Source: Asanoa ishikariensis
GTDB lineage: Bacteria; Actinomycetota; Actinomycetes; Mycobacteriales; Micromonosporaceae
DNA: 64,000 nt
Direction of reading: 5' to 3'
Assembly: GCF_900107455.1 (NCBI RefSeq)
Contig: NZ_FNQB01000001.1
Location: 1,302,001-1,366,000 of the forward strand
Shown piece by piece: positions 1-64,000 of the stretch. Numbering within the stretch: position 1 is the stretch's first letter; each line of letters opens with the position of its first letter. Below the pieces are notes generated by a model that was not told the DNA's origin, searched no databases, and saw only the letters and a program-made list of their open reading frames with translations. The translations under genes were made by a program, and so were the position numbers.

Positions 1-638
<638 letters not shown>

Positions 639-642
<4 letters not shown>

Positions 643-1268
643 AACCTCTCCAATGACTGGACGTACGCCGTCGCGTCGCGCGGCGCCAGGTTGCGGGTGG
701 GCGGTGTGGCGAGATAGGTCCACAGCGGTTCGCCGAGCAATGCCCGCGCCCGCTCCGGGTCGCCGGCACGGGTCAGGCCGTGTCGCTGGCGAAGCCGCTC
801 GTCGACGATCTCGGCGAGCGTACGCTGCACGGCGCGGGCAGAGCCGGCGTCGCCGCCGGCCCGTTGCAGCAGGCGTTCCCAGCGGCCGACCACCGTGCGG
901 AGCGCGTCGCGGTCGCTGAAGTTGTACGAGCCGTCCTCGGTCGCCCCCGCCGAGCGCCGGCGTTGGCGGGTCACCTGGGGTGGGACGAGTGCGCTGGTGA
1001 CCCGGCGCAGCACGATCAGCGCGACGATGACGCCGACGACGGCCACGATCGGCACCGTGTAGCCGGCCACCCGCAGACCGAAGATCGCGACCGCGACGAG
1101 CCCGGCCCCGGCGAACACCGCCTTGATCCACCAGCGCAGGCCGGTGCCGGAGCGGCCACCCCGTCGAGCGGGCTCGTCGTCATCCTCGAACGTGAAGAGG
1201 TCGTCGATCAGGGTCTCGTCCTCGACCCGCTCGTCGAGATCGTCGTCGTAGTCGGCGGAGGTCGTCAT
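639..1268 (-). CDS. hypothetical membrane protein of the MoxR operon
   Basis: A 209-residue protein of unknown function. The N-terminal 35 residues are strongly acidic. Two adjacent hydrophobic segments (about residues 48-90) form a membrane hairpin. The C-terminal 100 residues are a basic, helical cytoplasmic-looking domain. Its ATG overlaps the stop of the DUF4129 gene by 4 bp, and its own stop overlaps the MoxR start by 4 bp, so the three genes are probably translationally coupled. Position and topology suggest an accessory protein of the MoxR/DUF4129 system. The coding frame stays open upstream of the chosen ATG, but the ATGA coupling fixes the start. Confidence 0.8.
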
Positions 1269-1972
1269 GCTGACACCGCCGCGGTGAGCTCGGTGCGGAT
1301 CCGCTGGAGCGCCGAGCGGGCCTGGGTGCGCATGCGGTCGTCGACCGCGTGGGTGGCGTAGCGGGCCTCGCGGTAGACGTCGGCCAGAGCGGCCAGCACG
1401 TCGGCGCTGATCTGGTGCGCGTGCAGCAGCCGGGCGACCAGGTCGGTCGGGCTGTCGCCGACCCGCTTGGGCGTGCCGGCCGCGGCAGCCGCCTGTTCCA
1501 GCCGCAGCCAACAGGCGATCACCGCCCGGCGCGGGTCGCCGTCGGTGTCGGACAGATCCGTCAGGCCGGCCTCGACGGCCGCGACCACCTGGGCGGCGTC
1601 GGGCGCCGGCGCGGCCGGGTCGGCGTACTTGACCGGGCGGCGCCGCAACCGGCGCAGGCCGTCGCGGACCAGGATCCAGATCACCAGCACGACCACCACG
1701 AGCACGACGGCCGCGCAGAGCACGCCGGCGGCCGGCGCGAGCCAGCCGGGCAGCTCGCGGGGTTCGGCCGCGGCGACCTCTTCCTCTGGCGGGAACGACG
1801 GTTGGATCGGTTGGCTGAAGTCTTCCTGCCCGCCCTGCGCCTGCTCGGCCGCCGGCTTGGCCTCGACCTGGCCGATCTGCAGCGACGAGTGGCCGGCGGC
1901 GAGCGCGGCGAGGCCGAGGAGGCCGACCACCAGCGCGAGCGGCCACCAGCGGCGCAGGGATGCGAGATCCAT
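1265..1972 (-). CDS. DUF4129 domain-containing membrane protein
   Basis: A 235-residue protein with an N-terminal hydrophobic segment (about residues 10-28), a Pro/Glu-rich linker, a second strong membrane segment (about 79-101) followed by a basic stretch, and a C-terminal helical domain. The C-terminal domain has the AxIACWxRLE and GDSPTDLVxRLL pattern typical of DUF4129, a domain found in MoxR operons and also fused to transglutaminase-like proteins. It is the first gene of the three-gene operon, starting at an ATG just after the uracil-DNA glycosylase stop. It may be a membrane partner of the MoxR ATPase. That role is inferred from neighbourhood only. Confidence 0.82.
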   Translation of the reverse strand: MDLASLRRWWPLALVVGLLGLAALAAGHSSLQIGQVEAKPAAEQAQGGQEDFSQPIQPSFPPEEEVAAAEPRELPGWLAPAAGVLCAAVVLVVVVLVIWILVRDGLRRLRRRPVKYADPAAPAPDAAQVVAAVEAGLTDLSDTDGDPRRAVIACWLRLEQAAAAAGTPKRVGDSPTDLVARLLHAHQISADVLAALADVYREARYATHAVDDRMRTQARSALQRIRTELTAAVSA

Positions 1973-1974
1973 GC

Positions 1975-2718
1975 TTATGCCCCCCTGGCCAACTCCTTGG
2001 CCCGAGCGAAGATGTCGTCGAGCATCGCGGGCGTCAGCCGACCGGTGAAGGTGTTCTGCTGGCTGACGTGATAGCACCCGAGCAGGTGAGGATATCCACC
2101 GTCCGGGCTCGTCCAGTGTGCCCCATGACCGAACCGCGGGCGCGGACTGGGCGGCGCGCCGCCGTACACCCTGCTCATGGCCGGCCACCACGCTGCCCAG
2201 GCGAACGCACCCAGTGCGACCACGACGCGCACAGTCGGTTTTATCAGTTCGAGCTCGCGCCAGAGCCAGGGCGCGCATGTGTCGCGCTCGACCGGCGTCG
2301 GCTTGTTGTCCGGCGGGGCGCACCGCACCGACGCGAAGATCCGTAGGTCTTCCAGTTCGAGTCCGTCGTCCGCGGAGACGCTCGTCGGCTGGTTGGCCAG
2401 GCCCGCCCGGTGCAGGGCGGCGAACAGCACGTCGCCGGAGCGGTCTCCGGTGAAGATCCGGCCGGTGCGGTTGCCGCCGTGTGCGGCCGGCGCCAGACCG
2501 AGGATCGCGATCCGCGCGTCGGCGACGCCGAAACCGGGCACCGGTCGTCCCCAGTAGACCTGGTCGCGGAACGCCGCCCGGCGGGTCGCTGCCACCTCTT
2601 CCCGCCACGCGACCAGGCGTGGGCAGGCGAAGCAGTCGACCACGCCGGCATCCAGCGCGGACAGGTCGGCCGAGCCGGCCGCGCGAGCGGCGACCTCGGC
2701 GGGGGAGTGCACCACCAC
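1975..2718 (-). CDS. uracil-DNA glycosylase, family 5 (UDGb type)
   Basis: A base-excision repair enzyme that removes uracil, and in this family also other deaminated bases, from DNA. The family 5 motif [20 protein letters not shown] sits near residues 74-93 and the C-terminal [12 protein letters not shown] motif near 217-228. The family is defined by an alanine-rich motif 1 that lacks the usual catalytic Asp/Asn. Cysteines C29 and C32 near the N-terminus, plus the later cysteines in RCAPPDNKP and RDTC, fit the [4Fe-4S] cluster. The start is one of three consecutive GTG codons (2718, 2715 or 2712); the choice is uncertain. It lies 2 bp before the DUF4129 operon and may be co-transcribed with it. 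Confidence 0.93.
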
Positions 2719-2727
2719 CGTTTGTTC

Positions 2728-3426
2728 TTACACCACCGTGGGCGCCAGTCTCCGCACGGTCTCGATAGTGCGTGCCCAGGCCGTCACCGCGTCGACCCGG
2801 TCATAGCTCTCCGGCCGGTCGTCGTTGAAGAACGAGTGCCGGCTGCCGGGGTAGTCGTAGAGCTTCACCGTGCCGCCGCCCTCGGCGATGGCATCCGCTG
2901 CCGACCGGACGGCCGCCGCGGTCGAGGTGCCGTCTTCCTCGGTGCAGTGGATCACCGCGTGCTTGCCGGCGTAGCCGGACCACTCGGGTGCGACCCATTC
3001 CCAGGGCAGCGACGGGTAGAAGCCGACGCCGGCCGTCACTCGTTCGGAGAGCGTCGGTGCCCAGAGGGCAAGGCTGCCACCGATGCTGAAGCCGACCGCG
3101 CCGATGTCGCCGCTGACCTCGGGCCGGGCCGCGAGGAACTCGGCCGCGCCGGTCAGGTCGTGTGCGACCCGGTCACGCGACAGGTCGGCGACCAGTTGGC
3201 GTGCGGTCTCCCGGTCGGTCGTGGAGCGGCCCTGGTAGAGGTCGGGCGCGAGGGCGACGAAGCCGGCCTCGGCGAAGCGGTCGGCGATCGCGGTGATGTG
3301 CGGGGTGAGACCCCACCACTCGTGCAGCACGATCACGCCGGGCGCGCCGTCGGTGGCACCGGCCGGCACGGCGAGGTAGCCGTCCGTGGTGCCCTCGAGG
3401 CTCGAGTAACTGACCTTCGTACCCAT
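2728..3426 (-). CDS. dienelactone hydrolase family protein
   Basis: A 232-residue alpha/beta hydrolase of the dienelactone hydrolase family (hydrolysis of lactones or esters). The oxyanion segment LHEWWGL (residues 34-40), the nucleophile elbow GFSIGG (112-117) and the SRHSF histidine (H197) are visible. The nucleophile is Ser114, whereas classical dienelactone hydrolases use Cys in GxCxGG, so substrate and mechanism may differ. The start at 3426 is chosen because AGGAGG lies 7 nt upstream. An upstream in-frame ATG at 3453 lacks a ribosome-binding site. No signal peptide is visible, so it is cytosolic. Confidence 0.88.
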   Translation of the reverse strand: MGTKVSYSSLEGTTDGYLAVPAGATDGAPGVIVLHEWWGLTPHITAIADRFAEAGFVALAPDLYQGRSTTDRETARQLVADLSRDRVAHDLTGAAEFLAARPEVSGDIGAVGFSIGGSLALWAPTLSERVTAGVGFYPSLPWEWVAPEWSGYAGKHAVIHCTEEDGTSTAAAVRSAADAIAEGGGTVKLYDYPGSRHSFFNDDRPESYDRVDAVTAWARTIETVRRLAPTVV

Positions 3427-3604
3427 GGGCCGTCCTCCTGTCGGGTCAGACATCGTCGGCTGCCGTAAATGCGGTCCGCGGGTAGCGGTGCCAAAACTTT
3501 GCCATGCCGTAGGGGCGAACGAAAGACGACGGCGACGTGGCATACACCTCGCTTTTCGCGCTCGGTGCACGCCCCGTCGCCCTCGATGACGGTCGATAGG
3601 ATGG

Positions 3605-4603
3605 TCAGTTGGTCGGCGTCGGCACCGCCGTGGCGGTCGGGGTGGCGGTCGGCGCCGGTGTGCTGGTCGGCCCTGGCGTCTCGACCGGTACTTCCGAAAG
3701 CGGCAGCTCTGTCCGCTGCGGCTCCTCGGTCGGTGCCAGCCCGGGGCGCGGCGCGACCACGTACGGCTGCTGGTTCGGGCAGTACGGGTACGCGGGAGCG
3801 CCGGCCTGAGCCTGGTAGAACGCCTCCTGGCAGCGGTACGGGTCGCCGAGCTGGATCGGGTTGCCGCCCTGGTCGTACAGGCTCACGTCGGTCAGCGGGT
3901 TGCCGTTCGAGTCGTAGACGTAGACGTCCTGGATGTACTCGTACGGGTTACCCGACACGCTCTGGGGCTCGTTCCAGCCGCCGCCGTACTGGTCGGCCTT
4001 GTCGAAGACGACCATGCCGAAGAGCACGAGCGCCACCCCGCCGATGGCGAGGCCGGTGCGCGGCACGGACGCCAGCGTGGGCTCGCGCCGACCGAGCCAG
4101 ATGGACGCGACCAGGCAGACCGCGAGCAGGAGCGCGGCCGCCAGCGTGCTGCCACCGAGCCTGGGCAGCAGGCCCGCCTCGTTGCCGTCCGAGGTCAGCC
4201 AGGTGATCGCCATCGCCGCCAGATAGCCGCGCAGCACCCACCAGCCCGGCGCCAGCATGCGCAGGAACTCGCTGGCCCGCCCGTAGCCGAGCAGCGGACC
4301 GGTCCTGCGGTCGGCGGCACCGACCACGCCGCGGGCCCGGCGCAGCACGGCCGAGACCCGGTCGTCCAGGCCGCGGGCGGCGGGTGTGGTCGCGACGTCG
4401 AGCCCGGCGGCCATCCGAAGCTCGGCCGCGTACGCCTCGGGCGGCCCGAGCCGTTCGGTCAGCGTGGCGTCGCCCTCGGCGGCGACCTCCGCGAAGTGCT
4501 CCGGGAGGTCCTCCAGCAACTCGTCGCGGACCGCGGGGTCGAGATCGGCCAACGCCCGCCGCACCGCCTCGAGATAGGCCTCCTGCTCCGTCGCGACATT
4601 CAT
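3605..4603 (-). CDS. HAAS/permease-prefix domain membrane protein
   Basis: A 332-residue membrane protein. The first 75 residues (pattern YLEAVRRALxDL...ELLEDLPEHFxE, then LGPPEAYAAELR) match the HAAS-type helical domain that is usually encoded next to PadR regulators. Three to four membrane segments follow (about residues 115-205), then an extracytoplasmic Tyr/Gln-rich part and a Pro/Thr-rich C-terminus ending in PTPTN. Its ATG overlaps the padR stop by 4 bp, so the two are co-transcribed. PadR/HAAS pairs commonly form signalling modules in Gram-positive bacteria. The output of this one is unknown. Confidence 0.85.
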   Translation of the reverse strand: MNVATEQEAYLEAVRRALADLDPAVRDELLEDLPEHFAEVAAEGDATLTERLGPPEAYAAELRMAAGLDVATTPAARGLDDRVSAVLRRARGVVGAADRRTGPLLGYGRASEFLRMLAPGWWVLRGYLAAMAITWLTSDGNEAGLLPRLGGSTLAAALLLAVCLVASIWLGRREPTLASVPRTGLAIGGVALVLFGMVVFDKADQYGGGWNEPQSVSGNPYEYIQDVYVYDSNGNPLTDVSLYDQGGNPIQLGDPYRCQEAFYQAQAGAPAYPYCPNQQPYVVAPRPGLAPTEEPQRTELPLSEVPVETPGPTSTPAPTATPTATAVPTPTN

Positions 4604-4932
4604 GCCGCCACCCCCCGTTCGTCGAGCAGGCCGTCCATCGTGGAGGCGAAGGTGCGCCAGGTCTTGCCGGCGCGGTTGAGCTGGTCGCGACCGGCGGCGT
4701 TGAGGCCGTAGTACTTGCGGTGCGGCCCCTCCTCGCTCGGCACGACGTAAGTGGTCAGGAGCCCGGCCTGGAAGAGCCGGCGCAAGGTGCCATAGACGGA
4801 GGCGTCGCCGACCTCGTCGAGCCCGGCCGTCCGGAGCCGGCGCAGGATGTCGTAGCCGTAACCGTCCTCGTCCTTGAGCACGGCCAGCACAGCGAGGTCG
4901 AGCACCCCTTTGAGTAGCTGGGTGGTGTCCAC
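4600..4932 (-). CDS. PadR family transcriptional regulator
   Basis: A winged-helix repressor of about 110 residues, beginning DTTQLLKGVLDLAVLAVL, with the PadR signatures DGYGYDILRRL and ASVYGTLRRL and a C-terminal dimerisation helix. The GTG at 4932 is preferred over the ATG at 4953. A TAGCTT -10 box lies exactly 7 nt upstream of the GTG, as in leaderless genes, PadR proteins usually begin just before this segment, and the ATG lies inside the operator dyad. It precedes the HAAS gene with a 4-bp overlap. The promoter carries a dyad, so autorepression is likely. Confidence 0.88.
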   Translation of the reverse strand: MDTTQLLKGVLDLAVLAVLKDEDGYGYDILRRLRTAGLDEVGDASVYGTLRRLFQAGLLTTYVVPSEEGPHRKYYGLNAAGRDQLNRAGKTWRTFASTMDGLLDERGVAA

Positions 4933-4939
4933 GGTGGAG

Positions 4940-4969
4940 AAGCTACTTCGCATTGCGAGGTAGTGTCAA
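4940..4969 (-). promoter_or_regulatory. padR promoter with embedded operator dyad
   Basis: On the minus strand TTGACA (4969-4964) and TAGCTT (4945-4940) are separated by 18 bp. The 9-bp arms CTACCTCGC and GCGAAGTAG (4963-4955 and 4951-4943, one mismatch, 3-bp centre) fill the spacer and overlap the -10 box. This geometry fits a repressor site that blocks RNA polymerase, most simply PadR itself. Confidence 0.7.
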
Positions 4970-4986
4970 GAACGCGGTAGTCCTGA

Positions 4987-5010
4987 TGGGTTAAACCCAC
5001 ATTTCTGGGT
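4987..5010 (+). promoter_or_regulatory. overlapping inverted repeats upstream of alpha/beta hydrolase
   Basis: TGGGTTAAACCCA (4987-4999) is a perfect 6-1-6 palindrome. It is followed by a third half-site TGGGT (5006-5010), which pairs with ACCCA (4995-4999). It lies between padR and the divergent hydrolase gene, 26 bp before the latter's start. It could be an operator for a second regulator. No binding protein is identifiable here. Confidence 0.35.
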
Positions 5011-5036
5011 AAGTCCGGCGAAAGGGGGAGAGATCA

Positions 5037-5870
5037 ATGGCGAAGACCCAGCAGATCAAGCCGCAGTTCCGCCACATCGACGGGCTCGCCGTCCGGTACG
5101 CCGAGAGTGCGCCGCGCGACGTCGACGCCCTGCTGCTCAGCCCTTGGCCGGAGAGCGTCTACGCGTTCGACCAGATGTGGTCGCAGCTCGCCGAGGACAC
5201 CCACCTGGTCGCGATCGACCTGCCCGGGTTCGGCCGGTCCGAGCGCCGTGACGCGATGATGTCACCGCACGCGATGGGCGACTTCGTGGTGCGCGTCGCC
5301 GACGAGTTCGAGCTGGAGCAGCCACACATGGTCGGCCCCGACGTCGGCACCGGCACCGCGCTGTTCGCGGCGGCCAACCACCCCGGCCGGATGCGCAGCC
5401 TGGTCGTCGGCAGCGGAGCCAGCAGCGTGCCGATCACCCTCGAAGGGCCGCTGCGGGACTGGGTGCTGAGCCCGAGCGTCGACGAGTACCGCGCGGTCGA
5501 CGGCCGGGTGATCGTCAACGCGGCGCTGGGCACGATCCAGGACTACGACCTGCCGGGCAAGATCCGGGAGGACTACCTCTCGTCGTACGAGGGCGACAGG
5601 TTCGTCGAGTCCATGAGCTACGCGCGGGCGTATCCGGAGGATCTGCCGGTGCTCCGGGACCTGCTTGGCTCGCTGGCGACGCCGGTCGAGATCATCGCGG
5701 GCCGGGACGACCGGGCGGTGCCCACGGCCAACGCGGAGTTCCTGCACGACCGGCTGCCGCACAGCAAGCTCGACATCATCGACGCCGCGCACTTCACGTG
5801 GGAAGAGGCCCCGACCACGTACGCCGACCTGGTGACCTCGTGGTGGACCGGCGGCTACCAGAAGCCCTAG
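5037..5870 (+). CDS. alpha/beta hydrolase with Asp nucleophile
   Basis: A 277-residue alpha/beta-hydrolase of the haloalkane dehalogenase / epoxide hydrolase type. The nucleophile elbow reads GPDVGTG, with Asp102 in place of Ser. The acid appears in GRDDRAVP and the histidine is H252 in DAAHFTWEE. An Asp nucleophile is characteristic of dehalogenases and epoxide hydrolases; the substrate cannot be told. The start is ATG with GGGGGAGA 6 nt upstream. The gene is transcribed divergently from padR and could be one of its targets. Its stop overlaps the stop of the next, convergent gene. Confidence 0.87.
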   Translation: MAKTQQIKPQFRHIDGLAVRYAESAPRDVDALLLSPWPESVYAFDQMWSQLAEDTHLVAIDLPGFGRSERRDAMMSPHAMGDFVVRVADEFELEQPHMVGPDVGTGTALFAAANHPGRMRSLVVGSGASSVPITLEGPLRDWVLSPSVDEYRAVDGRVIVNAALGTIQDYDLPGKIREDYLSSYEGDRFVESMSYARAYPEDLPVLRDLLGSLATPVEIIAGRDDRAVPTANAEFLHDRLPHSKLDIIDAAHFTWEEAPTTYADLVTSWWTGGYQKP

Positions 5871-6187
5871 AGGACGGCGCGGACGGCGGCCGCGTCGGTG
5901 GCCGCCACCACCAGGATCTCCGGTGCGGGGTCGGCGGCCACGAGGTCGGCGGCGACCACGCGGAGCTGGTCGGGCAGCGTGGTGTCGTTGGGGAGCCGGG
6001 GCACCTCCTGGCGGACCCGGCCCTCCACGTCGGCGGCGAGGTCGGCGAGGCGCTGGACCAGGTGGTAGACCGCGTCGCCCCGGGTGCCTTCCCCGGTCGC
6101 GGCCGGTGCCGCCCAACGTGGCGCCTGCCAGTGCGAGACCTGCCGGGTCAACAGGTCGACGATCCGCCCAAGGTCCTGATCCGTCAC
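5867..6187 (-). CDS. small hypothetical protein
   Basis: A helical, acidic protein of about 106 residues with no motif I recognise. Its stop overlaps the hydrolase stop tail-to-tail. GTG at 6187 (product begins TDQDLGRIVDLLTRQ) is the likeliest start; TTG at 6196 is also possible. It lies 10 bp after the Bax inhibitor-like gene in the same direction and is probably co-transcribed. Codon use matches its neighbours. Confidence 0.6.
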   Translation of the reverse strand: MTDQDLGRIVDLLTRQVSHWQAPRWAAPAATGEGTRGDAVYHLVQRLADLAADVEGRVRQEVPRLPNDTTLPDQLRVVAADLVAADPAPEILVVAATDAAAVRAVL

Positions 6188-6197
6188 GACCGACAAC

Positions 6198-6959
6198 CTA
6201 TCGCCGGATGTAGCTCAGCAGGCGGAGGATCTGCCAGTAGAGGTAGATCAGGCCGACGAGCATGCCGAACGCGCAGTACCAGGCGTAGCGGCGCGGCAGG
6301 CCGTAGCGGACGCCCTGCTCGACGGCGTTGAAGTCGAGGATGAAGGTGAGCGCGCCGACGCCGATGCAGACGATCGCGAACACGTACGGCACCCAGCCGA
6401 CCTCGCCGGTCCGGGTGTAGACCTCCAGGCCCTGCCGGCCGCTGACCCAGAACACGATCAGGTTGGCGAAGCCGAGCACCACCACCCCGATCAGCGCGCC
6501 GATCACGAAGCGGGTGAACCGGGGTGTGGCGCGGATGATCTTGGCCCGGTAGAGCAGGCCCATGCCGAGGAAGACGCCGAGCGTGCCGACCACCGCCTGG
6601 ATCACGATCCCCGGGTAGAGCTCCTCGAAGCCCCGGCTGGCCACGCCGAGCAGCACGCCCTGGAGGATCGCGTACAGGCTGATGACCAGCGGGTTGGTGA
6701 TCCGCCGGAAGCTGATCACCAGCACGAGCGCGAGGCTGGCGATCGAGCCGCCGATGAGGCCGAAGCGCAGCGCCGGGCCGCTCTCGATGGTGAACCAGGA
6801 GACCGCGGCGACCGCCGTGGTCAGCAGGAGCAGCGCGACCGTGCGGATGACCACGTCGTCGACGGTCATCGCGCCGGTGGCCGAAGCCTGGCCGAGCACC
6901 TGGCGCTCGGTGCGGGCGGTGTCGTCGAGGTGGGTCAGGACCGGGTTCGAACTTTGCAT
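6198..6959 (-). CDS. Bax inhibitor-1/YccA family membrane protein (copy 1)
   Basis: A 253-residue integral membrane protein with about seven hydrophobic helices, of the Bax inhibitor-1-like family (calcium leak or stress-related channels; the bacterial role is unclear). The N-terminal QSSNPVLTHL is nearly the same as the KTSNPVLAGL of its neighbour, and both contain DDVVIxTVALL and FxLGxVIxxxVRxGLPxRYxW-like segments, so this is a tandem duplication. It lacks the neighbour's Gly/Pro/Ala-rich insert near residue 25. It lies about 90 bp downstream of copy 2, separated by a strong hairpin terminator, so it is partly independent. Confidence 0.9.
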   Translation of the reverse strand: MQSSNPVLTHLDDTARTERQVLGQASATGAMTVDDVVIRTVALLLLTTAVAAVSWFTIESGPALRFGLIGGSIASLALVLVISFRRITNPLVISLYAILQGVLLGVASRGFEELYPGIVIQAVVGTLGVFLGMGLLYRAKIIRATPRFTRFVIGALIGVVVLGFANLIVFWVSGRQGLEVYTRTGEVGWVPYVFAIVCIGVGALTFILDFNAVEQGVRYGLPRRYAWYCAFGMLVGLIYLYWQILRLLSYIRR

Positions 6960-7000
6960 GGCTGCTTACCCCCGGTTTCGACCATACCGGCCGCAAATGG

Positions 7001-7035
7001 GAGCGCCCCCGCGTCTCGCGACGGCGGGGGCGCTC
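7001..7035 (-). terminator. hairpin terminator between the two Bax inhibitor genes
   Basis: Perfect 12-bp stem GAGCGCCCCCGC / GCGGGGGCGCTC with an 11-nt loop, 16 bp past the stop of the upstream gene (copy 2). No T-run follows, as is usual in GC-rich actinomycetes. Confidence 0.7.
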
Positions 7036-7050
7036 AGGTTGGCAAAGGGG

Positions 7051-7851
7051 TCAGTCGTCGCCTTGCAGGAAGCTGAGCAGGCGCAGCACCTCGAGGTAGA
7101 GCCAGATCAGGCTGACCAGGATGCCGAACGCGGCGACCCACGAGTAACGCTCGGGCAGGCCCATCCGGACGCCCTCTTCGACCTCGTGGAAGCTGAGCAC
7201 GAAGCTCAGCGACGCGATCACGATGCAAACCAGGCTGAAGCCGATGCCGAGCGCGCCGTTGTCGCGCAGGCCGGTGTTGAAGCCGAACAGCGACAGCAGC
7301 AGGTTGATCATGATCACCGCGAAGACGCCGGCCAGCGCCGCCACCATGAACTTGATGAACCGCGGCGTCGCCCGGATGACCTTGGCCTTGTAGAGCATCG
7401 CCATCAGGAAGAAGACGCCGAAGGTGGCGACCACGGCCTGGAGCACGATGCCCCGGTAGCCGGCGATGTTCTCGTAGAACTCGCTGATCAGACCGACGAA
7501 GACGCCCTCGATCACGGCGTACGTGATGATCAGTGCCGGGTGGGCCATCCGCATGAACGAGATGACCAGGCCCAGGCCCAGGCCGCCGATCAGGGAGACG
7601 ATCAGGGCCGGGAAGACCATCGAGTCAGGGATCGCGTTCCACGCGACCGTGGCCGAGACGCCCACGAGTGCGAGGAGCGCGACAGTCTTGATGACGACGT
7701 CGTCGATCGACATCGGTCGTACCGCGGGCGGTGCGGCCGGATAGGCTCCCGCGCCCGCCGGGTATGGCTGGGCGTAGCCCGGCTGGCCGGCTGCGCGTTC
7801 GCGCTCGGCCGCCTGGCCCAGCCCCGCCAGCACCGGGTTGGACGTCTTCAC
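7051..7851 (-). CDS. Bax inhibitor-1/YccA family membrane protein (copy 2)
   Basis: A 266-residue seven-helix membrane protein paralogous to the gene at 6198-6959. It has an extra N-terminal linker rich in Gly, Tyr, Pro and Ala (about residues 18-45) before the membrane domain. Two GTG codons lie two codons apart. GGAGG ends only 1 nt before the first (7857) but 7 nt before the second (7851), and the second gives a product aligned with the paralogue's N-terminus, so 7851 is chosen. The C-terminal helices end in LEVLRLLSFLQGDD. The gene is divergent from the sigma factor gene. Confidence 0.9.
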   Translation of the reverse strand: MKTSNPVLAGLGQAAERERAAGQPGYAQPYPAGAGAYPAAPPAVRPMSIDDVVIKTVALLALVGVSATVAWNAIPDSMVFPALIVSLIGGLGLGLVISFMRMAHPALIITYAVIEGVFVGLISEFYENIAGYRGIVLQAVVATFGVFFLMAMLYKAKVIRATPRFIKFMVAALAGVFAVIMINLLLSLFGFNTGLRDNGALGIGFSLVCIVIASLSFVLSFHEVEEGVRMGLPERYSWVAAFGILVSLIWLYLEVLRLLSFLQGDD

Positions 7852-7947
7852 AGTCACGCCTCCATGAGGGAAGAATTTGGTGCCCAAAGGGTACTGGTAA
7901 TGCGCGAGTAAGTGGAGAATCACGTTCGCCACGCTCCGGCTCGCGCG

Positions 7948-7953
7948 TACCTT
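7948..7953 (+). promoter_or_regulatory. -10 box TACCTT, leaderless start
   Basis: TACCTT ends 7 nt before the ATG at 7961. With this spacing the transcript would begin at or next to the start codon, and no Shine-Dalgarno sequence is visible. Confidence 0.5.
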
Positions 7954-7960
7954 GGTGCGA

Positions 7961-8887
7961 ATGCCAGCTACCGACATCGACCTGGTGCTCGCCGCGCAGT
8001 CCGGCGACGTCAGCTCACTCGGTTCGTTGCTCACTCGGCACCGGCCCGGCCAGCTCGCCGTCGCCTACGGCATTCTCGGTGCCGGCCCCGACGCCGAAGA
8101 CGCGGTGCAGGAGGCGGCCCTGGTCGCGCTGCGCCGGATCGGCGACCTGCGCGACCCCTCGGCGGTCGGCCCCTGGCTGCGGATGATCGTCCGGAACGCC
8201 TGCAAGATGCGGCTGCGGGGTCCTGTCTCGGCCGCTCTGGACGAGCGGTTGGCCGAGACGCTGCCGTCGGCCGAGCCCGACCCGGCCGAGCTGCTCGAAC
8301 AGCACGCCGCCCGGGACTGGGTGTGGCACGCCCTTGACGAGCTTTCCCCGTCGTTGCGGCTGGTCGTCATGCTGCGGTACTTCACGGGCGTCACCTCGTA
8401 CCAGGACATCGCCGACGCCTGCGGTGTGCCGGTCGGGACCGTCCGCAGCCGGCTCAGCGAGGCCCGCCGGAAGCTGGGCGAGGCCCTGTTGGCCACTGCC
8501 GACACGGCCCACGACGACGTGACCGCCCGCACCGCCGCGCGCCGCCGGACCGCCGAGGAGGCCTTCGCCGGGGCGGATCGGGGTCAGTTCGCCGCGGTGC
8601 TGGCCGAGGACTGGTCGCCCACCGTCGAGTCGTTCTGGCCGCCGGGCATCCGGGCCACCGGCCACGACTTCCTGGTGCGGGGCATGGACCACGACCTGGC
8701 CGACGGCGTGGCGCACCGGCTGACCAACGTGGTGGCCAGCCGCGACCTCGACATCTGGGAGTTCGACCTGGTCAGCCCGCCGGACGACCCGGCGCACTGC
8801 CCGCCTGGCGCGGTCTGGGTCCAGCACCGCGAGGGTGGATTGGTGCAGCGGGCGCGGCTCTTCCACCTGCCGCGCCCGGTCGGGTGA
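7961..8887 (+). CDS. ECF sigma factor with C-terminal SnoaL-like domain
   Basis: A 308-residue extracytoplasmic-function sigma factor. Region 2 (about residues 8-80) contains GAGPDAEDAVQEAAL and a DPSAVGPWLRMIVRNAC segment. Region 4 (about 120-175) contains LSPSLRLVVMLRYF and the recognition helix VGTVRSRLSEARRKLG. The remaining 120 residues, after an Ala/Arg-rich linker, look like a SnoaL-like fold (AFAGADRGQFAAVLAEDW). ECF factors with such a tail are usually not controlled by a classical anti-sigma factor, and none is encoded nearby; the tail probably senses a ligand. ATG 7961 is preferred over the in-frame TTG at 7952. Confidence 0.87.
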   Translation: MPATDIDLVLAAQSGDVSSLGSLLTRHRPGQLAVAYGILGAGPDAEDAVQEAALVALRRIGDLRDPSAVGPWLRMIVRNACKMRLRGPVSAALDERLAETLPSAEPDPAELLEQHAARDWVWHALDELSPSLRLVVMLRYFTGVTSYQDIADACGVPVGTVRSRLSEARRKLGEALLATADTAHDDVTARTAARRRTAEEAFAGADRGQFAAVLAEDWSPTVESFWPPGIRATGHDFLVRGMDHDLADGVAHRLTNVVASRDLDIWEFDLVSPPDDPAHCPPGAVWVQHREGGLVQRARLFHLPRPVG

Positions 8888-8943
8888 CCACGGACACCCG
8901 TGTCGGCGTCGAACTTCCGGGGTGATTGGCGCATCTTGGCGGT

Positions 8944-9759
8944 GTGACCACAGAATTCGTCGCCTCGATCGAGGGGGCCGAGGCGGAAGCGATGCTCGCC
9001 TACGAGAGCTCGAGCTCGCCGGACTTGCGGGACCGCCTTGGGCTCGCCGCCGCCCGAATCGGGGGCGGGGTGGTGCTGTCCGTGCGCCACGATCCCGCCG
9101 GCTACTGGAGCAAGGCCCTCGGGTTCGGGTTCACCGAACCCGTGACCAGGGACCTGGTCGACCGGATCATCGGGTTCTACCGGTCTGAGGGCACGCCGAG
9201 CGCGGTCATCCAGATCGCGCCCGCGGTGCTCCCGGACGACTGGGAAGAGATCCGGACCGCGTACGGCCTGGAGCCGATGTCGTCCTGGATCAAGCTCGCG
9301 GCCCCCGTCGAGGCGGTCCGACCGGCCGGCGGCACGCGGCTGCGGGTAGCCCCGGTCGATGCCGCTGACTTCGACGAATGGGCCCAAGTGCTGCTGCGGG
9401 GGTTCGGCATGCCGGCTGACGGCCTGGACCAGATGATCTCGGGGGCGGTGCGGAACCCAGCGTTCCGGCCGTACGGCGTCTGGGACGGACCCGAACTGGT
9501 CGGCGTGGGGAACGTCTACTTCCACGGCTCGGTCGCGGCGCTCAGCGCCGGCACCGTGCTGCCGGACCACCGCAACCAGGGCGCGCAGTCGGCGCTGATC
9601 ACCGCTCGGGCCGAGGCGGCGCGGGCAGCCGGGTGCCGGTGGTTGGTGGCCGAGACCGGGCAGCCCGCGCCGGGCGAGCGCAACCCGTCCATGGACAACC
9701 TGGTGCGCGCCGGTCTGACGGTCCGCTACGCCCGGCAGAACTGGCGCTGGCGCGCCTGA
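8944..9759 (+). CDS. GNAT family N-acetyltransferase
   Basis: A 271-residue acetyltransferase-like protein. The recognisable GNAT half is C-terminal: VxGVGNVYFHGSVAALSAGTVLPDHRNQGAQSALITAR contains beta-4 and the acetyl-CoA loop, here HRNQGAQ rather than the usual RGxGIG. The N-terminal 130 residues resemble an inactive GNAT half, so a double-GNAT architecture is likely. GTG 8944 is chosen because a weak CATCTT -10 box ends 6 nt upstream. TTG 8926 is the alternative. The substrate is unknown. Confidence 0.75.
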   Translation: MTTEFVASIEGAEAEAMLAYESSSSPDLRDRLGLAAARIGGGVVLSVRHDPAGYWSKALGFGFTEPVTRDLVDRIIGFYRSEGTPSAVIQIAPAVLPDDWEEIRTAYGLEPMSSWIKLAAPVEAVRPAGGTRLRVAPVDAADFDEWAQVLLRGFGMPADGLDQMISGAVRNPAFRPYGVWDGPELVGVGNVYFHGSVAALSAGTVLPDHRNQGAQSALITARAEAARAAGCRWLVAETGQPAPGERNPSMDNLVRAGLTVRYARQNWRWRA

Positions 9760-9806
9760 CGTCGACAGCCAACGCGCTCATCGTCTGGGCTGGACCGTGT
9801 GTGCCG

Positions 9807-9887
9807 TGCCCGGAGCGGGACTCGAACCCGCACGCCTTTCGGCAGCCGCTTTTAAGGCAGCCGTGTCTGCCGTTCCACCATCCGGGC
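9807..9887 (-). tRNA. tRNA-Leu(UAA)
   Basis: An 81-nt class II tRNA on the minus strand. The acceptor stem is GCCCGGA / TCCGGGC. The anticodon stem GCTGC / GCGGC (one G-U pair) holds loop CTTAAAA with anticodon TAA. A long variable arm (TGCC-GAAA-GGCG) marks it as leucine. The T-arm is GCGGG-TTCGAGT-CCCGC. The 3' CCA is not encoded. Confidence 0.95.
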
Positions 9888-9977
9888 GGCGGATCACTCT
9901 CACGGTAACCGCCTGTCACGGTAACCGGTTGGCCGCGGCTACGGTGGAGGCGGCACCTGCCACGCCACTTCGCATAC

Positions 9978-9983
9978 TAGGGT
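9978..9983 (+). promoter_or_regulatory. -10 box TAGGGT, leaderless start
   Basis: TAGGGT ends 7 nt before the GTG at 9991 and no ribosome-binding site is visible. This is the same geometry as several other genes in the window. Confidence 0.45.
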
Positions 9984-9990
9984 CTAGCGC

Positions 9991-11829
9991 GTGACCAGCA
10001 CTGCCCGCGCCGCGCAGCAGGCCGACCCCGCCGACCCGCCACCGGCGCCGGGGCGATCCGCGCGCTGGTCGGCCGACCGGCTCCGGCCACATCTCGCGGA
10101 CCTGGCCATCTGCATCGGCTTCCTGTTGTTGGCGGCGTGGATCATGCATGGGCTGTGGCCCTCGCCGACCGGGAAGGTGCTCGGCCTCAACCCCGAGGAC
10201 CAGACGCTCTACGAGTGGTTCCTCGCGGTCGACTCGCGGGTGCTGCACGGCGACTTCTCGCTGGTCACCGACCGGCTGAACGCGCCGGACGGGGTCAACC
10301 TGATGGCCAACACCACGGTCATCGCGCTCGGGGTGTTGTTCTCGCCGGTCACCCTGCTCTTCGGCGCACCGGTCACGTTCGCGTTGCTGGCAACCCTGAC
10401 CCTCGGTCTCACCGCGGTCGCGTTCTACCTGCTCTTCCGGCGGGTGCTCGGCACACACCGGCTGGCCGCGGCCATCGGCGGCGGGTTCTGCGGCTTCGCG
10501 CCCGGCATGATCTCCCAGAACAACAGCCACCTGCACATGACCGCGCTGTGGTTGGTGCCGGTGCTGGTCTGGGCGGTCATCAGCATCGTCCGTGCCGCCG
10601 ACCCGGAGGACCCGACCAACGCCGGCCGCGAAGGCGGGCGCAACTGGCGCCGGATCGTGGTCTTCGGCGTCGTCCTCGCGCTCACGATCACGATCCAGGT
10701 GTTCATCGGCGAAGAGGTGCTGTTCCTCACCGCGCTCACCCTCGTGATCATGACGCTGGTCTACGTCGGCGCCCGGCCCGCGTTCAGCCGCCGGGCCCTC
10801 CGCGGTGCCCTCGGTGGCCTCGGAGTCGCCGTCGTGCTCTCCGTGGTGGCGCTGGCGTACCCGCTGTGGTTCCAGTTCAAGGGGCCGCAGAGCGTGCCCA
10901 ACGGCGTGTTCAGCCCGCACTTCTTCTCGGCCGACCTGGCCAGCTTCAAGACCTTCTCACCGTTGTCGTGGGCCGGCAAGGACGAGAACGCCCGGCTGAG
11001 CACCGGCGCGGCCGAATACAACACGTTCTTCGGCTGGCCGCTGATCCTGGTGGCGATCGGCTGCGCGGCCTGGCTGATCCGCCGCCCGCTGGTGCTCGCG
11101 TGCACGATCGCCGCGGTCGTGATGGCGGCGCTCTCGCTCGGCCCCGAGGTGGTCGTCAACGGCGCCCGCAGTGACATCAGCGGCCCGTACCGGCTGCTGC
11201 TCGGCCTCCCGGTCGTCGACGGCGCCCTGCCGATGCGGTTCGCGCTGGCCCTGATCCCGCTGATCGCCACGGTGCTCGTGGTCGCCGTCGACACCGCGCT
11301 CAAGATGGAGTGGCAGCCCGGCCGCGTCCTGGTCCCAGCCCTGGTGGCGCTGGCCCTGCTGCCGGTCTTCCCCAGGCCGCTGCCGACCGTCGACCGCGCC
11401 CCGGTCCCCGAGTTCATCAGCGGGGGCTACTGGCGCGAGTGCGTCTCACCAGGCGGCGTCATGCTGCCGGTCCCGGCGGCGACACCGAAGGAGCCCTGGC
11501 CGATGCGCTGGGCCGCCGCGGCCGACGCCGGCTTCGCGATGCCCGAGGGCTTTTTCATCGCGCCGTACGGCGCCAACGGCACCGCCTCGATGGGCACCTT
11601 CAAGCAGCCCACGTCGCAGCTGATCAACCAGGCCGCCACCGAGGGCGTCGTGCCGGGCATCGGCGACTTCCAGCGAGCACAGGCCAAGTCCGACTTCGCC
11701 TTCTGGAAGGCGGAGTGCGTGGTCCTGGCCGACGGCACGGTCAACGAGGCGACGCTGCGCACCACGCTGGAGCAGCTCATCGGCCCCGGCAAGCGGATCG
11801 CCGACGTCACCACGTGGAAGGTCGGCTGA
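9991..11829 (+). CDS. polytopic membrane protein, GT-C glycosyltransferase-like
   Basis: A 612-residue integral membrane protein. After a Pro/Ala-rich N-terminus there are about ten to twelve membrane helices up to residue 470, then a soluble C-terminal domain of about 140 residues. An acidic EDQ motif (LNPEDQTLYEWFL) in the first extracytoplasmic loop and the DGVNLMANTT segment recall GT-C-type, polyprenyl-phosphate-sugar-dependent glycosyltransferases of actinobacteria. It also contains HxHxTALW. This assignment rests on topology and one motif and is tentative. The start is GTG with a leaderless -10 box. The next gene overlaps its end by 16 bp. Confidence 0.7.
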   Translation: MTSTARAAQQADPADPPPAPGRSARWSADRLRPHLADLAICIGFLLLAAWIMHGLWPSPTGKVLGLNPEDQTLYEWFLAVDSRVLHGDFSLVTDRLNAPDGVNLMANTTVIALGVLFSPVTLLFGAPVTFALLATLTLGLTAVAFYLLFRRVLGTHRLAAAIGGGFCGFAPGMISQNNSHLHMTALWLVPVLVWAVISIVRAADPEDPTNAGREGGRNWRRIVVFGVVLALTITIQVFIGEEVLFLTALTLVIMTLVYVGARPAFSRRALRGALGGLGVAVVLSVVALAYPLWFQFKGPQSVPNGVFSPHFFSADLASFKTFSPLSWAGKDENARLSTGAAEYNTFFGWPLILVAIGCAAWLIRRPLVLACTIAAVVMAALSLGPEVVVNGARSDISGPYRLLLGLPVVDGALPMRFALALIPLIATVLVVAVDTALKMEWQPGRVLVPALVALALLPVFPRPLPTVDRAPVPEFISGGYWRECVSPGGVMLPVPAATPKEPWPMRWAAAADAGFAMPEGFFIAPYGANGTASMGTFKQPTSQLINQAATEGVVPGIGDFQRAQAKSDFAFWKAECVVLADGTVNEATLRTTLEQLIGPGKRIADVTTWKVG

Positions 11830-12710
11830 CGCTGCGCCTCGTCTCCCTGCTCCCGTCCGCGACGGAGATCGTCTACGCCCTGGGCGTGGGCGACGACCTG
11901 GTCGGCGTGACCTTCGAGTGCACGATCCCTGCCGGCTTCAGCCCCGCGATCGTGGTCGGTGGTCGGGACACCCGGGACCTGACCCCTGGGGAGATCGACG
12001 CGTACGTCCGGTCGGCCGCCGCCACCGGCGCGGACCTCTACACGCTGCACGCCGACGCCCTCGCTGACCTACGCCCGGACCTGATCCTCACCCAGGACCT
12101 GTGCCGGGTCTGCGCGCTGCCGTCCGGCCGGGTCACCGACGCCCTCGCCCATCTGGGCTGCCAGTCGGACGTCCTCACGCTGGACCCACACACCTTGGCC
12201 GAGGTACTCGACTCGATCAACGCTGTCGGCGACCGGGCCTTCGCCGCCGCCGCTGCCGCCACCCTGGTCACCTCGCTGCGGGCTCGACTGTCGGCGGTCG
12301 CCACCGCGGTGGTCGAGCGGCCCCGCCCACGGGTAGCGGTCGTCGAGTGGACCGACCCACCTTTCGGCGCGGGCCACTGGATCCCCGACCTGGTGGCTGC
12401 CGCCGGCGGCACCCCGGTGGTCGCGCACCCGGGCGCCCGTTCGGCGGCGACCACGTGGGCCGCCTTCCAAGAGGCTGATCCGGACGTGGTCGTCGTAGCC
12501 CCGTGCGGCTACGACGTGATCGGCGCCGCCGCCCAGGCCCGCACGGTCCTGCCGCACTTCCCGTCGACCCCGGTCTGGGCCATCGACGCGGACGCCCTGA
12601 TCGTCCGCCCAGGCCCGCGCCTGGTCGACGGAGTCGAGGCCCTAGCCGCGATCCTGCACCCGGACGCCGTCGAGCAACCCCCACCGGGCCAGATCACCCG
12701 CGTCGCGTAG
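11814..12710 (+). CDS. helical-backbone metal receptor (BtuF/FepB-like binding protein)
   Basis: A protein of about 298 residues of the periplasmic-binding-protein helical-backbone type (cobalamin, iron-siderophore). The opening LVSLLPSATEIVYALG is the signature of BtuF-like corrinoid-binding proteins. Later segments PDLILTQDLCRVCA and EADPDVVVVAPCGYD fit the two lobes. No signal peptide or lipobox is present, so it may be a cytosolic stand-alone member as found in actinobacteria. No ABC transporter genes are adjacent. Only the GTG at 11814 gives a standard start; this overlaps the previous gene by 16 bp. Confidence 0.82.
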   Translation: MEGRLTLRLVSLLPSATEIVYALGVGDDLVGVTFECTIPAGFSPAIVVGGRDTRDLTPGEIDAYVRSAAATGADLYTLHADALADLRPDLILTQDLCRVCALPSGRVTDALAHLGCQSDVLTLDPHTLAEVLDSINAVGDRAFAAAAAATLVTSLRARLSAVATAVVERPRPRVAVVEWTDPPFGAGHWIPDLVAAAGGTPVVAHPGARSAATTWAAFQEADPDVVVVAPCGYDVIGAAAQARTVLPHFPSTPVWAIDADALIVRPGPRLVDGVEALAAILHPDAVEQPPPGQITRVA

Positions 12711-12749
12711 CCCCGAACGCCTGGTTGTGGACCGCGGACCTGGCAGGGA

Positions 12750-12767
12750 CGGGCCCCCTAGGGCCCG
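12750..12767. terminator. short hairpin between convergent genes
   Basis: CGGGCCC / GGGCCCG forms a 7-bp stem with a CCTA loop, between the binding-protein gene and the convergent thiolase gene. It could serve either strand. No T-run. Confidence 0.45.
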
Positions 12768-12836
12768 GCCCGGTCTCCGGCGGGAGCAACGGTCGCGCCC
12801 CCGACGGACCCGGGAAATGCTGATTCCGAACTTGGA

Positions 12837-14096
12837 CTAGCTGAGTCGCTCCAGCACCATCGCCATGCCTTGGCCGCCGCCGACGCACATGGTTTCCAGG
12901 CCGATGGTCTTGTCGTTCCAGTCCAGGGAGTTGATCAGGGTGCCGGTGATGCGGGCGCCGGTCATGCCGAAGGGGTGGCCTACCGCGATCGCTCCGCCCA
13001 TCACGTTGAGCTTGTCGATCGGGATGCCGAGGTCCTGGTAGGACGGGATGACCTGGGCCGCGAACGCCTCGTTGATCTCGACCAGGTCTACGTCGTCGAC
13101 GGTCATGCCGGCCCGCTTCAGGGCCTGCAGCGACGCGCCGACCGGGCCCAGGCCCATGATCTCCGGGGACAGGGCGGTCACGCCGGTCGAGACGACCCTG
13201 GCCAGTGGGGTGATGCCCAGGTCGCGGGCGCGGGCGGCGCTCATCACGATCACGGCGGCGGCGCCGTCGTTGAGCGGGCAGCAGTTGCCCGCGGTGATCC
13301 GGCCGTCGGGGCGGAAGACCGGCTTGAGGCCCGACACGCCTTCGAGGGTGACCCCGGCCCGCGGGCCGTCGTCCTGCGACACCACGGTGCCGCTCGGCGT
13401 CGTGACGGGGGTGATCTCGCGCGCCCAGAAGCCGTCGGCGATGGCCTTCTCCGCGAGGTTCTGGCTGCGTACGCCGAACTCGTCCATCTCCTCGCGGCTC
13501 ACGCCCTTGACCTGGGCCAGGTTCTCGGCGGTCTGGCCCATCGCGAGGTAGACGTCGGGCAACTCGCCGTCGGCGCGCGGGTCGTGCCAGACCTCGCCGC
13601 CGGCGGCCGCCCGCTTCGAGCGCAGGCGGGCCGGGGCGAAGCGGTTGTTGTCCCACGGGCCGCCGACGAGCTCCTGCGCCTCGGGCGGCAGCCCGTCCGA
13701 CGAGCCTCGGGCGAACCGCGACACGCACTCGACGCCCGCCGAGATGAACACGTCGCCCTCGCCGGCGCGGATCGCGTGGAAGGCCATCCGGGTGGTCTGG
13801 AGCGACGACGAACAGTAGCGGGTGATCGTCGCGCCCGGCAGCCCGTCCAGGTCGAGCATGGTCGCGACCACCCGCGCCATGTTGAAGCCCTGCTCCCCGC
13901 CGGGCAGACCGCAGCCGAGGTAGAGGTCGTCGATCGTGGTCGGGTCGAGCTCGGGCACCTTGTCGAGCGCCGCCCGCACGATGGTGGCCGTCAGGTCGTC
14001 GGCCCGCAGCTCCCGCAGCGACCCTTTGACAGCCCGACCGATGGGTGAGCGAGCGGTGGCGACAATGACGGCGTCGCGGTCCGACAGGATGGCCAT
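12837..14096 (-). CDS. acetyl-CoA C-acetyltransferase (thiolase)
   Basis: A 419-residue type II thiolase that forms or cleaves 3-ketoacyl-CoA. The nucleophile Cys95 lies in RYCSSSLQT. NEAF, GHPFGMTGAR (catalytic His) and MCVGGGQG (second catalytic Cys) complete the active site. It is slightly longer than the usual 390-400 residues because of an insert around residues 135-165 (PEAQELVGGPWDNNRF). The start is the ATG at 14096 (product begins AILSDRDAVIVATARSP). It is monocistronic here; acyl-CoA dehydrogenase and acetoacetyl-CoA ligase lie elsewhere in the window. Confidence 0.95.
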   Translation of the reverse strand: MAILSDRDAVIVATARSPIGRAVKGSLRELRADDLTATIVRAALDKVPELDPTTIDDLYLGCGLPGGEQGFNMARVVATMLDLDGLPGATITRYCSSSLQTTRMAFHAIRAGEGDVFISAGVECVSRFARGSSDGLPPEAQELVGGPWDNNRFAPARLRSKRAAAGGEVWHDPRADGELPDVYLAMGQTAENLAQVKGVSREEMDEFGVRSQNLAEKAIADGFWAREITPVTTPSGTVVSQDDGPRAGVTLEGVSGLKPVFRPDGRITAGNCCPLNDGAAAVIVMSAARARDLGITPLARVVSTGVTALSPEIMGLGPVGASLQALKRAGMTVDDVDLVEINEAFAAQVIPSYQDLGIPIDKLNVMGGAIAVGHPFGMTGARITGTLINSLDWNDKTIGLETMCVGGGQGMAMVLERLS

Positions 14097-14157
14097 GTCA
14101 CACGTTAACCCGACGCGCGCCGGGCGTGAGGATGTGATTCCTCTCAATCGACAGGGC

Positions 14158-14952
14158 TCAGGGCGCGGCTGATCGACCCAGCCCGGCCAGCGCGGATACG
14201 GCTGGCAGCAGGGCATGCGCCCACACCCGGTAGCCGTCGGCCGAGGGGTGGAAGCCGTCGAAGCACAGCGTGCCCGCGTCGGCCCGGAACACCGCGCCGG
14301 TCTCCGCCGCGAGGTCGACCACGGCGCCACCGGCGGACCGGACCGCGCGGCCCTGCGCCGCCGCGGTCTGCCTGCCCCACCAGCCGGCGATCTCGCGCAG
14401 CGGCTGGTCGATCGCGCGGGCAGCGCCGAGGTCGGGGCAGGTGCCGACGACGACCTCGACACCGGCGTCGCGCAGGCGGCGCACCGCGGCCGCCAGGTAG
14501 GCGGCGGACTCGCCGGGCCGGCGCAGGGCGGTCGCGTCGTTGGCACCGATCAGGATCACGGCCAGGTCGGGCCGTTCGCCGAGCAGCGCCCGGGCCACCT
14601 GGGTGGCGAGGTCGGTCGAGCGCGAGCCGGACACACCGACGGACGAGAGGTGCACGCGCAGCCCGGCGTCGTCGGCGAGCAGCCGGGCGAGCTGGCCGCC
14701 GACCGTGTCGTCGACGTCGTCGACGCCCACACCGAGCGATGTGGAGTCGCCGAGCAGCACCAGCCGCACCTCCGGGGCGCCTTCGCGGCCCACGGACGTG
14801 CGCAGGGCCAGCCCGAGCTGGGGCTGCGCGTAGCGGCGGTTGCGGGCGGTGACGAACTCGCCGGCCAGCAGTGCGGCGCCGGCGAGGCCGCCGGCCAGCA
14901 GCGTCATGGCGGCCGTGCGGCCCAACCGGCCGACCAGACCGCGTGACGTCAT
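14158..14952 (-). CDS. SGNH/GDSL hydrolase (second of tandem pair)
   Basis: A 264-residue esterase/lipase-like SGNH hydrolase. A hydrophobic N-terminal segment (about residues 12-34) acts as signal anchor. Block I is LLGDSTSLGVG (Ser), block III LIGANDA, and the C-terminal DGFHPSADGY carries the catalytic Asp/His. The ATG overlaps the stop of the upstream SGNH gene by 4 bp, so the two are an operon. It shares GTCPDLG and FHPSADGY with its neighbour, showing duplication. The natural substrate is unknown; cell-envelope acyl esters are plausible. Confidence 0.87.
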   Translation of the reverse strand: MTSRGLVGRLGRTAAMTLLAGGLAGAALLAGEFVTARNRRYAQPQLGLALRTSVGREGAPEVRLVLLGDSTSLGVGVDDVDDTVGGQLARLLADDAGLRVHLSSVGVSGSRSTDLATQVARALLGERPDLAVILIGANDATALRRPGESAAYLAAAVRRLRDAGVEVVVGTCPDLGAARAIDQPLREIAGWWGRQTAAAQGRAVRSAGGAVVDLAAETGAVFRADAGTLCFDGFHPSADGYRVWAHALLPAVSALAGLGRSAAP

Positions 14953-16052
14953 GCCAACTCCTCCACCGTGGACGGCTCCGCGTCGTCGCGGGCCGGCTCC
15001 AAGGGTAACGTCGGCGCGGTCCCGCGGAGGTTCCCGAACAGGCGACGGGCACCACCCGGGCCGGGGCCGAACCACGCGGCCGGGCGACGGCGGAGCTGCG
15101 CCCAGCGTCCCGCGGGGCCACGGTCGCGGCCCGCGACCTGCGTGCCGCTGACCTCGGTGCCCGGCTGGCGGGCGGCCTCCTGCGCGGCCTGCGGCAGCGA
15201 ACGCACGCCCTCGCCGGCCGCGAGTGCCACCCGCTCCTCGGGCGCGCCGAGCGCGGCCAGCACGCTGGGCAGCATCGCCGCGGCGGCCAGCGCGTAGCCG
15301 TCGGCGGACGGGTGGAACCGGTCGAGGCCGAACATCCGTGCCGGCTCGGCCGCGAACCGCGGGCCGAGCAGGTCGCCGAGGGAGACCGTCCAGGCGCCGG
15401 CCTCGACGCTGGCGACGGTCTGCGCGGCGGCGAGCTGGCGGCTCCACCGGCCGGCGAGCCAGCGCAGCGGCGGCTGGATGGGCTGGATCGTGCCCAGGTC
15501 GGGGCAGGTGCCGACGATCACCCGGGCGCCCGCGCCGCGGAACTTGCGGACGGCGTTGACCAGGTGCCGCACCGCGATGTGGGTGCTGGTGCGGTGGGTG
15601 ACGTCGTTGCCGCCGATGATGATGACCGCGACGTCGGGGCGCGGCGTGCGTTCCAGCGCGGCCTCGACCTGGTGCGGCAGGCCGGCCGAGAGGGCGCCGA
15701 CCACGGCGTGCCGGTGCAGCCGGACGGGCCGCTGAAGGCGGCGGGAGACGCCGGTGGCGAGCAGGGCGCCGGGTGTCTCGCGGGGCTTGTGCACGCCGTA
15801 GCCCGCGGCCGACGAGTCGCCGACCACCACCATCTCGATCGGCTCGCCCGGGAACCGGGTGCCGTAGACGCCGTCACCGCGCGGCGGTGGCTCCTGGGCC
15901 TGCGGGATGCGCCGGCGGGCCTGCTCGGCCTGCCCGACGATGAGCGCGGCTCCCGCCACCGCTCCGAACGCCGTCACACCCGCTCCGACGGCCGTGAAAC
16001 GCGCGACCGTCCGGGCGGCGGTGCGCCAGGCCGCTGCCTCGGCTGCCCCCAT
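14949..16052 (-). CDS. SGNH/GDSL hydrolase (first of tandem pair)
   Basis: A 367-residue SGNH hydrolase. The N-terminus has one membrane-anchor segment (about residues 15-38). The catalytic blocks are VVGDSSAAGYG, IIGGNDVTH, GTCPDLGTI and DRFHPSADGY. Beyond the catalytic core it carries a basic, Pro/Arg-rich C-terminal extension of about 110 residues that its downstream paralogue lacks. It overlaps that paralogue by 4 bp. The start is the ATG at 16052 (product begins GAAEAAAWRT). Both enzymes are probably membrane-tethered and face outward. Confidence 0.87.
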   Translation of the reverse strand: MGAAEAAAWRTAARTVARFTAVGAGVTAFGAVAGAALIVGQAEQARRRIPQAQEPPPRGDGVYGTRFPGEPIEMVVVGDSSAAGYGVHKPRETPGALLATGVSRRLQRPVRLHRHAVVGALSAGLPHQVEAALERTPRPDVAVIIIGGNDVTHRTSTHIAVRHLVNAVRKFRGAGARVIVGTCPDLGTIQPIQPPLRWLAGRWSRQLAAAQTVASVEAGAWTVSLGDLLGPRFAAEPARMFGLDRFHPSADGYALAAAAMLPSVLAALGAPEERVALAAGEGVRSLPQAAQEAARQPGTEVSGTQVAGRDRGPAGRWAQLRRRPAAWFGPGPGGARRLFGNLRGTAPTLPLEPARDDAEPSTVEELA

Positions 16053-16209
16053 TGGCTGTGCCCCCCATGCTTCGCTTCCGGCTACGAGGCTAACGCCGCG
16101 ACGCCCAAAAAGGTGCTCCACGCTCCCTGGGGTGTTTCGCGGATCAAACCTCTCGGCGGTTCGGGGTGGCGCGTTCTGGGCATCATGGTGCGGAGGAGGT
16201 CGATAGCCG

Positions 16210-16566
16210 ATGGCGAAGACGTTGAAACGCACCGCGGCGTTCGCCGCACTGGGCCGGGCGTTGACCGCCGGTGCCCGGGGCGGCCCCGGTCTGGGCGCCC
16301 GACTGGCGGCGCTACCCCGGATGATCAAGGCAACCGCGAGCGGACAGTACGACGGCGGCCTGCGCCTGGCGATGATGACGGCCGCGACGATCTACGTGGT
16401 GTCCCCGCTCGACTTCGTGCCGGAGGCGTTCCTCGCGCTGTTCGGGCTGGTCGACGACGTGGTGATGGTGACCTGGCTGGCCGGCAGCGTGCTCGCCGAG
16501 ACCGACCGGTTCCTGGCCTGGGAGGCCCGCCGTGACACCGTCATACCCGGCACCGTGTTGTCCTGA
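16210..16566 (+). CDS. DUF1232 (YkvA-like) membrane protein
   Basis: A 118-residue protein with the DUF1232 core. The segment IYVVSPLDFVPEAFLALFGLVDDVVMVTWL (about residues 62-91) carries the characteristic SPxDxxP and DD residues between two hydrophobic helices. The function of the family is unknown. The ATG has AGGAGG 12 nt upstream (GGAGGAGGTCGATAGCCG). It is divergent from the SGNH pair and precedes cystathionine beta-synthase by 64 bp, with a separate promoter between. Confidence 0.85.
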   Translation: MAKTLKRTAAFAALGRALTAGARGGPGLGARLAALPRMIKATASGQYDGGLRLAMMTAATIYVVSPLDFVPEAFLALFGLVDDVVMVTWLAGSVLAETDRFLAWEARRDTVIPGTVLS

Positions 16567-16576
16567 CCTGCGCACG

Positions 16577-16582
16577 TAGGCT
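16577..16582 (+). promoter_or_regulatory. -10 box TAGGCT for cystathionine beta-synthase
   Basis: TAGGCT lies 48 nt upstream of the GTG start of the CBS gene, leaving room for a short leader with the ribosome-binding sequence AGAAGGG (16615-16621). Confidence 0.4.
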
Positions 16583-16630
16583 GGGAACGACTCGCCGACC
16601 CGGCGGGGCGGACCAGAAGGGCACAACGCC

Positions 16631-18001
16631 GTGCGCTACTACGACAACGTCGTCGACCTCATCGGTAACACGCCGCTCGTCCGGCTGCGCACCGTCGCCG
16701 CCGGCATCGACGCGACGGTGTTGGCCAAGGTCGAATATTTCAACCCCGGTGGCTCGGTCAAGGACCGCATCGCGCTGCGGATGGTCGAGGCCGCCGAGAA
16801 GGCCGGCCTGCTCCAGGCCGGCGGCACGATCGTGGAGCCGACCAGCGGCAACACCGGTGTCGGGCTGGCCCTGGTCGCCCAGCTCAAGGGTTACCGCTGT
16901 GTCTTCGTCTGCCCCGACAAGGTCAGCGAGGACAAGCGCGACGTGCTGCGCGCGTACGGCGCCGAGGTGGTGGTCTGCCCGACCGCCGTCGCTCCGGAGG
17001 ACCCGCGGTCGTACTACAACGTCTCGGACCGGCTCGCCAGCGAGATCCCGGGCGCCTGGAAGCCCAACCAGTACGCCAACAAGGAGAACCCGCGCTCGCA
17101 CTACGAGACGACGGGTCCCGAGGTCTGGGAGCAGACCGCCGGCCGGGTGACCCACTTCGTGGCGGGCGTCGGCACCGGCGGCACGATCTCCGGCGTCGGC
17201 CGCTACCTCAAGGAGGTCTCCGGCGGCGCCGTCAAGGTGATCGGCGCGGACCCGGAGGGCTCGGTCTACTCCGGCGGCACCGGCCGGCCGTACCTGGTCG
17301 AGGGCGTCGGCGAGGACTTCTGGCCCGAGACCTACGACCGGGACATCTGCGACGAGATCGTCGAGGTCTCCGACAAGACCTCGTTCGACATCACCCGCCG
17401 GCTCGCCCGCGAGGAGGGCCTGCTGGTCGGCGGCTCGTGCGGCATGGCGGTCGCGGCCGCGCTCGAGGTGGCGCACCGCGCCGGCCCGGACGACGTGATC
17501 GTGGTGCTGCTGCCCGACGGCGGCCGTGGCTACCTGTCGAAGATCTTCAACGACGAGTGGATGGCCCGGTACGGCTTCCTGGCCACGGGCGGCGAAGAGC
17601 CGACCGTGCGGGACGTGCTGGCCGGCAAGAGCGGCGAGATGCCGGAGCTCGTGCACGTGCACCCGACCGACCCGGTCCGCGAGGCGATCGACCGGATGCG
17701 GGAGTACGGCGTGTCGCAGGTGCCCGTGCTCAAGGCGGAGCCCCCGGTGGTGACCGGCGAGGTGGCCGGCTCGATCGTCGAGAAGGAGCTGCTGGACGCG
17801 CTGTTCACCGGCCAGGCGCACCTGCACGACATGGTCGAGAAGCACATGCACTCGCCCCTGCCGATGATCGGTGGCGGCCAGCCGGTCAGCGAGGCCGTGG
17901 CACTGATGGAGAAGTCCGACGCCGCGCTCGTGCTGATCGACGGCAAGCCCAAGGGCGTGATCACCCGGCAGGACCTGCTGGCGCACCTGGGCTCGCGTTG
18001 A
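16631..18001 (+). CDS. cystathionine beta-synthase
   Basis: A 456-residue PLP enzyme of reverse transsulfuration that condenses serine with homocysteine to cystathionine. The PLP lysine is K44 in NPGGSVKDR. TSGNTG and GVGTGGTISG bind cofactor phosphate and substrate. Residues from about 335 onward form two CBS domains (PELVHVHPTDPVREAI... and MHSPLPMIGGGQPVSEAV...), the usual regulatory tail. The length equals the family's actinobacterial norm. Together with the cystathionine gamma-synthase at 30.1 kb it suggests two-way exchange between Met and Cys. Confidence 0.96.
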   Translation: MRYYDNVVDLIGNTPLVRLRTVAAGIDATVLAKVEYFNPGGSVKDRIALRMVEAAEKAGLLQAGGTIVEPTSGNTGVGLALVAQLKGYRCVFVCPDKVSEDKRDVLRAYGAEVVVCPTAVAPEDPRSYYNVSDRLASEIPGAWKPNQYANKENPRSHYETTGPEVWEQTAGRVTHFVAGVGTGGTISGVGRYLKEVSGGAVKVIGADPEGSVYSGGTGRPYLVEGVGEDFWPETYDRDICDEIVEVSDKTSFDITRRLAREEGLLVGGSCGMAVAAALEVAHRAGPDDVIVVLLPDGGRGYLSKIFNDEWMARYGFLATGGEEPTVRDVLAGKSGEMPELVHVHPTDPVREAIDRMREYGVSQVPVLKAEPPVVTGEVAGSIVEKELLDALFTGQAHLHDMVEKHMHSPLPMIGGGQPVSEAVALMEKSDAALVLIDGKPKGVITRQDLLAHLGSR

Positions 18002-18105
18002 ATTTTTCTCCCATAACGGCTAGTTAAGGCAAAACGCGAACTCTGTCCCATTCGCGGTGAATACTACCTCTTGGAGGTTTATTCGCTTCGGGGGGCGGTT
18101 TACGC

Positions 18106-19833
18106 ATGGCCAGGAAAGCCAGATGGTTGGCCGCGACGGCGGTGGGAGCCGTCGCGGCCGGCGCTTCGCTGTGGATGTTGACGCCGGCGTCCGCGACCGG
18201 GCCGGTCAACCCGGTCGAAGGCGGGCTCGGCTTCCTCGTGCTCGTCGAACGCGACGCGTCGCTGACCGGCACCGAAAGCGAAGGCCCGGTCGCGATCGGC
18301 GGTGACCTCACGTTCGGCTCGGCCTACCGGATCGCTACGGAGCGCAACGTACGGGTCGGCGTGGGCGACAGCCCGCTGGTGATCGGCGACCGGGCGTTGA
18401 TCGGTGCGCCGCCGGTCGTCGACGCCAAGGTCTTCGGCACGTCCACCAAGGACGACAGCCCCGGGGTTCTGCTGCGCGGCGCGGACGCCGCGACTCCCGT
18501 GCCGGGCGCCCGCAAGGCGAGCCTCGACGCGCAGGAGGCGCTCGACTTCGCAGGGGTGTTCGCCACCTTCCGCGAACGGTCGCAGCAGTTCGACACCTGC
18601 GCCGAGACGGTCAAGCTGCGCAACTCCGGCGGCGGTGCGCTGGACCGGCCGATCAGCACGCCCGGCACCCGGGCGTACGTGTCGCTCACGGCCAATTCGA
18701 CCAACGTCCTGAACCTGACCGGCGACGAGTTCAACAACCTGTCCGACCTGACCTTCAACACGCAGCCCAGTGCCGAGACGCCGCTGCTGGTCAACGTGGG
18801 CACGGGCGCCGACTACGAGTGGCGGACCGCTAACTTCGCCGGGATCAGTGACGAGCAGGCGCCGTACATCCTGATGAACTTCCCGGACGCCACCACGATC
18901 ACCCAGGTCGGCGCGGACACCGCCGAGGGCACCATCTACGCGCCGAACGCCGCGTTCACCGACGTCAACTCCGCCAACAACGAAGGGAACCTCGTGGTAC
19001 GCAGCTACACGCACGGCACGCCCGCGGCCAACGGCGGTGAGACGCACGATCTGCCCTTCAACACGACGGTCCAGTGCGGTGCGGCGACGGCCCGCACGCC
19101 CGTGACCGCACCGCCGGCGACGACCGAGCCGGTCGCCACGGCAACAACGCGGTCGACTAAGAGCGTTCCGGTCCGGACCTGGTCTCCGACGCCGGGCGCC
19201 ACCGCCTCGTTCGTGGAGCCGCCCGTCATCGGTGAGATCCCTACCGATCCGGCGGTTCCGACCGATGCCGCACTTCCGACCAGCCCGGCCATCTCGACCG
19301 ATCCGGCGCCGATGGACAGCAAGCTGCCCTGGGTGTGGCCGACCGACCCACGGTTCCTGCCGCAGGACGAGCCGTCCGCGGTGGAGCCCTCCCGGCCGGC
19401 GGCCCAGGCCTCCGCCGCGGCCCCGGTCCTGCCGGGCGAGGCTCCCGCGCTGCCCGGCGATCCGCTGCCCAGTGAGCCGGTGGCCAGCGAGCCGGTGCCT
19501 GGTGACGAGCCCGCGGCGAACGGCGACCCGGCCGACGACGCCGGCGCGGTGGAGCCGGGAGACGACAACCTCCCGTACTTCCCGAACGCCGGATCGGCGA
19601 GTCCGGAGCCCACCCCGTCCGGCCCCACCGCCACGCCCACGGGCAGCACCGAGCCGGCCGTGGTCGCGAACTACGGCCCGCTGCCCGGCCAGGGCGGCGC
19701 GCAGGGCGGCGAGGAGCTCACGCGTCCGTCGACGGTCCGCCTGGTGATCGCGGGCCTGTCGATCCTGGTGGTCAGCGCCGCACTGCTGCTGCTCGGCCGC
19801 CGCCGCAAGAACCGGCGCCGCCACGCCCTCTGA
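18106..19833 (+). CDS. choice-of-anchor A family surface protein
   Basis: A 575-residue secreted protein. A signal peptide (residues 1-27, ending in PASA) is followed by a choice-of-anchor A domain (about 30-310; GGLGFLVLVERDASL, EGPVAIGGDLTFGS, ANSTNVLNLTGDEFN, GTIYAPNAAFTDVN). A long Pro/Ala/Thr/Ser-rich wall-spanning stretch follows (about 325-520). The end is a membrane helix and a basic tail (GRRRKNRRRHAL). No LPXTG motif is seen, so membrane retention rather than sortase linkage is likely. It is preceded by a 104-bp AT-richer leader. The domain occurs in actinobacterial and firmicute surface proteins of unknown role. Confidence 0.87.
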   Translation: MARKARWLAATAVGAVAAGASLWMLTPASATGPVNPVEGGLGFLVLVERDASLTGTESEGPVAIGGDLTFGSAYRIATERNVRVGVGDSPLVIGDRALIGAPPVVDAKVFGTSTKDDSPGVLLRGADAATPVPGARKASLDAQEALDFAGVFATFRERSQQFDTCAETVKLRNSGGGALDRPISTPGTRAYVSLTANSTNVLNLTGDEFNNLSDLTFNTQPSAETPLLVNVGTGADYEWRTANFAGISDEQAPYILMNFPDATTITQVGADTAEGTIYAPNAAFTDVNSANNEGNLVVRSYTHGTPAANGGETHDLPFNTTVQCGAATARTPVTAPPATTEPVATATTRSTKSVPVRTWSPTPGATASFVEPPVIGEIPTDPAVPTDAALPTSPAISTDPAPMDSKLPWVWPTDPRFLPQDEPSAVEPSRPAAQASAAAPVLPGEAPALPGDPLPSEPVASEPVPGDEPAANGDPADDAGAVEPGDDNLPYFPNAGSASPEPTPSGPTATPTGSTEPAVVANYGPLPGQGGAQGGEELTRPSTVRLVIAGLSILVVSAALLLLGRRRKNRRRHAL

Positions 19834-19849
19834 CCCGGCACCACCCGGC

Positions 19850-19884
19850 CGAGCCGGCTCCCCACGGCAGGGGGAGCCGGCTCG
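19850..19884. terminator. bidirectional hairpin terminator
   Basis: A perfect 14-bp stem CGAGCCGGCTCCCC / GGGGAGCCGGCTCG with a 7-nt loop between the convergent surface-protein and protease genes. It can terminate both. Confidence 0.75.
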
Positions 19885-19891
19885 ACCACGT

Positions 19892-20851
19892 CTAGCGGGT
19901 GCTCAACTCCGCGGGAACGGTGACGACGTCCACGTACGCGCCGCGGCGCAGCAGGGTCACCGGCAGGCGGTTGCCGATCGCCGGGCCGAGCATCAGCCGC
20001 TGTAGGGCCTGCACGTTCTGGATCTGCTGGCCGCCCGCGGTCAGCAGGATGTCGCCCAGATAGATCCCGGCGACCCCGGCCGGGCTGCCCGGCACGACCT
20101 CGACCACCCGCAGCCCGCTGTGTTGCCCGGTGCGATCGGTGACCTGCGGCGGCAGCGGCACCGGCACACCCGCGACTCCGAGCCAGGCCCGGCGTACCCG
20201 CCCGTCCCGGATCAGGTCGCCGATGATCTGCCGGGTGTTGCGGTTGATCGGCACCGCGAGACCGAGCCCGTAGCCCGCCACGGCGGTGTTGATGCCGATC
20301 ACGTGGCCGGAGGAGTCGACCAGCGCGCCGCCGGAGTTGCCCGGGTTGAGCGCGGCATCGGTCTGGATCACGTCGTCGATCAGCCGGATGGCACGCCCTT
20401 CGCGGGCCGGCAGCGACCGCCCGAGTCCGGAGACCACGCCCGCGGTGACCGAGCCGGCCAGGCCCATCGGGTTGCCGACGGCCACGACGAGTTGGCCGAT
20501 CTTCAGCCGGTCGGCGTCGCCCAGCGGGGCCGGTGCGGCGCCGGGGTTGCGGACCCGGAGCACCGCGAGGTCGGAGAGCGGGTCGCGGCCGACGACGTCG
20601 AAGGCGGCCTCGGCACCGTCGCCGAAGGTCGCGGTGCCGCCGGCCGCGCCCTCGACCACGTGTGCGCTGGTGAGCAGGAAGCCGTCGTCTGTGAAGGTCA
20701 CCGCCGACCCCGCCCCGGCACCCCGGCTGGTGCGCACCGCCACCGCGGCCACGCTGGGCAGGATCTGTGCGGCGACCGTCGTGACGACCTGCGAGTAGAC
20801 GTCGAGCGCGGCGGCCTCGTCGCGCTCCGGTTGGGTCGGTTCGGTGTCCAC
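19892..20851 (-). CDS. HtrA/DegP-like trypsin protease with PDZ domain
   Basis: A 319-residue serine protease. The catalytic triad is H64 (TSAHVVEG), D94 (DPLSDLAVL) and S173 (NPGNSGGAL). A PDZ domain occupies about residues 225-310 (VVPGSPAGVAGIYLGDILL). Unlike typical actinobacterial HtrA proteins it starts directly with a helical segment (DTEPTQPERDEAAALDVYSQ) and has neither signal peptide nor membrane anchor, so it appears cytosolic. The GTG at 20851 is the only nearby start that fits; the frame stays open upstream, so an anchored form using a distant start cannot be fully excluded. Confidence 0.9.
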   Translation of the reverse strand: MDTEPTQPERDEAAALDVYSQVVTTVAAQILPSVAAVAVRTSRGAGAGSAVTFTDDGFLLTSAHVVEGAAGGTATFGDGAEAAFDVVGRDPLSDLAVLRVRNPGAAPAPLGDADRLKIGQLVVAVGNPMGLAGSVTAGVVSGLGRSLPAREGRAIRLIDDVIQTDAALNPGNSGGALVDSSGHVIGINTAVAGYGLGLAVPINRNTRQIIGDLIRDGRVRRAWLGVAGVPVPLPPQVTDRTGQHSGLRVVEVVPGSPAGVAGIYLGDILLTAGGQQIQNVQALQRLMLGPAIGNRLPVTLLRRGAYVDVVTVPAELSTR

Positions 20852-20895
20852 GCATCCCACAACACGGCGAGGCCAGACGGGATTGCGATATTCGC

Positions 20896-22605
20896 TCAGA
20901 GCGAAAGGGGTGCGGGCGCCGGCTCGATCGGCTCGAGGCAGACGGCGGGCAGGTCGAACCAGCGCAGCGCCTCGAAACCGGGCGACACCGAGGCGCCGCC
21001 GTCGCCCTCGGCGCAGCCGCTGCCGTCCTGCCGGCCGAAGATCATCTTGGCCTCGGCCAGGTAACCCGGCAGCGCCTCGTCGGTGGCCCGTTCGGCGGGC
21101 ACCGCGTCGGCCCAGCGCACCCCGGCGCCGTCGAAGGTGAGCCCGGTCAGCCGCAGTGCCGGCTCGGACAGGCCGAGGCGGTGCCGCCAAAGGCCGGAGT
21201 ACGGGTCGAACCGGTAGTCCGGGAGCAGCTTCCAGCCGTCGCGGGCGATCAGGTCGACCGCCTCGACGATGTAGCGACAGACCGCGTCGGTCAGGAAGTA
21301 GTTGAAGCTGACCCGCACCCAGCCCGGCTTGATCCCCTCGCAGCCGGCCATCACCTCGCGCTCGAACCGGTAGGAGTGCTCGAGGTCGATGCCGAGCAGC
21401 CGGTGGCCGTACGGCCCGGCGCACGAGCAGCCACCCCGGGACTGGATGCCGAACAGGTCATTGAGCAGAGCCACGACGAAGTTGTGGTGCAGATAGCGGT
21501 CACCCGGCCGGCGTACGACGAAGGACAGGATCGAGAGCCGGTCGGCGCGCGGGTTGCCGAGCACCTCGATCGCCGGGTTCGCGGCCCAGGCGTCCATCGC
21601 CGTGCGGCGGAACCGCTCCTCCTGGTCGTGGATCACCTCGGTGCCGACGGCCCGTTTGAGCGCGAACACCAGACCGGCCCTGATCGACTCGACGATCGCC
21701 GGCGTGCCGCCTTCCTCCCGGTGGGCCGGGTCGCTCAGATAGTGGTGCTCGACCGCGTTGACGTAGTCGACGGTGCCGCCGCCGGGCACGGTCGGCACCC
21801 GGTTGAGCAGGAGGTGCCGGCGCACCACGAGCACGCCCGGCGTGCCCGGGCCGCCGACGAACTTGTGCGGCGAAAGGAAGATCGCGTCCTTGCCGGCCAT
21901 GTCGATGTCCACGTACGGCCCGGCGGCGGCGTAGTCCCAGCAGGCCAGCGCGCCGTGCTCGTGCAGCAGGGCGGAGATGGCGGCGGCGTCCGTGAGGATC
22001 CCGGTGACGTTGGAGGCGGCCGAGAACGACCCGATCTTTAGTGGCCGGTCGGCGTGCCGGGCCAACGCGTCGGCCAGGGCCGCGCAGTCCACGTGGCCGT
22101 CGGCGTCCTCGGGCACGACCACCACGTCGGCGATCGACTCCCGCCAGGGCAGCTCGTTGGAATGGTGCTCGTACGGCCCGATGAAGACGACGGGTCGCTG
22201 ATCGGGCGGGATCCTGTCCTTGAGGCCGTAGGCGTCGTCTAGCTCGGCCGGCAGCCGGATGCCCAGGATCCGGACCAGCTTGTCGATCGCGCCGGTCGCA
22301 CCCGAGCCCGCGAAGATCACCACCGTGTCGGCGTCGCCGCCGACCGCGTCGCGGATCACCGTGCGGGCGTCCTCGCGCAGCCGGGTGGTTTGCCGGCCCG
22401 TGCCCGACGACTCGGTGTGGGTGTTGGCGTAACGGGGGAGAACCTCGGCGCGAATGAAATCCTCGACGAAATCGAGTGCCCGGCCCGAGGCGGTGTAGTC
22501 GGCATAGGTCACCCGGCGGGCGCCGTAAGGCCCCCACATCACCTGGTCATCGCCGATGACGCCCTCGCGGATCAGGCGCAGCAGCGGCGGCTCTGCCGTG
22601 CTCAT
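20896..22605 (-). CDS. class V aminotransferase (cysteine desulfurase-like)
   Basis: A 569-residue PLP-dependent class V enzyme. The N-terminal YADYTASGRAL and NTHTESSGTGRQTT, FAGSGATGAIDKLVRIL (cofactor loop), CWDYAAAGPYVDIDM (Asp contacting the pyridine N) and SPHKFVGGPG (Schiff-base Lys near residue 246) are all present. A GGCSCAGPYGHRLLG cysteine motif follows. It is longer than SufS/IscS (about 400), with a 100-residue C-terminal extension of unknown function. No Fe-S assembly genes are next to it. It may be a lyase or epimerase rather than a true desulfurase. Confidence 0.85.
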   Translation of the reverse strand: MSTAEPPLLRLIREGVIGDDQVMWGPYGARRVTYADYTASGRALDFVEDFIRAEVLPRYANTHTESSGTGRQTTRLREDARTVIRDAVGGDADTVVIFAGSGATGAIDKLVRILGIRLPAELDDAYGLKDRIPPDQRPVVFIGPYEHHSNELPWRESIADVVVVPEDADGHVDCAALADALARHADRPLKIGSFSAASNVTGILTDAAAISALLHEHGALACWDYAAAGPYVDIDMAGKDAIFLSPHKFVGGPGTPGVLVVRRHLLLNRVPTVPGGGTVDYVNAVEHHYLSDPAHREEGGTPAIVESIRAGLVFALKRAVGTEVIHDQEERFRRTAMDAWAANPAIEVLGNPRADRLSILSFVVRRPGDRYLHHNFVVALLNDLFGIQSRGGCSCAGPYGHRLLGIDLEHSYRFEREVMAGCEGIKPGWVRVSFNYFLTDAVCRYIVEAVDLIARDGWKLLPDYRFDPYSGLWRHRLGLSEPALRLTGLTFDGAGVRWADAVPAERATDEALPGYLAEAKMIFGRQDGSGCAEGDGGASVSPGFEALRWFDLPAVCLEPIEPAPAPLSL

Positions 22606-22777
22606 GGCTCATTATGCGAGCGCGTTACGGGTTTGGGGACGCGATTGTCGGGGACCCGCTAGCCCTTACAAACCGGATTATTCCGGGAAGTCGCACAGAC
22701 TGTCCGATTGCGGGCGACCGCGAGACGGTTCCATATGCGTACGGCGGCCGGCGGGCCGCCGCGAACAAGGGGGACCG

Positions 22778-23065
22778 ATGGTCAGCGTCGACCATACCGT
22801 GCGGACCACTTCGGACCGCGAAACCGCGCCGGACGATGTTGTCGACCGGCTCCTCTGGCAAGACGCCCGGGACATTCTCGGGCGGCACGCACGACCCGGC
22901 CGCGACGGTGGCTGCGACGGATGCGGTGGGGCTTGGCCCTGCCACTCCCGGCGCGTCGCCGAGCACGCCTTGGCGGCATCCCGTCGCTCCTGGCGTGAAG
23001 GCTGGACAGCCCGGCACGACCTCAACAGCGTGCGCGCGAGCCGCAGCCGGGTCGCTGTCAGCTAA
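22778..23065 (+). CDS. small Cys-rich hypothetical protein
   Basis: A 95-residue protein. The central part reads CDGCGGAWPCHSRRVAEHAL, a CxxC...WPC arrangement that could bind zinc or simply be a conserved actinobacterial motif. It is followed by a Trp-containing basic helix (SRRSWREGW). The ATG at 22778 has AAGGGGGA 3 nt upstream. The coding frame stays open further 5', but ribosome-binding site and composition favour this start. It stands alone between two terminator-like regions. The function is unknown. Confidence 0.65.
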   Translation: MVSVDHTVRTTSDRETAPDDVVDRLLWQDARDILGRHARPGRDGGCDGCGGAWPCHSRRVAEHALAASRRSWREGWTARHDLNSVRASRSRVAVS

Positions 23066-23146
23066 CTGAAGACCTCAACCCCAGCGGTGACCGCCGCGTG
23101 CTCCGCCAGCACAGCGGCATTCCCGCGAACACCCACCCGTGGTCCG

Positions 23147-23168
23147 GACCGACTAGCCTCCGTCGGTC
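23147..23168. terminator. short hairpin after the small Cys-rich gene
   Basis: GACCGAC / GTCGGTC, a 7-bp stem with 8-nt loop, 80 bp past the stop of the plus-strand gene. Confidence 0.4.
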
Positions 23169-23214
23169 ACGATGCCTCCGGCCAGGCATCAGCGGGCAGC
23201 GGTTGGGTACGGCG

Positions 23215-23270
23215 GGCGAGGGTGCGTGACCAATCGGTTCCCCCGCATATCTCGGTCACGCACTCTCGCC
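23215..23270. terminator. long inverted repeat overlapping the GNAT stop codon
   Basis: GGCGAGGGTGCGTGACC and GGTCACGCACTCTCGCC pair over 17 bp with one mismatch and a 22-nt loop. The right arm contains the last codons and stop of the GNAT gene. A bidirectional terminator between convergent genes is the simplest reading. Confidence 0.5.
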
Positions 23271-23783
23271 CAGCCAACTCCGACGTTCGTAGCGGAGTTG
23301 GCGGGTGGGAGCCACGCCCATCAGTTCCTCGCGTTCGCGGCCGTCGGGCCGCCAACCGCCGCGCTCGTAGAAGCGCCGGGCGTGCGCGTTGCCCTCGAGC
23401 ACCCAGAGGACGACCCGGTCCCAGCCCTTGTGGCGCATCGTCTCCAGTGCGTCGACCATCAGCGCCCGGCCGATCCCGCGCCCCTGCGCGGCCGGGTCGA
23501 GGTGGATCGCGTACAACTGGCCGACGTCGGCTTCGTGGTATTCCTCAGGCCCGACATAGCTGAAGCCAACCGTCTGGCCGTCGTCGACCGCCACGGTGAG
23601 CCGGTGGGTATCGGACTCGTAAGCGAATCTTTCTCGCCACCACGCGGTGAGCGATTCTGGCGAGAGCGCACTGAGCCCGGCAAGCGGTACGAAATCGCGA
23701 TAGGCGGCAATGCGCGAGTCGTAATGGAGTGCACCAACGGCGTCGATGTCGGCGGCCTGTGCGGGTCGTAGCGAGAGCGTCAC
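23256..23783 (-). CDS. GNAT family N-acetyltransferase
   Basis: A 175-residue single-domain acetyltransferase. It begins LRPAQAADIDAVGALHYDSR (GNAT alpha-1). VGQLYAIHLDPAAQGRGIGRALM contains beta-4, the acetyl-CoA pyrophosphate loop (QGRGIG) and alpha-3. LWVLEGNAHARRFYERGGW is the classic motif B. The start is GTG with GGAG 8 nt upstream. Its 5' side is an unusual 300-bp structured region on the same strand (see the mini-ORF and three-way junction), which may be its leader. The substrate is unknown. Confidence 0.9.
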   Translation of the reverse strand: MTLSLRPAQAADIDAVGALHYDSRIAAYRDFVPLAGLSALSPESLTAWWRERFAYESDTHRLTVAVDDGQTVGFSYVGPEEYHEADVGQLYAIHLDPAAQGRGIGRALMVDALETMRHKGWDRVVLWVLEGNAHARRFYERGGWRPDGREREELMGVAPTRQLRYERRSWLGESA

Positions 23784-23897
23784 GGAAATGGCTCCAGAAC
23801 GGCTGTCAGCCGATTGTCTGATCGGATCGAACCAGGTCGTCCGTACGGATCGCCTTCAATCCTAGGTATTCGCCCCGGCGGAGCCCGAGAAAGGGTT

Positions 23898-23960
23898 CGA
23901 CCCCCGGGGACAACCGTGCGAACACGGGCCGGCTGGACTGGGCCGGCGCCCCGGGGGTCG
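23898..23960 (-). ncRNA. putative structured RNA, three-way junction
   Basis: A closing stem CGACCCCCGGGG / CCCCGGGGGTCG (perfect 12 bp) encloses two further hairpins: CCGTG-cgaa-CACGG (23914-23927) and GCCGGC-8 nt-GCCGGC (23928-23947). Together they form a three-way junction. It lies between the mini-ORF and the GNAT gene on the minus strand, so it could be a leader RNA element or a terminator. Orientation is inferred from the mini-ORF. Confidence 0.4.
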
Positions 23961-24030
23961 GGTGGCTGCTTGTGTTTCGCCGCACCGCTGCCACACGGTC
24001 TCGACGAACGAAAACTGTCAAGGACAGCGG

Positions 24031-24069
24031 CTAGCGGGCAGCCACCTCACGAGTCCCAGTGCTATACAA
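24031..24069 (-). CDS. 12-residue mini-ORF with very extended Shine-Dalgarno
   Basis: On the minus strand GGAAAGGAGGTGGTCCAGC (24089-24071) is complementary to almost the whole 3' tail of 16S rRNA, with one mismatch. Ten nucleotides after GGAGG, TTG opens a short frame encoding about 12 residues (M/L-YSTGTREVAAR) that ends at TAG. A small hairpin CTGTC-ctt-GACAG followed by TTTT comes next. The layout resembles a translated leader peptide ahead of an attenuator. The start codon and translation itself are inference. Confidence 0.35.
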   Translation of the reverse strand: MYSTGTREVAAR

Positions 24070-24252
24070 AGCTGGACCACCTCCTTTCCCGTGTATCGCC
24101 ACGCTATCCACGCGACGAGGTGCCGAGCAACGGTTTTTTCTGGGTCATACGCCACTTTTGGCGCGAGCCCATGGATCGAATTTTGACCAGCAACCGCGGA
24201 ACCGACCGTTTGGGGAACGGTCGTGGCGGTCGAGGGGGGATCGGACGACGTG

Positions 24253-25929
24253 ATGGGTAAGCACGCGGCCCGCACAGGGGTGGTTCGGTGGATGGTGCTC
24301 ACCTTCCTGCTGCTCGGTCTGCCGGCCCTGGTGGTCGCCGGCATCGTCCTCGTCCGCAGCGACGGCTGGTCGGCGCTGTCGTCCGGCGACGCGGCCTGCG
24401 AGCGGAAGCTGAAGGTGGTCACCGCCTCGTCGTTCGCGCCCGTGCTCGCCGCCATGGCGCCCGAGCTCGGCAAGTCCGACAAGTGCGTGCGGATGGACAT
24501 CATCGTTGCCGACGGCCGGGCCGCGCCCGACACGGTCCGGCAGACCGGCGCCGACCTCTGGATCCCCGACGACACCTCGTGGGTCGGCACCGCACCCGAC
24601 CTCGAGCTGGCCCGGCTCGGTCCGGAGAACACGGTGGGCACCGGCGGCGCCGGCACGGTGGTCGCCGACAGCCCGATCTACATGGTCACCGACGCGGCGA
24701 CCGCGGCGAAGCTGCGCTCAGCCGGCGACTCGTGGCTCGCGCTGGCCACTCTCCTCGACACCGACCCGGACGTGAAGCTGGCCGTCCGCGAGCCCGGCAC
24801 CTCCGGCGACGGCATGGTCGGCGCGGGCTCGATGGCCGAGACGGTCTGGGAGGGGCAGGGCATGGACGCGTCCGCCCAGGTGCTGTCCCGGGCGTACCTG
24901 AAGACCCGCACCGTGCGCGGCGGTGGCGTCGCGCTGCCGCAGCGGCCCGGCGAGGTCGGCCTGGTCGCCGAGTACGCGCTCGTGCCGCAGCTCGGCAAGC
25001 TCAACCGCGACCGCGCGGTGCTCGCCGGCAAGGACTGGCGGGTGGCGCTGCGCTACACCTGGTTCCCGACCAAGGCGGCCCTGGCCGACGAGGAAAGCGC
25101 CGCCGCGCTCGCTCGGCTGCTCGACGCGCTGGAGTCCCCCGACGGGGTGTCCGCGATCGCCGAGGCCGGCCTGCGTACTCCGCGATCGGCCGAGCCCGAC
25201 GAGCCGCCGCCGGGCGCCGGGCAGCTCCCGCCGCTGGCCACCAAGGAGATGCCGTTCCTCGGTGCCCACCACGTCGACCACGTGCTGGCCACCTGGTACG
25301 CCGAGGACCGCCAGACCGACCTGCTGATGGTGGTCGACGTCTCGGGCTCGATGGACGACCCGGCGCCCGGTTCCGACCAGTCGCTGATCCAGCTCGTCGC
25401 GCAGGGCTGCGCGGAGCTGGAGAACCTGCTGCCCGACGACAGCCGGTTGGGCCTCTGGGAGTTCGGCAACCAGCTCGACCCGCCACACGACTACCACGAG
25501 TTGCTGCCCGCCGAGTCGCTGACCGAGTCGCACCGGCAGGCGACCGCCGAGGCCTGCGGCAGGCTCAAGACCCATTCCAACGGCACCGGGTTGTACGAGA
25601 CGATCCTCGCCGCGTACAAGAGCGCGCAGGATGACGCCCGCAAGGACGTACCCAACCGGGTCGTGATCTTCACCGACGGCCGCAACCAGGACGCCGACTC
25701 GAAGCTGACCCTGTCGGCGCTGACGGCGGACCTGCGGGCCGCGGCCGACAAGGAGCGCCCGGTGAGCTTGAGCGTGGTGGTCTTCGGCGACGCCGAGGCG
25801 ACCAAGGAGTCGTCGGCCGCTCTGGAGAAGGCGCTCGAGCCGGCCGAGGGCTATGTCGACACGCTGGCGACGGCCAAAGAGGTGTCGGCGGTGTTCATCC
25901 ACGTCGCGGCCGGCGGGCTGCACGGCTGA
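24253..25929 (+). CDS. extracellular binding-protein/von Willebrand factor A fusion
   Basis: A 558-residue membrane-anchored protein. A single N-terminal membrane segment (about residues 12-34) is followed by a type II solute-binding domain (about 52-320; LKVVTASSFAPVLAAMAPEL, DLWIPDDTSW, SPIYMVTD). A vWA domain follows (about 352-555) with the MIDAS motif DVSGSMD and later FTDGRNQDAD. The vWA module likely binds metal and a protein partner; the binding domain resembles those for molybdate or iron. GAGGGGGGA precedes GTG 24250 by 9 nt and ATG 24253 by 12 nt, so either may be used. There are no transporter genes nearby. Such fusions are seen in actinobacteria, with unknown ligands. Confidence 0.87.
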   Translation: MGKHAARTGVVRWMVLTFLLLGLPALVVAGIVLVRSDGWSALSSGDAACERKLKVVTASSFAPVLAAMAPELGKSDKCVRMDIIVADGRAAPDTVRQTGADLWIPDDTSWVGTAPDLELARLGPENTVGTGGAGTVVADSPIYMVTDAATAAKLRSAGDSWLALATLLDTDPDVKLAVREPGTSGDGMVGAGSMAETVWEGQGMDASAQVLSRAYLKTRTVRGGGVALPQRPGEVGLVAEYALVPQLGKLNRDRAVLAGKDWRVALRYTWFPTKAALADEESAAALARLLDALESPDGVSAIAEAGLRTPRSAEPDEPPPGAGQLPPLATKEMPFLGAHHVDHVLATWYAEDRQTDLLMVVDVSGSMDDPAPGSDQSLIQLVAQGCAELENLLPDDSRLGLWEFGNQLDPPHDYHELLPAESLTESHRQATAEACGRLKTHSNGTGLYETILAAYKSAQDDARKDVPNRVVIFTDGRNQDADSKLTLSALTADLRAAADKERPVSLSVVVFGDAEATKESSAALEKALEPAEGYVDTLATAKEVSAVFIHVAAGGLHG

Positions 25930-25973
25930 TCCTGTGTCGGGCTCGGCTGATCGGAAAATAGTCGTGGATCTCT

Positions 25974-25991
25974 GAGAGCGCTCTCTTGACA
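25974..25991 (+). promoter_or_regulatory. LacI/CebR-type operator and -35 box before GH16 gene
   Basis: GAGAGCGCTCTC (25974-25985) is a perfect palindrome closely resembling the CebR-type operator TGGGAGCGCTCCCA of actinomycete cellulose/glucan genes. TTGACA (25986-25991) abuts it as a -35 box. No clear -10 box is seen. A second small inverted repeat, GAAAGGTTTC, lies at 26008-26017. Confidence 0.55.
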
Positions 25992-26063
25992 CGACGTTCA
26001 TCTATCTGAAAGGTTTCCAGACAGTTACATCCATCACTGGATTCCGTTGATGAGGTGATCGTC

Positions 26064-27305
26064 GTGCTCCGTCCCCGCACACTGATCGCAGCCGCGGCGA
26101 GCGCCGTCTTCGTCGCGACCGCGCTGGTCGTGCCGCTGGCCGCCGCCCCCGCCAGTGCCGCACCACCGCCAGGCGCGCTCGTCTGGTCCGATGAGTTCAA
26201 CGGAGCCGCCGGCAGCGCCGTCGACCAGTCGAAGTGGCGCTTCGACACCGGCGGCAGCGGCTGGGGCAACAACGAGCAGCAGTACTACACGAACAGCACG
26301 CGCAACGCCGCCATGGACGGCGCCGGCAACCTGGTGATCACCGCGCGCCGGGAGAACCCGAGCAACTTCCAGTGCCACTACGGCACCTGCCAGTACACGT
26401 CCGCCCGGCTGCTCACCGCGGCCACCTTCAACCGCACGTACGGCCGGTTCGAGGCCCGCATGAAGATCCCGCGCGGCCAGGGCATCTGGCCGGCGTTCTG
26501 GATGCTCGGCAACCCGGTCAACTGGCCGACCAGCGGCGAGATCGACATCATGGAGAACATCGGCCGCGAGCCGAACATGGTGCACGGCACGATCCACGGC
26601 CCGGGCTACTCGGGCGCGGAGGGCATCGGCGCCGGGTATTCGATCGGTGGCGCGTTCGCCGACGGCTTCCACACCTTCGCCGTCGACTGGTCACCCAACC
26701 TGATCATCTGGTACGTGGACGGCAACGAGTACCAGCGCCGTACGCCCGCCGATCTGGGTGGCGACCGCTGGGTCTTCGACCACAACTTCTTCATGATCAT
26801 GAACGTCGCGGTCGGTGGCTACTGGCCCGGCTACCCGGACGGCTCGACCACGTTCCCGCAGTCGATGACCGTCGACTATGTCCGCGCGTACGCCCTGCCC
26901 GGCGGCACCACCAACCCGCCGACCGGCGGCGGCCGGATCACCGGCATCGGCGGCAAGTGTGTCGACGTGGCCGGTGCTGCGACCGCGAACGGCACCGCGG
27001 TGCAGTTGTGGGACTGCAACGGCACCGGCGCGCAGACCTGGACGTGGGCGACCGACGGTTCGGTGCGGGCCCTGGGCAAGTGCCTCGACGTGCCGTCGGG
27101 CTCGACCGCCAACGGTGCCAAGCTCCAGCTCTGGGACTGCAACGGCAGTGGCGCTCAACGCTGGACGTTCAGCGGTGCCAACGACATCGTGAACCCCCAG
27201 TCCAACAAGTGTTTGGACGCCACCGGGGCCAGCTCGGCAAACGGCACCAGGCTGCAGATCTGGGACTGCGGCGGTGGTGCCAACCAGAAGTGGTCGCGCA
27301 GCTAA
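26064..27305 (+). CDS. secreted GH16 endo-beta-1,3-glucanase with CBM13 lectin domain
   Basis: A 413-residue secreted enzyme that cleaves beta-glucans such as laminarin. The signal peptide runs to about residue 32 (APASA). The GH16 domain spans about 37-275, with catalytic motif GEIDIMENIG (E159 nucleophile, D161, E164 acid/base). A short Pro/Thr linker leads to a ricin-type beta-trefoil (CBM13, about 290-413) with three repeats bearing GKC(L/V)DV and Q-x-W motifs. GTG 26064 is chosen because GAGG lies 7 nt upstream; the alternative GTG at 26055 overlaps that GAGG. A CebR-like operator upstream suggests repression lifted by glucan oligosaccharides. Confidence 0.95.
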   Translation: MLRPRTLIAAAASAVFVATALVVPLAAAPASAAPPPGALVWSDEFNGAAGSAVDQSKWRFDTGGSGWGNNEQQYYTNSTRNAAMDGAGNLVITARRENPSNFQCHYGTCQYTSARLLTAATFNRTYGRFEARMKIPRGQGIWPAFWMLGNPVNWPTSGEIDIMENIGREPNMVHGTIHGPGYSGAEGIGAGYSIGGAFADGFHTFAVDWSPNLIIWYVDGNEYQRRTPADLGGDRWVFDHNFFMIMNVAVGGYWPGYPDGSTTFPQSMTVDYVRAYALPGGTTNPPTGGGRITGIGGKCVDVAGAATANGTAVQLWDCNGTGAQTWTWATDGSVRALGKCLDVPSGSTANGAKLQLWDCNGSGAQRWTFSGANDIVNPQSNKCLDATGASSANGTRLQIWDCGGGANQKWSRS

Positions 27306-27330
27306 GGCTGCCCGCCCGACCGCTTCGGAT

Positions 27331-27365
27331 GAAGGGGCCCATTTCCGTCCTGGGTGGGCCCCTTC
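27331..27365 (+). terminator. hairpin terminator of GH16 gene
   Basis: An 11-bp perfect stem GAAGGGGCCCA / TGGGCCCCTTC with a 13-nt loop, 26 bp after the stop. Confidence 0.65.
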
Positions 27366-27437
27366 GTCTGCGTACGCCCGGGTAAGGGATGGGGGTGCGT
27401 CGCTGTTACACCTGGTGGAGCGAGAGGAGTTTCCACC

Positions 27438-28097
27438 GTGTTCCTGCGTCGAATGAAGTCCGACCTGCCCGCCCCCGGCAAGGCCATCCCAGGCCGCCCG
27501 CTCGGGATGCCCATCGCCGACAAGCACGTGGTGCTCGGCACGCCGATGGTCGGACCGTGGCCGGAGGGCGCCCAGGTCGCCGTCTTCGGCATGGGCTGTT
27601 TCTGGGGAGCCGAGCGGTTGTTCTGGACGCTGCCGGGCGTGATCTCGACGGCATCCGGATACGCCGGCGGCCAGACCCGAAACCCCACCTACGAAGAGGT
27701 CTGCTCCGGCGGCACCGGCCACACCGAGGTGGTCCAGGTGGTCTACGACCCGAGCAGGATTGACTACGAGGACCTGCTCAAGGTCTTCTGGGAGAACCAC
27801 GACCCGACCCAGGGCATGCGCCAGGGCAACGACGTAGGCACCCAGTACCGGTCGGCGATCTACGTGACCACCGACGAGCAGTTGGCCACGGCCCAGTCCT
27901 CGCGCGATGCGTTCGCCCCGATCGTGCGCGCGACGGGCCGCAGCGACATCACGACGGAGATCGGCAAGCTCACCGATTTCTACTACGCCGAGGACTACCA
28001 CCAGCAGTACCTGTCGGACTCGAAGAACCCGTACGGCTACTGCAACCACGGCCCGAACGGCATGAGCTGCCCAGTCGGCGTAGCGAAGACGGCCTGA
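27438..28097 (+). CDS. msrA: peptide methionine sulfoxide reductase MsrA
   Basis: A 219-residue MsrA that reduces methionine-S-sulfoxide in proteins. The catalytic Cys54 lies in [46 protein letters not shown] and [11 protein letters not shown] are family signatures. The C-terminal [13 protein letters not shown] supplies two resolving cysteines. GTG at 27438 is chosen, with GAGAGGAG 8 nt upstream. A strong hairpin with a TTCG tetraloop follows. Monocistronic. Confidence 0.96.
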
Positions 28098-28110
28098 CCT
28101 CGCGGTAACG

Positions 28111-28138
28111 CTGGCGCGGGTCTTCGGACCCGCGCCAG
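28111..28138 (+). terminator. UUCG-tetraloop hairpin terminator of msrA
   Basis: A 12-bp perfect stem CTGGCGCGGGTC / GACCCGCGCCAG capped by TTCG, 13 bp after the msrA stop. Confidence 0.75.
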
Positions 28139-28170
28139 ACCTGCCACACTGAGCAATGGAGGTGTGACTC

Positions 28171-28374
28171 ATGTCTACCGGAGCTCAGCGCTTCGACGGT
28201 TCGCGGCGGTTCTCGCACGGTCGCGAGTCTCTTGACGAGCAGGCGCGACGTCGTGGCATCGTCCCCATCCGCGACGTCGCCGACATGGCCGACCTCGGCA
28301 TCTTCGAAAGCGACACCGAGCTATCCGCCTTCCTGTCTCACGTTGATGCGGAGCGCCACGCCAATCTGGCGTGA
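28171..28374 (+). CDS. putative antitoxin of a VapBC-like pair
   Basis: A 67-residue protein. The N-terminal 25 residues are basic (RFDGSRRFSHGRESLDEQARRR) and the C-terminal part is acidic and helical (VADMADLGIFESDTELSAFLSHVDAERH). No clear ribbon-helix-helix or AbrB motif is visible. Its role is inferred from the PIN-domain gene that overlaps its stop by 4 bp (GTGA). GGAGGTG lies 8 nt before the ATG. Confidence 0.72.
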   Translation: MSTGAQRFDGSRRFSHGRESLDEQARRRGIVPIRDVADMADLGIFESDTELSAFLSHVDAERHANLA

Positions 28375-28784
28375 TCGTGAACTACGTCGTCCTCGACACT
28401 GACGTCGCGTCCCGCATCTTCCGAAACAAGGTTGACCGAGCCATGTCGGCGCGTCTCGTCGGCACGGCATGGTGCCTGACCTTTGTCAGCGTCGGTGAGC
28501 TGACGCAATGGGCTTCGCTACGCGACTGGAGCCACCGCAACCTCGCGGCGCTCGACGGATGGATGTCCCACTGCCTCATGCTCGATGCTGGTTGGGAAAC
28601 CGCACAGACTTGGGGCCGCTTGTCGGCCGCCGGTCGCCGCCGTGGTCGGATGCACCCGACCAACGACGCCTGGATCGCAGCCTCGTGTCTCACTGAGGGT
28701 CTGCCCCTCGCGACCTACAACGTCAAGGACTACGCCGACTTCGTCGAACACCACGGGCTGATGCTCGTGAACCCCAGCGGATAG
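28371..28784 (+). CDS. PIN-domain toxin (VapC-like ribonuclease)
   Basis: A 137-residue PIN-domain protein, presumably a Mg-dependent RNase toxin. Acidic residues expected in the fold are visible: YVVLDTDVASRIF (first Asp), VSVGELTQW (Glu), TNDAWIAASCL (Asp) and YNVKDYADF (last Asp). The start is GTG overlapping the antitoxin stop by 4 bp. Base composition looks slightly lower in GC3 than flanking genes. TA modules often move horizontally, but no mobile-element gene is adjacent. Confidence 0.85.
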   Translation: MIVNYVVLDTDVASRIFRNKVDRAMSARLVGTAWCLTFVSVGELTQWASLRDWSHRNLAALDGWMSHCLMLDAGWETAQTWGRLSAAGRRRGRMHPTNDAWIAASCLTEGLPLATYNVKDYADFVEHHGLMLVNPSG

Positions 28785-28787
28785 CGG

Positions 28788-29642
28788 TCAGGAGCGCCAG
28801 GTGTGTTGGGGGTTGTAGCCCAGGACTCGGCGGGCCTTTTCGATCGACAGGAAGGTGCCGTGTTCTCCGACGTCGTGGGTGATCGGGATGTCGGGGAAGA
28901 CCTCGGCCGCCAGGTCGGCGGACTTCTGCGGCATCACCGAGTCCGCGTTGGCGATGATGAAGATGTCCATGCCTGTCGCTTCGAGCTCCAGCGACAGCCG
29001 CACCGCTTGGGCTCCGTCGCGGGCGTCGATGTAGGACCAGGCGTTCCAGCTTCGCAACCGAGGGTCGTCCGCATAGGACGGGAACGCCGCGTAGTCGTGC
29101 GGCTCCATCACGTTCGAGAAGCGTAGGCCGATCATCTTCAGGGCGGGGTTCCAGCGGCAGAACTGGGCGGCCATCTGTTCTTCCAAGTGCTTGGCCAGCG
29201 CGTACGAAGACTGCGGGCGGGCCGGATACTCCTCGTCCACCGGCAGGTACGGCGGCGGCACCTGGCCGAACGGGAGGCCCAGCAACGTCTCGCTGCTCGC
29301 CCACACCACGTTCGTGATGCCGGCCGCGCGGGCGGCCGCGAAGACGTTGTGGGTCGCGGTGATGTTGTGCGTGAACGTCGCCGCGTTGGCGGTCAGGCCC
29401 GGCGCCGGGATCGCGCCCAGGTGGACCACCGCGTCGACCGACGGGTACCGGTCCTCGATGCCCGACAGCGCTTCGATTACCTGTCCATAGTCACCCAGGT
29501 CGATCCGCGTGAACGGGGCCACCGGGTCCGGCGACGGGATCCGGTCGATGTTGTGCACCTCGTACCCGTGCGAAAGCAGGTCTCGCACCACGGCCCGGCC
29601 GAGTTTGCCGCTGCCGCCTGTGACGACGACTCGTGTTGTCAT
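28788..29642 (-). CDS. NAD-dependent epimerase/dehydratase
   Basis: A 284-residue extended SDR. The Rossmann motif VVVTGGSGKLGRAV is at the N-terminus. VVHLGAIPAPG, the catalytic Ser in WASSETL and the YALAKHLEEQ motif (YxxxK) are present. It probably acts on a nucleotide sugar or sugar acid; the IDARDGAQAVRLSLE segment near residue 215 resembles UDP-glucuronate/uronate-type epimerases. ATG at 29642 is the chosen start. It lies 10 bp downstream of the HIT gene in the same direction, probably as an operon. Confidence 0.9.
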   Translation of the reverse strand: MTTRVVVTGGSGKLGRAVVRDLLSHGYEVHNIDRIPSPDPVAPFTRIDLGDYGQVIEALSGIEDRYPSVDAVVHLGAIPAPGLTANAATFTHNITATHNVFAAARAAGITNVVWASSETLLGLPFGQVPPPYLPVDEEYPARPQSSYALAKHLEEQMAAQFCRWNPALKMIGLRFSNVMEPHDYAAFPSYADDPRLRSWNAWSYIDARDGAQAVRLSLELEATGMDIFIIANADSVMPQKSADLAAEVFPDIPITHDVGEHGTFLSIEKARRVLGYNPQHTWRS

Positions 29643-29652
29643 TTCACGAAAA

Positions 29653-30063
29653 CTACAGCGCCGCGCCGATTCGCTTCGCGTAGTCCCGGGCCTCGTCGTC
29701 GGTGGCGTATTTGGTTCGTGGCCAGAAGAAACCCCGCAAACCGTCACCCTTCGTGCGGGGTACGACGTGCGTGTGCAGGTGCGGCACCGACTGCGAGACG
29801 CGGTTGTTCAGCGCCACGAACGAGCCGCCGGCCTCCAGGGCCGTCTGCACAGCGCGATCAACAGCCTGCACGAACCCGAAATATCCGGACAGGCCAGAAG
29901 CCGGCAAATCAGACAAAACCACAAGATGCGCACGGGGTACGACCAAAGTGTGGCCTTTGAACACTGGCCGGGTATCCAGGAAAGCCACGCATTCGGGCGT
30001 CGATCCGACCACGAATGCGGGCACCTCACCCGCCACGATGCCGCAGAACACGCACTCCGCCAC
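29653..30063 (-). CDS. HIT family hydrolase
   Basis: A 136-residue histidine-triad nucleotide hydrolase/transferase. N-terminal CVFCGIVAGEVPAFVV and the triad HLHTHVVPR are diagnostic. GHTLVVPRAH lies near residues 37-46. Substrates are probably purine nucleotide phosphoramidates or dinucleoside polyphosphates. It is divergent from cystathionine gamma-synthase, with only 23 bp between the starts. Confidence 0.95.
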   Translation of the reverse strand: MAECVFCGIVAGEVPAFVVGSTPECVAFLDTRPVFKGHTLVVPRAHLVVLSDLPASGLSGYFGFVQAVDRAVQTALEAGGSFVALNNRVSQSVPHLHTHVVPRTKGDGLRGFFWPRTKYATDDEARDYAKRIGAAL

Positions 30064-30073
30064 CGACGAAGAC

Positions 30074-30079
30074 TAGCCT
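30074..30079 (+). promoter_or_regulatory. -10 box TAGCCT, leaderless start of cystathionine gamma-synthase
   Basis: TAGCCT ends 7 nt before the ATG at 30087. No Shine-Dalgarno sequence intervenes. The box sits in the 23-bp gap between divergent genes. Confidence 0.5.
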
Positions 30080-30086
30080 CCATCCA

Positions 30087-31229
30087 ATGACCTACGGTTT
30101 CGAGACGCTCGCCATCCACGCCGGCCAGGACCCGGAGGCGCGCACCGGGTCGGTCGTGCCACCGATATACCAGACCAGCACGTACGCCCAGGACGGGGTG
30201 GGACAGCCCCGGGAAGGCTACGAGTACAGCCGGTCCGGAAATCCCACCCGCGACGCCCTGCAGGAAGTCCTGCGCGCGCTCGAGGGCGGTCGGCGCGGTC
30301 TGGCCTTCGCGAGCGGCCTCGCCGCCGAGGACACCCTGCTGCGCACGGTCTGCCAGCCGGGCGACCACGTGGTGATCCCCGACGACGCGTACGGCGGCAC
30401 GTTCCGGCTCTTCGCCAAGGTGGCCGAGCGCTGGGGGCTGACCTGGACCGCGGCCAGCATCCACCACCTCGACACGATGCGGAACGCGATCCGGCCGGGC
30501 CAGACCAAGGTCATCTGGGTCGAGACGCCGTCGAACCCGCTGCTCGGTGTCAACGACATCGCCGCCACCGCCGCCCTGGCCCACGACGCCGGTGCGCTGT
30601 TGGTCGTCGACAACACGTTCGCCTCGCCCTACCTGCAGCAGCCGCTCGGCCTCGGCGCCGACGTCGTCGTCCACTCGACGACGAAATACCTCGGCGGCCA
30701 CTCCGACGTCGTCGGCGGCGCGCTGATCGTGAGCGACGACGAGCTCGGCGAGCGCCTCGCGTACCACCAGAACGCCATGGGTTCGGTCAACGGGCCCTTC
30801 GACGCCTGGCTCACCATGCGGGGCATCCGGACCCTGGGTGTACGGATGGATCGGCACTGCGACAACGCCGAGCGCGTGGTCGACTACCTGCGCCATCACA
30901 AGGCCGTGTCCGAAGTGCTCTACCCGGGCCTGCCGACCCACCCGGGGCACGAGACGGCCGCCAAGCAGATGAAGCGGTTCGGCGGCATGGTCTCGTTCCG
31001 CGCCGCGGGCGGTGAGGAAGCGGCGGTACGCATCTGCGAGAGCACCGAGCTGTTCATCCTGGCCGAGTCGCTGGGTGGGGTGGAGTCGCTGATCGAGCAC
31101 CCGGGCCGCATGACGCACGCCAGCGCGGCCGGTTCGCCGCTGGAGGTACCCGCCGACCTGGTGCGGCTTTCGGTGGGCATCGAGACTGGTGACGACCTTC
31201 TGGCCGACCTGGAGCGCGCGCTCGGCTGA
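30087..31229 (+). CDS. metB: cystathionine gamma-synthase (or gamma-lyase)
   Basis: A 380-residue Cys/Met-metabolism PLP enzyme. Key segments are YEYSRSGNPTRDALQ, FASGLAAEDTLL (cofactor loop), WVETPSNPLL, VVDNTFASPYLQQPL and the Schiff-base K200 in HSTTKYLGGHSD. The C-terminal SLGGVESLIEHPGRMTHAS completes it. It makes cystathionine from an activated homoserine plus cysteine, or splits it; the sequence alone does not separate synthase from lyase. With the CBS at 16.6 kb it completes transsulfuration. Confidence 0.93.
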   Translation: MTYGFETLAIHAGQDPEARTGSVVPPIYQTSTYAQDGVGQPREGYEYSRSGNPTRDALQEVLRALEGGRRGLAFASGLAAEDTLLRTVCQPGDHVVIPDDAYGGTFRLFAKVAERWGLTWTAASIHHLDTMRNAIRPGQTKVIWVETPSNPLLGVNDIAATAALAHDAGALLVVDNTFASPYLQQPLGLGADVVVHSTTKYLGGHSDVVGGALIVSDDELGERLAYHQNAMGSVNGPFDAWLTMRGIRTLGVRMDRHCDNAERVVDYLRHHKAVSEVLYPGLPTHPGHETAAKQMKRFGGMVSFRAAGGEEAAVRICESTELFILAESLGGVESLIEHPGRMTHASAAGSPLEVPADLVRLSVGIETGDDLLADLERALG

Positions 31230-31300
31230 CCTATTGAGACACTGCGGGGCAGGGTCGCGGGAGCGGCCTGATCAGTGCGGCCCGATGGGGAGGGTGGCCC

Positions 31301-32701
31301 GTGCCTGAGACTGTGCCCAGCTGGGTCGGTGCGACCGCGCGTCAGATCGCCCGCGCGGTGCGCCGTGGCGACACGACCGCGACCCGCGTCGTCGCCGACC
31401 ATCTCGACCACATCACCGCCGCCGACCCGGTCGTGTCCGCTTTCCGGACCGTCCGGGCCGGCGCGGCGATCGTCGAGGCGGAGGAGGTCGACGTCCTCGA
31501 GGACCTGTCCAGCCTGCCGCTGGCCGGCGTCCCGGTGGCGATCAAGGAGAACACCGCGATCGCCGGTGTGCCGGTCTGGAACGGCTCGGCCGCCGCGCGT
31601 ACCCCCGTCGCGGCCGAGGACCACGAGGTGGTCCGGCGGCTGCGCGGTGCGGGCGCGGTGGCGGTCGGCATCACCCGGATGCCGGAGCTCGCGCTGTTCG
31701 GGATGACCGACGACGAGACCGCGGTGACCCGCAACCCGTGGCGCACCGACCGCACGCCGGGCGGGTCCTCGGGTGGCGCGGCGGCCGCGGTGGCCAGCGG
31801 CATGGTGCCGGTCGCGCACGGCACCGACGGGCTCGGCTCCATCCGCATCCCGGCGGCCTGCTGCGGGCTGGTCGGCCTCAAGCCGGGGCGCGACGTGGTG
31901 CCCCGCGAGCTCGGCGCCGACGGGTGGTTCGGGCTCAGCGAGCACGGCGTGCTCGCCACCAGCGTGGCCGACGCGGCCCTGGTGTTCGCGGTGCTGGCCG
32001 GCCGCAACCCGGAGAAGCTGGTCGAGCCGACCCGGCTGCGCGTCGCGATGTCGACCCGCTCGCCGGTGAGCGGCATCCGGCTGGACGCACCCAACCGCGA
32101 GGCGGTCGCGACCGCGTCGAAGCTCCTGGTCGACGTCGGGCACGACGTGACCGGCGTCGACCCCGTGTACCCGGTCTCGCTCGGCCTGAAGGGCATGGCG
32201 CACTGGTTCGCCGCTGCGGCCAGCGACGCCGACTTCGACTCGCTCGACCGCGCCGCCCTGCAGCCGCGCAGCCGCCGGCACGCGAAACTGGGCGACTGGG
32301 TCACCCGCCGCGGCTACGTCCGCCAGAGCGACCGCGAGGCCTGGCGCCAGCGCTCGATCGACTTCTTCACCGACAACAACGTCGACGTGCTGGTCACCCC
32401 GGCCCTGGCCGCCGCGCCTCCAGCGGCCGACCTGTGGTCCGCCCGATCGTGGCGGGCCAACCTGACGACCAGCCTGCGGTACGCGCCGTACGCCGCGCCG
32501 TGGAACATCGCCGGTCTGCCGGCGTTGGTCGTGCCGGTCGGCATGCGTCCCGACGGGCTGCCGCTCGGTGTGCAGCTTGTCGGCCCGCCCGGCAGCGAGT
32601 CCCTGCTGCTGTCGATCGCCGGCCAGTTCGAGGTGGCCGCGCCCTGGCCCCGGCACGCCCGCTCGTGGCCACGGGTCGAGGACCCGGCGGGCACCGCCTG
32701 A
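31301..32701 (+). CDS. amidase (amidase signature family)
   Basis: A 466-residue amidase-signature enzyme. The Ser-cisSer-Lys triad is visible: K82 in VAIKEN, cis-Ser in RTPGGSSGGAAAAVASG (about 153-167), and nucleophile S180 in GTDGLGSIRIPAACCG. The usual second Gly of the GGS element is Leu-Gly here (DGLGS rather than DTGGS), a small deviation. The C-terminal GLPALVVPVGMRPDGLPLGVQLVG is typical. The substrate is unknown. The start is GTG, with GGGAGGG 7 nt upstream. Confidence 0.92.
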   Translation: MPETVPSWVGATARQIARAVRRGDTTATRVVADHLDHITAADPVVSAFRTVRAGAAIVEAEEVDVLEDLSSLPLAGVPVAIKENTAIAGVPVWNGSAAARTPVAAEDHEVVRRLRGAGAVAVGITRMPELALFGMTDDETAVTRNPWRTDRTPGGSSGGAAAAVASGMVPVAHGTDGLGSIRIPAACCGLVGLKPGRDVVPRELGADGWFGLSEHGVLATSVADAALVFAVLAGRNPEKLVEPTRLRVAMSTRSPVSGIRLDAPNREAVATASKLLVDVGHDVTGVDPVYPVSLGLKGMAHWFAAAASDADFDSLDRAALQPRSRRHAKLGDWVTRRGYVRQSDREAWRQRSIDFFTDNNVDVLVTPALAAAPPAADLWSARSWRANLTTSLRYAPYAAPWNIAGLPALVVPVGMRPDGLPLGVQLVGPPGSESLLLSIAGQFEVAAPWPRHARSWPRVEDPAGTA

Positions 32702-32791
32702 TCGGCGTCGATATCTAGCCAACCGGTTGATCTCCGCGGCTGAGCCCGGCGCGGAAAATCTCCTCCGTTCAAGATCGAAAACGGGGGATGG

Positions 32792-33541
32792 ATGATGAGC
32801 CAGGCTGTCTACGAAGGTCACCGGACCTATCGACTTCGCAGCGTCGGCGTGGTCACGACCGTCGCTGTCGCCGTGGCGGCGGTGACGTTGGTGGTCCTGA
32901 CGGCCCTCTACTGGGCGGTCAAAGTCACCACCGACCGGGCCGGCGCCACCGGCAGCCTGGAAACCCCCGAGCGACTGGAGCGGCTGACCGTCCTGGTTGC
33001 CAGGGGGTTGACCGCCGCACAGATCGCGGCGTTGGCCCTGACCATCGTCTGGCTCTGGCGGGCACGGAAGAACCTCGACGCCTTTCCGGACGCGGACCCC
33101 TACCTCACTCCCGGCTGGACCATCGGCGCCTGGTTTCTGCCGTTCTCCAACATGTTCGTGCCCGGCCGGGTGATGGCCAACGTCGCCCGCGAGAGCAGCA
33201 CGGAGCGGTGGGTCACCCTCGCGGCCAGGGGCTGGTGGATCGCGCTGGTGGTCTCGATGATCGCCTACCGCTTCGGACCCATGGTGGCGCAGGACCGGCT
33301 CGGGGCGGTGTATGCCGTCGACGCGACAGCGGTGTCGACCTACTACGGCTCGTTGGGAGCCGTCGACACCGTGGCCGCCGCGACCGGTCTCGTCGCCGCG
33401 GCGGCGTTCGGGTTCACCGTCCTGCGGATCTCAGTGGCGCAGGAGGAGCGGATCCACCGCGGCTGGTACGAGGAGCAGAACCGCGCCATGACGGCTCCCG
33501 ACGAGTCCGTCGTGCAGCCGGTCGCGGGGAATGAGCGATGA
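32792..33541 (+). CDS. DUF4328 membrane protein (copy 1)
   Basis: A 249-residue membrane protein with about five to six hydrophobic helices. The DUF4328 hallmarks WLWRARKNLDAFP (about residues 88-100) and PGWTIGAWFLPFSNMFVPGRVM (about 105-126) are present. It opens with YEGHRTYR, identical to the downstream copy, which overlaps its stop by 4 bp (ATGA). The function of the family is unknown. Two in-frame ATGs are adjacent (32792 and 32795). Confidence 0.87.
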   Translation: MMSQAVYEGHRTYRLRSVGVVTTVAVAVAAVTLVVLTALYWAVKVTTDRAGATGSLETPERLERLTVLVARGLTAAQIAALALTIVWLWRARKNLDAFPDADPYLTPGWTIGAWFLPFSNMFVPGRVMANVARESSTERWVTLAARGWWIALVVSMIAYRFGPMVAQDRLGAVYAVDATAVSTYYGSLGAVDTVAAATGLVAAAAFGFTVLRISVAQEERIHRGWYEEQNRAMTAPDESVVQPVAGNER

Positions 33542-34554
33542 ACCAGTTCGTCTACGAAGGCCACCGGACCTATCGGAACCGTGGCGTCGGCGTGGCCGCG
33601 ATCATCGTGGTCGGCCTGACCGCGCTGGCCCTGGTGGTCGCGGCGGTGCTGTTCTGGGCGATCAAGATCAGCATTGGCCAGGGCGGGTACGCCGGCGATC
33701 TGGAGACCGCCTCGAACCTGGAGCGCTTTGCCGAAGTCGCCGACCTCGCCTTCGCCGTCGGGCAGTTCCCGGCTCTGGTGCTGACCGTCATCTGGCTGTG
33801 GCGGGCGCGCAAGAACCTCGACGCCTTCCCGGACACGAAACCGTCTCTCGCGGCCGGTTGGACAATCGGCGGCTGGTTCTTCCCGATCGCCAACCTCTTC
33901 GTGCCCGGCCGGATGATGGCGAACGCGGTCCGGGAGAGCACCCGCAACCGGTGGGTCACCCGCGTGGCCATCGTCTGGTGGATCGCGCTGCTGGTCGCGA
34001 TGGTCGCCAACCGCTTCGGGAACGTGTGGGCCGAGAACGCGCTCTACTCCGACATCTCCGACATCGCGATCGTGTCGGACTACTACCGCGAGCTGGCCCG
34101 GGCCAACACCGTGGCCGCCGCGGCGGGCTTGATCGCCGCGGCCGCCTTCGCCTTCGTCGTATCCCGGACCTCCGCGGCGCAGGAGGACCGGATCTACCGC
34201 GGCTGGTACGAGGCGCAGAACCGCGCCCTGACCGCGCCGGCCGACGCGCCGACGGCGTTCGTAGGCAGCCCGGCCCAGGAGCGATGGGACCCGGCGGCCT
34301 CGTCCGGAACGGGCCAGGAGACACGCCCGGTGGGCGCCGGTCCGGACCCGACGGCCTCGCCCGGAACGGGCCAGGGGACAGGCCCGGTGGGCGCCGGTCC
34401 GGACCCGACGGCCTCGCGCGGAACGGGCCAGGGGACAGGCCTGGTGGGCGCCGGTCCGGACCCGGTGGGCTCGCCCGGCACCGACCCAGTGATCGGCGTA
34501 ACACCACGGGCCGCCGCGCCGGACGGCGATGGAAGTGCGACCATCGGGGCATGA
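33538..34554 (+). CDS. DUF4328 membrane protein (copy 2) with repeat tail
   Basis: A 338-residue paralogue of the preceding gene, with the same YEGHRTYR opening, WLWRARKNLDAFPD and AGWTIGGWFFPIANLFVPGRMM. It differs by an extracted C-terminal tail (about residues 250-335) built from three copies of a 19-residue unit (GTGQGTGPVGAGPDPTAS) encoded by 57-bp DNA repeats. The tail is low-complexity and probably disordered. It overlaps the upstream copy and the threonine dehydratase gene by 4 bp each, so a three-gene operon is likely. Confidence 0.87.
   Translation: MNQFVYEGHRTYRNRGVGVAAIIVVGLTALALVVAAVLFWAIKISIGQGGYAGDLETASNLERFAEVADLAFAVGQFPALVLTVIWLWRARKNLDAFPDTKPSLAAGWTIGGWFFPIANLFVPGRMMANAVRESTRNRWVTRVAIVWWIALLVAMVANRFGNVWAENALYSDISDIAIVSDYYRELARANTVAAAAGLIAAAAFAFVVSRTSAAQEDRIYRGWYEAQNRALTAPADAPTAFVGSPAQERWDPAASSGTGQETRPVGAGPDPTASPGTGQGTGPVGAGPDPTASRGTGQGTGLVGAGPDPVGSPGTDPVIGVTPRAAAPDGDGSATIGA
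34306..34476 (+). repeat. three tandem 57-bp repeats in coding sequence
   Basis: Units at 34306-34362, 34363-34419 and 34420-34476 each begin GGAACGGGCCAGG and differ by a few bases. A partial unit (GGACCCGGCGGCCTCGTCC) precedes them. They are in frame and encode 19 residues each. Copy number is likely to vary by slippage. Confidence 0.9.
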
Positions 34555-35762
34555 CGGACCTTGTCGGGCTGGCCGACGTCGAGGCGGCGCGCGAGCTGCT
34601 GGCCGGCGTCGTGCGCACCACGCCGATGGAACCCTCCCGCCCATTGAGCGCCCGGCTCGGCGGCCCGGCCTGGCTCAAGTGCGAGAACCTGCAACGCGCC
34701 GGCTCGTACAAGGTCCGCGGAGCGTATGTCCGGATCGCCCGGCTCACCGACGCCGAGCGTGCCCGCGGCGTGGTCGCGGCCAGCGCCGGCAACCACGCGC
34801 AGGGCGTCGCGCTCGCCGCCGAGATGCTCGGCACCAGCGCCACCGTCTTCATGCCCGAGGGCGCACCGCTGCCGAAGGTCGCGGCGACCAAGGGCTACGG
34901 CGCGGCCATCGAGCTCGTCGGCGCCACGGTCGACGAGTCGCTGGTCGCGGCCAAGGAGTTCGCCGACCGTACCGGCGCGGTCTTCATCCATCCCTTCGAC
35001 CACCCCGACGTGATCGCCGGGCAGGGCACGGTGGCCCTGGAGATCCTCGAACAGTGCCCGCAGGTCCGCACGATCGTGACCGGGGTCGGTGGCGGCGGCC
35101 TGGTCTCGGGTCTGGCCGTGGCGGCGAAGGCGATCAACCCGCACGTACGCGTGATCGGGGTGCAGGCAGCCAACGCCGCCGCGTTCCCGCCCTCGCTGAT
35201 CGCGGGGGAGCCGACCCGGCTCACGAACTACTCGACGATCGCCGACGGCATCGCGGTCGGCTGCCCCGGTGAGATCACCTTCGCGCATGTCGAGAAGCTG
35301 GTCGACGAGATCGTCACCGTGACCGAGGAAGACATCTCACGGGCGCTGCTGATGCTGCTCGAGCGCGGCAAGCTGGTCGTCGAGCCGGCCGGCGCGGTCG
35401 GCGTCGCGGCATTGCTCGCGGGTGTCGTCGAGGCCGAGCCGCCGACCGTCGCGGTGCTCTCCGGCGGCAACATCGACCCGCTGCTGCTGATGCGGGTGAT
35501 CGAGCACGGCCTCGCCGCCGCGGACCGGTTCCTGCGGTTCACGGTGCGCTGCGTCGACCGGCCGGGTCAGCTCGCGAACCTGCTGCGGCAGATCGCCGAC
35601 CAGCGCGGCAACGTGGTCGACGTATCGCACCAGCGGCAGAACCCGCACCTGCGGCTCGGCGAGGTCGAGGTCGCGCTGTCCGTGGAGACCCGCGGCTCGG
35701 AACATTCCGACCAGGTGGTCGGCGCACTGCGGGCGAGCGGATACGTCGTCTCGTTCGCGTAG
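34551..35762 (+). CDS. ilvA: threonine ammonia-lyase (threonine dehydratase)
   Basis: A 403-residue PLP enzyme converting threonine to 2-oxobutyrate and ammonia. K54 in RAGSYKVRGA binds PLP. ASAGNHAQGVA and GVGGGGLVSGLA are cofactor sites. A single C-terminal ACT-like domain (about 325-403; FTVRCVDRPGQLANLLRQIA) gives a length typical of the short forms that are weakly or differently feedback-regulated. ATG overlaps the DUF4328 stop by 4 bp. Gene symbol by family; a catabolic TdcB-like role is possible. Confidence 0.94.
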   Translation: MTDLVGLADVEAARELLAGVVRTTPMEPSRPLSARLGGPAWLKCENLQRAGSYKVRGAYVRIARLTDAERARGVVAASAGNHAQGVALAAEMLGTSATVFMPEGAPLPKVAATKGYGAAIELVGATVDESLVAAKEFADRTGAVFIHPFDHPDVIAGQGTVALEILEQCPQVRTIVTGVGGGGLVSGLAVAAKAINPHVRVIGVQAANAAAFPPSLIAGEPTRLTNYSTIADGIAVGCPGEITFAHVEKLVDEIVTVTEEDISRALLMLLERGKLVVEPAGAVGVAALLAGVVEAEPPTVAVLSGGNIDPLLLMRVIEHGLAAADRFLRFTVRCVDRPGQLANLLRQIADQRGNVVDVSHQRQNPHLRLGEVEVALSVETRGSEHSDQVVGALRASGYVVSFA

Positions 35763-35769
35763 ATACACG

Positions 35770-35808
35770 CGCGGCGCACGAGCCGGGTTCGTCCAGCCGT
35801 GCGCCGCG
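35770..35808. terminator. bidirectional hairpin terminator
   Basis: An 11-bp perfect stem CGCGGCGCACG / CGTGCGCCGCG with a 17-nt loop, between the convergent threonine dehydratase and greA genes. Confidence 0.65.
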
Positions 35809-35826
35809 GGTTATGCCGTTTGGTCC

Positions 35827-36327
35827 TCAGCCCTCGAAGGGCGCGAACTTCACCACGGTGACCTTGATGTCGGCGCCGCTGGGGGCCGTGTAGGTCACGG
35901 TGTCGCCGTTGTGCGCGCCGAGGATGGCCTTGCCGAGCGCCGACTCCGGGCTGTAGACGGTCAGGTCGGTGGTCGCCGAGATCTCGCGCGAGCCGAGGAG
36001 GAACGTCTCGGTGTCGCTGGCGTCGTCGTCGAAGTGGATCGTCACCACGGTGCCCGGCGCGACGGCGTCGGCGGTGGGGGCGTCGCCGACCTGCGCGGTG
36101 CGCAGCAACTCTTTGAGGTAGCTGATCCGGTGCTCCTGCTTGCCCTGCTCTTCGCGGGCGGCGTGGTAGCCGCCGTTCTCGCGCAGGTCGCCTTCCTCGC
36201 GGCGGGCGTTGATCTCGGCGGCGATCACCGGGCGGGCCTTGATCAGGTCGTCGAGTTCCGCCTGGAGCCGGTCATGCGCGTCCTGGGACAACCAGGTGAC
36301 GGGAGCCCCGCGGTCGGTCGTGGACAC
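35827..36327 (-). CDS. greA: transcription elongation factor GreA
   Basis: A 166-residue GreA that rescues backtracked RNA polymerase. The N-terminal coiled coil (about residues 12-80) contains the tip motif ARREEGDLRENGGYHAAREEQ, with the acidic tip residues. The C-terminal FKBP-like domain includes SPESALGKAILGAHNGDTVTY. Length and layout are normal. It is 87 bp downstream of the DUF4307 gene's stop on the other side of its own start region and is transcribed leftwards. Confidence 0.97.
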   Translation of the reverse strand: MSTTDRGAPVTWLSQDAHDRLQAELDDLIKARPVIAAEINARREEGDLRENGGYHAAREEQGKQEHRISYLKELLRTAQVGDAPTADAVAPGTVVTIHFDDDASDTETFLLGSREISATTDLTVYSPESALGKAILGAHNGDTVTYTAPSGADIKVTVVKFAPFEG

Positions 36328-36414
36328 AGACGATCTCCTTGGGTGGCGGTTGACAGGTACGAACTTCCAACTTACCAGCGATCGACCAACGGGTGTCGCG
36401 CCCGAAACACCCGT

Positions 36415-36861
36415 TTATTGCACGGGCACGCAGCGCAGCACTTCTCCGATAAATGGCTCAGCCGTCGTGACCAGGCGTTGGGTGACCGTTGTCGTGGCAC
36501 CGTCGCCGGACTGGTCCTGGACCACGACCGACTGGCGGCCGACCTCGGCGCCGTCCTTGGAACGCGCCCGCATGACGCAGCTCGCCTGCCCACCCTCTGG
36601 GATCGTGACCCGGAACGTCAGCGTGAGCCCGGCGTCGCTGATGTCGGTGTACGTCACTACCTGGGCGTCGTACGCCGGGTCGCCGTAGTTTTTGTATAGC
36701 CGGACCGACACGAGCCCGCCGATCACCAGGACGACCAGGGCCAGGCCGGCGACCACCCAGGGCCGGCGCCGCTGCGGCTCGCGCCGGCGGCCGTAGCGGC
36801 CGGGCGGGAACACGGGCGCGCGTGGCGTGGTTGCTGTGGCTGATGTCGGAGTCTCGGTCAA
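36415..36861 (-). CDS. DUF4307 domain-containing membrane protein
   Basis: A protein of about 148 residues: a Thr/Ala/Pro-rich N-terminus with PPGRYGRRRE, one membrane helix (about residues 36-55) and an extracytoplasmic domain (YTDISDAGLTLTFRVTIPEGG...CVMRARSKDGAEVGR) ending VQ. This is the DUF4307 pattern; these genes lie upstream of greA and beside mca in many actinobacteria. TTG at 36861 gives a product starting TETPT, with AGGGG 9 nt upstream; GTG at 36870 adds three residues. Confidence 0.87.
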   Translation of the reverse strand: MTETPTSATATTPRAPVFPPGRYGRRREPQRRRPWVVAGLALVVLVIGGLVSVRLYKNYGDPAYDAQVVTYTDISDAGLTLTFRVTIPEGGQASCVMRARSKDGAEVGRQSVVVQDQSGDGATTTVTQRLVTTAEPFIGEVLRCVPVQ

Positions 36862-36984
36862 CGGGGGCACCCCTGCGGCTAGGTCCCGGCGAAATCTTGT
36901 CGGTGCGATCGGCCAGAATGGCAGGGTTCCATCCTCGCAGCCGAGGATGAGCAGGTCCGAGGCAGGGACGAGGGGGAGCAGTTC

Positions 36985-37866
36985 GTGGCAGAGCAGTTGC
37001 GTCTGATGGCCGTGCACGCCCATCCGGACGACGAGTCCAGCAAGGGTGCCGCGTCGGCCGCGCGCTATGTGGCTGAAGGGGTCGACGTGTTGGTCGCGAC
37101 CTGCACGGGCGGCGAGCGCGGCAGCGTGCTCAACCCCAAGCTCGACCGGCCCGACGTCTGGGAGAACATCGCCGAGATCCGGCGCGCCGAGATGGACGCC
37201 GCCCGGGCGATCCTCGGCGTCAAGCAGGCCTGGCTGGGGTTCGTCGACTCGGGCCTACCCGAGGGCGACCCGCTGCCGCCGCTGCCGGAGGGGTGTTTCG
37301 CGCTCGAGCCGCTCGAGGTGGCCACGGCGCCCCTGGTGCGCCTGATGCGGGAGTTCCGGCCGCACGTGGTGACCACCTACGACGAGAACGGTGGCTACCC
37401 GCACCCCGACCACATCATGTGCCACAAGGTCAGCGTGGCGGCGTTCGACGCGGCCGGCGACCCGGATCGCTACCCCGAGCTCGGTGAGCCGTGGCAGCCC
37501 CTCAAGCTCTACTACAACATCGGCTGGAGCCGCAGCCGGCTGCTGGCCACGCACGAGGCCATGCTGGCCGCCGGCCTGGAGTCGCCCTACACCGAGTGGC
37601 TCAAGGACTGGGACACCCGCGAAGACAAGGGCGACCGGGTCACCACCCGGGTCGAGTGCGGCGAATACTTCGAGACCCGCGACGACGCCCTGCGGGCACA
37701 CGCCACCCAGGTCGACCCCGACGGCGCCTGGTTCCGGGTTCCGCTCGACCTGCAGCGCAAGGTCTGGCCGACCGAAGACTTCGAGCTGGTCAAGTCGCTG
37801 GTCGACAGCCCGGTGCCCGAGTCCGACCTGTTCACCGGCGTGCGGGAGGCGGTGCGCGCCCACTGA
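36985..37866 (+). CDS. mca: mycothiol S-conjugate amidase Mca
   Basis: A 293-residue zinc amidase that cleaves mycothiol-toxin conjugates to release a mercapturic acid and recycle GlcN-Ins. The LmbE-type motif VHAHPDDES (H13, D16) and [10 protein letters not shown] (H140-H143) supply the zinc ligands and catalytic Asp. [11 protein letters not shown] is also typical. The length fits Mca better than MshB. The start is GTG, with AGGGGGAG upstream. Its presence shows that the organism makes mycothiol. It is divergent from DUF4307/greA, a conserved actinobacterial neighbourhood. Confidence 0.96.
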
Positions 37867-37927
37867 GCGCGCGGGCGTAGCGTGAAGGGCCGCTGCCGAC
37901 CCCCGGGCGAGAAGGAGTGTGCCGCCG

Positions 37928-38176
37928 ATGCGGACTGTCGTCGACGTGCTCGCCGTCAACAACTTCGGTGACACCCGCGAGGGCGGGCTGGCCGGCCCGA
38001 TGGGGCTGCTGCTCATCATTCTGCTGGGCACCGCGACGGTTCTGTTGATCCGCAACATGAACAGCCGCCTCAAGCGGCTGCCCGAGCGGTTCCCCGGACC
38101 GGATGACAATGTCGTGGATCCGACCACCACGAAATCTGTCGCGGCGAAACCATCTGACCCGATTGACCGTTCCTGA
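37928..38176 (+). CDS. small membrane protein downstream of mca
   Basis: An 82-residue protein with one membrane segment (about residues 22-42; GPMGLLLIILLGTATVLLIRNMN), then a basic Pro-rich tail. ATG 37928 is chosen because AAGGAG lies 10 nt upstream but only 1 nt before the alternative GTG at 37919. It is likely co-transcribed with mca. Small membrane proteins at this position are common in actinobacteria; no function is known. Confidence 0.78.
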   Translation: MRTVVDVLAVNNFGDTREGGLAGPMGLLLIILLGTATVLLIRNMNSRLKRLPERFPGPDDNVVDPTTTKSVAAKPSDPIDRS

Positions 38177-38435
38177 CTACCACTGGATTCGTTCCAGACT
38201 GGGCAATCCGGTGCTGACCAGGCACGACGGCACCCATTGACGGCCAAACCAGACGTCTGACCCCTGTTGCGCCCACTCGGATTGGCTTAGCCTTCCGCCG
38301 TGGGGACCCGTGTGGGTTTCCGTGGCGTGCGCGGAAGGGGGCGCCGATGACGATCGCCGGCCGCTCCCGGCATGATCTGTCCTTTGCCGATCATTGCCCC
38401 GCTCCCGTCAACCGTCCCGTGGGCGGGAGCAGGCG

Positions 38436-40961
38436 ATGAGCGCGCTGCGTGCCGGCATCGACCGCGTCGCCCGGGGCTCCGGCGCGGCGGAGGTACCCGT
38501 CCGCGCGCACGCCTTCACCGGCCTGCTCGTGGTGCTCGCGGTCGTCGCGACGATCAGTGGGCTGCTCTGGCCGGCGTTCCTCCGGGAAGGCGACTCGCTG
38601 CCGCCGGCCGCCCGGTTCGGCATCGCCTGCGGCGTGATGGCGCTGGCGCAACTCGCGAGCCTCCGACTACGCATCGGCTCCGGGCGACTATCCGTCACCT
38701 GGGGCGAGGCCGCGCTGATCATCGGCCTCTACGTCGCACCGTCCGGCTGGCTGCCGGCCGCCACCTTCGCCGGCACGTTCGCCGCCTGGCTACTCATGTC
38801 GGTCTTCGCGAAGCTCCGCACGCCGCTCGAGGTCCTGTTCATCGCGGCCAGCCAGACCGTCGCGGTCGCCGGCGCCGTCACGGTCGCCTGCCTGCTCGCC
38901 GACCCGATCGGCGCCCGGCTCACCCCGCCGCTGGCCGCGGCCCTGATCCTGGGCGCGCTCACGTACCTGCTGGTCGGCGCACTGCTCGCGGTGCTCTTCC
39001 TGCGCCTCGTCCACGGCGTCCCGGTGTTCGCGACCCTGGTCCGCGCGCTCAACGACAAGCTGCTGATGTTCATCGGCAACGTCGTCGTCGGCCTCGCCGT
39101 GGTCGCCATGGTCCACTCCGACCCGGCCTGGCTGTTCCTGCTCCCGCCCGCGCTCTGGCTGCTCCAGCAGACCTACGGGCAGCGCCTGCGGGCCGCCGAC
39201 GAGCGCCGCGCCTGGGAAGAGTTCGCGGGTGCGACCAGCGCCCTCAAGAAGCTCGACGAAGACGAGGTGGCCACGGCCGGCGTCGCCGGTGCGCTGCGCC
39301 TCCTGGTCGCCGAGCGGGTCGACCTCGACGTGGTCCGCATGGACGGCGGCTGGCGGCGCCACCACGGCGACGCCGACGGCGGCAGCGGCACCATGGACGT
39401 CGACGAGCGCCCGGCCACCGAGGGCGACGACTCCACGCTCGTCCGCGAGCTCACCGTCCGCGGCCAACTCGTCGGCCAGATCCGGGTCGCGCTGCCGAGG
39501 CCCACCCTGCCGTCCGCCCGCGACGAGTTCGCCCTGCGGTCCTTCGGCGACACCCTCGCGGTCGCCCTGCACGACGCCGTCACCCACCGGGCGTGGTCGC
39601 TGCTCCAGGAACGCTCGTCGTACGACGCGGTGCACGACGCACCGACCGGCCTGCTCAATCGGGCCGCCGTGGTCGCACAGGGCGACGCGGCCCTGCGCAA
39701 GCTCGGCCGCGACCACCCGATCGCGATGCTGGTCGTCGACATCAACCGCTTCCGCGCCGTCAACGACACCCTCGGCCACGCCGCCGGCGACGAGCTCCTC
39801 GCCGCCACCGCGACCCGCATGAACACCCTGACCGGCCCCGGCGAACTACTCGGCCGACTCGGCGGTGACCAGTTCGCGCTGCTGATCGCCGGACCCGAGC
39901 GGATGACCACCTCCCGCGCGCTGGACCGGGCCGACGAGATGGTCGACGCCGTCGCCGAGACCACCGAGGTGCAGGGCATCGCCCTGGCGGTCGAGGCATC
40001 CGCCGGCGTCGTCGTCGCGGCTGCCGGTGGTGCCAACATGGGCGAGTTGCTTCGCCGCGCCGACATCGCGCTCCGGCAGGCGAAGGAGGGTGGGGGCGGC
40101 AACACCGCCTGCTACGACCCGAGCCGCGACGAGAGCAGCACCGACCAGTTGACCCTGCTGTCCGAGCTCCGCGAGGCACTCGAGGCCGAAGACCAGCTCG
40201 TGCTGGCGCTGCAGCCGGCGGTCGACCTGACCACGGGCGCCCCGACCGGCGTCGAGGCCCTGATCCGCTGGCGCCACCCCCGCCGAGGCATCCTCAAGCC
40301 CGGCGACTTCGTCCGCGCGGCCGAGGACAGCGACCTGCTCGGAGCCTTCACGCTGTACGTGATCGACCGTGCCCTGCGCGTCGCCGCCGACGTGGCCGCG
40401 CACAACATGGACGTCCCGATCGCCGTCAACCTCTCGGCACACAACCTGCTCGACCAGCACCTCCCGAACGCCGTCGCCGAACTGCTCCGCAAGCACGCCG
40501 TCGGTCCCGAGCGCCTGGTCTTCGAGATCACCGAGACGGTCGTGATGAGCGACCAGGAGGTCATCGACGAGGTCCTGGCGGCCCTGCGCGCCATGGGCAT
40601 CCGGATCGCCCTCGACGACTTCGGCACGGGCTACTCGTCGCTGGCCTTCCTCGAACGCGTACCGGTCGACGAGGTCAAAGTGGACCGCTCCTTCGTGATG
40701 CGCATGGCCGAGTCCCCCCAGGCCGCCGCGATCGTCCGCTTCACCATCAACCTCGGCCAGGAGTTGGGTCTCCGCGTCGTGGCCGAAGGTGTCGAAACGG
40801 CTGCCCAACGCGCGGCCCTCGAGAACCTCGGCTGTGCGGCCGCCCAGGGTTACCACTTCTTCAAGCCGATGCCCGCTGACAAGATCGTCGCCGTTTTAAG
40901 TCAGCTCACCGATTCGGCTCGCGCCAAAGTCTTTCCGCTTCGCGCCGATGGGTCGGCCTGA
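38436..40961 (+). CDS. membrane GGDEF/EAL protein, probable c-di-GMP phosphodiesterase
   Basis: An 841-residue protein. About eight membrane helices form an N-terminal sensor (residues 20-240). A GAF-like linker with little conservation follows (about 255-385). The GGDEF domain (about 400-555) has GGDQF near 475 in place of GGDEF, so cyclase activity is doubtful. The EAL domain (about 585-835) keeps VEALIRW, NLSAHNL, EITETVV, LDDFGTGYSSL, VKVDRSF and VAEGVET, all catalytic and metal residues, and should hydrolyse c-di-GMP. The C-terminal residues RAKVFPLRADGSA lie inside repeat A. The ATG at 38436 has GGAG upstream. The 259-bp region before it shows no riboswitch I can recognise. Confidence 0.93.
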   Translation: MSALRAGIDRVARGSGAAEVPVRAHAFTGLLVVLAVVATISGLLWPAFLREGDSLPPAARFGIACGVMALAQLASLRLRIGSGRLSVTWGEAALIIGLYVAPSGWLPAATFAGTFAAWLLMSVFAKLRTPLEVLFIAASQTVAVAGAVTVACLLADPIGARLTPPLAAALILGALTYLLVGALLAVLFLRLVHGVPVFATLVRALNDKLLMFIGNVVVGLAVVAMVHSDPAWLFLLPPALWLLQQTYGQRLRAADERRAWEEFAGATSALKKLDEDEVATAGVAGALRLLVAERVDLDVVRMDGGWRRHHGDADGGSGTMDVDERPATEGDDSTLVRELTVRGQLVGQIRVALPRPTLPSARDEFALRSFGDTLAVALHDAVTHRAWSLLQERSSYDAVHDAPTGLLNRAAVVAQGDAALRKLGRDHPIAMLVVDINRFRAVNDTLGHAAGDELLAATATRMNTLTGPGELLGRLGGDQFALLIAGPERMTTSRALDRADEMVDAVAETTEVQGIALAVEASAGVVVAAAGGANMGELLRRADIALRQAKEGGGGNTACYDPSRDESSTDQLTLLSELREALEAEDQLVLALQPAVDLTTGAPTGVEALIRWRHPRRGILKPGDFVRAAEDSDLLGAFTLYVIDRALRVAADVAAHNMDVPIAVNLSAHNLLDQHLPNAVAELLRKHAVGPERLVFEITETVVMSDQEVIDEVLAALRAMGIRIALDDFGTGYSSLAFLERVPVDEVKVDRSFVMRMAESPQAAAIVRFTINLGQELGLRVVAEGVETAAQRAALENLGCAAAQGYHFFKPMPADKIVAVLSQLTDSARAKVFPLRADGSA

Positions 40962-41220
40962 GTCCCACGACCGGTAGCGGCTCGTTTCATCGGATGTCGC
41001 TGCGTCGTTGGTCGCGCTCTAGGGCGGGGGAGGATGTTGTGCGTGCCGACAGGCCGCATAGACCGCGACCTCTATAGTCGGCACCCACAACATCCTCCCC
41101 CGCCCTGACCTAGTTCAGCCTTGGTCGACTCCGATTCCCGGTCGCGGGCCACAGTCCATTGGTTGGTCTCCGCTGCGCGATTCGTGGGGGGCTCAGGCCG
41201 CGGGGTTGCTGGCGGTTGCC
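40929..41220 (+). repeat. repeat copy A (direct), carries 82-bp palindrome
   Basis: A segment of about 290 bp that shares clear similarity with 42560-42824 (inverted, copy B) and 41645-41820 (direct, copy C). It begins within the last 11 codons of the GGDEF/EAL gene. Shared landmarks are TCCCACGACCGG, CGGATGTCGCTGCGTCG and GGTCGACTCCGATTCC. The palindrome core is listed separately. Confidence 0.8.
41023..41104. repeat. 82-bp palindrome core in copy A
   Basis: 28-nt arms (41023-41050 and 41077-41104), one mismatch between them, around a 26-nt centre. The arm begins GGCGGGGGAGGATGTTG. The same element occurs inverted at 42684-42765 with only three base differences over 82 bp. It can form a very stable hairpin or cruciform on either strand. 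Confidence 0.92.
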
Positions 41221-41267
41221 GGCACGGGCGATGCCGTCTTGTGGTCGTCGGTGCACACAATGTTTGT

Positions 41268-41678
41268 GTGCGGGTGGTGGCCAAGGGCGCGTCTGGCGAG
41301 TGGGACGCTTGGCGGGTTGGGCGGCGGCGGCTTGCTTGGCGACCCGTCTACATGGGATGGAACCTCAACGATTCCGTCGACATGACCGGGATCCTGCTCG
41401 CCCTGAACCTCCTCCCGTTCGTCTTCTGGCTGCTCAACTGGTTAGCGGCGCTACTGACGACTGTTTTCGTCTGGCCTTGGCGAGCCGTGAGCGGCCGTTG
41501 GCTCGTGGTCGCCTACACGACGACCGGCAACGAACCCGACCGTCGCGCCCACGTGCGCGGTCGCGCGCCGGCCGACGCTTTGGCTCGGGAGTGGGCAAAG
41601 GAGATCATCGGTCGTCCCGTTTGTGGTCTGGCGGCTCGTGCCGCGGTCTCTCCGCTTCACGCCGATGGGCCCGCTTGA
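41268..41678 (+). CDS. small hypothetical membrane protein inside the repeat island
   Basis: A 136-residue protein beginning VRVVAKGASGEWDAWRVGRRR, with a hydrophobic stretch spanning two helices (about residues 40-75; LALNLLPFVFWLLNWLAALL and WPWRAVSGRWLVVAYTT). A soluble segment and the tail RAAVSPLHADGPA follow. The tail matches the end of the upstream GGDEF/EAL protein because both genes end in copies of the same repeat. GTG 41268 is the most plausible start, though the frame is open from 41121. The function is unknown. Confidence 0.6.
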   Translation: MRVVAKGASGEWDAWRVGRRRLAWRPVYMGWNLNDSVDMTGILLALNLLPFVFWLLNWLAALLTTVFVWPWRAVSGRWLVVAYTTTGNEPDRRAHVRGRAPADALAREWAKEIIGRPVCGLAARAAVSPLHADGPA

Positions 41679-41820
41679 GACCACGACCGCTCGCTCTTCG
41701 CCTCGCCGGATGTCGCTCCGTCGCAGCCCGCCCTAACCCAGCCCAGCGCTGGTCAACTCCGCCGCCCGGCCGTGGATCGGCTGATCTCCGTCGCGCGACA
41801 TGCGCACGGTTGCGGTCCCG
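41645..41820 (+). repeat. repeat copy C (direct), lacks the palindrome
   Basis: It aligns with copy A from the tail of the coding region (TCCGCTTCACGCCGATGGG) through CCACGACCG and CGGATGTCGCTCCGTCG. It then jumps to CCCGCCCTAACCCAGC, the right flank of the palindrome, so the roughly 80-bp core is absent. Similarity continues to about 41820 (ATCTCCGTCGCGCGA). Confidence 0.7.
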
Positions 41821-41946
41821 GGCACGCGCAGGCTTGCCAGCGAGCCCGATTGCGAGTCGAACTGGTCGACTTTCTCGGGCGCAGCTCGCCGGTGAGGTCG
41901 ATTACGAGTCGGTTCAGTTGGCTTTCCTCAGTAGGAGGGCGCTGCC

Positions 41947-41952
41947 TAGGCT
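41947..41952 (+). promoter_or_regulatory. -10 box TAGGCT, leaderless start of the coaD-like gene
   Basis: TAGGCT ends 6 nt before the GTG at 41959. There is no Shine-Dalgarno sequence. Confidence 0.45.
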
Positions 41953-41958
41953 GGCTCG

Positions 41959-42396
41959 GTGACACGTGCGTCTGGTAGCGGTCTCGGCCTGACTCGGGCG
42001 GTCTATCCCGGGACGTTCGACCCCTTCACGCCGGGCCACTTCGACGTAGTCGACCGGTCGCGTCGCATGTTCGGCCACCTCACCGTCCTGGTGGCAGTCA
42101 ACGACGACAAACGCCCGTCTCAGACAACTGCTGCACGGGCGAAGGCGATCCAGCGCTCGCTCCCAGCAAACTGGGCAGACGTCTCGGTCGCCACCTGGCA
42201 TGGGTTAGTCGTGAACTATTGCCGACGCCATGGATGCGATGTGATTGTCCGCGGAGTCAGAGACTCGACCGACTACCAACGCGAGTACGAACTCGCCGCA
42301 ATGAACGAAGCCCTAGGCGTGCCGACGTTGTTCCTGCCCACCCGACCAGAGCTAGCAACGATGTCATCCACCGCAGTACGAACCCTACGAACCTGA
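41959..42396 (+). CDS. CoaD-like pantetheine-phosphate adenylyltransferase, short
   Basis: A 145-residue nucleotidyltransferase with the CoaD signatures: AVYPGTFDPFTPGHFDVV (T/HxGH ATP site, H27), NDDKRPS (Lys), VIVRGVRDSTDYQREYELA (Arg) and LFLPTRPELATMSSTAV (SSS-like loop). It ends about 20-25 residues before the normal CoaD terminus, so the last helix that supports hexamer packing is missing. It sits alone between inverted palindromic repeats rather than beside rsmD/rpmF as housekeeping coaD usually does. Its codon use is somewhat less GC3-rich than flanking genes. It is probably a paralogue or relocated copy; CoA synthesis by it is uncertain. Confidence 0.78.
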   Translation: MTRASGSGLGLTRAVYPGTFDPFTPGHFDVVDRSRRMFGHLTVLVAVNDDKRPSQTTAARAKAIQRSLPANWADVSVATWHGLVVNYCRRHGCDVIVRGVRDSTDYQREYELAAMNEALGVPTLFLPTRPELATMSSTAVRTLRT

Positions 42397-42559
42397 CCGC
42401 TCACCTCGACCACGCACGACCGGTGCCCCAGGACAACTGCGTGCCGCAGGCCGAATCCCCGGCCACACCATGTCGATCAGGTCCGACGGCGGTCAGGCAC
42501 AGTGGAAGCCCCGACCCACCGACGGGACATTGTGGGTGGCAGGGGGCGGGGCGCGATGT
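42397..42559. other. non-coding stretch after the coaD-like gene
   Basis: No gene, RNA or clear repeat recognised here. Weak resemblance to the region beyond the end of copy A (CACCCACAATG-like) suggests the repeat may once have extended this far. Confidence 0.4.
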
Positions 42560-42824
42560 CCTCTCGCAATGCCGCCGCCTACCCCGCAACCTCGACCCCC
42601 GCGGCAGTCGCGAAGCGAAGGCCGGCCGATGGACTGTGTCCCGCGGCCCGGAATCGGAGTCGACCGACGCTGAGCTGAGTCGGGGCGGGGGAGGATGTTG
42701 TGGGTGCCGACTATAGAGGTCGCGGGTTATGCGGCCTGTCGGCACGCGCAACATCCTCCCCCGCCAAGACCGCGACCAGCGACGCAGCGACATCCGAACG
42801 ACGGACGGGGACCGGTCGTGGGAC
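42560..42824 (-). repeat. repeat copy B (inverted), carries 82-bp palindrome
   Basis: The reverse complement aligns with copy A over about 260 bp, including TCCCACGACCGG (at 42813-42824), CGGATGTCGCTGCGTCG, GGTCGACTCCGATTCC and ACAGTCCAT. Copies A and B therefore form inverted repeats around the small membrane protein and CoaD-like genes. Confidence 0.8.
42684..42765. repeat. 82-bp palindrome core in copy B
   Basis: 28-nt arms (42684-42711, 42738-42765), two mismatches, 26-nt centre. It is the inverted equivalent of 41023-41104, with three differences over the full length. Confidence 0.92.
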
Positions 42825-42871
42825 GGCGCGCGCTGAGAGCGACAGCCCCAAGGGTGTGACAGGCTGGAACA

Positions 42872-44869
42872 GTGAACCGGCTAGGTGATGCCACCTCCCC
42901 ATACCTGCTCCAACACGCTGACAACCCGGTCGACTGGTGGCCCTGGGGGAGTGCGGCGTTCGAGGAGGCTCGGCGTCGGGACGTGCCGGTGTTGATCTCT
43001 GTGGGGTATGCCGCTTGTCACTGGTGTCATGTGATGGCGCACGAGTCTTTTGAAGATGCCGGTGTGGCCAAGTTGATGAATGACAGCTTTGTCAGCGTCA
43101 AGGTCGACCGGGAGGAGCGGCCCGACGTCGATGCGGTCTACATGACTGCTACCCAGGCTATGACTGGCCAGGGTGGGTGGCCGATGACGGTGTTCGCGGC
43201 CCCTGATGGGACTCCGTTCTTCTGCGGCACCTATTTTCCCAAGGCCAACTTCTCTCGACTGTTGGAGTCGGTGACGAAGGCCTGGCACGAGCAGCGCGAC
43301 GAGGTTCTTCGGCAGGGTGCCGCGGTGGTCGAGGCTATCGGCGGGGCACAGGCGCTCGGCGGGATCAGCGCGCCGTTGACCGCTGAGGTGTTGGACGGTG
43401 CGGCCGCCAAGTTGGCGAGCGAGTACGACGGTGAGAACGGCGGCTTTGGGGGCGCGCCCAAGTTTCCGCCACAGATGAACCTGCTCTTCCTGTTGCGGCA
43501 CTTCCAGCGGACCGGCAATGCGCGGTCGTTGGAGGTGGTGCGGCACACGTCTGAGGCGATGGCTCGCGGCGGGATCTACGACCAGCTCGCCGGTGGGTTC
43601 GCTCGCTACTCGGTGGACGCTCGGTGGATCGTGCCGCATTTCGAGAAGATGTTGTACGACAACGGGTTGCTGCTGCGCGTCTACACGCACCTGTGGCGGT
43701 TGACCGGGGATCCGTTGGCACGCCGGGTCGCTGACGAGACGGCGCAGTTCATCATGCGCGACCTGGGTACGCCCGAAGGTGGCTTCGCTTCGTCGCTCGA
43801 CGCCGACACCGACGGGGTGGAGGGGCTCACGTACGCGTGGACGCCTGGCCAGTTGGTTGATGCCCTTGGGGACGACGACGGGGCGTACGCCGCGGGGATC
43901 TTCGGGGTGACCGCGGCCGGCACGTTCGAGAAGGGTGCCAGCGTGCTGCGGCTGGCCCGGGACATCGACGACGCGAATCCGCCTGTCGCGGACCGGTGGG
44001 CGGAGGTCAGGCGGCGGTTGTTGGCCGCTCGTGACCAGCGGCCCCAGCCGGCCCGTGACGACAAGGTGGTCGCCTCCTGGAACGGGATGGCGATCGTGGG
44101 TCTGGTCGAGCACTACTTCGCCACCGGTGGCGCGGAGTCGCTGGACGCCGCGGTGCGGGCCGCGACGCTGTTGGCCGAACGGCACGTGGTGGACGGCCGG
44201 CTGCGTCGGGTGTCTCGCGATGGCGTGGTGGGTGATCCGCCCGGGGTGCTCGACGACTACGGGGCTGTCGCGGAGGCGTTCTGCGCCGTGCATCAGGCGA
44301 CGCTCGACGGGAAGTGGTTGGAGTTGGCCGGTGGGCTGTTGGACGCCGCGCTGGCGCACTTCCCGACCGGCAACGGTGGCTACTACGACACCGCCGACGA
44401 CGCCGAGCGGTTGGTTACCCGGCCCGCGGACCCGACCGACAACGCCACCCCGTCTGGGCTCTCGGCGCTGGCGGCCGCGTTGGTCAGTTACACGGCTTTA
44501 AGTGGTGAGACGCGCTATCGGGAGGCGGCCGAGGCGGCGCTGGGGACTGTGGCGCCCATCGTTTCGAAGTATCCGCGGTTCAGCGGGTATGCGGCTGCTA
44601 CCGGGGAGGCGTTGCTTTCCGGGCCGTACGAGATCGTGATCGCCACTCGCGACGATCCGACCGGTGATCCGCTGGTGGCGACCGCTTACGAGTTGGCCCC
44701 GCCGGGGGCCGTGGTGCTGGTCGGTGCTCCGGACGCGCCTGGCGTACCCCTGCTGGCTGATCGTCCGTTGGTCGATGGCGCGCCTACGGCGTACGTCTGC
44801 CGCGGCTTTGTCTGTGACCGCCCGACGACGGCGGTGGCGGACCTCACCGCGCAGCTCGCGCGGCGATAG
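42872..44869 (+). CDS. DUF255 thioredoxin-like / N-acylglucosamine epimerase-fold protein (YyaL type)
   Basis: A 665-residue protein. The N-terminal DUF255 thioredoxin-fold domain (about residues 1-160) opens with [25 protein letters not shown] and has the redox motif CHWC (C49, C52) in [16 protein letters not shown]. The remainder is an (alpha/alpha)6-barrel like N-acylglucosamine 2-epimerases ([26 protein letters not shown]). The family is widespread (SPATA20 in animals) and of unknown function. The start is GTG, with a CAGGCT box 6 nt upstream. It begins 48 bp after repeat copy B. Confidence 0.93.
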
Positions 44870-44877
44870 GGCCGGGA

Positions 44878-44883
44878 TAGGCT
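44878..44883 (+). promoter_or_regulatory. -10 box TAGGCT before purK
   Basis: TAGGCT ends 9 nt before the purK ATG; the transcript would have a leader of at most a few bases. Confidence 0.4.
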
Positions 44884-44892
44884 TCGCGCGCC

Positions 44893-46044
44893 ATGGATTC
44901 GCGTACCGGACTGCCTATCGTCGGCATGGTGGGTGGTGGCCAGTTGGCCCGGATGACCCACCAGGCCGCCATCGCCCTCGGCCAGTCGCTGCGGGTGCTC
45001 GCCGCCCATCCTGACGACGGTGCCGCGCTGGTCGCCGCCGACGTGCGGATCGGCGAGCACACCGACCTGGCCGCGTTGCGTACCTTCGCCAAGGGCTGTG
45101 ACGTGGTCACCTTCGACCACGAGCACGTGCCGGAGGCGCACATCCGCGCGCTGGCCGCCGACGGCGTCAAGGTCTTCCCGTCTGCCGACGCGCTGGTGTT
45201 CGCGCAGGACAAGCGCCGGATGCGGGAGCGGCTGTCGGAGTTGGGTGCGCCCGTGCCGCGTTGGCAGCCGATCGCCTCGCCCGCCGACCTGGCCGCGTTC
45301 GGTGAGCGGGCCGGCTGGCCGCTGGTGCTCAAGGCGTCCCGGGGCGGCTACGACGGGCGTGGCGTGTGGGTCGTCGACTCGCCGGAGGCGGCCGCCGAGG
45401 TGCTGGCAAGTGGCACGGAGCTGATCGCCGAGGAGCTGGTGCCGCTGCGCCGTGAGCTGGCGGTGCAGGTGGCCCGGTCGCCGTTCGGACAGGTCGCGGC
45501 CTACCCGGTGGTGGAGACGGTGCAGCGCGACGGGATCAACGTCGAGGTGCTCGCGCCGGCGCCGCTGCTGCCGGAGGACCTCGCCGTCGAGGCGCAGAAG
45601 CTGGCGATCGACCTGGCGACCGCGCTGGATGTGGTCGGGCTGCTCGCGGTGGAGCTGTTCGAGACATCCGGCGGGCTGGTCGTCAACGAGCTCGCGATGC
45701 GGCCGCACAACTCGGGGCACTGGACGATCGAGGGTGCGCGGACGTCGCAGTTCGAGCAGCACCTGCGTGCGGTGCTCGACTATCCGCTCGGCGACACCGC
45801 ACTGGCCGCGCCGGTCGTGGTGTCCGCGAACGTGCTCGGCGGGCCGGCCGGCGGGATGTCGATCGACGAGCGGATGCACCACCTGTTCGCGGAGGACCCC
45901 GGCGCCCGGGTGCATCTCTACGGCAAGCAGACCCGTCCGGGCCGCAAGATCGGCCACGTGACGGTCCTCGGCGACGACCTGGCGTCGTTGCGTGCCCGCG
46001 CTGCCCGCGCGGCCTGGTGGCTACGCGAAGGGACCCACGAGTGA
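44893..46044 (+). CDS. purK: 5-(carboxyamino)imidazole ribonucleotide synthase PurK
   Basis: A 383-residue ATP-grasp enzyme that carboxylates AIR with ATP and bicarbonate to N5-CAIR. It begins [18 protein letters not shown], followed by [37 protein letters not shown] (nucleotide loop) and [19 protein letters not shown] (metal and substrate residues). Length is normal. It is translationally coupled to purE by a 4-bp GTGA overlap. Confidence 0.96.
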
Positions 46045-46538
46045 CGGCCGTCGGCTTGATCATGGGCAGCGACTCCGACTGGGCGACGATGCGCGCCGCG
46101 GCGGAAGCACTCGACGAGTTCGGTGTCGACTACGAAGTCGGCGTCGTGTCCGCACACCGCACACCCGACAAGATGATCGCGTACGCGCGTACCGCCGCCG
46201 ATCGTGGCCTTCGGGTGATCATCGCCGGTGCGGGCGGTGCCGCACACCTGCCGGGCATGGTCGCCTCGGCCACTCCGCTGCCGGTGATCGGTGTGCCGGT
46301 CCCGCTGAAGTACCTCGACGGCATGGACTCGCTGCTCTCGATCGTGCAGATGCCGGCCGGCGTGCCGGTGGCCACGGTCTCGATCGGCGGCGCGCGCAAC
46401 GCCGGCCTGCTGGCCGTCCGGATCCTGGCCACGGCCGACCCGGCGCTGCGCCAGCGCATGCTGGAGTTCCAGGCCGGCCTCGAGGTGCTGGTCGCCGAGA
46501 AGGAAGCCGCGCTCAAGGCGTCCCTGCGGTCGGCATGA
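46041..46538 (+). CDS. purE: N5-CAIR mutase PurE
   Basis: A 165-residue class I PurE that converts N5-CAIR to [28 protein letters not shown] (catalytic His) and [15 protein letters not shown] are diagnostic. The start is GTG overlapping the purK stop. A downstream acetyltransferase gene overlaps its stop by 4 bp, so the operon is purK-purE-GNAT. Confidence 0.97.
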
Positions 46539-46981
46539 CGCTTGTCCGCCCGCGGCGAGCGGCTGACCTGCCGGGCTGCGTCGCCGCGCTGCGTGCCGTG
46601 CACGAGGCCGACGCGTACCCGCTGAACTGGCCGTTGGATCCGGTCGGCTGGCTGGACCCGCCGGGCCTCGTGCGGGCCTGGGTCGCCGAGTTGCCGGAAG
46701 GCACGATCGCCGGCCACGTGGCGATCCAGGCGGGCGAGTTGTCCCGGCTGTTCGTCACCCCGGCCGCGCGGCGCCGCGCGGTCGGCACCGCGTTGGTCAG
46801 CGAGGCGACGGCCTGGGCGGCCGCGCACGACGTCGAGCTGAGCCTCGAGGTCACCGACGAGCAGCGGTCGGCCGCGGTCGCCTTCTACGCGGCCACCGGC
46901 TGGCAGCACAGCCACACCACGCAGGCTGACTGGACCGGCCCCGACGGCGGCCCGGTCCAGTTGCGGCGCTACACGCGCTAA
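46535..46981 (+). CDS. GNAT family N-acetyltransferase
   Basis: A 148-residue acetyltransferase. [21 protein letters not shown] is the N-terminal strand/helix. The acetyl-CoA loop is degenerate ([14 protein letters not shown] instead of QGxGxG). [19 protein letters not shown] is the typical C-terminal motif. It is third gene of the pur operon by a 4-bp overlap. Its stop overlaps the stop of the convergent giant membrane-protein gene. Confidence 0.87.
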
Positions 46982-49900
46982 CGCATCCCGCGCAGGCTGC
47001 GGATGCGCTCCTGGGCGCGGCGGCGGTTCTCGTTGTTGGCGCCCAGGACCAGCAGGATGACGCCGATCGGCAGGACGACGTAGTACGGGCCGACCCGGGT
47101 CACGGTGAAGTGGATCGCCGAGATGCCGGTGACCACCGCTCCCACGATGACCGGCGCCTGCTGCTTGACCATCGCGCCGAAGATGAGGGTCGCGGCCGCT
47201 CCGACCAGCAGGAGCAGTTCGCGGGTGTCGGTGGTGTCGCGGGTGAGCACCAGGACCGTCGTCGGCAGGAACGCGGCCACCAAGGCCGGGCCGTACGCCA
47301 CCCAACTGCCCAGCGACGGGCGCTGGCGCAGCTCGATCAGGCCGGCGACCAGCGCCACCGCGGCGAACGGCAGCGTGTAGGCCTCGAGCAGCCGCACCTC
47401 GCCCAGGTCCATCAGCAGCCACCAGGCGACGACCTCGCAGCCCAGGGCGGAGTAGAACATGACCCGGCGGCGGGAGGCCCGGCGACCGGGGCGACCGGCC
47501 GCGATCCCGAGCACGGCGCCCCAGGCGGCGAGCAGGCCGGCCAGGTGCGGCAGCGAGTCGAAGGCCAGCGCGAACGCGATCAGGCCGGCCCCGTAGCCGC
47601 TCCACTCGACCGTGGTCGCCTCGCGTCGCGCCTGGGGATGGCGCAGTCGGGGCACCAGCGCGGCGCCGATCAGCAGCGCGGCGCCGACCCCCAGCACGCC
47701 GAACGCCGACGTGGTGCGCGGCAGGCCACCGACCAGGCCGAGGGTCAGCACGAAGGCCTGCGCCATGATCGCGGCGAACAGCCAGCCGAGGATGCGGGCC
47801 CGCTCGGTCTTGCCGTAGAGGGCGGCCGCCGCGCCGACCAGCACCGCGCTGCCCAGCGTGAACAGGGTCATGCCGCGGGTGGCCAGGCTGCCGGACAGGC
47901 CCGCGTTGCCGGCGGCCAGCCCGATCACGAAGGCGGTGATCCGGGCCGAGCGCAGCGACTGCGCCAGCTCCGACTCCGGCGGCGGCGGGGTCAGCGCCAG
48001 AGCGAGCATGGTGACCGCGAAGACGGCCAGCGCCGCCTGGGTGGTCTGCGGCCAGCCGAGACCGAGGGACATCGGCGTGATCAGGATGGTCACCGCGATG
48101 CCGGGCAGCACCACCGGGATCGCCCGGGCCGGCCGGCCGCCGGAGAACGCCAGTGCGGCGAGCCCGGCCGCCACGGTCAGCAGCAGTGCGGAGAGCACGT
48201 TGGACGGGTCCACCGCGGCCTCAGGCGGGTCTAGCAGCGCCGCCGGCGGGCCTTCCCACACCCGGTTGACCACCTGGAGCGGGTCGATCAGGGCGGCGAT
48301 CAGCGCGGGGCCGAGGGCATAGAGGGCGAAGAGGATGCCGGGTACGGCCAGCAGCAGCGCACCCATCGCCGGCTCCAGCGACCAGCGCCGGCCGGACGCG
48401 GCGAGCTGGCGGCGCCAGGGACCCGAGCCGAACGCGCTCCACCGGCGGACCCGCTCCGCCTCGCCGCCCGGCGAGACGGTCGCCCGCAGCAGTTCGGCGA
48501 GGATGCCGAGCATCGCCGCGGCGGCCGCGTACACGCCGGGTGAGACGCCGGTGCCCAGGGCCGTGGCGGCGGTGATCGTGGCGCCGCCGGCCAGGCCGAC
48601 GGAGGCGTAGGCGAGGAACGGCGCCATCCGGGAGCGGGTGAGTGCCAGCAGCGCCATCCCGAGGCTGGAGCCGGCCAGGGCGGCCGTCAGCACTACGACC
48701 GCCGAGCTGCCCACGGACGCGGCGAAGCCGGCGAGGGCCCCGGGCAGCGCCAGCAGAGCGCCGCCGAGAGCGAGGCCGCCGACGGTGCTCAGGTGCGGCG
48801 GCGCGGCGATGTCGGCCGAGGTGGCCGCCCGCTCGCCGGTGGCGGCCGCGCGGGGCCGGGTCATCGTCGCGGTGCCGCCACCGCCGGTCGGAGCGCTGCC
48901 GCCGGCTGACGGGCCGAAGTCTTCGTCGCCGGCAGGCACGGTGATCCGTTCGGTGCCGGGCCGGCTGTTGGGCACCGTGACCCGCTCGCCCGCCGCCCGC
49001 GCCTGAGCGTCGACGCCGATCGGGCCGGCGGACTCGGCGTCGGGGTAGCCGGCGGACTCGGTGGTGGCGCCGGTGCCTGGGCGGGAGAACAGCGGCCAGC
49101 GCGGCCCGGCCTCATCCGCAGGGCCGGCCACCGCGTTGGCGGCCAGGCCGGCTACGACGGCGCCGATCAGCACGATGATGCCGAGCGCCGCCGCGGTGGT
49201 CCACGGGCGCACGACGCTGGCGCCGACCGCGTGCAGGGCGACGGCGGCGGCGACCCAGATCCGGGCGATGCCGGCCCGGGGGTCGGCGGCCATCACGGCG
49301 GCCACGCCGTAGATGGTGGCGACGGCGCCGCCGACCAGGATCGGCGAGTACCAGGGCAGGCCGAGGGCGGCCGGGGCACCGATCGTGGCCAGGCCGACGA
49401 ACACCCCGGCGACGTCGTAGGACCAGGGGCGGGGCAGCACGATGGCCGCGGCGCCCGCGAGCAGCACCAGCGCCACCGGCGCCTGCCAGGAGCCGATCGC
49501 GTCGGTGCTGCCGGGCCACCGGGAGAGGTCGGCCTCCCAGAGCGCGCCCGGTGTGGCGAGGATCCGCAGGCCCCCGGCGAGGGACTGGTAGCCGGCGACG
49601 GCCGCGATCACGCCACCGCCTACGGCGATGCCCAGTGCCGGGCCGCGCCGCCAGCCCTCCGGCAGCGCCCGCACGGCGATGGCGACGACCAGGATCATCG
49701 CGGCCACGGTCGCGATCTCACCGCCGGGTGCGAGGATCGCCGCGATCCGGGCCAGCGCGCCGATCAGCGCGGTGGTCGCGGCCGCCGAGGCGAAGTCGGC
49801 ACCGTCCAGCATCCGGTCGGCCCGGCGGCCGTGGTCGATCGACGGCGCCAGGAACAGCAGCACGGCGGCGACCAGCATCAGCGCGCCGACCAGCTTGTCG

Positions 49901-52269
49901 GCGACCATGGACTGCGGAGCGGCGAACGCGGCGGCGGCGACGGTCATCGCGCCCAGCCCGGTGCCGACCGTCAGCGGGATGCTCAGGTGTCGCTCGGCCA
50001 CCTGGTTGAGCGCCGCGAAGCTGAGCGTCGCGCAGACCGCGAGGAAGCCGGTGGCCAGGATCGGCACGGTGGCGTTGGTGGCCGGCACGGTCGCGGCGAC
50101 GAAGCTGGCCACGGCGCCCGGGAAGGCGAACGCCGCACCGCCGGCCGCCCACTCACCGACCGCGTCGGCGCCGGCGTTGTCGCGGATCGTGGCGGAGCGG
50201 GCAGCCGCGGCGATCAGTGCCCCGCTGGCGGCGATCACGAGCAGCACCGCGGCGGTCAGCGCGGGCCGGGCGGTGGAGGCACCGGCCGCGGCCAGCCCGA
50301 CCAGGGCCGCGCCGACGGCGTGTGCGACACCGGCGCGGTTGGTGCGGGCCCAGAGGCCGGCGACGCCGATGGCGATCGCGGCGATCGCCGGCGGCCACGG
50401 CGCGGCGGCCCAGCCGAGGTCGAACGAGGCGGGAGCGGCCAGCGCGGTCAGGGCCGCGCCGGCGACCGCCAGCTCACGACGGATCTCCTGCGGGGCGGCC
50501 AGCACGGCGGCGATGGTGAGCAGGGCGGCCGCGACCGCGAGCTGCCACTGTGCGGAGCCGATGGCGGCGTCGAGCTTCGCGTCGTACGCGGTCAGGTCGG
50601 CCCGCCACATCGGCAGCGCGGCCTCGACCGGCGCGATCGCGGCGCGCAGGGTGTTGCCGGCGATCACCACGCCGAGCACCAGCATGGCCGCCGTCGAGGC
50701 GAGCTGCGGGCCTCGGCGGGACTCGTCGGGCAGGGCGCGGACCGCGAAGCCGATCAGCGCGATGATCGCGGCGACCACGACCAGCGCGTGCCCCGGCAAC
50801 GCGACCGAGGCGACCCGGCCGGCCGCGCCGATGATGGCCAGCGTCATGACCGCGCCGGCCACGTCGGGCAACGGCCGGCGGCGGAGCTGGAGCGAGCCGA
50901 CCAGCCCGATGCCGGCCGACAGGACCAGCGCGATGCCGGCCACCGTGGCCGCCGGCAGGGTGCGGGCCTCGACCAGACCGGCCACCGCGTAGATCAGGGC
51001 GGCGCCGATGGCGATGCCGAACAGCACCCACGACATCTCGCGCAGCCAGCGGGCGGTGACCTCGGTCTGTGGCGGCGGGCCGGACACTGGGGCGTCGCTG
51101 GGGCCGGCGTCGAGCAGCACCTCGGCTTCCTCTGCGGCACCCTCGGGACGGCGGATCCCGGCCGCTGCCGGGTCACCCGCGCCCTCTTCCTCGGTGCGCT
51201 GGCCCGGCACCGGGCTCGACACGATCCGGGACACCTTGGGGCCGGCGTCGTCCTCGGCGGTGGTGGTCTTGGCGGTGGCGGCGGGCTCGTCGACGGGGGT
51301 CGGGCGTGGTGGTGCCAGGCGGGCCGACCAGGCGGGCGGGACCAGGGAGCCGAAGGCGGCGTACTGCCGGCCCAGCCAGACGTCCATGGCGGCCACCGCG
51401 GCCAGCGAGAACGCCCAGCCGGTCGGTCCGTTGATCGAGCCGTGCGCGAGCAGGGGGATGACCGGCTGCAGCGCGAGCACCGTGGCGTAGCGGGGCACGC
51501 TGAGGCCGGTCGCGCTGGCGTAGACCGCCGCGATCGCGGCCGTCACGGCGAACACGATGCCGCCGAACACCTCACCCGGCACGGGTCCGGAACGGACGGC
51601 CGGGACGAGGTAGAGCGCGTAGCCGATGAGCGGCACGAGGGTCAGGCCGACCGCGGAGACGGTCTCGGCGGTCGAGCTGAGCTGTCGGGCCCGGACGAAC
51701 GGCGCGACGCCCAACATCAGCGCGGCCGCGCCGGTCAGGATCGCCAGGCGGGGGATCGCGAACGGCGTCACGCCGGCGAAGACCACCGCGGCGACGCCGA
51801 GCAGAAGGGCGCCCAGGCCCAGGTAGACGTTCTGGATCTCGCGGGGCGACGCCTCCGGGCGTACCCCCTCGTCGTCAAGGTCCTGCACCCGAGGCGGCGG
51901 AGGCGGTTCCGGGGGTGCTCCCGCACCGGTCGGCTGCTGCCGAGGGATCCGGGGACCGGTTGGGTCGGCGGTCGGCGGACGCTTGGTGGCCCGGCGGCGC
52001 AGCACCCGGCGCGGCTTCTTGATCTGCTCCTTGAGCCGTTCCTGGTTGGCCGCGGAGAGGATGTCGCGCTGGAACCGGGCGGCCTGCATGCGCTGCGCGA
52101 GCAGCCGCTGGTCACGCGCGAGCTGGATGTCCTGGCGTCGGATCTCGGCGATCTCGCGCTCGATGCGTTGCACCTCGTCGGCCCATCGGCCCTGCTCAGC
52201 GTTGCAGTAGGGGCAGCGGGGAGCGGGATCGATCTCCCGGCCGCAGGAGGGACACGGATACCTTTCCAT
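46978..52269 (-). CDS. giant SCO7613-type polytopic membrane protein
   Basis: A 1763-residue protein. The N-terminus is a zinc ribbon (CPSCGREIDPAPRCPYC, four Cys), followed by a helical coiled-coil-like stretch (EVQRIEREIAEIRRQDIQLARDQRLLAQRM, about residues 28-60) and a Pro-rich linker. The rest is an extraordinarily long membrane region with dozens of hydrophobic helices, interrupted by two hydrophilic Pro/Glu loops (about 345-420 and 1060-1150). It ends in a basic [15 protein letters not shown] tail. This matches the 'SCO7613 C-terminal domain-containing membrane protein' family of actinobacteria, whose function is unknown. ATG at 52269 is chosen; AGAGGTG lies upstream. Confidence 0.9.
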   Translation of the reverse strand: MERYPCPSCGREIDPAPRCPYCNAEQGRWADEVQRIEREIAEIRRQDIQLARDQRLLAQRMQAARFQRDILSAANQERLKEQIKKPRRVLRRRATKRPPTADPTGPRIPRQQPTGAGAPPEPPPPPRVQDLDDEGVRPEASPREIQNVYLGLGALLLGVAAVVFAGVTPFAIPRLAILTGAAALMLGVAPFVRARQLSSTAETVSAVGLTLVPLIGYALYLVPAVRSGPVPGEVFGGIVFAVTAAIAAVYASATGLSVPRYATVLALQPVIPLLAHGSINGPTGWAFSLAAVAAMDVWLGRQYAAFGSLVPPAWSARLAPPRPTPVDEPAATAKTTTAEDDAGPKVSRIVSSPVPGQRTEEEGAGDPAAAGIRRPEGAAEEAEVLLDAGPSDAPVSGPPPQTEVTARWLREMSWVLFGIAIGAALIYAVAGLVEARTLPAATVAGIALVLSAGIGLVGSLQLRRRPLPDVAGAVMTLAIIGAAGRVASVALPGHALVVVAAIIALIGFAVRALPDESRRGPQLASTAAMLVLGVVIAGNTLRAAIAPVEAALPMWRADLTAYDAKLDAAIGSAQWQLAVAAALLTIAAVLAAPQEIRRELAVAGAALTALAAPASFDLGWAAAPWPPAIAAIAIGVAGLWARTNRAGVAHAVGAALVGLAAAGASTARPALTAAVLLVIAASGALIAAAARSATIRDNAGADAVGEWAAGGAAFAFPGAVASFVAATVPATNATVPILATGFLAVCATLSFAALNQVAERHLSIPLTVGTGLGAMTVAAAAFAAPQSMVADKLVGALMLVAAVLLFLAPSIDHGRRADRMLDGADFASAAATTALIGALARIAAILAPGGEIATVAAMILVVAIAVRALPEGWRRGPALGIAVGGGVIAAVAGYQSLAGGLRILATPGALWEADLSRWPGSTDAIGSWQAPVALVLLAGAAAIVLPRPWSYDVAGVFVGLATIGAPAALGLPWYSPILVGGAVATIYGVAAVMAADPRAGIARIWVAAAVALHAVGASVVRPWTTAAALGIIVLIGAVVAGLAANAVAGPADEAGPRWPLFSRPGTGATTESAGYPDAESAGPIGVDAQARAAGERVTVPNSRPGTERITVPAGDEDFGPSAGGSAPTGGGGTATMTRPRAAATGERAATSADIAAPPHLSTVGGLALGGALLALPGALAGFAASVGSSAVVVLTAALAGSSLGMALLALTRSRMAPFLAYASVGLAGGATITAATALGTGVSPGVYAAAAAMLGILAELLRATVSPGGEAERVRRWSAFGSGPWRRQLAASGRRWSLEPAMGALLLAVPGILFALYALGPALIAALIDPLQVVNRVWEGPPAALLDPPEAAVDPSNVLSALLLTVAAGLAALAFSGGRPARAIPVVLPGIAVTILITPMSLGLGWPQTTQAALAVFAVTMLALALTPPPPESELAQSLRSARITAFVIGLAAGNAGLSGSLATRGMTLFTLGSAVLVGAAAALYGKTERARILGWLFAAIMAQAFVLTLGLVGGLPRTTSAFGVLGVGAALLIGAALVPRLRHPQARREATTVEWSGYGAGLIAFALAFDSLPHLAGLLAAWGAVLGIAAGRPGRRASRRRVMFYSALGCEVVAWWLLMDLGEVRLLEAYTLPFAAVALVAGLIELRQRPSLGSWVAYGPALVAAFLPTTVLVLTRDTTDTRELLLLVGAAATLIFGAMVKQQAPVIVGAVVTGISAIHFTVTRVGPYYVVLPIGVILLVLGANNENRRRAQERIRSLRGMR

Positions 52270-52395
52270 CGCACCTCTTCGCGGCAGGACGGTGACGCCT
52301 ATACGGAAGCATGCCAATACTGGACGTCGATTGAACAGTCCCTTTGGGCGTGTCCGGACGCGACACCCGAAATCGGTGACGTCCCTCCAATGTGA

Positions 52396-52434
52396 AAGGG
52401 CGCCCCCGGGGTGCGAAACCCCAAGAGCGCCCTT
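52396..52434 (-). terminator. hairpin terminator of the UDP-glucose dehydrogenase gene
   Basis: On the minus strand AAGGGCGC / GCGCCCTT is extended inwards through G-U pairs to GGGGT-ttcgc-ACCCC, giving one continuous stem of about 17 bp, 15 bp after the ugd stop. Confidence 0.7.
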
Positions 52435-52449
52435 CGAAAGAACAGACTG

Positions 52450-53877
52450 TTACGGGCGACCCATCCCGCGGTACGTCCAGCCGGCCTGGGTCCACAGTGC
52501 CGGGTCCAGGCAGTTGCGGCCGTCGATGACCTTCTTGCCGGCGACCAGGTCGCCGAGGGCCACCGGGTCGGCGTTGCGGAAGTCGGCCCACTCGGTCAGC
52601 ACGCAGACCAGGTCGGCGTCGCGCACCGCGTCGTTGAGGGTGGGCTCGTACGTCAGGTCGGGCGACGCCTTCTTGGCGTTGTCCATGCCCTCCGGGTCGT
52701 AGACCCGCACGTCGGCACCGGCCTTTAGCAGCAGCCCGGCGACCGCCAGCGACGGCGCGTCGCGGATGTCGTCGGAGTTGGGCTTGAAGGTCGCGCCGAG
52801 CACCGCGATCCGGGCGCCGGACAGGTCCGGACCGGCCGGGCCGGAGCGGCGGCCGAGCAGGTCGGCGGCCAGGTTGAGCACCCGGGTGCGGCGGCGCAGG
52901 TTGATCAGGTCGACCTCGTGCAGGAAGCGCAGCGCCTCGCCGGCGCCGAGCTCCTGGGCCCGGGCCTGGAACGCGCGGATGTCCTTGGGCAGGCAGCCAC
53001 CGCCGAAGCCGACGCCGGCCTGGAGGAACCGGTTGCCGATCCGGGGGTCGTAGCCGATCGCCCGGGAGAGCTGGGTGACGTCGCCGCCGGCGACCTCGCA
53101 GACCTCGGCCATCGCGTTGATGAACGAGATCTTGGTGGCCAGGAACGCGTTGGCCGCGACCTTGACCAGCTCGGCGGTGGCGAAGTCGGTGATGACCAGC
53201 GGGACCTCGCGGTCCTCGGTCGCCGCCAGGTCGAAGACGCCCTTGTGGGCCGAGTAGAGCAGGCCGTTGGCCCAGTCGCTCTTGACACCGACCACGATGC
53301 GGTTGGGGCGCAGCACGTCTTCGACGGCGAAGCCCTCCTGCAGGAACTCGGGGCTCCACGCGACCTCGACACCGAGCTCCGGGGCGACGTGCTTGCCGAC
53401 CAACTGCTCGATCCACTCGGCGGTGCCGACCGGCACGGTGGACTTGCCGACGATCAGCGCCTTGCGGCTCAGGTGCTGGGCGAGGTTGACGACCGCGGTC
53501 TCGACGTAGGTCAGGTCGGCGCCCATGCCGTCGCCCCGCTGCGGGGTGCCGACGCAGATGAAGTGGACGTCGCCGAACTCGGCGGCTTCCTGGTAGTCGG
53601 TCGAGAAGCGCAGCCGGCCGGCGGCGATGTTGCGCCGCAGCAGCTCGTCAAGGCCGGGCTCGTGGAACGGGACCACGCCGGCGGCCAGCCCGGCGATCTT
53701 CGCCTCGTCGACGTCGAAGCCGAGCACCTCGTAGCCCAGCTCGGCGTAGCAGATGGCGTACGTCGCACCCAGGTAACCGGTGCCGAGGAAGGTCAGCCGC
53801 GGGCGGGCGGCACCGGACGGTGGCGTCACCGCCGCGATCGCCGGCATGGGCTGGGTGTTCGGGTACGGGATCGTCAC
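52450..53877 (-). CDS. UDP-glucose/GDP-mannose 6-dehydrogenase
   Basis: A 475-residue NAD-dependent sugar-nucleotide dehydrogenase, four-electron oxidation to the uronate. The NAD Rossmann motif is FLGTGYLGATYA (about 30-41). Catalytic Cys295 lies in GFGGGCLPKD. KSTVPVGT, EFLQEGFAVEDVLRPNRIVVG and the C-terminal LGATFKPNSDDIRDAPS are typical. About 28 residues precede the Rossmann fold. UDP-glucose is the likelier substrate from overall similarity. The start is GTG, with GGAG 9 nt upstream. It is divergent from the acyl-CoA dehydrogenase gene. Confidence 0.93.
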   Translation of the reverse strand: MTIPYPNTQPMPAIAAVTPPSGAARPRLTFLGTGYLGATYAICYAELGYEVLGFDVDEAKIAGLAAGVVPFHEPGLDELLRRNIAAGRLRFSTDYQEAAEFGDVHFICVGTPQRGDGMGADLTYVETAVVNLAQHLSRKALIVGKSTVPVGTAEWIEQLVGKHVAPELGVEVAWSPEFLQEGFAVEDVLRPNRIVVGVKSDWANGLLYSAHKGVFDLAATEDREVPLVITDFATAELVKVAANAFLATKISFINAMAEVCEVAGGDVTQLSRAIGYDPRIGNRFLQAGVGFGGGCLPKDIRAFQARAQELGAGEALRFLHEVDLINLRRRTRVLNLAADLLGRRSGPAGPDLSGARIAVLGATFKPNSDDIRDAPSLAVAGLLLKAGADVRVYDPEGMDNAKKASPDLTYEPTLNDAVRDADLVCVLTEWADFRNADPVALGDLVAGKKVIDGRNCLDPALWTQAGWTYRGMGRP

Positions 53878-54057
53878 GCCTTGGTTCTCCGCTCACGCTC
53901 GGCGGCGCCACTGTGCGCCACGTCGGTTGCCGGGACTGGCCGCGCCCGCACGGCGCGTCAGCTAGGACATCTGTTCTTCTGTCCCGCCGGAGCGGGTTCA
54001 CCTACGTGCGCAGGCGAGGATAGTGCGTGAGCCTACCCACTGTGCATCCGAGCCAAC

Positions 54058-54073
54058 GTTACCGGTCGGTATC
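54058..54073. promoter_or_regulatory. TetR-type inverted repeat upstream of acyl-CoA dehydrogenase
   Basis: TACCG-GT-CGGTA (54060-54071) is a perfect inverted repeat about 80 bp before the ACAD start. ACCGACCGGT-type sites are typical of TetR regulators of fatty-acid degradation in actinobacteria. The regulator is not in this window. Confidence 0.4.
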
Positions 54074-54153
54074 CTCAGCACTGGGCCGGATAGACACATG
54101 CCCGACGCACGCTACCGGTGGCGTAGTCCGCCGGCCAGGGGAGGGCTGCAATC

Positions 54154-55320
54154 ATGACACAGGGTTCGTTCGACGTTTACCTACTGCCAGAAGAGCACAG
54201 CACGATCAGGGCCGCGGTACGCGAACTGTGTGATGCCCGCGTCGCCCCCAACGCCGCGCACGCGGACGAGACCGGCGACTTCCCCAAGGCCTCCTACGAG
54301 GCGTTGCGTGCCGCCGACTTCCACGCGCCGCACATCCCGGTCGAATACGGCGGTGCCGGCGCCGACGCCCTGGCCACGGCGATCGTGATCGAAGAGGTGG
54401 CCCGCGCCTGTGCGTCGTCGTCGCTGATCCCGGCGGTCAACAAGCTGGGCACGATGCCGCTGTTGCTGGCCGGCTCCGACGCGGTCAAGGCCGAGTTCCT
54501 CCCGCCGGTCGCGCGGGGCGAGGCGATGTTCTCGTACTGCCTGTCCGAGCCCGACGCGGGCAGCGACGCCGTGTCGATGACGACCCGGGCGGAACGGTCC
54601 GGCGACGGCTGGGTGCTCAACGGGGTCAAGCGCTGGATCACGAACGCCGGTGTGTCGGAGTTCTACACGGTCTTCGCGGTCACCGAGCCCGGCGCCCGGT
54701 CCCGCGGCATCTCGGCGTTCGTCGTGTCCAAGTCGGATGCCGGTGTGTCCTTCGGCGCACCGGAGAAGAAGTTGGGCATCAAGGGCTCGCCGACTCGCGA
54801 AGTTTACTTCGACAATGTGCATATTCCGGATTCGCGCCGGATTGGCGAGCCGGGCACCGGCTTCGCCACCGCGATGCGCACGCTCGACCACACCCGGGTC
54901 ACCATCGCCGCACAGGCGGTCGGCATCGCCTCCGGTGCGCTCGACTACGCCCTCGGATACGTGAAGGAGCGGCACCAGTTCGGCAAGCCGATCGCCGACT
55001 TCCAGGGCATCCAGTTCATGCTCGCGGACATGGGCATGAAGCTCACCGCCGCCCGCGAGCTCACCTACGCGGCGGCCGGGCGGTCCGAGCGCGGCGACGC
55101 CGACCTGACCTACTTCGGGGCGGCCGCCAAGTGCTTCGCGTCCGACGCCGCCATGGCGATCACCACCGACGCGGTCCAACTGCTCGGGGGGTACGGCTAC
55201 ACCCGTGACTACCCCCTCGAACGGATGATGCGCGACGCCAAGATCACGCAGATCTACGAGGGCACCAACCAGGTCCAGCGGGTCGTGATGGCCCGCCAGC
55301 TCCTCAACGGCGTCGGCTGA
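54154..55320 (+). CDS. acyl-CoA dehydrogenase
   Basis: A 388-residue FAD enzyme that introduces the alpha,beta double bond in acyl-CoA. Features: YGGAGADALA, YCLSEPDAGSDAVSM (FAD binding), WITNAGVSEFY, ERHQFGKPIADFQGIQFMLADM, and the catalytic base E369 in ITQIYEGTNQVQR. This Glu position is that of short/medium-chain enzymes. An AGGGGAGGG ribosome-binding site lies 9 nt before the ATG. Monocistronic. Confidence 0.96.
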   Translation: MTQGSFDVYLLPEEHSTIRAAVRELCDARVAPNAAHADETGDFPKASYEALRAADFHAPHIPVEYGGAGADALATAIVIEEVARACASSSLIPAVNKLGTMPLLLAGSDAVKAEFLPPVARGEAMFSYCLSEPDAGSDAVSMTTRAERSGDGWVLNGVKRWITNAGVSEFYTVFAVTEPGARSRGISAFVVSKSDAGVSFGAPEKKLGIKGSPTREVYFDNVHIPDSRRIGEPGTGFATAMRTLDHTRVTIAAQAVGIASGALDYALGYVKERHQFGKPIADFQGIQFMLADMGMKLTAARELTYAAAGRSERGDADLTYFGAAAKCFASDAAMAITTDAVQLLGGYGYTRDYPLERMMRDAKITQIYEGTNQVQRVVMARQLLNGVG

Positions 55321-55345
55321 CCCTCTTCGGCCGGGTGCGCGGCAC

Positions 55346-56707
55346 TCAGAGGCGGCGGGTGGCGTCCGGGTCGCTGGGTGGCGTGGTCGGCGTGGCATGG
55401 CCGGGTGGTGGATAGGCGGCCGGTGGCGGCGGCGTGCCGTGCAGCGGCCGGGTGCGGCCGTCCGGCGCGGCCCGGTCGCTCGACTCGTCGCTGTCCGGAC
55501 CGGGCTCCTCGGCCGGTTTCAGCACGGTCGTCTGCTCGTCGCCGTCCGCGTCGTCGCTCGTCGCCGGCCGCAGCAGCGTGGTCTGTTCCTCGCTGTCCGG
55601 GGCGGGCCTCGCCGACGGTCCCAGCAACGTCGTCTGCTCGTCGCCGTCCGGGTCGAGGCGGGTCGTCTCGTCGTCCGTCAGCCGGGTGGTCTCGTCCTCC
55701 GCCGCCGGGGGCGGCGTGAGTCGAGTGGTCTCGTCCGTGGCCGGCGGCGGCGTGAGCCGGGTGGTCTCGTCGGTGGCCGGGCTCAACCGGGTCGTGGCGT
55801 CGGTGCCGCCGAGCCGGGTGGTGGCGTCCGTGGCGTCGGCCGCGTCGCTGGCGCCCGGCTGGCGGGGCACGTGCGGGGTGAACCGCGGCGGCGGTGGTGG
55901 CGGCGTCCGTTCGCTGCCAGGCGGGCGGGGCGGCGTGCGCTGGCTGGCCGGCGGGCGCGGCGGCGTCGTCCAGGCACTGGCCCCGGCGATCGTCGGCCCG
56001 GCGGTCGCCGGCCCGGCCGTCGGCGGTGGGGCGGGCGTTGGCGGTGGGGCGGCCGTCGGGCGGGGTGGCGGCGGAGCGCTCTGCCCGGAGGGTGGCGGCG
56101 GCCCGGGCGGCCCGCTGGCCGGCGCGGCCGAGGTCGGCACGGGGACCGGCGGCACTCCGTACCCCTGGCCGTAGAGCGCACCGGTGGCGTAGGGACCGGC
56201 CGGCGATCCGGGAGCCGCGGCGAACGCCGGCGAGGTCGGATAGGCCGGCGGGTAGCCGGGTGGCGGGGCGACCGTGGCGCCTGGATAGATCGGCTGCGTG
56301 GGCAACGCCGGCGCCGGATGCCGCTGCCAGCGCCGCGGGCTGGTCACGGTCAGCAGCAGCAGCGTGCCGACCACCGGGCCGATCGCCACGATCGGATTGA
56401 CCAGGCCGGCCGGGCGGCCGAACACGGAGGCCGTGAACAGCTCACGGAACAGTCCCGGGTCCTGGCCCGCCCACACGCTGACCACGATGAACGCCAGCCC
56501 CGCCGTCGCGGGACCGACCGGGGAGAGCCGGGTCAGCACGAGCAGGGTGAGTAGCACCCCGGCCGCGGCGAGTGCCGCGTAGCCGCCGACCATCCGCAGG
56601 TCGAAGCGCCCGACACCGATCGAGACCTCGTTCATCCCGTAGCCGGACAGCACCCAGATGGCCGGGGCCAGGAGCAACGACAAGAGCAGCGAACCGAGAT
56701 GGCGCAT
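55346..56707 (-). CDS. membrane protein with TTRL-repeat, Pro-rich tail
   Basis: A 453-residue protein. The first 130 residues hold four membrane helices (RHLGSLLLSLLLAPAIWVLSG..., ...LLLLTVTS). The rest is a long disordered cytoplasmic-looking tail: a Pro/Ala/Gly-rich half (about 140-290), then nine acidic-TT-hydrophobic motifs (ATTRL x2, ETTRL x4, QTTLL x2, QTTVL) and a Pro-rich end finishing DATRRL. The motif resembles the ETTSV phosphosite of the FHA protein GarA, so multisite phosphorylation is a fair guess. The helices are paralogous to those of the next gene (56794-57441). Confidence 0.82.
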   Translation of the reverse strand: MRHLGSLLLSLLLAPAIWVLSGYGMNEVSIGVGRFDLRMVGGYAALAAAGVLLTLLVLTRLSPVGPATAGLAFIVVSVWAGQDPGLFRELFTASVFGRPAGLVNPIVAIGPVVGTLLLLTVTSPRRWQRHPAPALPTQPIYPGATVAPPPGYPPAYPTSPAFAAAPGSPAGPYATGALYGQGYGVPPVPVPTSAAPASGPPGPPPPSGQSAPPPPRPTAAPPPTPAPPPTAGPATAGPTIAGASAWTTPPRPPASQRTPPRPPGSERTPPPPPPRFTPHVPRQPGASDAADATDATTRLGGTDATTRLSPATDETTRLTPPPATDETTRLTPPPAAEDETTRLTDDETTRLDPDGDEQTTLLGPSARPAPDSEEQTTLLRPATSDDADGDEQTTVLKPAEEPGPDSDESSDRAAPDGRTRPLHGTPPPPAAYPPPGHATPTTPPSDPDATRRL

Positions 56708-56793
56708 CGGGCCTCCCGCGGGGCTGCGGTCGATCCGGTGGATCGACCCAGGTGAAGCGCACCGTACCCCGAGGGAGCGACGAACTCTGTCGC

Positions 56794-57441
56794 CTATTCG
56801 GCCTTACCGTCCGGGCGGTACGGCACCGGCGGTGACGACCACGGTGAGCCCCCGGCGGTGGGCGTTCCGCCGAACGACTCCGTCCGGGGCGCCGGCACGT
56901 CGGCCGGCGGGTAGGCCAGCGTCGGCGGGCGGGAGTCCGGGTCGGTGCTGAAACCGCCTGCGAACAGGTCCGGGTCGGTGTCGTCCACACCGGACGTCGC
57001 GGTCGCGGTGGTGGCGACCGGCCAGCGGCGCCAGCGCTGCACGCTGAACGCCGCCATGGCCAGCAGCAGGCCGAGGAACAGCAGCGTGCCGTTGTCGAGC
57101 GGCAGGCGAAGCTGCAGCGGGTCGCCGAACAGCCGCCAGCCGCCCGGCACCGCGGACCGCACCCGCAGCGGGGCGATGAACATGCCCACGTACGGCGCCA
57201 TCAGCAGCAGGCCGGCGATCAGCGGACCAAGCGGCGACCAGCGCAGCGTGGCGAGCACGCCGAGAGCGATCCCGGCGGCGGCGAGGTAGACCGCGGGCTC
57301 GATCAGCCGGGCGGTGTTGAACGCGGAAGTGTCGGCCCAGGTGGTGATCGTCGAAGTCGATCCGTCCTGGCCGAGCGCGAGCAGAATCCAGACCAGCGGC
57401 GCGGCGACGATGCCGGCGAGCAGGCTCCACAGATGACGCAC
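56794..57441 (-). CDS. paralogous four-helix membrane protein
   Basis: A 215-residue protein opening RHLWSLLAGIVAAPLVWILLALGQ, clearly related to the RHLGSLLLSLLLAPAIWVLSGYG of its downstream neighbour. Four membrane helices (to about residue 145) are followed by a shorter, Pro/Asp-rich tail without the TT motifs. GTG 57441 is chosen by alignment with the paralogue; the frame is open further upstream. It lies 86 bp before the TTRL gene in the same direction. The function is unknown. Confidence 0.78.
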   Translation of the reverse strand: MRHLWSLLAGIVAAPLVWILLALGQDGSTSTITTWADTSAFNTARLIEPAVYLAAAGIALGVLATLRWSPLGPLIAGLLLMAPYVGMFIAPLRVRSAVPGGWRLFGDPLQLRLPLDNGTLLFLGLLLAMAAFSVQRWRRWPVATTATATSGVDDTDPDLFAGGFSTDPDSRPPTLAYPPADVPAPRTESFGGTPTAGGSPWSSPPVPYRPDGKAE

Positions 57442-57529
57442 GCGAGCACCGTACCGGAGCGCGTTCCGGACCGTGAATGTGTGCGCGGCACCCACATGTC
57501 AGCGCCCTCGCATAGGGGAGGATGGCCGA

Positions 57530-59485
57530 ATGAGCAACGAGGTGTTGTGGACGCCGCCGTCCGACGTACGCCAGACCAGTCGGATCGGCCACTACCTGCA
57601 ATGGCTCGAACGCGAGCGGGGTCTGGCGTTCGCCGACTACGAGGCGTTGCGGCTGTGGTCTGTCCAGAACATCCCGGATTTCTGGAGTTCGATCTGGGAC
57701 TACTTCGAGGTGGTCAGCCACACACCGCCGACCGCGACCATCGGTGATCGGCACATGCCCGGCACGCGGTGGTTCCCGGGCGCGACGCTCAACTACGCCG
57801 AGAACGTGCTGCGGATGCCCGGCCGGGCCGGCGACGACCCCGCCGTGATCGCGCACGGCCAGACCCGGGCGCCACAGACCCTGACCAAGGACGAGCTACG
57901 CGACGCGGTGCGGCGGTGCGCCGCGGGTCTGCGCCGGCTCGGTGTCGGGCCGGGTGACCGGGTCGCGGCGTACGCGCCGAACATCCCCGAGACGTACGTG
58001 CTGATGCTGGCCTCGGCCAGTCTGGGCGCGATCTTCTCGTCCTGCGCACCCGAGTTCGGCACGCGCAGCGTCTGCGACCGTTGGCAGCAGATCGAGCCCA
58101 AGGTGCTGGTCGCGGTCGACGGCTACCGCTATGGCGACAAGCCGGTCGACCGCGCGGCCGAGGTCGAGGCGATCCGGGCGGCTCTGCCGTCGGTCGAGCA
58201 CCTCGTGATGATCAACTACCTCGACCCGGCGGCGGGTTCCGGTTGGGACGAGCTCACCGCTCCCACCGACGAGCCGCTGACCTTCGCGGCGCTGCCGTTC
58301 GACCACCCGCTCTACGTGCTCTACTCGTCGGGCACCACCGGGCTGCCGAAGCCGATCGTCCACGGTCACGGCGGCATCCTGCTCGAGCACCTCAAGATGC
58401 TCGCGCTGCACCACGACCTCGGCCCGGCGGACCGGTTCTTCTGGTTCACCACCACCGGCTGGATGATGTGGAACTTCCTCGTCTCCGGCCCGGCGGTCGG
58501 CGCCACGATCGTGCTGTTCGACGGCAACCCCGGCGCGCCGAGCCTCGACACGCTGTGGGCAATGGCGGAAGAGACCCGGATGACCTATTTCGGGACGTCC
58601 GCGCCGTTCCTGCTCGCCTGTCGCAAGTCCGGCCTGGTGCCGCGTGTCGACCACGACCTGACCGCGCTGCGCGGGCTCGGCTCGACCGGCGCTCCGCTGC
58701 CGCCGGAAGGCTTCGCCTGGGTGTACGCGGACGTCAGCGACACGCTCCAGCTCCAGTCGCTGTCCGGTGGCACCGACGTGTGCACCGGCTTCGTCGGCGG
58801 GGTGCCGCTGCTCCCGGTGCGATCCGGTGAGATCGCCTGCCGGGCGCTCGGCGCGGCGGTCGAGGCGTTCGGGCCGGACGGCATGCCGGTGCGCGACCAG
58901 CTCGGCGAGTTGGTGATCACCGAGCCGATGCCGAGCATGCCGGTCGGCTTCTGGAACGACCCGGACGGCAGCCGCTACCGGGAGGCGTACTTCGACGTCT
59001 ATCCGGGCGTCTGGCGACACGGCGATTGGATCACCATCAACGAGCACGGCGGCTGCGTGATCACCGGCCGCTCCGACGCCACCCTCAACCGCGGCGGCGT
59101 GCGGCTGGGCACGTCGGAGTTCTACTCCGTGGTCGAAGGGCTGCCGGAGATCGCCGACTCGCTGGTCATCCACCTGGAGGACAGCGAGGGTGGCGCCGGT
59201 GAGCTGCTGCTGTTCGTGGTCACCACGGACGAGCGCGACCTCGACGGCGACCTGACCGCCAAGATCGCGAAAGAGCTGAAGACCGCCCTGTCGCCGCGGC
59301 ACGTCCCGGACGCGGTCTACCGGATCCTGGGCGTACCCCGCACCCTGTCCGGCAAGAAGCTCGAGGTGCCGGTCAAGAAGATCCTCACCGGCACGCCGGC
59401 GGAGAGCGCGGCGGCCAAGGGCGCGCTGGCCAACCCGGAGTCGCTGGCCGCGTTCGAGAAGCTGGCCCGCGAGGGCGTCAGCTGA
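57530..59485 (+). CDS. acetoacetate-CoA ligase (acetoacetyl-CoA synthetase)
   Basis: A 651-residue adenylate-forming enzyme that activates acetoacetate with CoA and ATP. The N-terminal ACS cap (VQNIPDFWSSIWDYFEV), the FPGATLNYAENVL segment, P-loop-like YSSGTTGLPKPIVHGHGG (about residues 264-281), the SLSGGTDVCTGFVGG substrate region and the catalytic Lys near 607 (TLSGKKLEVPVKK) are visible. Length and the GTDxCTxFVGG motif match acetoacetyl-CoA synthetases rather than acetyl-CoA synthetases. ATG at 57530 is preceded by AGGGGAGG. Confidence 0.93.
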   Translation: MSNEVLWTPPSDVRQTSRIGHYLQWLERERGLAFADYEALRLWSVQNIPDFWSSIWDYFEVVSHTPPTATIGDRHMPGTRWFPGATLNYAENVLRMPGRAGDDPAVIAHGQTRAPQTLTKDELRDAVRRCAAGLRRLGVGPGDRVAAYAPNIPETYVLMLASASLGAIFSSCAPEFGTRSVCDRWQQIEPKVLVAVDGYRYGDKPVDRAAEVEAIRAALPSVEHLVMINYLDPAAGSGWDELTAPTDEPLTFAALPFDHPLYVLYSSGTTGLPKPIVHGHGGILLEHLKMLALHHDLGPADRFFWFTTTGWMMWNFLVSGPAVGATIVLFDGNPGAPSLDTLWAMAEETRMTYFGTSAPFLLACRKSGLVPRVDHDLTALRGLGSTGAPLPPEGFAWVYADVSDTLQLQSLSGGTDVCTGFVGGVPLLPVRSGEIACRALGAAVEAFGPDGMPVRDQLGELVITEPMPSMPVGFWNDPDGSRYREAYFDVYPGVWRHGDWITINEHGGCVITGRSDATLNRGGVRLGTSEFYSVVEGLPEIADSLVIHLEDSEGGAGELLLFVVTTDERDLDGDLTAKIAKELKTALSPRHVPDAVYRILGVPRTLSGKKLEVPVKKILTGTPAESAAAKGALANPESLAAFEKLAREGVS

Positions 59486-60155
59486 GGTCGCGGGTGACCT
59501 GCTCGCTGGCGATCCGGCCGGCGAGCTTGGCGCGGTCGAGGTTGCCGCAGAGCACGATGCTGGCTCCGGCGGCCAACGGCGCCAGCAGCCAGTCGCGCGG
59601 CTCGGGGTGGGTCGCCGCGTCGATCAGCACCCGGTCGCCGGGTTGCAAGCCGAACGGGTCTTTCCTCGACCATTCGGAAGAGCCGCGGGGGTACGCGGCG
59701 AAGACGTCACCGTAGGCCCGGACCGCCACGGTGTAGTCCTGCCAACCCGAGGGCACCTCGCGCATCGGCAGGGCGAGCGGGTGCAGTGACAGCGCGTAAC
59801 GATCGCCGGCCGACCAGTCGTCGGCCTCGGCGACCCGCGCCTCGGTGGCGAACAGGACGTCGACGGGTCCGGGTGTCGTGGTGACCTCGACGCCCGCCGC
59901 CCAGCAGCCGAGCAGCACGGCGGCGGTCTGCCAGTGCGGTGGCAGCAGCACGCCGGCCCGGTCGCCGTCGCCCAGCCCGGCGCCGTCGACCAGCAGGTTC
60001 GCGGTTTTCTCGACCCAGTTGTCGAGCGTGGCGCCGGACAGTTCGGTCCGTTCGCCGGTCGCATCGTCGTACCAGGTCAAAAGCGGTCTTGTCGGATCTC
60101 GGCGGATTGCCGCCGCGAACATCCGGGCGATTTCGTCCGCGCTCTCTTCGGCCAT
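59478..60155 (-). CDS. TIGR03089 family protein
   Basis: A 225-residue protein resembling only the N-terminal part of adenylate-forming (AMP-binding) enzymes: TWYDDATGERTELSGATLDNWVEKTANLLVDGAGLGDGDRAGVLLPPHWQTAAVLLGCW. It lacks the P-loop and the catalytic lysine domain, so it should not form adenylates. It matches the actinobacteria-specific TIGR03089 family of unknown function, which is often found beside glycosyltransferase and sugar-nucleotide genes, as here. ATG 60155 has GAGG 8 nt upstream. Its 3' end overlaps that of the acetoacetate-CoA ligase by 8 bp. Confidence 0.85.
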   Translation of the reverse strand: MAEESADEIARMFAAAIRRDPTRPLLTWYDDATGERTELSGATLDNWVEKTANLLVDGAGLGDGDRAGVLLPPHWQTAAVLLGCWAAGVEVTTTPGPVDVLFATEARVAEADDWSAGDRYALSLHPLALPMREVPSGWQDYTVAVRAYGDVFAAYPRGSSEWSRKDPFGLQPGDRVLIDAATHPEPRDWLLAPLAAGASIVLCGNLDRAKLAGRIASEQVTRDLS

Positions 60156-60237
60156 CGGTCGCACCTCACCGGCTAGGCATCGATCGTTCGCCGTGTCGTC
60201 ACGGTGTCACCGGCTCCGACCCGTCGCTGGCTCAGCG

Positions 60238-60243
60238 TAGGCT
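60238..60243 (+). promoter_or_regulatory. -10 box TAGGCT before the glycosyltransferase gene
   Basis: TAGGCT lies 49 nt before the GTG at 60293; the leader contains GAGGAG at 60278-60283 as ribosome-binding site. Confidence 0.4.
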
Positions 60244-60292
60244 TGGCACCAAAGTGGCCTGGCACACACCGCACCCTTGAGGAGCCCGCACC

Positions 60293-61435
60293 GTGACTTC
60301 CGGTCCGCCCCGCGTACTCGTCGACGCCACCAGCGTTCCCGCTGACCGCGGCGGCGTGGGCCGCTACGTCGACGGGCTTCTAGGCGCGCTCGGCAAGGTC
60401 ATCGGCTCTGAGGTGGAGCTCGCGGTGGTGGGCCTGCGCACCGACGCGGAGCGTTACAGCCGCATGCTGCCCGCGGCCGAGGTGGTCGCCGCGCCGGCCG
60501 CGGTCGCGCACCGCCCCGCCCGGCTCGCCTGGGAGCAGACCGGCCTGCCGCTGCTGGCCCAGCAGGTCGGCGCCGACGTGCTGCACTCGCCCTTCTACAC
60601 CTGCCCGCTGCGGGCCGGCTGCCCCGTGACGGTGACCGTCCACGACGCCACGTTCTTCACGGAGCCGGAGCACTACGACAAGTCCCGGCGCACCTTCTTC
60701 CGCAGCGCGATCAAGACCTCGCTGCGCCGCGCACACCGCGTGATCGTGCCGAGCAAGGCGACCCGTGACGAGCTGATCCGGCTGCTCGACGCCGACCCGA
60801 CCCGGGTCGACGTGGCCTACCACGGCGTCGACCCGACCGCGTTCCACCCGCCGACCGCCGAGGAGAAGGCCCGCGTCGCCGCTCGCCTCGGCCTGGCCGG
60901 CACCGACTACGTCGCGTTCCTGGGTGCCAAGGAGCCCCGCAAGAACGTGCCGAGCCTGATCCGCGGGTGGGTCAAGGCGGTGCACGACCGGCCCAACCCG
61001 CCCGCGCTGGTGGTCGCCGGCGGCCAGGGCCACGACGACGACATCGACCGTGCGGTCGCCGACGTGCCCGGCCACCTGCGTCTGCTCCGCCCCGGCTACC
61101 TGCGCTACGCCGACCTGCCCGGGTTCCTGGGTGGCGCGCTGGTCGCGGCGTACCCGAGCTTCGGTGAGGGCTTCGGCCTGCCGATCCTCGAGGCCATGGC
61201 GTGCGCCGTGCCGGTGCTGACCACGCCCCGGCTGTCGCTGCCCGAGGTCGGCGGTGACGCGGTGGCGTACACGAGCGAAGATCCTGACCAGATCGCGATC
61301 GACCTGGCCTCGCTGCTCGACGACGAACCCCGCCGGATGGCGTTGGGCAAGGCCGGCTTCGACCGGGCCAAGGAGTTCACCTGGGAGTCCAGCGCCGAGG
61401 TGCACATCGCGGCCTGGCAGCGGGCGCGCGCGTGA
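60293..61435 (+). CDS. glycosyltransferase family 4 (GT-B)
   Basis: A 380-residue GT-B glycosyltransferase. The acceptor half begins RVLVDATSVPADRGGVGRYVDGLL. The donor half has FLGAKEPRKNVPSLIRGWV, and GALVAAYPSFGEGFGLPILEAMACAVPVLT contains the EX7E motif (E of FGEGFG to E of LEAM). It probably uses a GDP- or UDP-sugar for envelope polysaccharide. It overlaps or abuts the mannose-1-phosphate guanylyltransferase gene, which suggests that GDP-mannose may be the donor. Confidence 0.92.
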   Translation: MTSGPPRVLVDATSVPADRGGVGRYVDGLLGALGKVIGSEVELAVVGLRTDAERYSRMLPAAEVVAAPAAVAHRPARLAWEQTGLPLLAQQVGADVLHSPFYTCPLRAGCPVTVTVHDATFFTEPEHYDKSRRTFFRSAIKTSLRRAHRVIVPSKATRDELIRLLDADPTRVDVAYHGVDPTAFHPPTAEEKARVAARLGLAGTDYVAFLGAKEPRKNVPSLIRGWVKAVHDRPNPPALVVAGGQGHDDDIDRAVADVPGHLRLLRPGYLRYADLPGFLGGALVAAYPSFGEGFGLPILEAMACAVPVLTTPRLSLPEVGGDAVAYTSEDPDQIAIDLASLLDDEPRRMALGKAGFDRAKEFTWESSAEVHIAAWQRARA

Positions 61436-61470
61436 CCGGTCAGTTTGCGGCGGTCCGGCATGATGTCCCG

Positions 61471-62574
61471 ATGCACGCCGTGATCCTCGCCGGTGGCAGC
61501 GGCACTCGACTGTGGCCGTTGTCCCGACTTCACCAGCCCAAGTTCCTCCATCCGCTGTCCGGCAGCCCGATGTCGCTGTTGCAGGCGACGGTCGAGCGGG
61601 TCGCGCCGCTGGCCGGTCCGGAGCAGACGATGGTGGTGACCGGCGCGGCCCACGCGGCATCCGTGGCCCGGCAGCTCACCGCGCTGCCCGAGGAGAACAT
61701 CCTGGTCGAGCCGTCCGCGCGGGACTCCTGCGCGGCGATCGGGCTCGCGGCGGCGTTGATCGCCCGGCACGACCCGTCGGCGATCATGGGCGCTTTCGCC
61801 GCCGATCACCTGATCACCAACCCGGCCCAGTTCGTCCAGGTGGTCCGCCAGGCGGTGGCCGGTGCCGAGCGCGGGTTGCTGATGACCATCGCGATCAAGC
61901 CGACCCGCCCGGAGACGGGCTACGGCTATCTGCGCTGCGGTGCCGAGGTCGGCCCGGGTCCGGTGCGGATGGTCGAGGCGTTCGCCGAGAAACCGGCGTA
62001 CGAGCTGGCCAAGCAGTACGTCGAGTCCGGCGATTACCTGTGGAACGCCGGCATGTTCGTCTGGCGGGTCGACGCGTTCCTCGCGGAGCTCGCCCGCCAG
62101 CAACCGAGCCTGCACGACGGCCTGTGCCGGGTCGCTGCCGCCTGGGACCAGCCCGACCGCGACGAGGTCCTCACGGCCGTCTGGCCGACCCTGACGAAGA
62201 TCTCGGTCGACTACGCGGTGATGGAGGGTGCCGCGGCGGCCGGCAAGGTCGGCACGGTGCCCGGCGACTTCGGCTGGACCGACGTCGGCGACTTCCAGAC
62301 CCTGGGCGACGTGTTGCCCGGCGACTCGCGCGGCAACGTGGTGCTCGGCGGCGGCGCCGACCACCCGGGTGAGAAGCCCGGCGTGCTGCTGCGCGACACC
62401 GACCGCCTGGTCGTCGTGCCGCACTCGGGCCGCCTGGTGGCCGCGCTGGGCGTCGAAGATCTGGTGATTGTCGACACGCCCGACGTGGTGCTGGTCTGCT
62501 CCCGCGCGCGCTCCCAAGAGGTCAAGCAACTAGTGGACGAGTTGAAAGCCCGAGGCGACGAGGGATTTTGCTAG
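61471..62574 (+). CDS. manC: mannose-1-phosphate guanylyltransferase
   Basis: A 367-residue nucleotidyltransferase that makes GDP-mannose from mannose-1-phosphate and GTP. The pyrophosphorylase motif AVILAGGSGTRLWPLSR begins the protein. FAADHLI, EKPAYELAKQYVESGDYLWNAGMFVW (FVEKP-type active site) and KISVDYAVMEGA are diagnostic. The ATG at 61471 places the motif at the N-terminus, and a CATGAT box 6 nt upstream suggests a leaderless start. A GTG at 61432 that overlaps the glycosyltransferase stop would add 13 residues. Confidence 0.93.
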   Translation: MHAVILAGGSGTRLWPLSRLHQPKFLHPLSGSPMSLLQATVERVAPLAGPEQTMVVTGAAHAASVARQLTALPEENILVEPSARDSCAAIGLAAALIARHDPSAIMGAFAADHLITNPAQFVQVVRQAVAGAERGLLMTIAIKPTRPETGYGYLRCGAEVGPGPVRMVEAFAEKPAYELAKQYVESGDYLWNAGMFVWRVDAFLAELARQQPSLHDGLCRVAAAWDQPDRDEVLTAVWPTLTKISVDYAVMEGAAAAGKVGTVPGDFGWTDVGDFQTLGDVLPGDSRGNVVLGGGADHPGEKPGVLLRDTDRLVVVPHSGRLVAALGVEDLVIVDTPDVVLVCSRARSQEVKQLVDELKARGDEGFC

Positions 62575-62585
62575 CCGAGGTTCTT

Positions 62586-62591
62586 TAGGCT
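62586..62591 (+). promoter_or_regulatory. -10 box TAGGCT, leaderless start
   Basis: TAGGCT ends 6 nt before the ATG at 62598; no ribosome-binding site. Confidence 0.5.
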
Positions 62592-62597
62592 GATCGC

Positions 62598-63635
62598 ATG
62601 ACCGCGCCATTGCGCCATGTGGAGTTGTCCGTCGCCGGCAACGAGGCCAGCGACCTGCTGCCCGTACTCTCGCCATCTTTGTTGGAAGCCCACGGCGCGC
62701 GTCGTGGCCTGTGGACGGTGCTGGACGAGGGCCCGGTCGAGGCGTGCGTGGCTCTGCTCGTGCAGGACCACGAGGGCCGCTGGGCCGCACACCACCAGGG
62801 CTTCGACGCCGGGGCGGAAGCCGGCCGCACCGAAGACGGCGAGGCGCTGGCGCACCGCGACGGCTGGGTCTACGTGGTCGGCTCGCACTTTGGCTCCAAG
62901 GGCGGCCCGCTGCGGCCGAAGCGCGCGTTCTTCGCCCGGTTCCGCGAGGCCGACGCCGCCCGCGGGGTGGTGAAGCTGCACGTGGTGCGCAACCAGTTGC
63001 GGCTGCACCGGGCGATCAACGACGCGCTGCTGGACGCCGACATCAGCCCGCTGCCGCCCGGCGAGCGGGTGCAGCGGCAGTTCATCCGGGAAACCCAGGT
63101 CCGCGGCGCGGCGAAGGCGAAGAGCTGGACCTCGCGGGTGATCATCGGGGATCTGCCGGTCAACGTCGAGGCGGCGGCGTTCACGCCGGCCGGCACGCTG
63201 CTGCTCGGGCTGCGCTTCCCGGTGACCCAGGACGGCGAGCCGATCCTGGTCGAGATCTCCGGTGTCGAGGGGATGTTCGACGCCGACCCGCGCACCTGGC
63301 CCGCGGTGGTCCGGGCGTACGCGCTGACCGGCGTCACCCCACCCGGCACCCTGACGGGCTTCCGCGCCCTGACCGCTGTCGACGGCGGTTTCGAGGCGGT
63401 CGTCGGTTCGATCGACGCGCTCGGCAAGGGCTCGGTGCTGCTCGACGACCACCCGACGGGCGGAGACATCACGTGTACGCACGTGCGGTTCGCCCTGGGC
63501 TCCAACAGCCGGGTGGCCGGCGAGGTGGTCGACGACCTGGCGCCGTTCCACAACGTCGAAGGAATCGCGGTGGTCGACGGTGAGCGGATCTACGTGACGG
63601 ACGAGGACCACCGCATCGCGCTCTGGCACGACTAG
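62598..63635 (+). CDS. hypothetical protein, beta-propeller-like
   Basis: A 345-residue soluble protein I do not recognise with certainty. It has repeated strand-rich segments (HRDGWVYVVGSHFGSKGGPLRP, VNVEAAAFTPAGTLLLGLRFPV, VEGIAVVDGERIYVTDEDH) that recall six-bladed propeller or DUF3616-like proteins, and the end IYVTDEDHRIALWHD is conserved-looking. No signal peptide. It is 23 bp after manC but has its own -10 box. Confidence 0.75.
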   Translation: MTAPLRHVELSVAGNEASDLLPVLSPSLLEAHGARRGLWTVLDEGPVEACVALLVQDHEGRWAAHHQGFDAGAEAGRTEDGEALAHRDGWVYVVGSHFGSKGGPLRPKRAFFARFREADAARGVVKLHVVRNQLRLHRAINDALLDADISPLPPGERVQRQFIRETQVRGAAKAKSWTSRVIIGDLPVNVEAAAFTPAGTLLLGLRFPVTQDGEPILVEISGVEGMFDADPRTWPAVVRAYALTGVTPPGTLTGFRALTAVDGGFEAVVGSIDALGKGSVLLDDHPTGGDITCTHVRFALGSNSRVAGEVVDDLAPFHNVEGIAVVDGERIYVTDEDHRIALWHD

Positions 63636-63638
63636 GTT

Positions 63639-64000
63639 TTAGTCGAGCATCGCCCGGCCCAGCGGGGTCAGGGTGTGCACCATGGTGTTGCCGTCGCGGC
63701 GGCTGACCAGCAGACCGGCGTTGCGCAGCACGGCGGCGTGCTGGCTGGCGGCGGCAGCCGAGACTTCGAGCCGGCGGGCGATCTCGCCGGTCGAGCAGCC
63801 GCCGGCGACGACCTCGAGCACCCTGGCCCGGGTGCGGCCGAGCAACGCGGCCAGGGCCGGCCGCCCGGGCTCCGCCGGCTGGTCGAGGCCGCCGAGCCGC
63901 TCCACCGGGTAGACGAGCACCGGCGGCAGATTCGGGTCGACGAGACTGACCGGGGTACGCGCGCAGAAGAACGCCGGCACCAGCAGCAGCCCGCGGCCGT
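63639..64000 (-). CDS. ArsR-type winged-helix regulator, N-terminus beyond window
   Basis: The C-terminal 120 residues of a DNA-binding protein cut by the right edge. The winged-helix part (LAALLGRTRARVLEVVAGGCSTGEIARRLEVSAAAASQHAAVLRNAGLLVSRRDGNTMVHTLTPLGRAML) is of the ArsR/HTH_20 type. It is preceded by a domain segment LLLVPAFFCARTPVSL seen in larger ArsR-like regulators of actinobacteria. No metal-binding cysteine pair is visible in the part present. It is convergent with the propeller-like gene; the stops are 4 bp apart. Confidence 0.85.
   Translation of the reverse strand, partial: GRGLLLVPAFFCARTPVSLVDPNLPPVLVYPVERLGGLDQPAEPGRPALAALLGRTRARVLEVVAGGCSTGEIARRLEVSAAAASQHAAVLRNAGLLVSRRDGNTMVHTLTPLGRAMLD

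Follow-up and report, generated by a model that had tools for sequence, protein, structure and literature searches.

A genus-restricted interspersed repeat with a conserved internal palindrome in Asanoa

According to the part of the published account consulted, YPAL (RU-2) of Yersinia is an intergenic repeat of ~168 nt with internal inverted repeats; it is not A+T-rich, its sites can be occupied in one species and empty in a related one, it targets regions of dyad symmetry or their immediate vicinity, and it may affect upstream transcripts (PMC2229807). In the same part, NEMIS/Correia, ERIC and RUP are described as small, non-autonomous, intergenic elements with long stem-loops, some of which have been proposed to affect neighbouring mRNAs, and most MITE-like repeats are said to be A+T-rich, to be bounded by terminal inverted repeats with TA ends, and to be associated with target duplications (PMC2229807). 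REPs are introduced in the section consulted as extragenic palindromes of 20-40 bp whose stems measure 5-13 bp and which bear a GTAG or CGTC tag; most of them are flanked by convergent or unidirectional genes (PMC3733652). For bidirectional intrinsic terminators, compensatory stem changes and a tighter constraint when convergent genes share them were reported in the portion consulted (PMC5381666).

The window analyzed here, a stretch of 64,000 nucleotides from the Asanoa ishikariensis genome (G000), contains two inverted copies, A and B, of a repeat of ~255 nt (Table 1). On balance, we lean towards the explanation that A and B belong to a non-coding repeat interspersed in the genomes of a single genus, and that this repeat, which contains an internal palindrome, is kept as a structured 3'-end element. 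The element is best read as a non-autonomous repeat like YPAL, a likeness of description and not of sequence: the palindrome is internal, the element is not A+T-rich, and empty sites exist in relatives; the hairpins of rpoC and rplA, behind which it lies, may be a comparable case of dyad symmetry at the target. It differs from YPAL in belonging to another phylum, in length (~255 against ~168 nt), in its 2 to 8 copies per genome, in a hairpin conserved in place, and in that no clean target duplication was seen. Compared with NEMIS/Correia, ERIC and RUP, its inverted repeat is internal and the G+C content was 61-72% (31 model matches). A stem with compensatory changes is shared with bidirectional terminators, whereas A and B are without a T-run, the tail is conserved in sequence and the copies form a dispersed family. 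With it, the known long-hairpin intergenic repeats gain an actinobacterial family.

Table 1. Features at the EAL-CoaD locus, with positions in the window
Feature	Position	Strand	Evidence
Copy A, full-length element	40962..41215	+	BLAST A vs B, -46..+207 around model start 41008; CM R1 182.4 bits, 41008-41172
Copy B, full-length element, inverted	42572..42824	-	BLAST; CM R1 167.4 bits at 42616-42779 minus
Copy A 82-bp palindromic hairpin	41023..41104	+	Inverted repeat I5, 97% complementary; stem covariation
Copy B 82-bp palindromic hairpin	42684..42765	-	Inverted repeat I2; three differences vs A
Copy A conserved tail motif CACAGTCCATTGG	41150..41162	+	Sequence; CACAGTCC in 30/31 aligned copies
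Third decayed copy, no hairpin, no CACAGTCC motif	41679..41810	+	Direct repeat D3; local alignment to G003 copy
Duplicate of EAL gene's last ~15 codons, now C-terminus of 185-aa ORF	41632..41678	+	Direct repeat D4; local alignment
GGDEF-EAL gene, 3' end abutting copy A	38436..40961	+	Pfam EAL 7.2e-71, GGDEF 2e-35
Enclosed ORF, small putative membrane protein, start codon uncertain	41121..41678	+	ORF list; related ORF in G003
Enclosed CoaD-like paralogue (CTP_transf_like)	41959..42396	+	PF01467 5.3e-15; one of two CoaD-family matches per genome, six Asanoa genomes
DUF255/Thioredox_DsbH gene, far side of copy B	42872..44869	+	PF03190 5.6e-71

The initial annotation of this DNA, which was partly supported as a whole, had described inverted palindrome-bearing copies, and pairwise BLAST of A and B over their full extent confirmed them (83.1% identity over 255 nt). 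The inverted-repeat arms (41023-41194 and 42594-42765) were 86% complementary, and the two 30-nt arms of the copy A palindrome were 97% complementary and separated by 26 nt. As had been noted before, the 82-bp cores of A and B were mismatched at only three positions (columns 33, 55 and 56 of alignment A3). The core was matched at five other places of the genome, B included, with E values from 1.6e-34 to 6.8e-11, so the likeness of A and B was not due to chance. Copy A begins immediately 3' of the stop codon of the EAL gene; the limits first given to it (40929-41220) do contain the repeat, but 40929-40961 is the 3' end of that gene. A third copy without a hairpin occupied ~41632-41810 in total, and its start matched the 3' end of the EAL gene. 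Both enclosed genes were recovered as ORFs, of which 41121-41678 had no Pfam match at E 0.1. The reported lack of a transposase held, since no such Pfam family was found among the four proteins scanned, those of both enclosed ORFs and of the genes on either side. A small ORF noticed by eye within the copy A hairpin was rejected, as its start codon was not retained in the other copies when inspected by eye.

The repeat was not confined to this locus. With antisense matches of the same places left out, 6 copies were counted in the A. ishikariensis genome and 32 in 6/6 Asanoa genomes, at 2 to 8 per genome. When 41 genomes were searched, all six Asanoa genomes were positive and the 35 others were negative; in the pattern search 14 of 15 matches came from Asanoa and the fifteenth was read as chance. 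No match to the repeat was found in phages and plasmids, and no report of Asanoa repeats appeared in the titles and abstract openings covered by a literature search. A Streptomyces match (L049) was discarded because the stretch examined was without such a hairpin, and the extra motif matches L120 and L121 were low-complexity or coding-looking sequence in which the long hairpin was absent. Six genomes of one other genus (g17) had only a similar apical hairpin, located directly 3' of both genes of a convergent pair and followed by TTTT.

The element is asymmetric and consists of a 5' flank, an internal hairpin with ~30-bp arms, and a tail with CACAGTCC, which was present in 30 of the 31 aligned copies (the second copy behind the EAL gene in G001 scored under the cut for alignment). 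The hairpin corresponds to model positions 14-98 of 165, with a main stem of ~30 positions. A 13-nt complement joins the 5' end of the element to the tail; the conserved sequence extends past this complement, and no co-variation was evident between the two sides of the complement (own mean -25.5 and cross mean -25.9 kcal/mol, 31 copies). A terminal stem of CCGTCCCACGACCGG and CCGGGTCGTGGGAC was rejected as closing helix, its own pairs being no better than mixed pairs. From the MITE-like reading offered initially, a non-autonomous element remains probable, but the terminal inverted repeats of MITEs were not found. The other reading offered, a REP element moved by a RAYT, is scarcely credible: the repeat is palindromic, extragenic, and placed behind genes and between convergent genes as described for REPs in the section consulted, but its main stem of ~30 positions (against 5-13 bp), its length of ~255 nt (against 20-40), its 2 to 8 copies per genome and the lack of a GTAG or CGTC tag at the hairpin foot all misfit (PMC3733652).

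The conserved loop and tail sequence around a covarying stem would also suit copies that are each a separate small RNA gene under an individual promoter, a reading that we regard as highly improbable. In a scan for sigma-70-like promoters, none was detected between 40800 and 43000, the span that holds A and B; the rpoC, rplA and CRP copies are without the 5' part; and no Rfam family reached the gathering score in 38000-46000 of the window. The 10 Rfam matches listed at E up to 1 were mostly microRNA long-hairpin models, far below the thresholds. One T-run terminator was matched in 40800-43000, where 1.3 were expected, and it lay at neither A nor B.

It had also been proposed that A and B delimit a composite cassette. 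Further inverted pairs with inward tails were indeed observed in G002 (L109, 6101-6263 + and 7455-7617 -) and G005 (L091, 5897-6058 + and 7162-7321 -), as would fit A and B being the ends of a composite or MITE-ended unit. However, the enclosed content differed among the inverted pairs and did not depend on the element. All six Asanoa genomes have the CoaD-like paralogue, which lies at the A/B locus only in G000 and A. hainanensis (G003), while four other CoaD-like places had no model match nearby. Moreover, the gene enclosed at the LacI locus of G003 occurs in G000 without either repeat, and 22 of the 32 copies were neither paired nor tandem. These results make a gene-carrying unit very unlikely; the two genes enclosed by A and B probably reflect the local history of one variable spacer and not a mobile cassette. 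In G001 and G002, different genes occupy the equivalent spacer (TetR/SDR-like, by reading of the sequence).

As classified by hand with a simple gene caller of our own, 12 of 17 sites were co-oriented behind a same-strand gene (background 0.418, p 0.016), 7 were between convergent genes (background 0.165, p 0.014) and none was between divergent genes (background 0.329, p 0.0011). Some of these sites are neighbours in one spacer, namely A with B, a pair in G002 and a pair in G005. The second copies that follow EAL in tandem in G001 and G002 belong to the same locus and were left out of the 17; five sites, B included, were not behind a same-strand gene. For the EAL, GntR, LacI, LuxR-like and CRP copies, the distance between a stop codon and the start of the copy is at most ~20 nt. 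All genomes examined have a distinct hairpin ahead of the element at rpoC and rplA, which indicates that termination at these genes does not require the element.

Empty sites in relatives, which the initial annotation had suggested looking for, were found at acylT in G000, at LacI in G000 (where the sequence behind the gene is unrelated), at CRP-nth in G000, G002 and G005 (spacers of 22-32 nt) and G003 (367 nt), and at rpoC in G002, G004 and G005. The only possible target duplication was CCTAG(G), flanking a complex insert of ~1,030 bp at acylT. The hairpin has been lost from the decayed rplA copy in G000, from rpoC in G001, which retains the tail only, and from the third copy at the A/B locus; the CRP copy of G004 has a deletion in the 5' arm. 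The empty sites favour a plain non-autonomous mobile repeat without host function, to which we assign a real but minor chance. In this reading the palindrome is a transposition signal, and pairing of the arms is preserved when imperfect palindromes undergo template-switch repair or when copies convert one another. The grouping of the A and B hairpins as sisters (98/90), with flanks that do not group, points the same way.

Pairing of the arms was evident from a covariation score of 0.305 across 31 copies, compared with 0.135 for shuffles (0/500 reached 0.305) and at most 0.077 for slid-partner controls. Two-sided changes occurred in 18 of 27 main-stem pairs (31 copies), and thus the arms vary yet remain paired. 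At the five orthologous sites common to G000 and G003, substitutions amounted to 27/425 in the hairpin and 6/134 in its apical part, compared with 60/331 in the tail, 102/359 in the 5' flank and 97/243 in the next 50 nt outside the element. The palindromic core is therefore better conserved than its surroundings, as first stated from A and B, and the suggested selection on it is supported as acting on copies in place. Of 159 hairpin pairs compared at these sites, 150 were unchanged, 6 had two-sided changes and were still paired, 1 had changed to G-U, and 2, which both belong to the EAL site, were unpaired in either the G000 or the G003 copy.

The excess of paired two-sided (6) over paired one-sided (1) changes is as repair or conversion predicts for a mobile repeat without function. 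Against that explanation, the apical part is conserved like the stem, and the hairpin at the malic-enzyme site showed 0/85 differences between the two species, with a variant found at no other aligned site; conversion from another copy is hence no explanation there, as no donor exists among the aligned copies. Among one-sided departures in the central stem, sense-strand G-U was not clearly preferred to A-C, so a role of the fold in DNA is conceivable. A DNA-level site, such as a cruciform or a protein-binding palindrome for chromosome organisation, would agree with the near strand symmetry of the fold and with the antisense strand, which also scored with the model. It is very unlikely indeed given the asymmetric conserved loop and tail, the bias to follow genes and the 2 to 8 copies per genome.

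For the favoured structured 3'-end element, copies would arrive in spacers behind genes by copying or transposition, and some would then persist on the time scale of species because the fold is selected. A role at the RNA level is most likely, where transcription from the upstream gene may yield a long hairpin whose apical loop is conserved, together with the conserved tail. Such a 3' end, often between convergent genes, could terminate or insulate transcription, or protect the transcript. Several observations speak against this explanation: the hairpin losses, the distinct hairpins at rpoC and rplA, the lack of a T-run at A and B and of a sigma-70-like promoter in 40800-43000, the five sites that do not follow a same-strand gene, and the one-sided departures in the central stem. 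Orthologous copies can be compared directly, with the loop held, stem arms drifting mostly in pairs and flanks changing freely, which makes the old question of junk versus working 3'-end element testable.

A duplicate of the EAL-gene tail is carried at the acylT site of G003 and in the 185-aa ORF of the A/B locus. Copying via the upstream transcript would explain such a carried gene end. It is doubtful, though conceivable, that a dispersed structured RNA element supplies genes with a ready-made 3' end, spreading to positions just past stop codons, at times together with the terminal part of the previous host gene, and then becoming an insulator between genes on which the host relies. At the A/B locus, the repeat has rewritten the end of a neighbouring ORF, that of 185 aa.

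Copies A and B, described in the initial annotation as inverted repeats with palindromic cores, proved to be real, and their 82-bp cores differed at three positions. The extent of copy A was corrected, because the first 33 nt of the copy as reported are the end of the GGDEF-EAL (EAL) gene. A search with the core matched six places in the A. ishikariensis genome (9.09 Mb, 11 contigs), and within a set of 41 genomes it matched all six Asanoa genomes and none of the 35 others. With a covariance model built from 22 copies, 32 copies were counted across the six Asanoa genomes (6, 6, 5, 8, 2 and 5 in G000 to G005, where G000 is A. ishikariensis and G003 A. hainanensis). When 150 genomes of the family were scanned, 12 had a match: besides the six Asanoa genomes, the other six belonged to a single genus, g17. 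The element pattern matched GTDB contigs 15 times, 14 of them in A. hainanensis, A. iriomotensis or A. siamensis; the fifteenth, in Streptomyces, was rejected as a family member, no such hairpin being present in the stretch read. When a g17-like apical-loop pattern with at most one mismatch was run on 200 genomes, its 6 matches were these six of the 11 g17 genomes listed, and it gave no match in the Asanoa copies. The Asanoa loop (GGYCGCAAAGAGCGCG and variants) resembles the g17 loop with a different continuation, and the arms and tails beyond the loop differ, so the kinship of the two hairpins rests on model scores and the loop. Inverted hairpin pairs with a similar apical loop and TTTT were also seen in g17 (L093-L098), one hairpin directly behind each of two convergent genes, at one locus in five genomes and at another in G090.

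A full copy extends from about 53 nt before the model start to about 209 nt after it, roughly 255-260 nt, and those behind rpoC, rplA and the CRP-like gene are without the first ~50 nt. At least two loop types occur, and the motif CACAGTCC in the tail was retained in 30 of 31 copies. Over 31 copies, in an alignment fitted to the structure and hence biased towards it, 95.4% of all cells of the model structure were paired, 23 pairs had changed on both sides in one or more copies (18 within the 27 main-stem pairs), and the covariation score was 0.305 versus 0.135 for shuffles and at most 0.077 for slid partners. Two-sided change was also found in 15 of 44 pairs of a plain MAFFT alignment of 22 copies.

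Copies were compared in place at five sites common to A. ishikariensis and A. hainanensis (EAL, rpoC, malic, GntR and murA, named after adjacent genes). Substitutions numbered 27/425 in the hairpin (6/134 in its apical part), 60/331 in the tail and 102/359 in the 5' flank, whose window extends past the element; the next 50 nt outside gave 97/243, a rough figure as the flanks are gap-rich. In the trees, too, hairpins evolved more slowly than flanks, with median end branches of 0.022 and 0.19, respectively. This slower change supports selection on the hairpin in place. The malic copies had identical 85-nt hairpins and tails that differed at 13/64 positions; this hairpin variant was absent from all other aligned sites, which argues against homogenisation from another copy. 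Among 159 hairpin pairs, 150 were unchanged, six had changed on both sides and still paired, one had become G-U, and two, both at the EAL site, were paired in only one copy. Repair or conversion in which one arm is copied from the other would keep a stem paired and also fits these data: double changes exceeded single ones, and the hairpins of A and B grouped together (98/90) with the flanks of B grouping weakly with the GntR copy (84/62), a sequence pattern that resembles such exchange.

Genes were called by codon usage with our own caller, and site names are readings of the sequences, EAL alone being assigned by Pfam. The element recurred behind the EAL gene, rpoC, rplA, valS and the CRP-like and GntR-like regulators, and in the spacer between a malic-enzyme-like gene and dapF. 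Compared with element-free spacers of the same loci, a same-strand gene preceded it at 12 of 17 sites (P = 0.016), seven sites lay between convergent genes (P = 0.014) and none between divergent genes (P = 0.0011), the sites being not fully independent since some share a spacer. A similar bias is described for REPs (PMC3733652), so placement alone does not discriminate between mobility and a function at the 3' end. The element probably acts as RNA: transcribed from the upstream gene, it would fold into a stable hairpin bearing a specific loop and leave a specific tail, with a stem fairly free in sequence but held to pairing. These features would be expected of a 3' RNA element that faces a protein or a polymerase; action at the DNA level is also conceivable. 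Hairpinless decayed copies (rplA in G000, rpoC in G001, and one in the window) and the own hairpins that precede the element at rpoC and rplA speak against a strict need for the hairpin. The closest system in kind is YPAL of Yersinia, which, as described in PMC2229807, likewise has an internal palindrome, is not A+T-rich, adjoins dyads and may influence transcripts from upstream.

The search for sites without the element, suggested by the initial annotation, found counterparts at acylT, CRP-nth, rpoC and LacI, where gain and loss are not always separable. At acylT the two convergent genes abut in G000, and A. hainanensis has ~1,030 bp extra. Element-free CRP-nth spacers are 22-32 nt long in three genomes (G000, G002, G005), against 367 nt in G003; G002, G004 and G005 lack the element at rpoC. 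G000 has no full copy at LacI, where unrelated sequence follows the gene; farther along, it cleanly lacks an inverted ~80-nt 5' piece. The malic-dapF copy was present in five of six Asanoa genomes and the EAL copy in four. CCTAG(G) flanks the acylT insert on both sides; no clean target duplication was seen, since the inserts exceed the element and contain other repeats. The A. hainanensis acylT and EAL copies are 93% identical across 283 nt. This match takes in the final 33 nt of the EAL coding sequence, and more pieces match farther upstream. Likewise, a third copy in the window gave the 185-aa ORF a C-terminus equal to the last ~15 codons of EAL; the A. hainanensis relative of this ORF ends differently. 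Mobility is suggested by scattered similar copies and by sites without the element, as read from sequence rather than from any observed event.

A composite cassette of A, B and the two enclosed genes, one possibility in the initial annotation, was not supported. CoaD-family matches numbered two in each Asanoa genome, and G000 and G003 were the only ones with the paralogue resembling the enclosed gene at the EAL locus. G001 and G002 have other genes there (TetR/SDR-like, by reading) and tandem element copies; in G003, B is cut to a 5' piece and the spacer holds extra DNA; no element was found at this locus in G004 or G005. The two repeats therefore mark out a spacer of variable content and seem not to move the genes. 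The spacer between EAL and DUF255 was itself a variable spot, its gene content differing among the species read (orthologous L106, L108 and L113). Inverted enclosure as such recurred, as tails-inward pairs in G002 (no called gene inside) and G005 (a VOC-like gene).

Positions of features (window coordinates unless a locus or contig is named)
Feature	Position	Remark
Central hairpin	model 14-98	
Decayed hairpinless copy	41632-41810	
EAL-DUF255 spacer	40962-42871	
CoaD-family match, G000	41959-42396	more variable type
CoaD-family match, G000	G000:C4:1038569-1038964	
Inverted pair, G002	L109 6101-7617	tails inward, 1.1-1.2 kb apart
Inverted pair, G005	L091 5897-7321	tails inward, 1.1-1.2 kb apart
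Second palindromic repeat, G003	L115 ~4060-4286	behind rplA
Second palindromic repeat, G000	near C2:1083818	
Tandem array, G004	L088 ~6270-6734	CRP-nth spacer, downstream of element
Tandem array, G003	L114, query 1680-2290	acylT insert

Other repeats were observed beside the element. Among the matches listed, a second palindromic family (~200 bp, long arms) had at least seven further occurrences in G000 and no fewer than 16 in G002. The G004 array is G+C-rich with ~74-nt units, and in the A. hainanensis array the 3' end of acylT itself is among the repeated sequences. Upstream of the element at L105, L104 and L107 (to about -130), a further common stretch with GTCCGGACCGTNGCTCCCGCC stands beside several copies, so that the spacers look like repeat mosaics.
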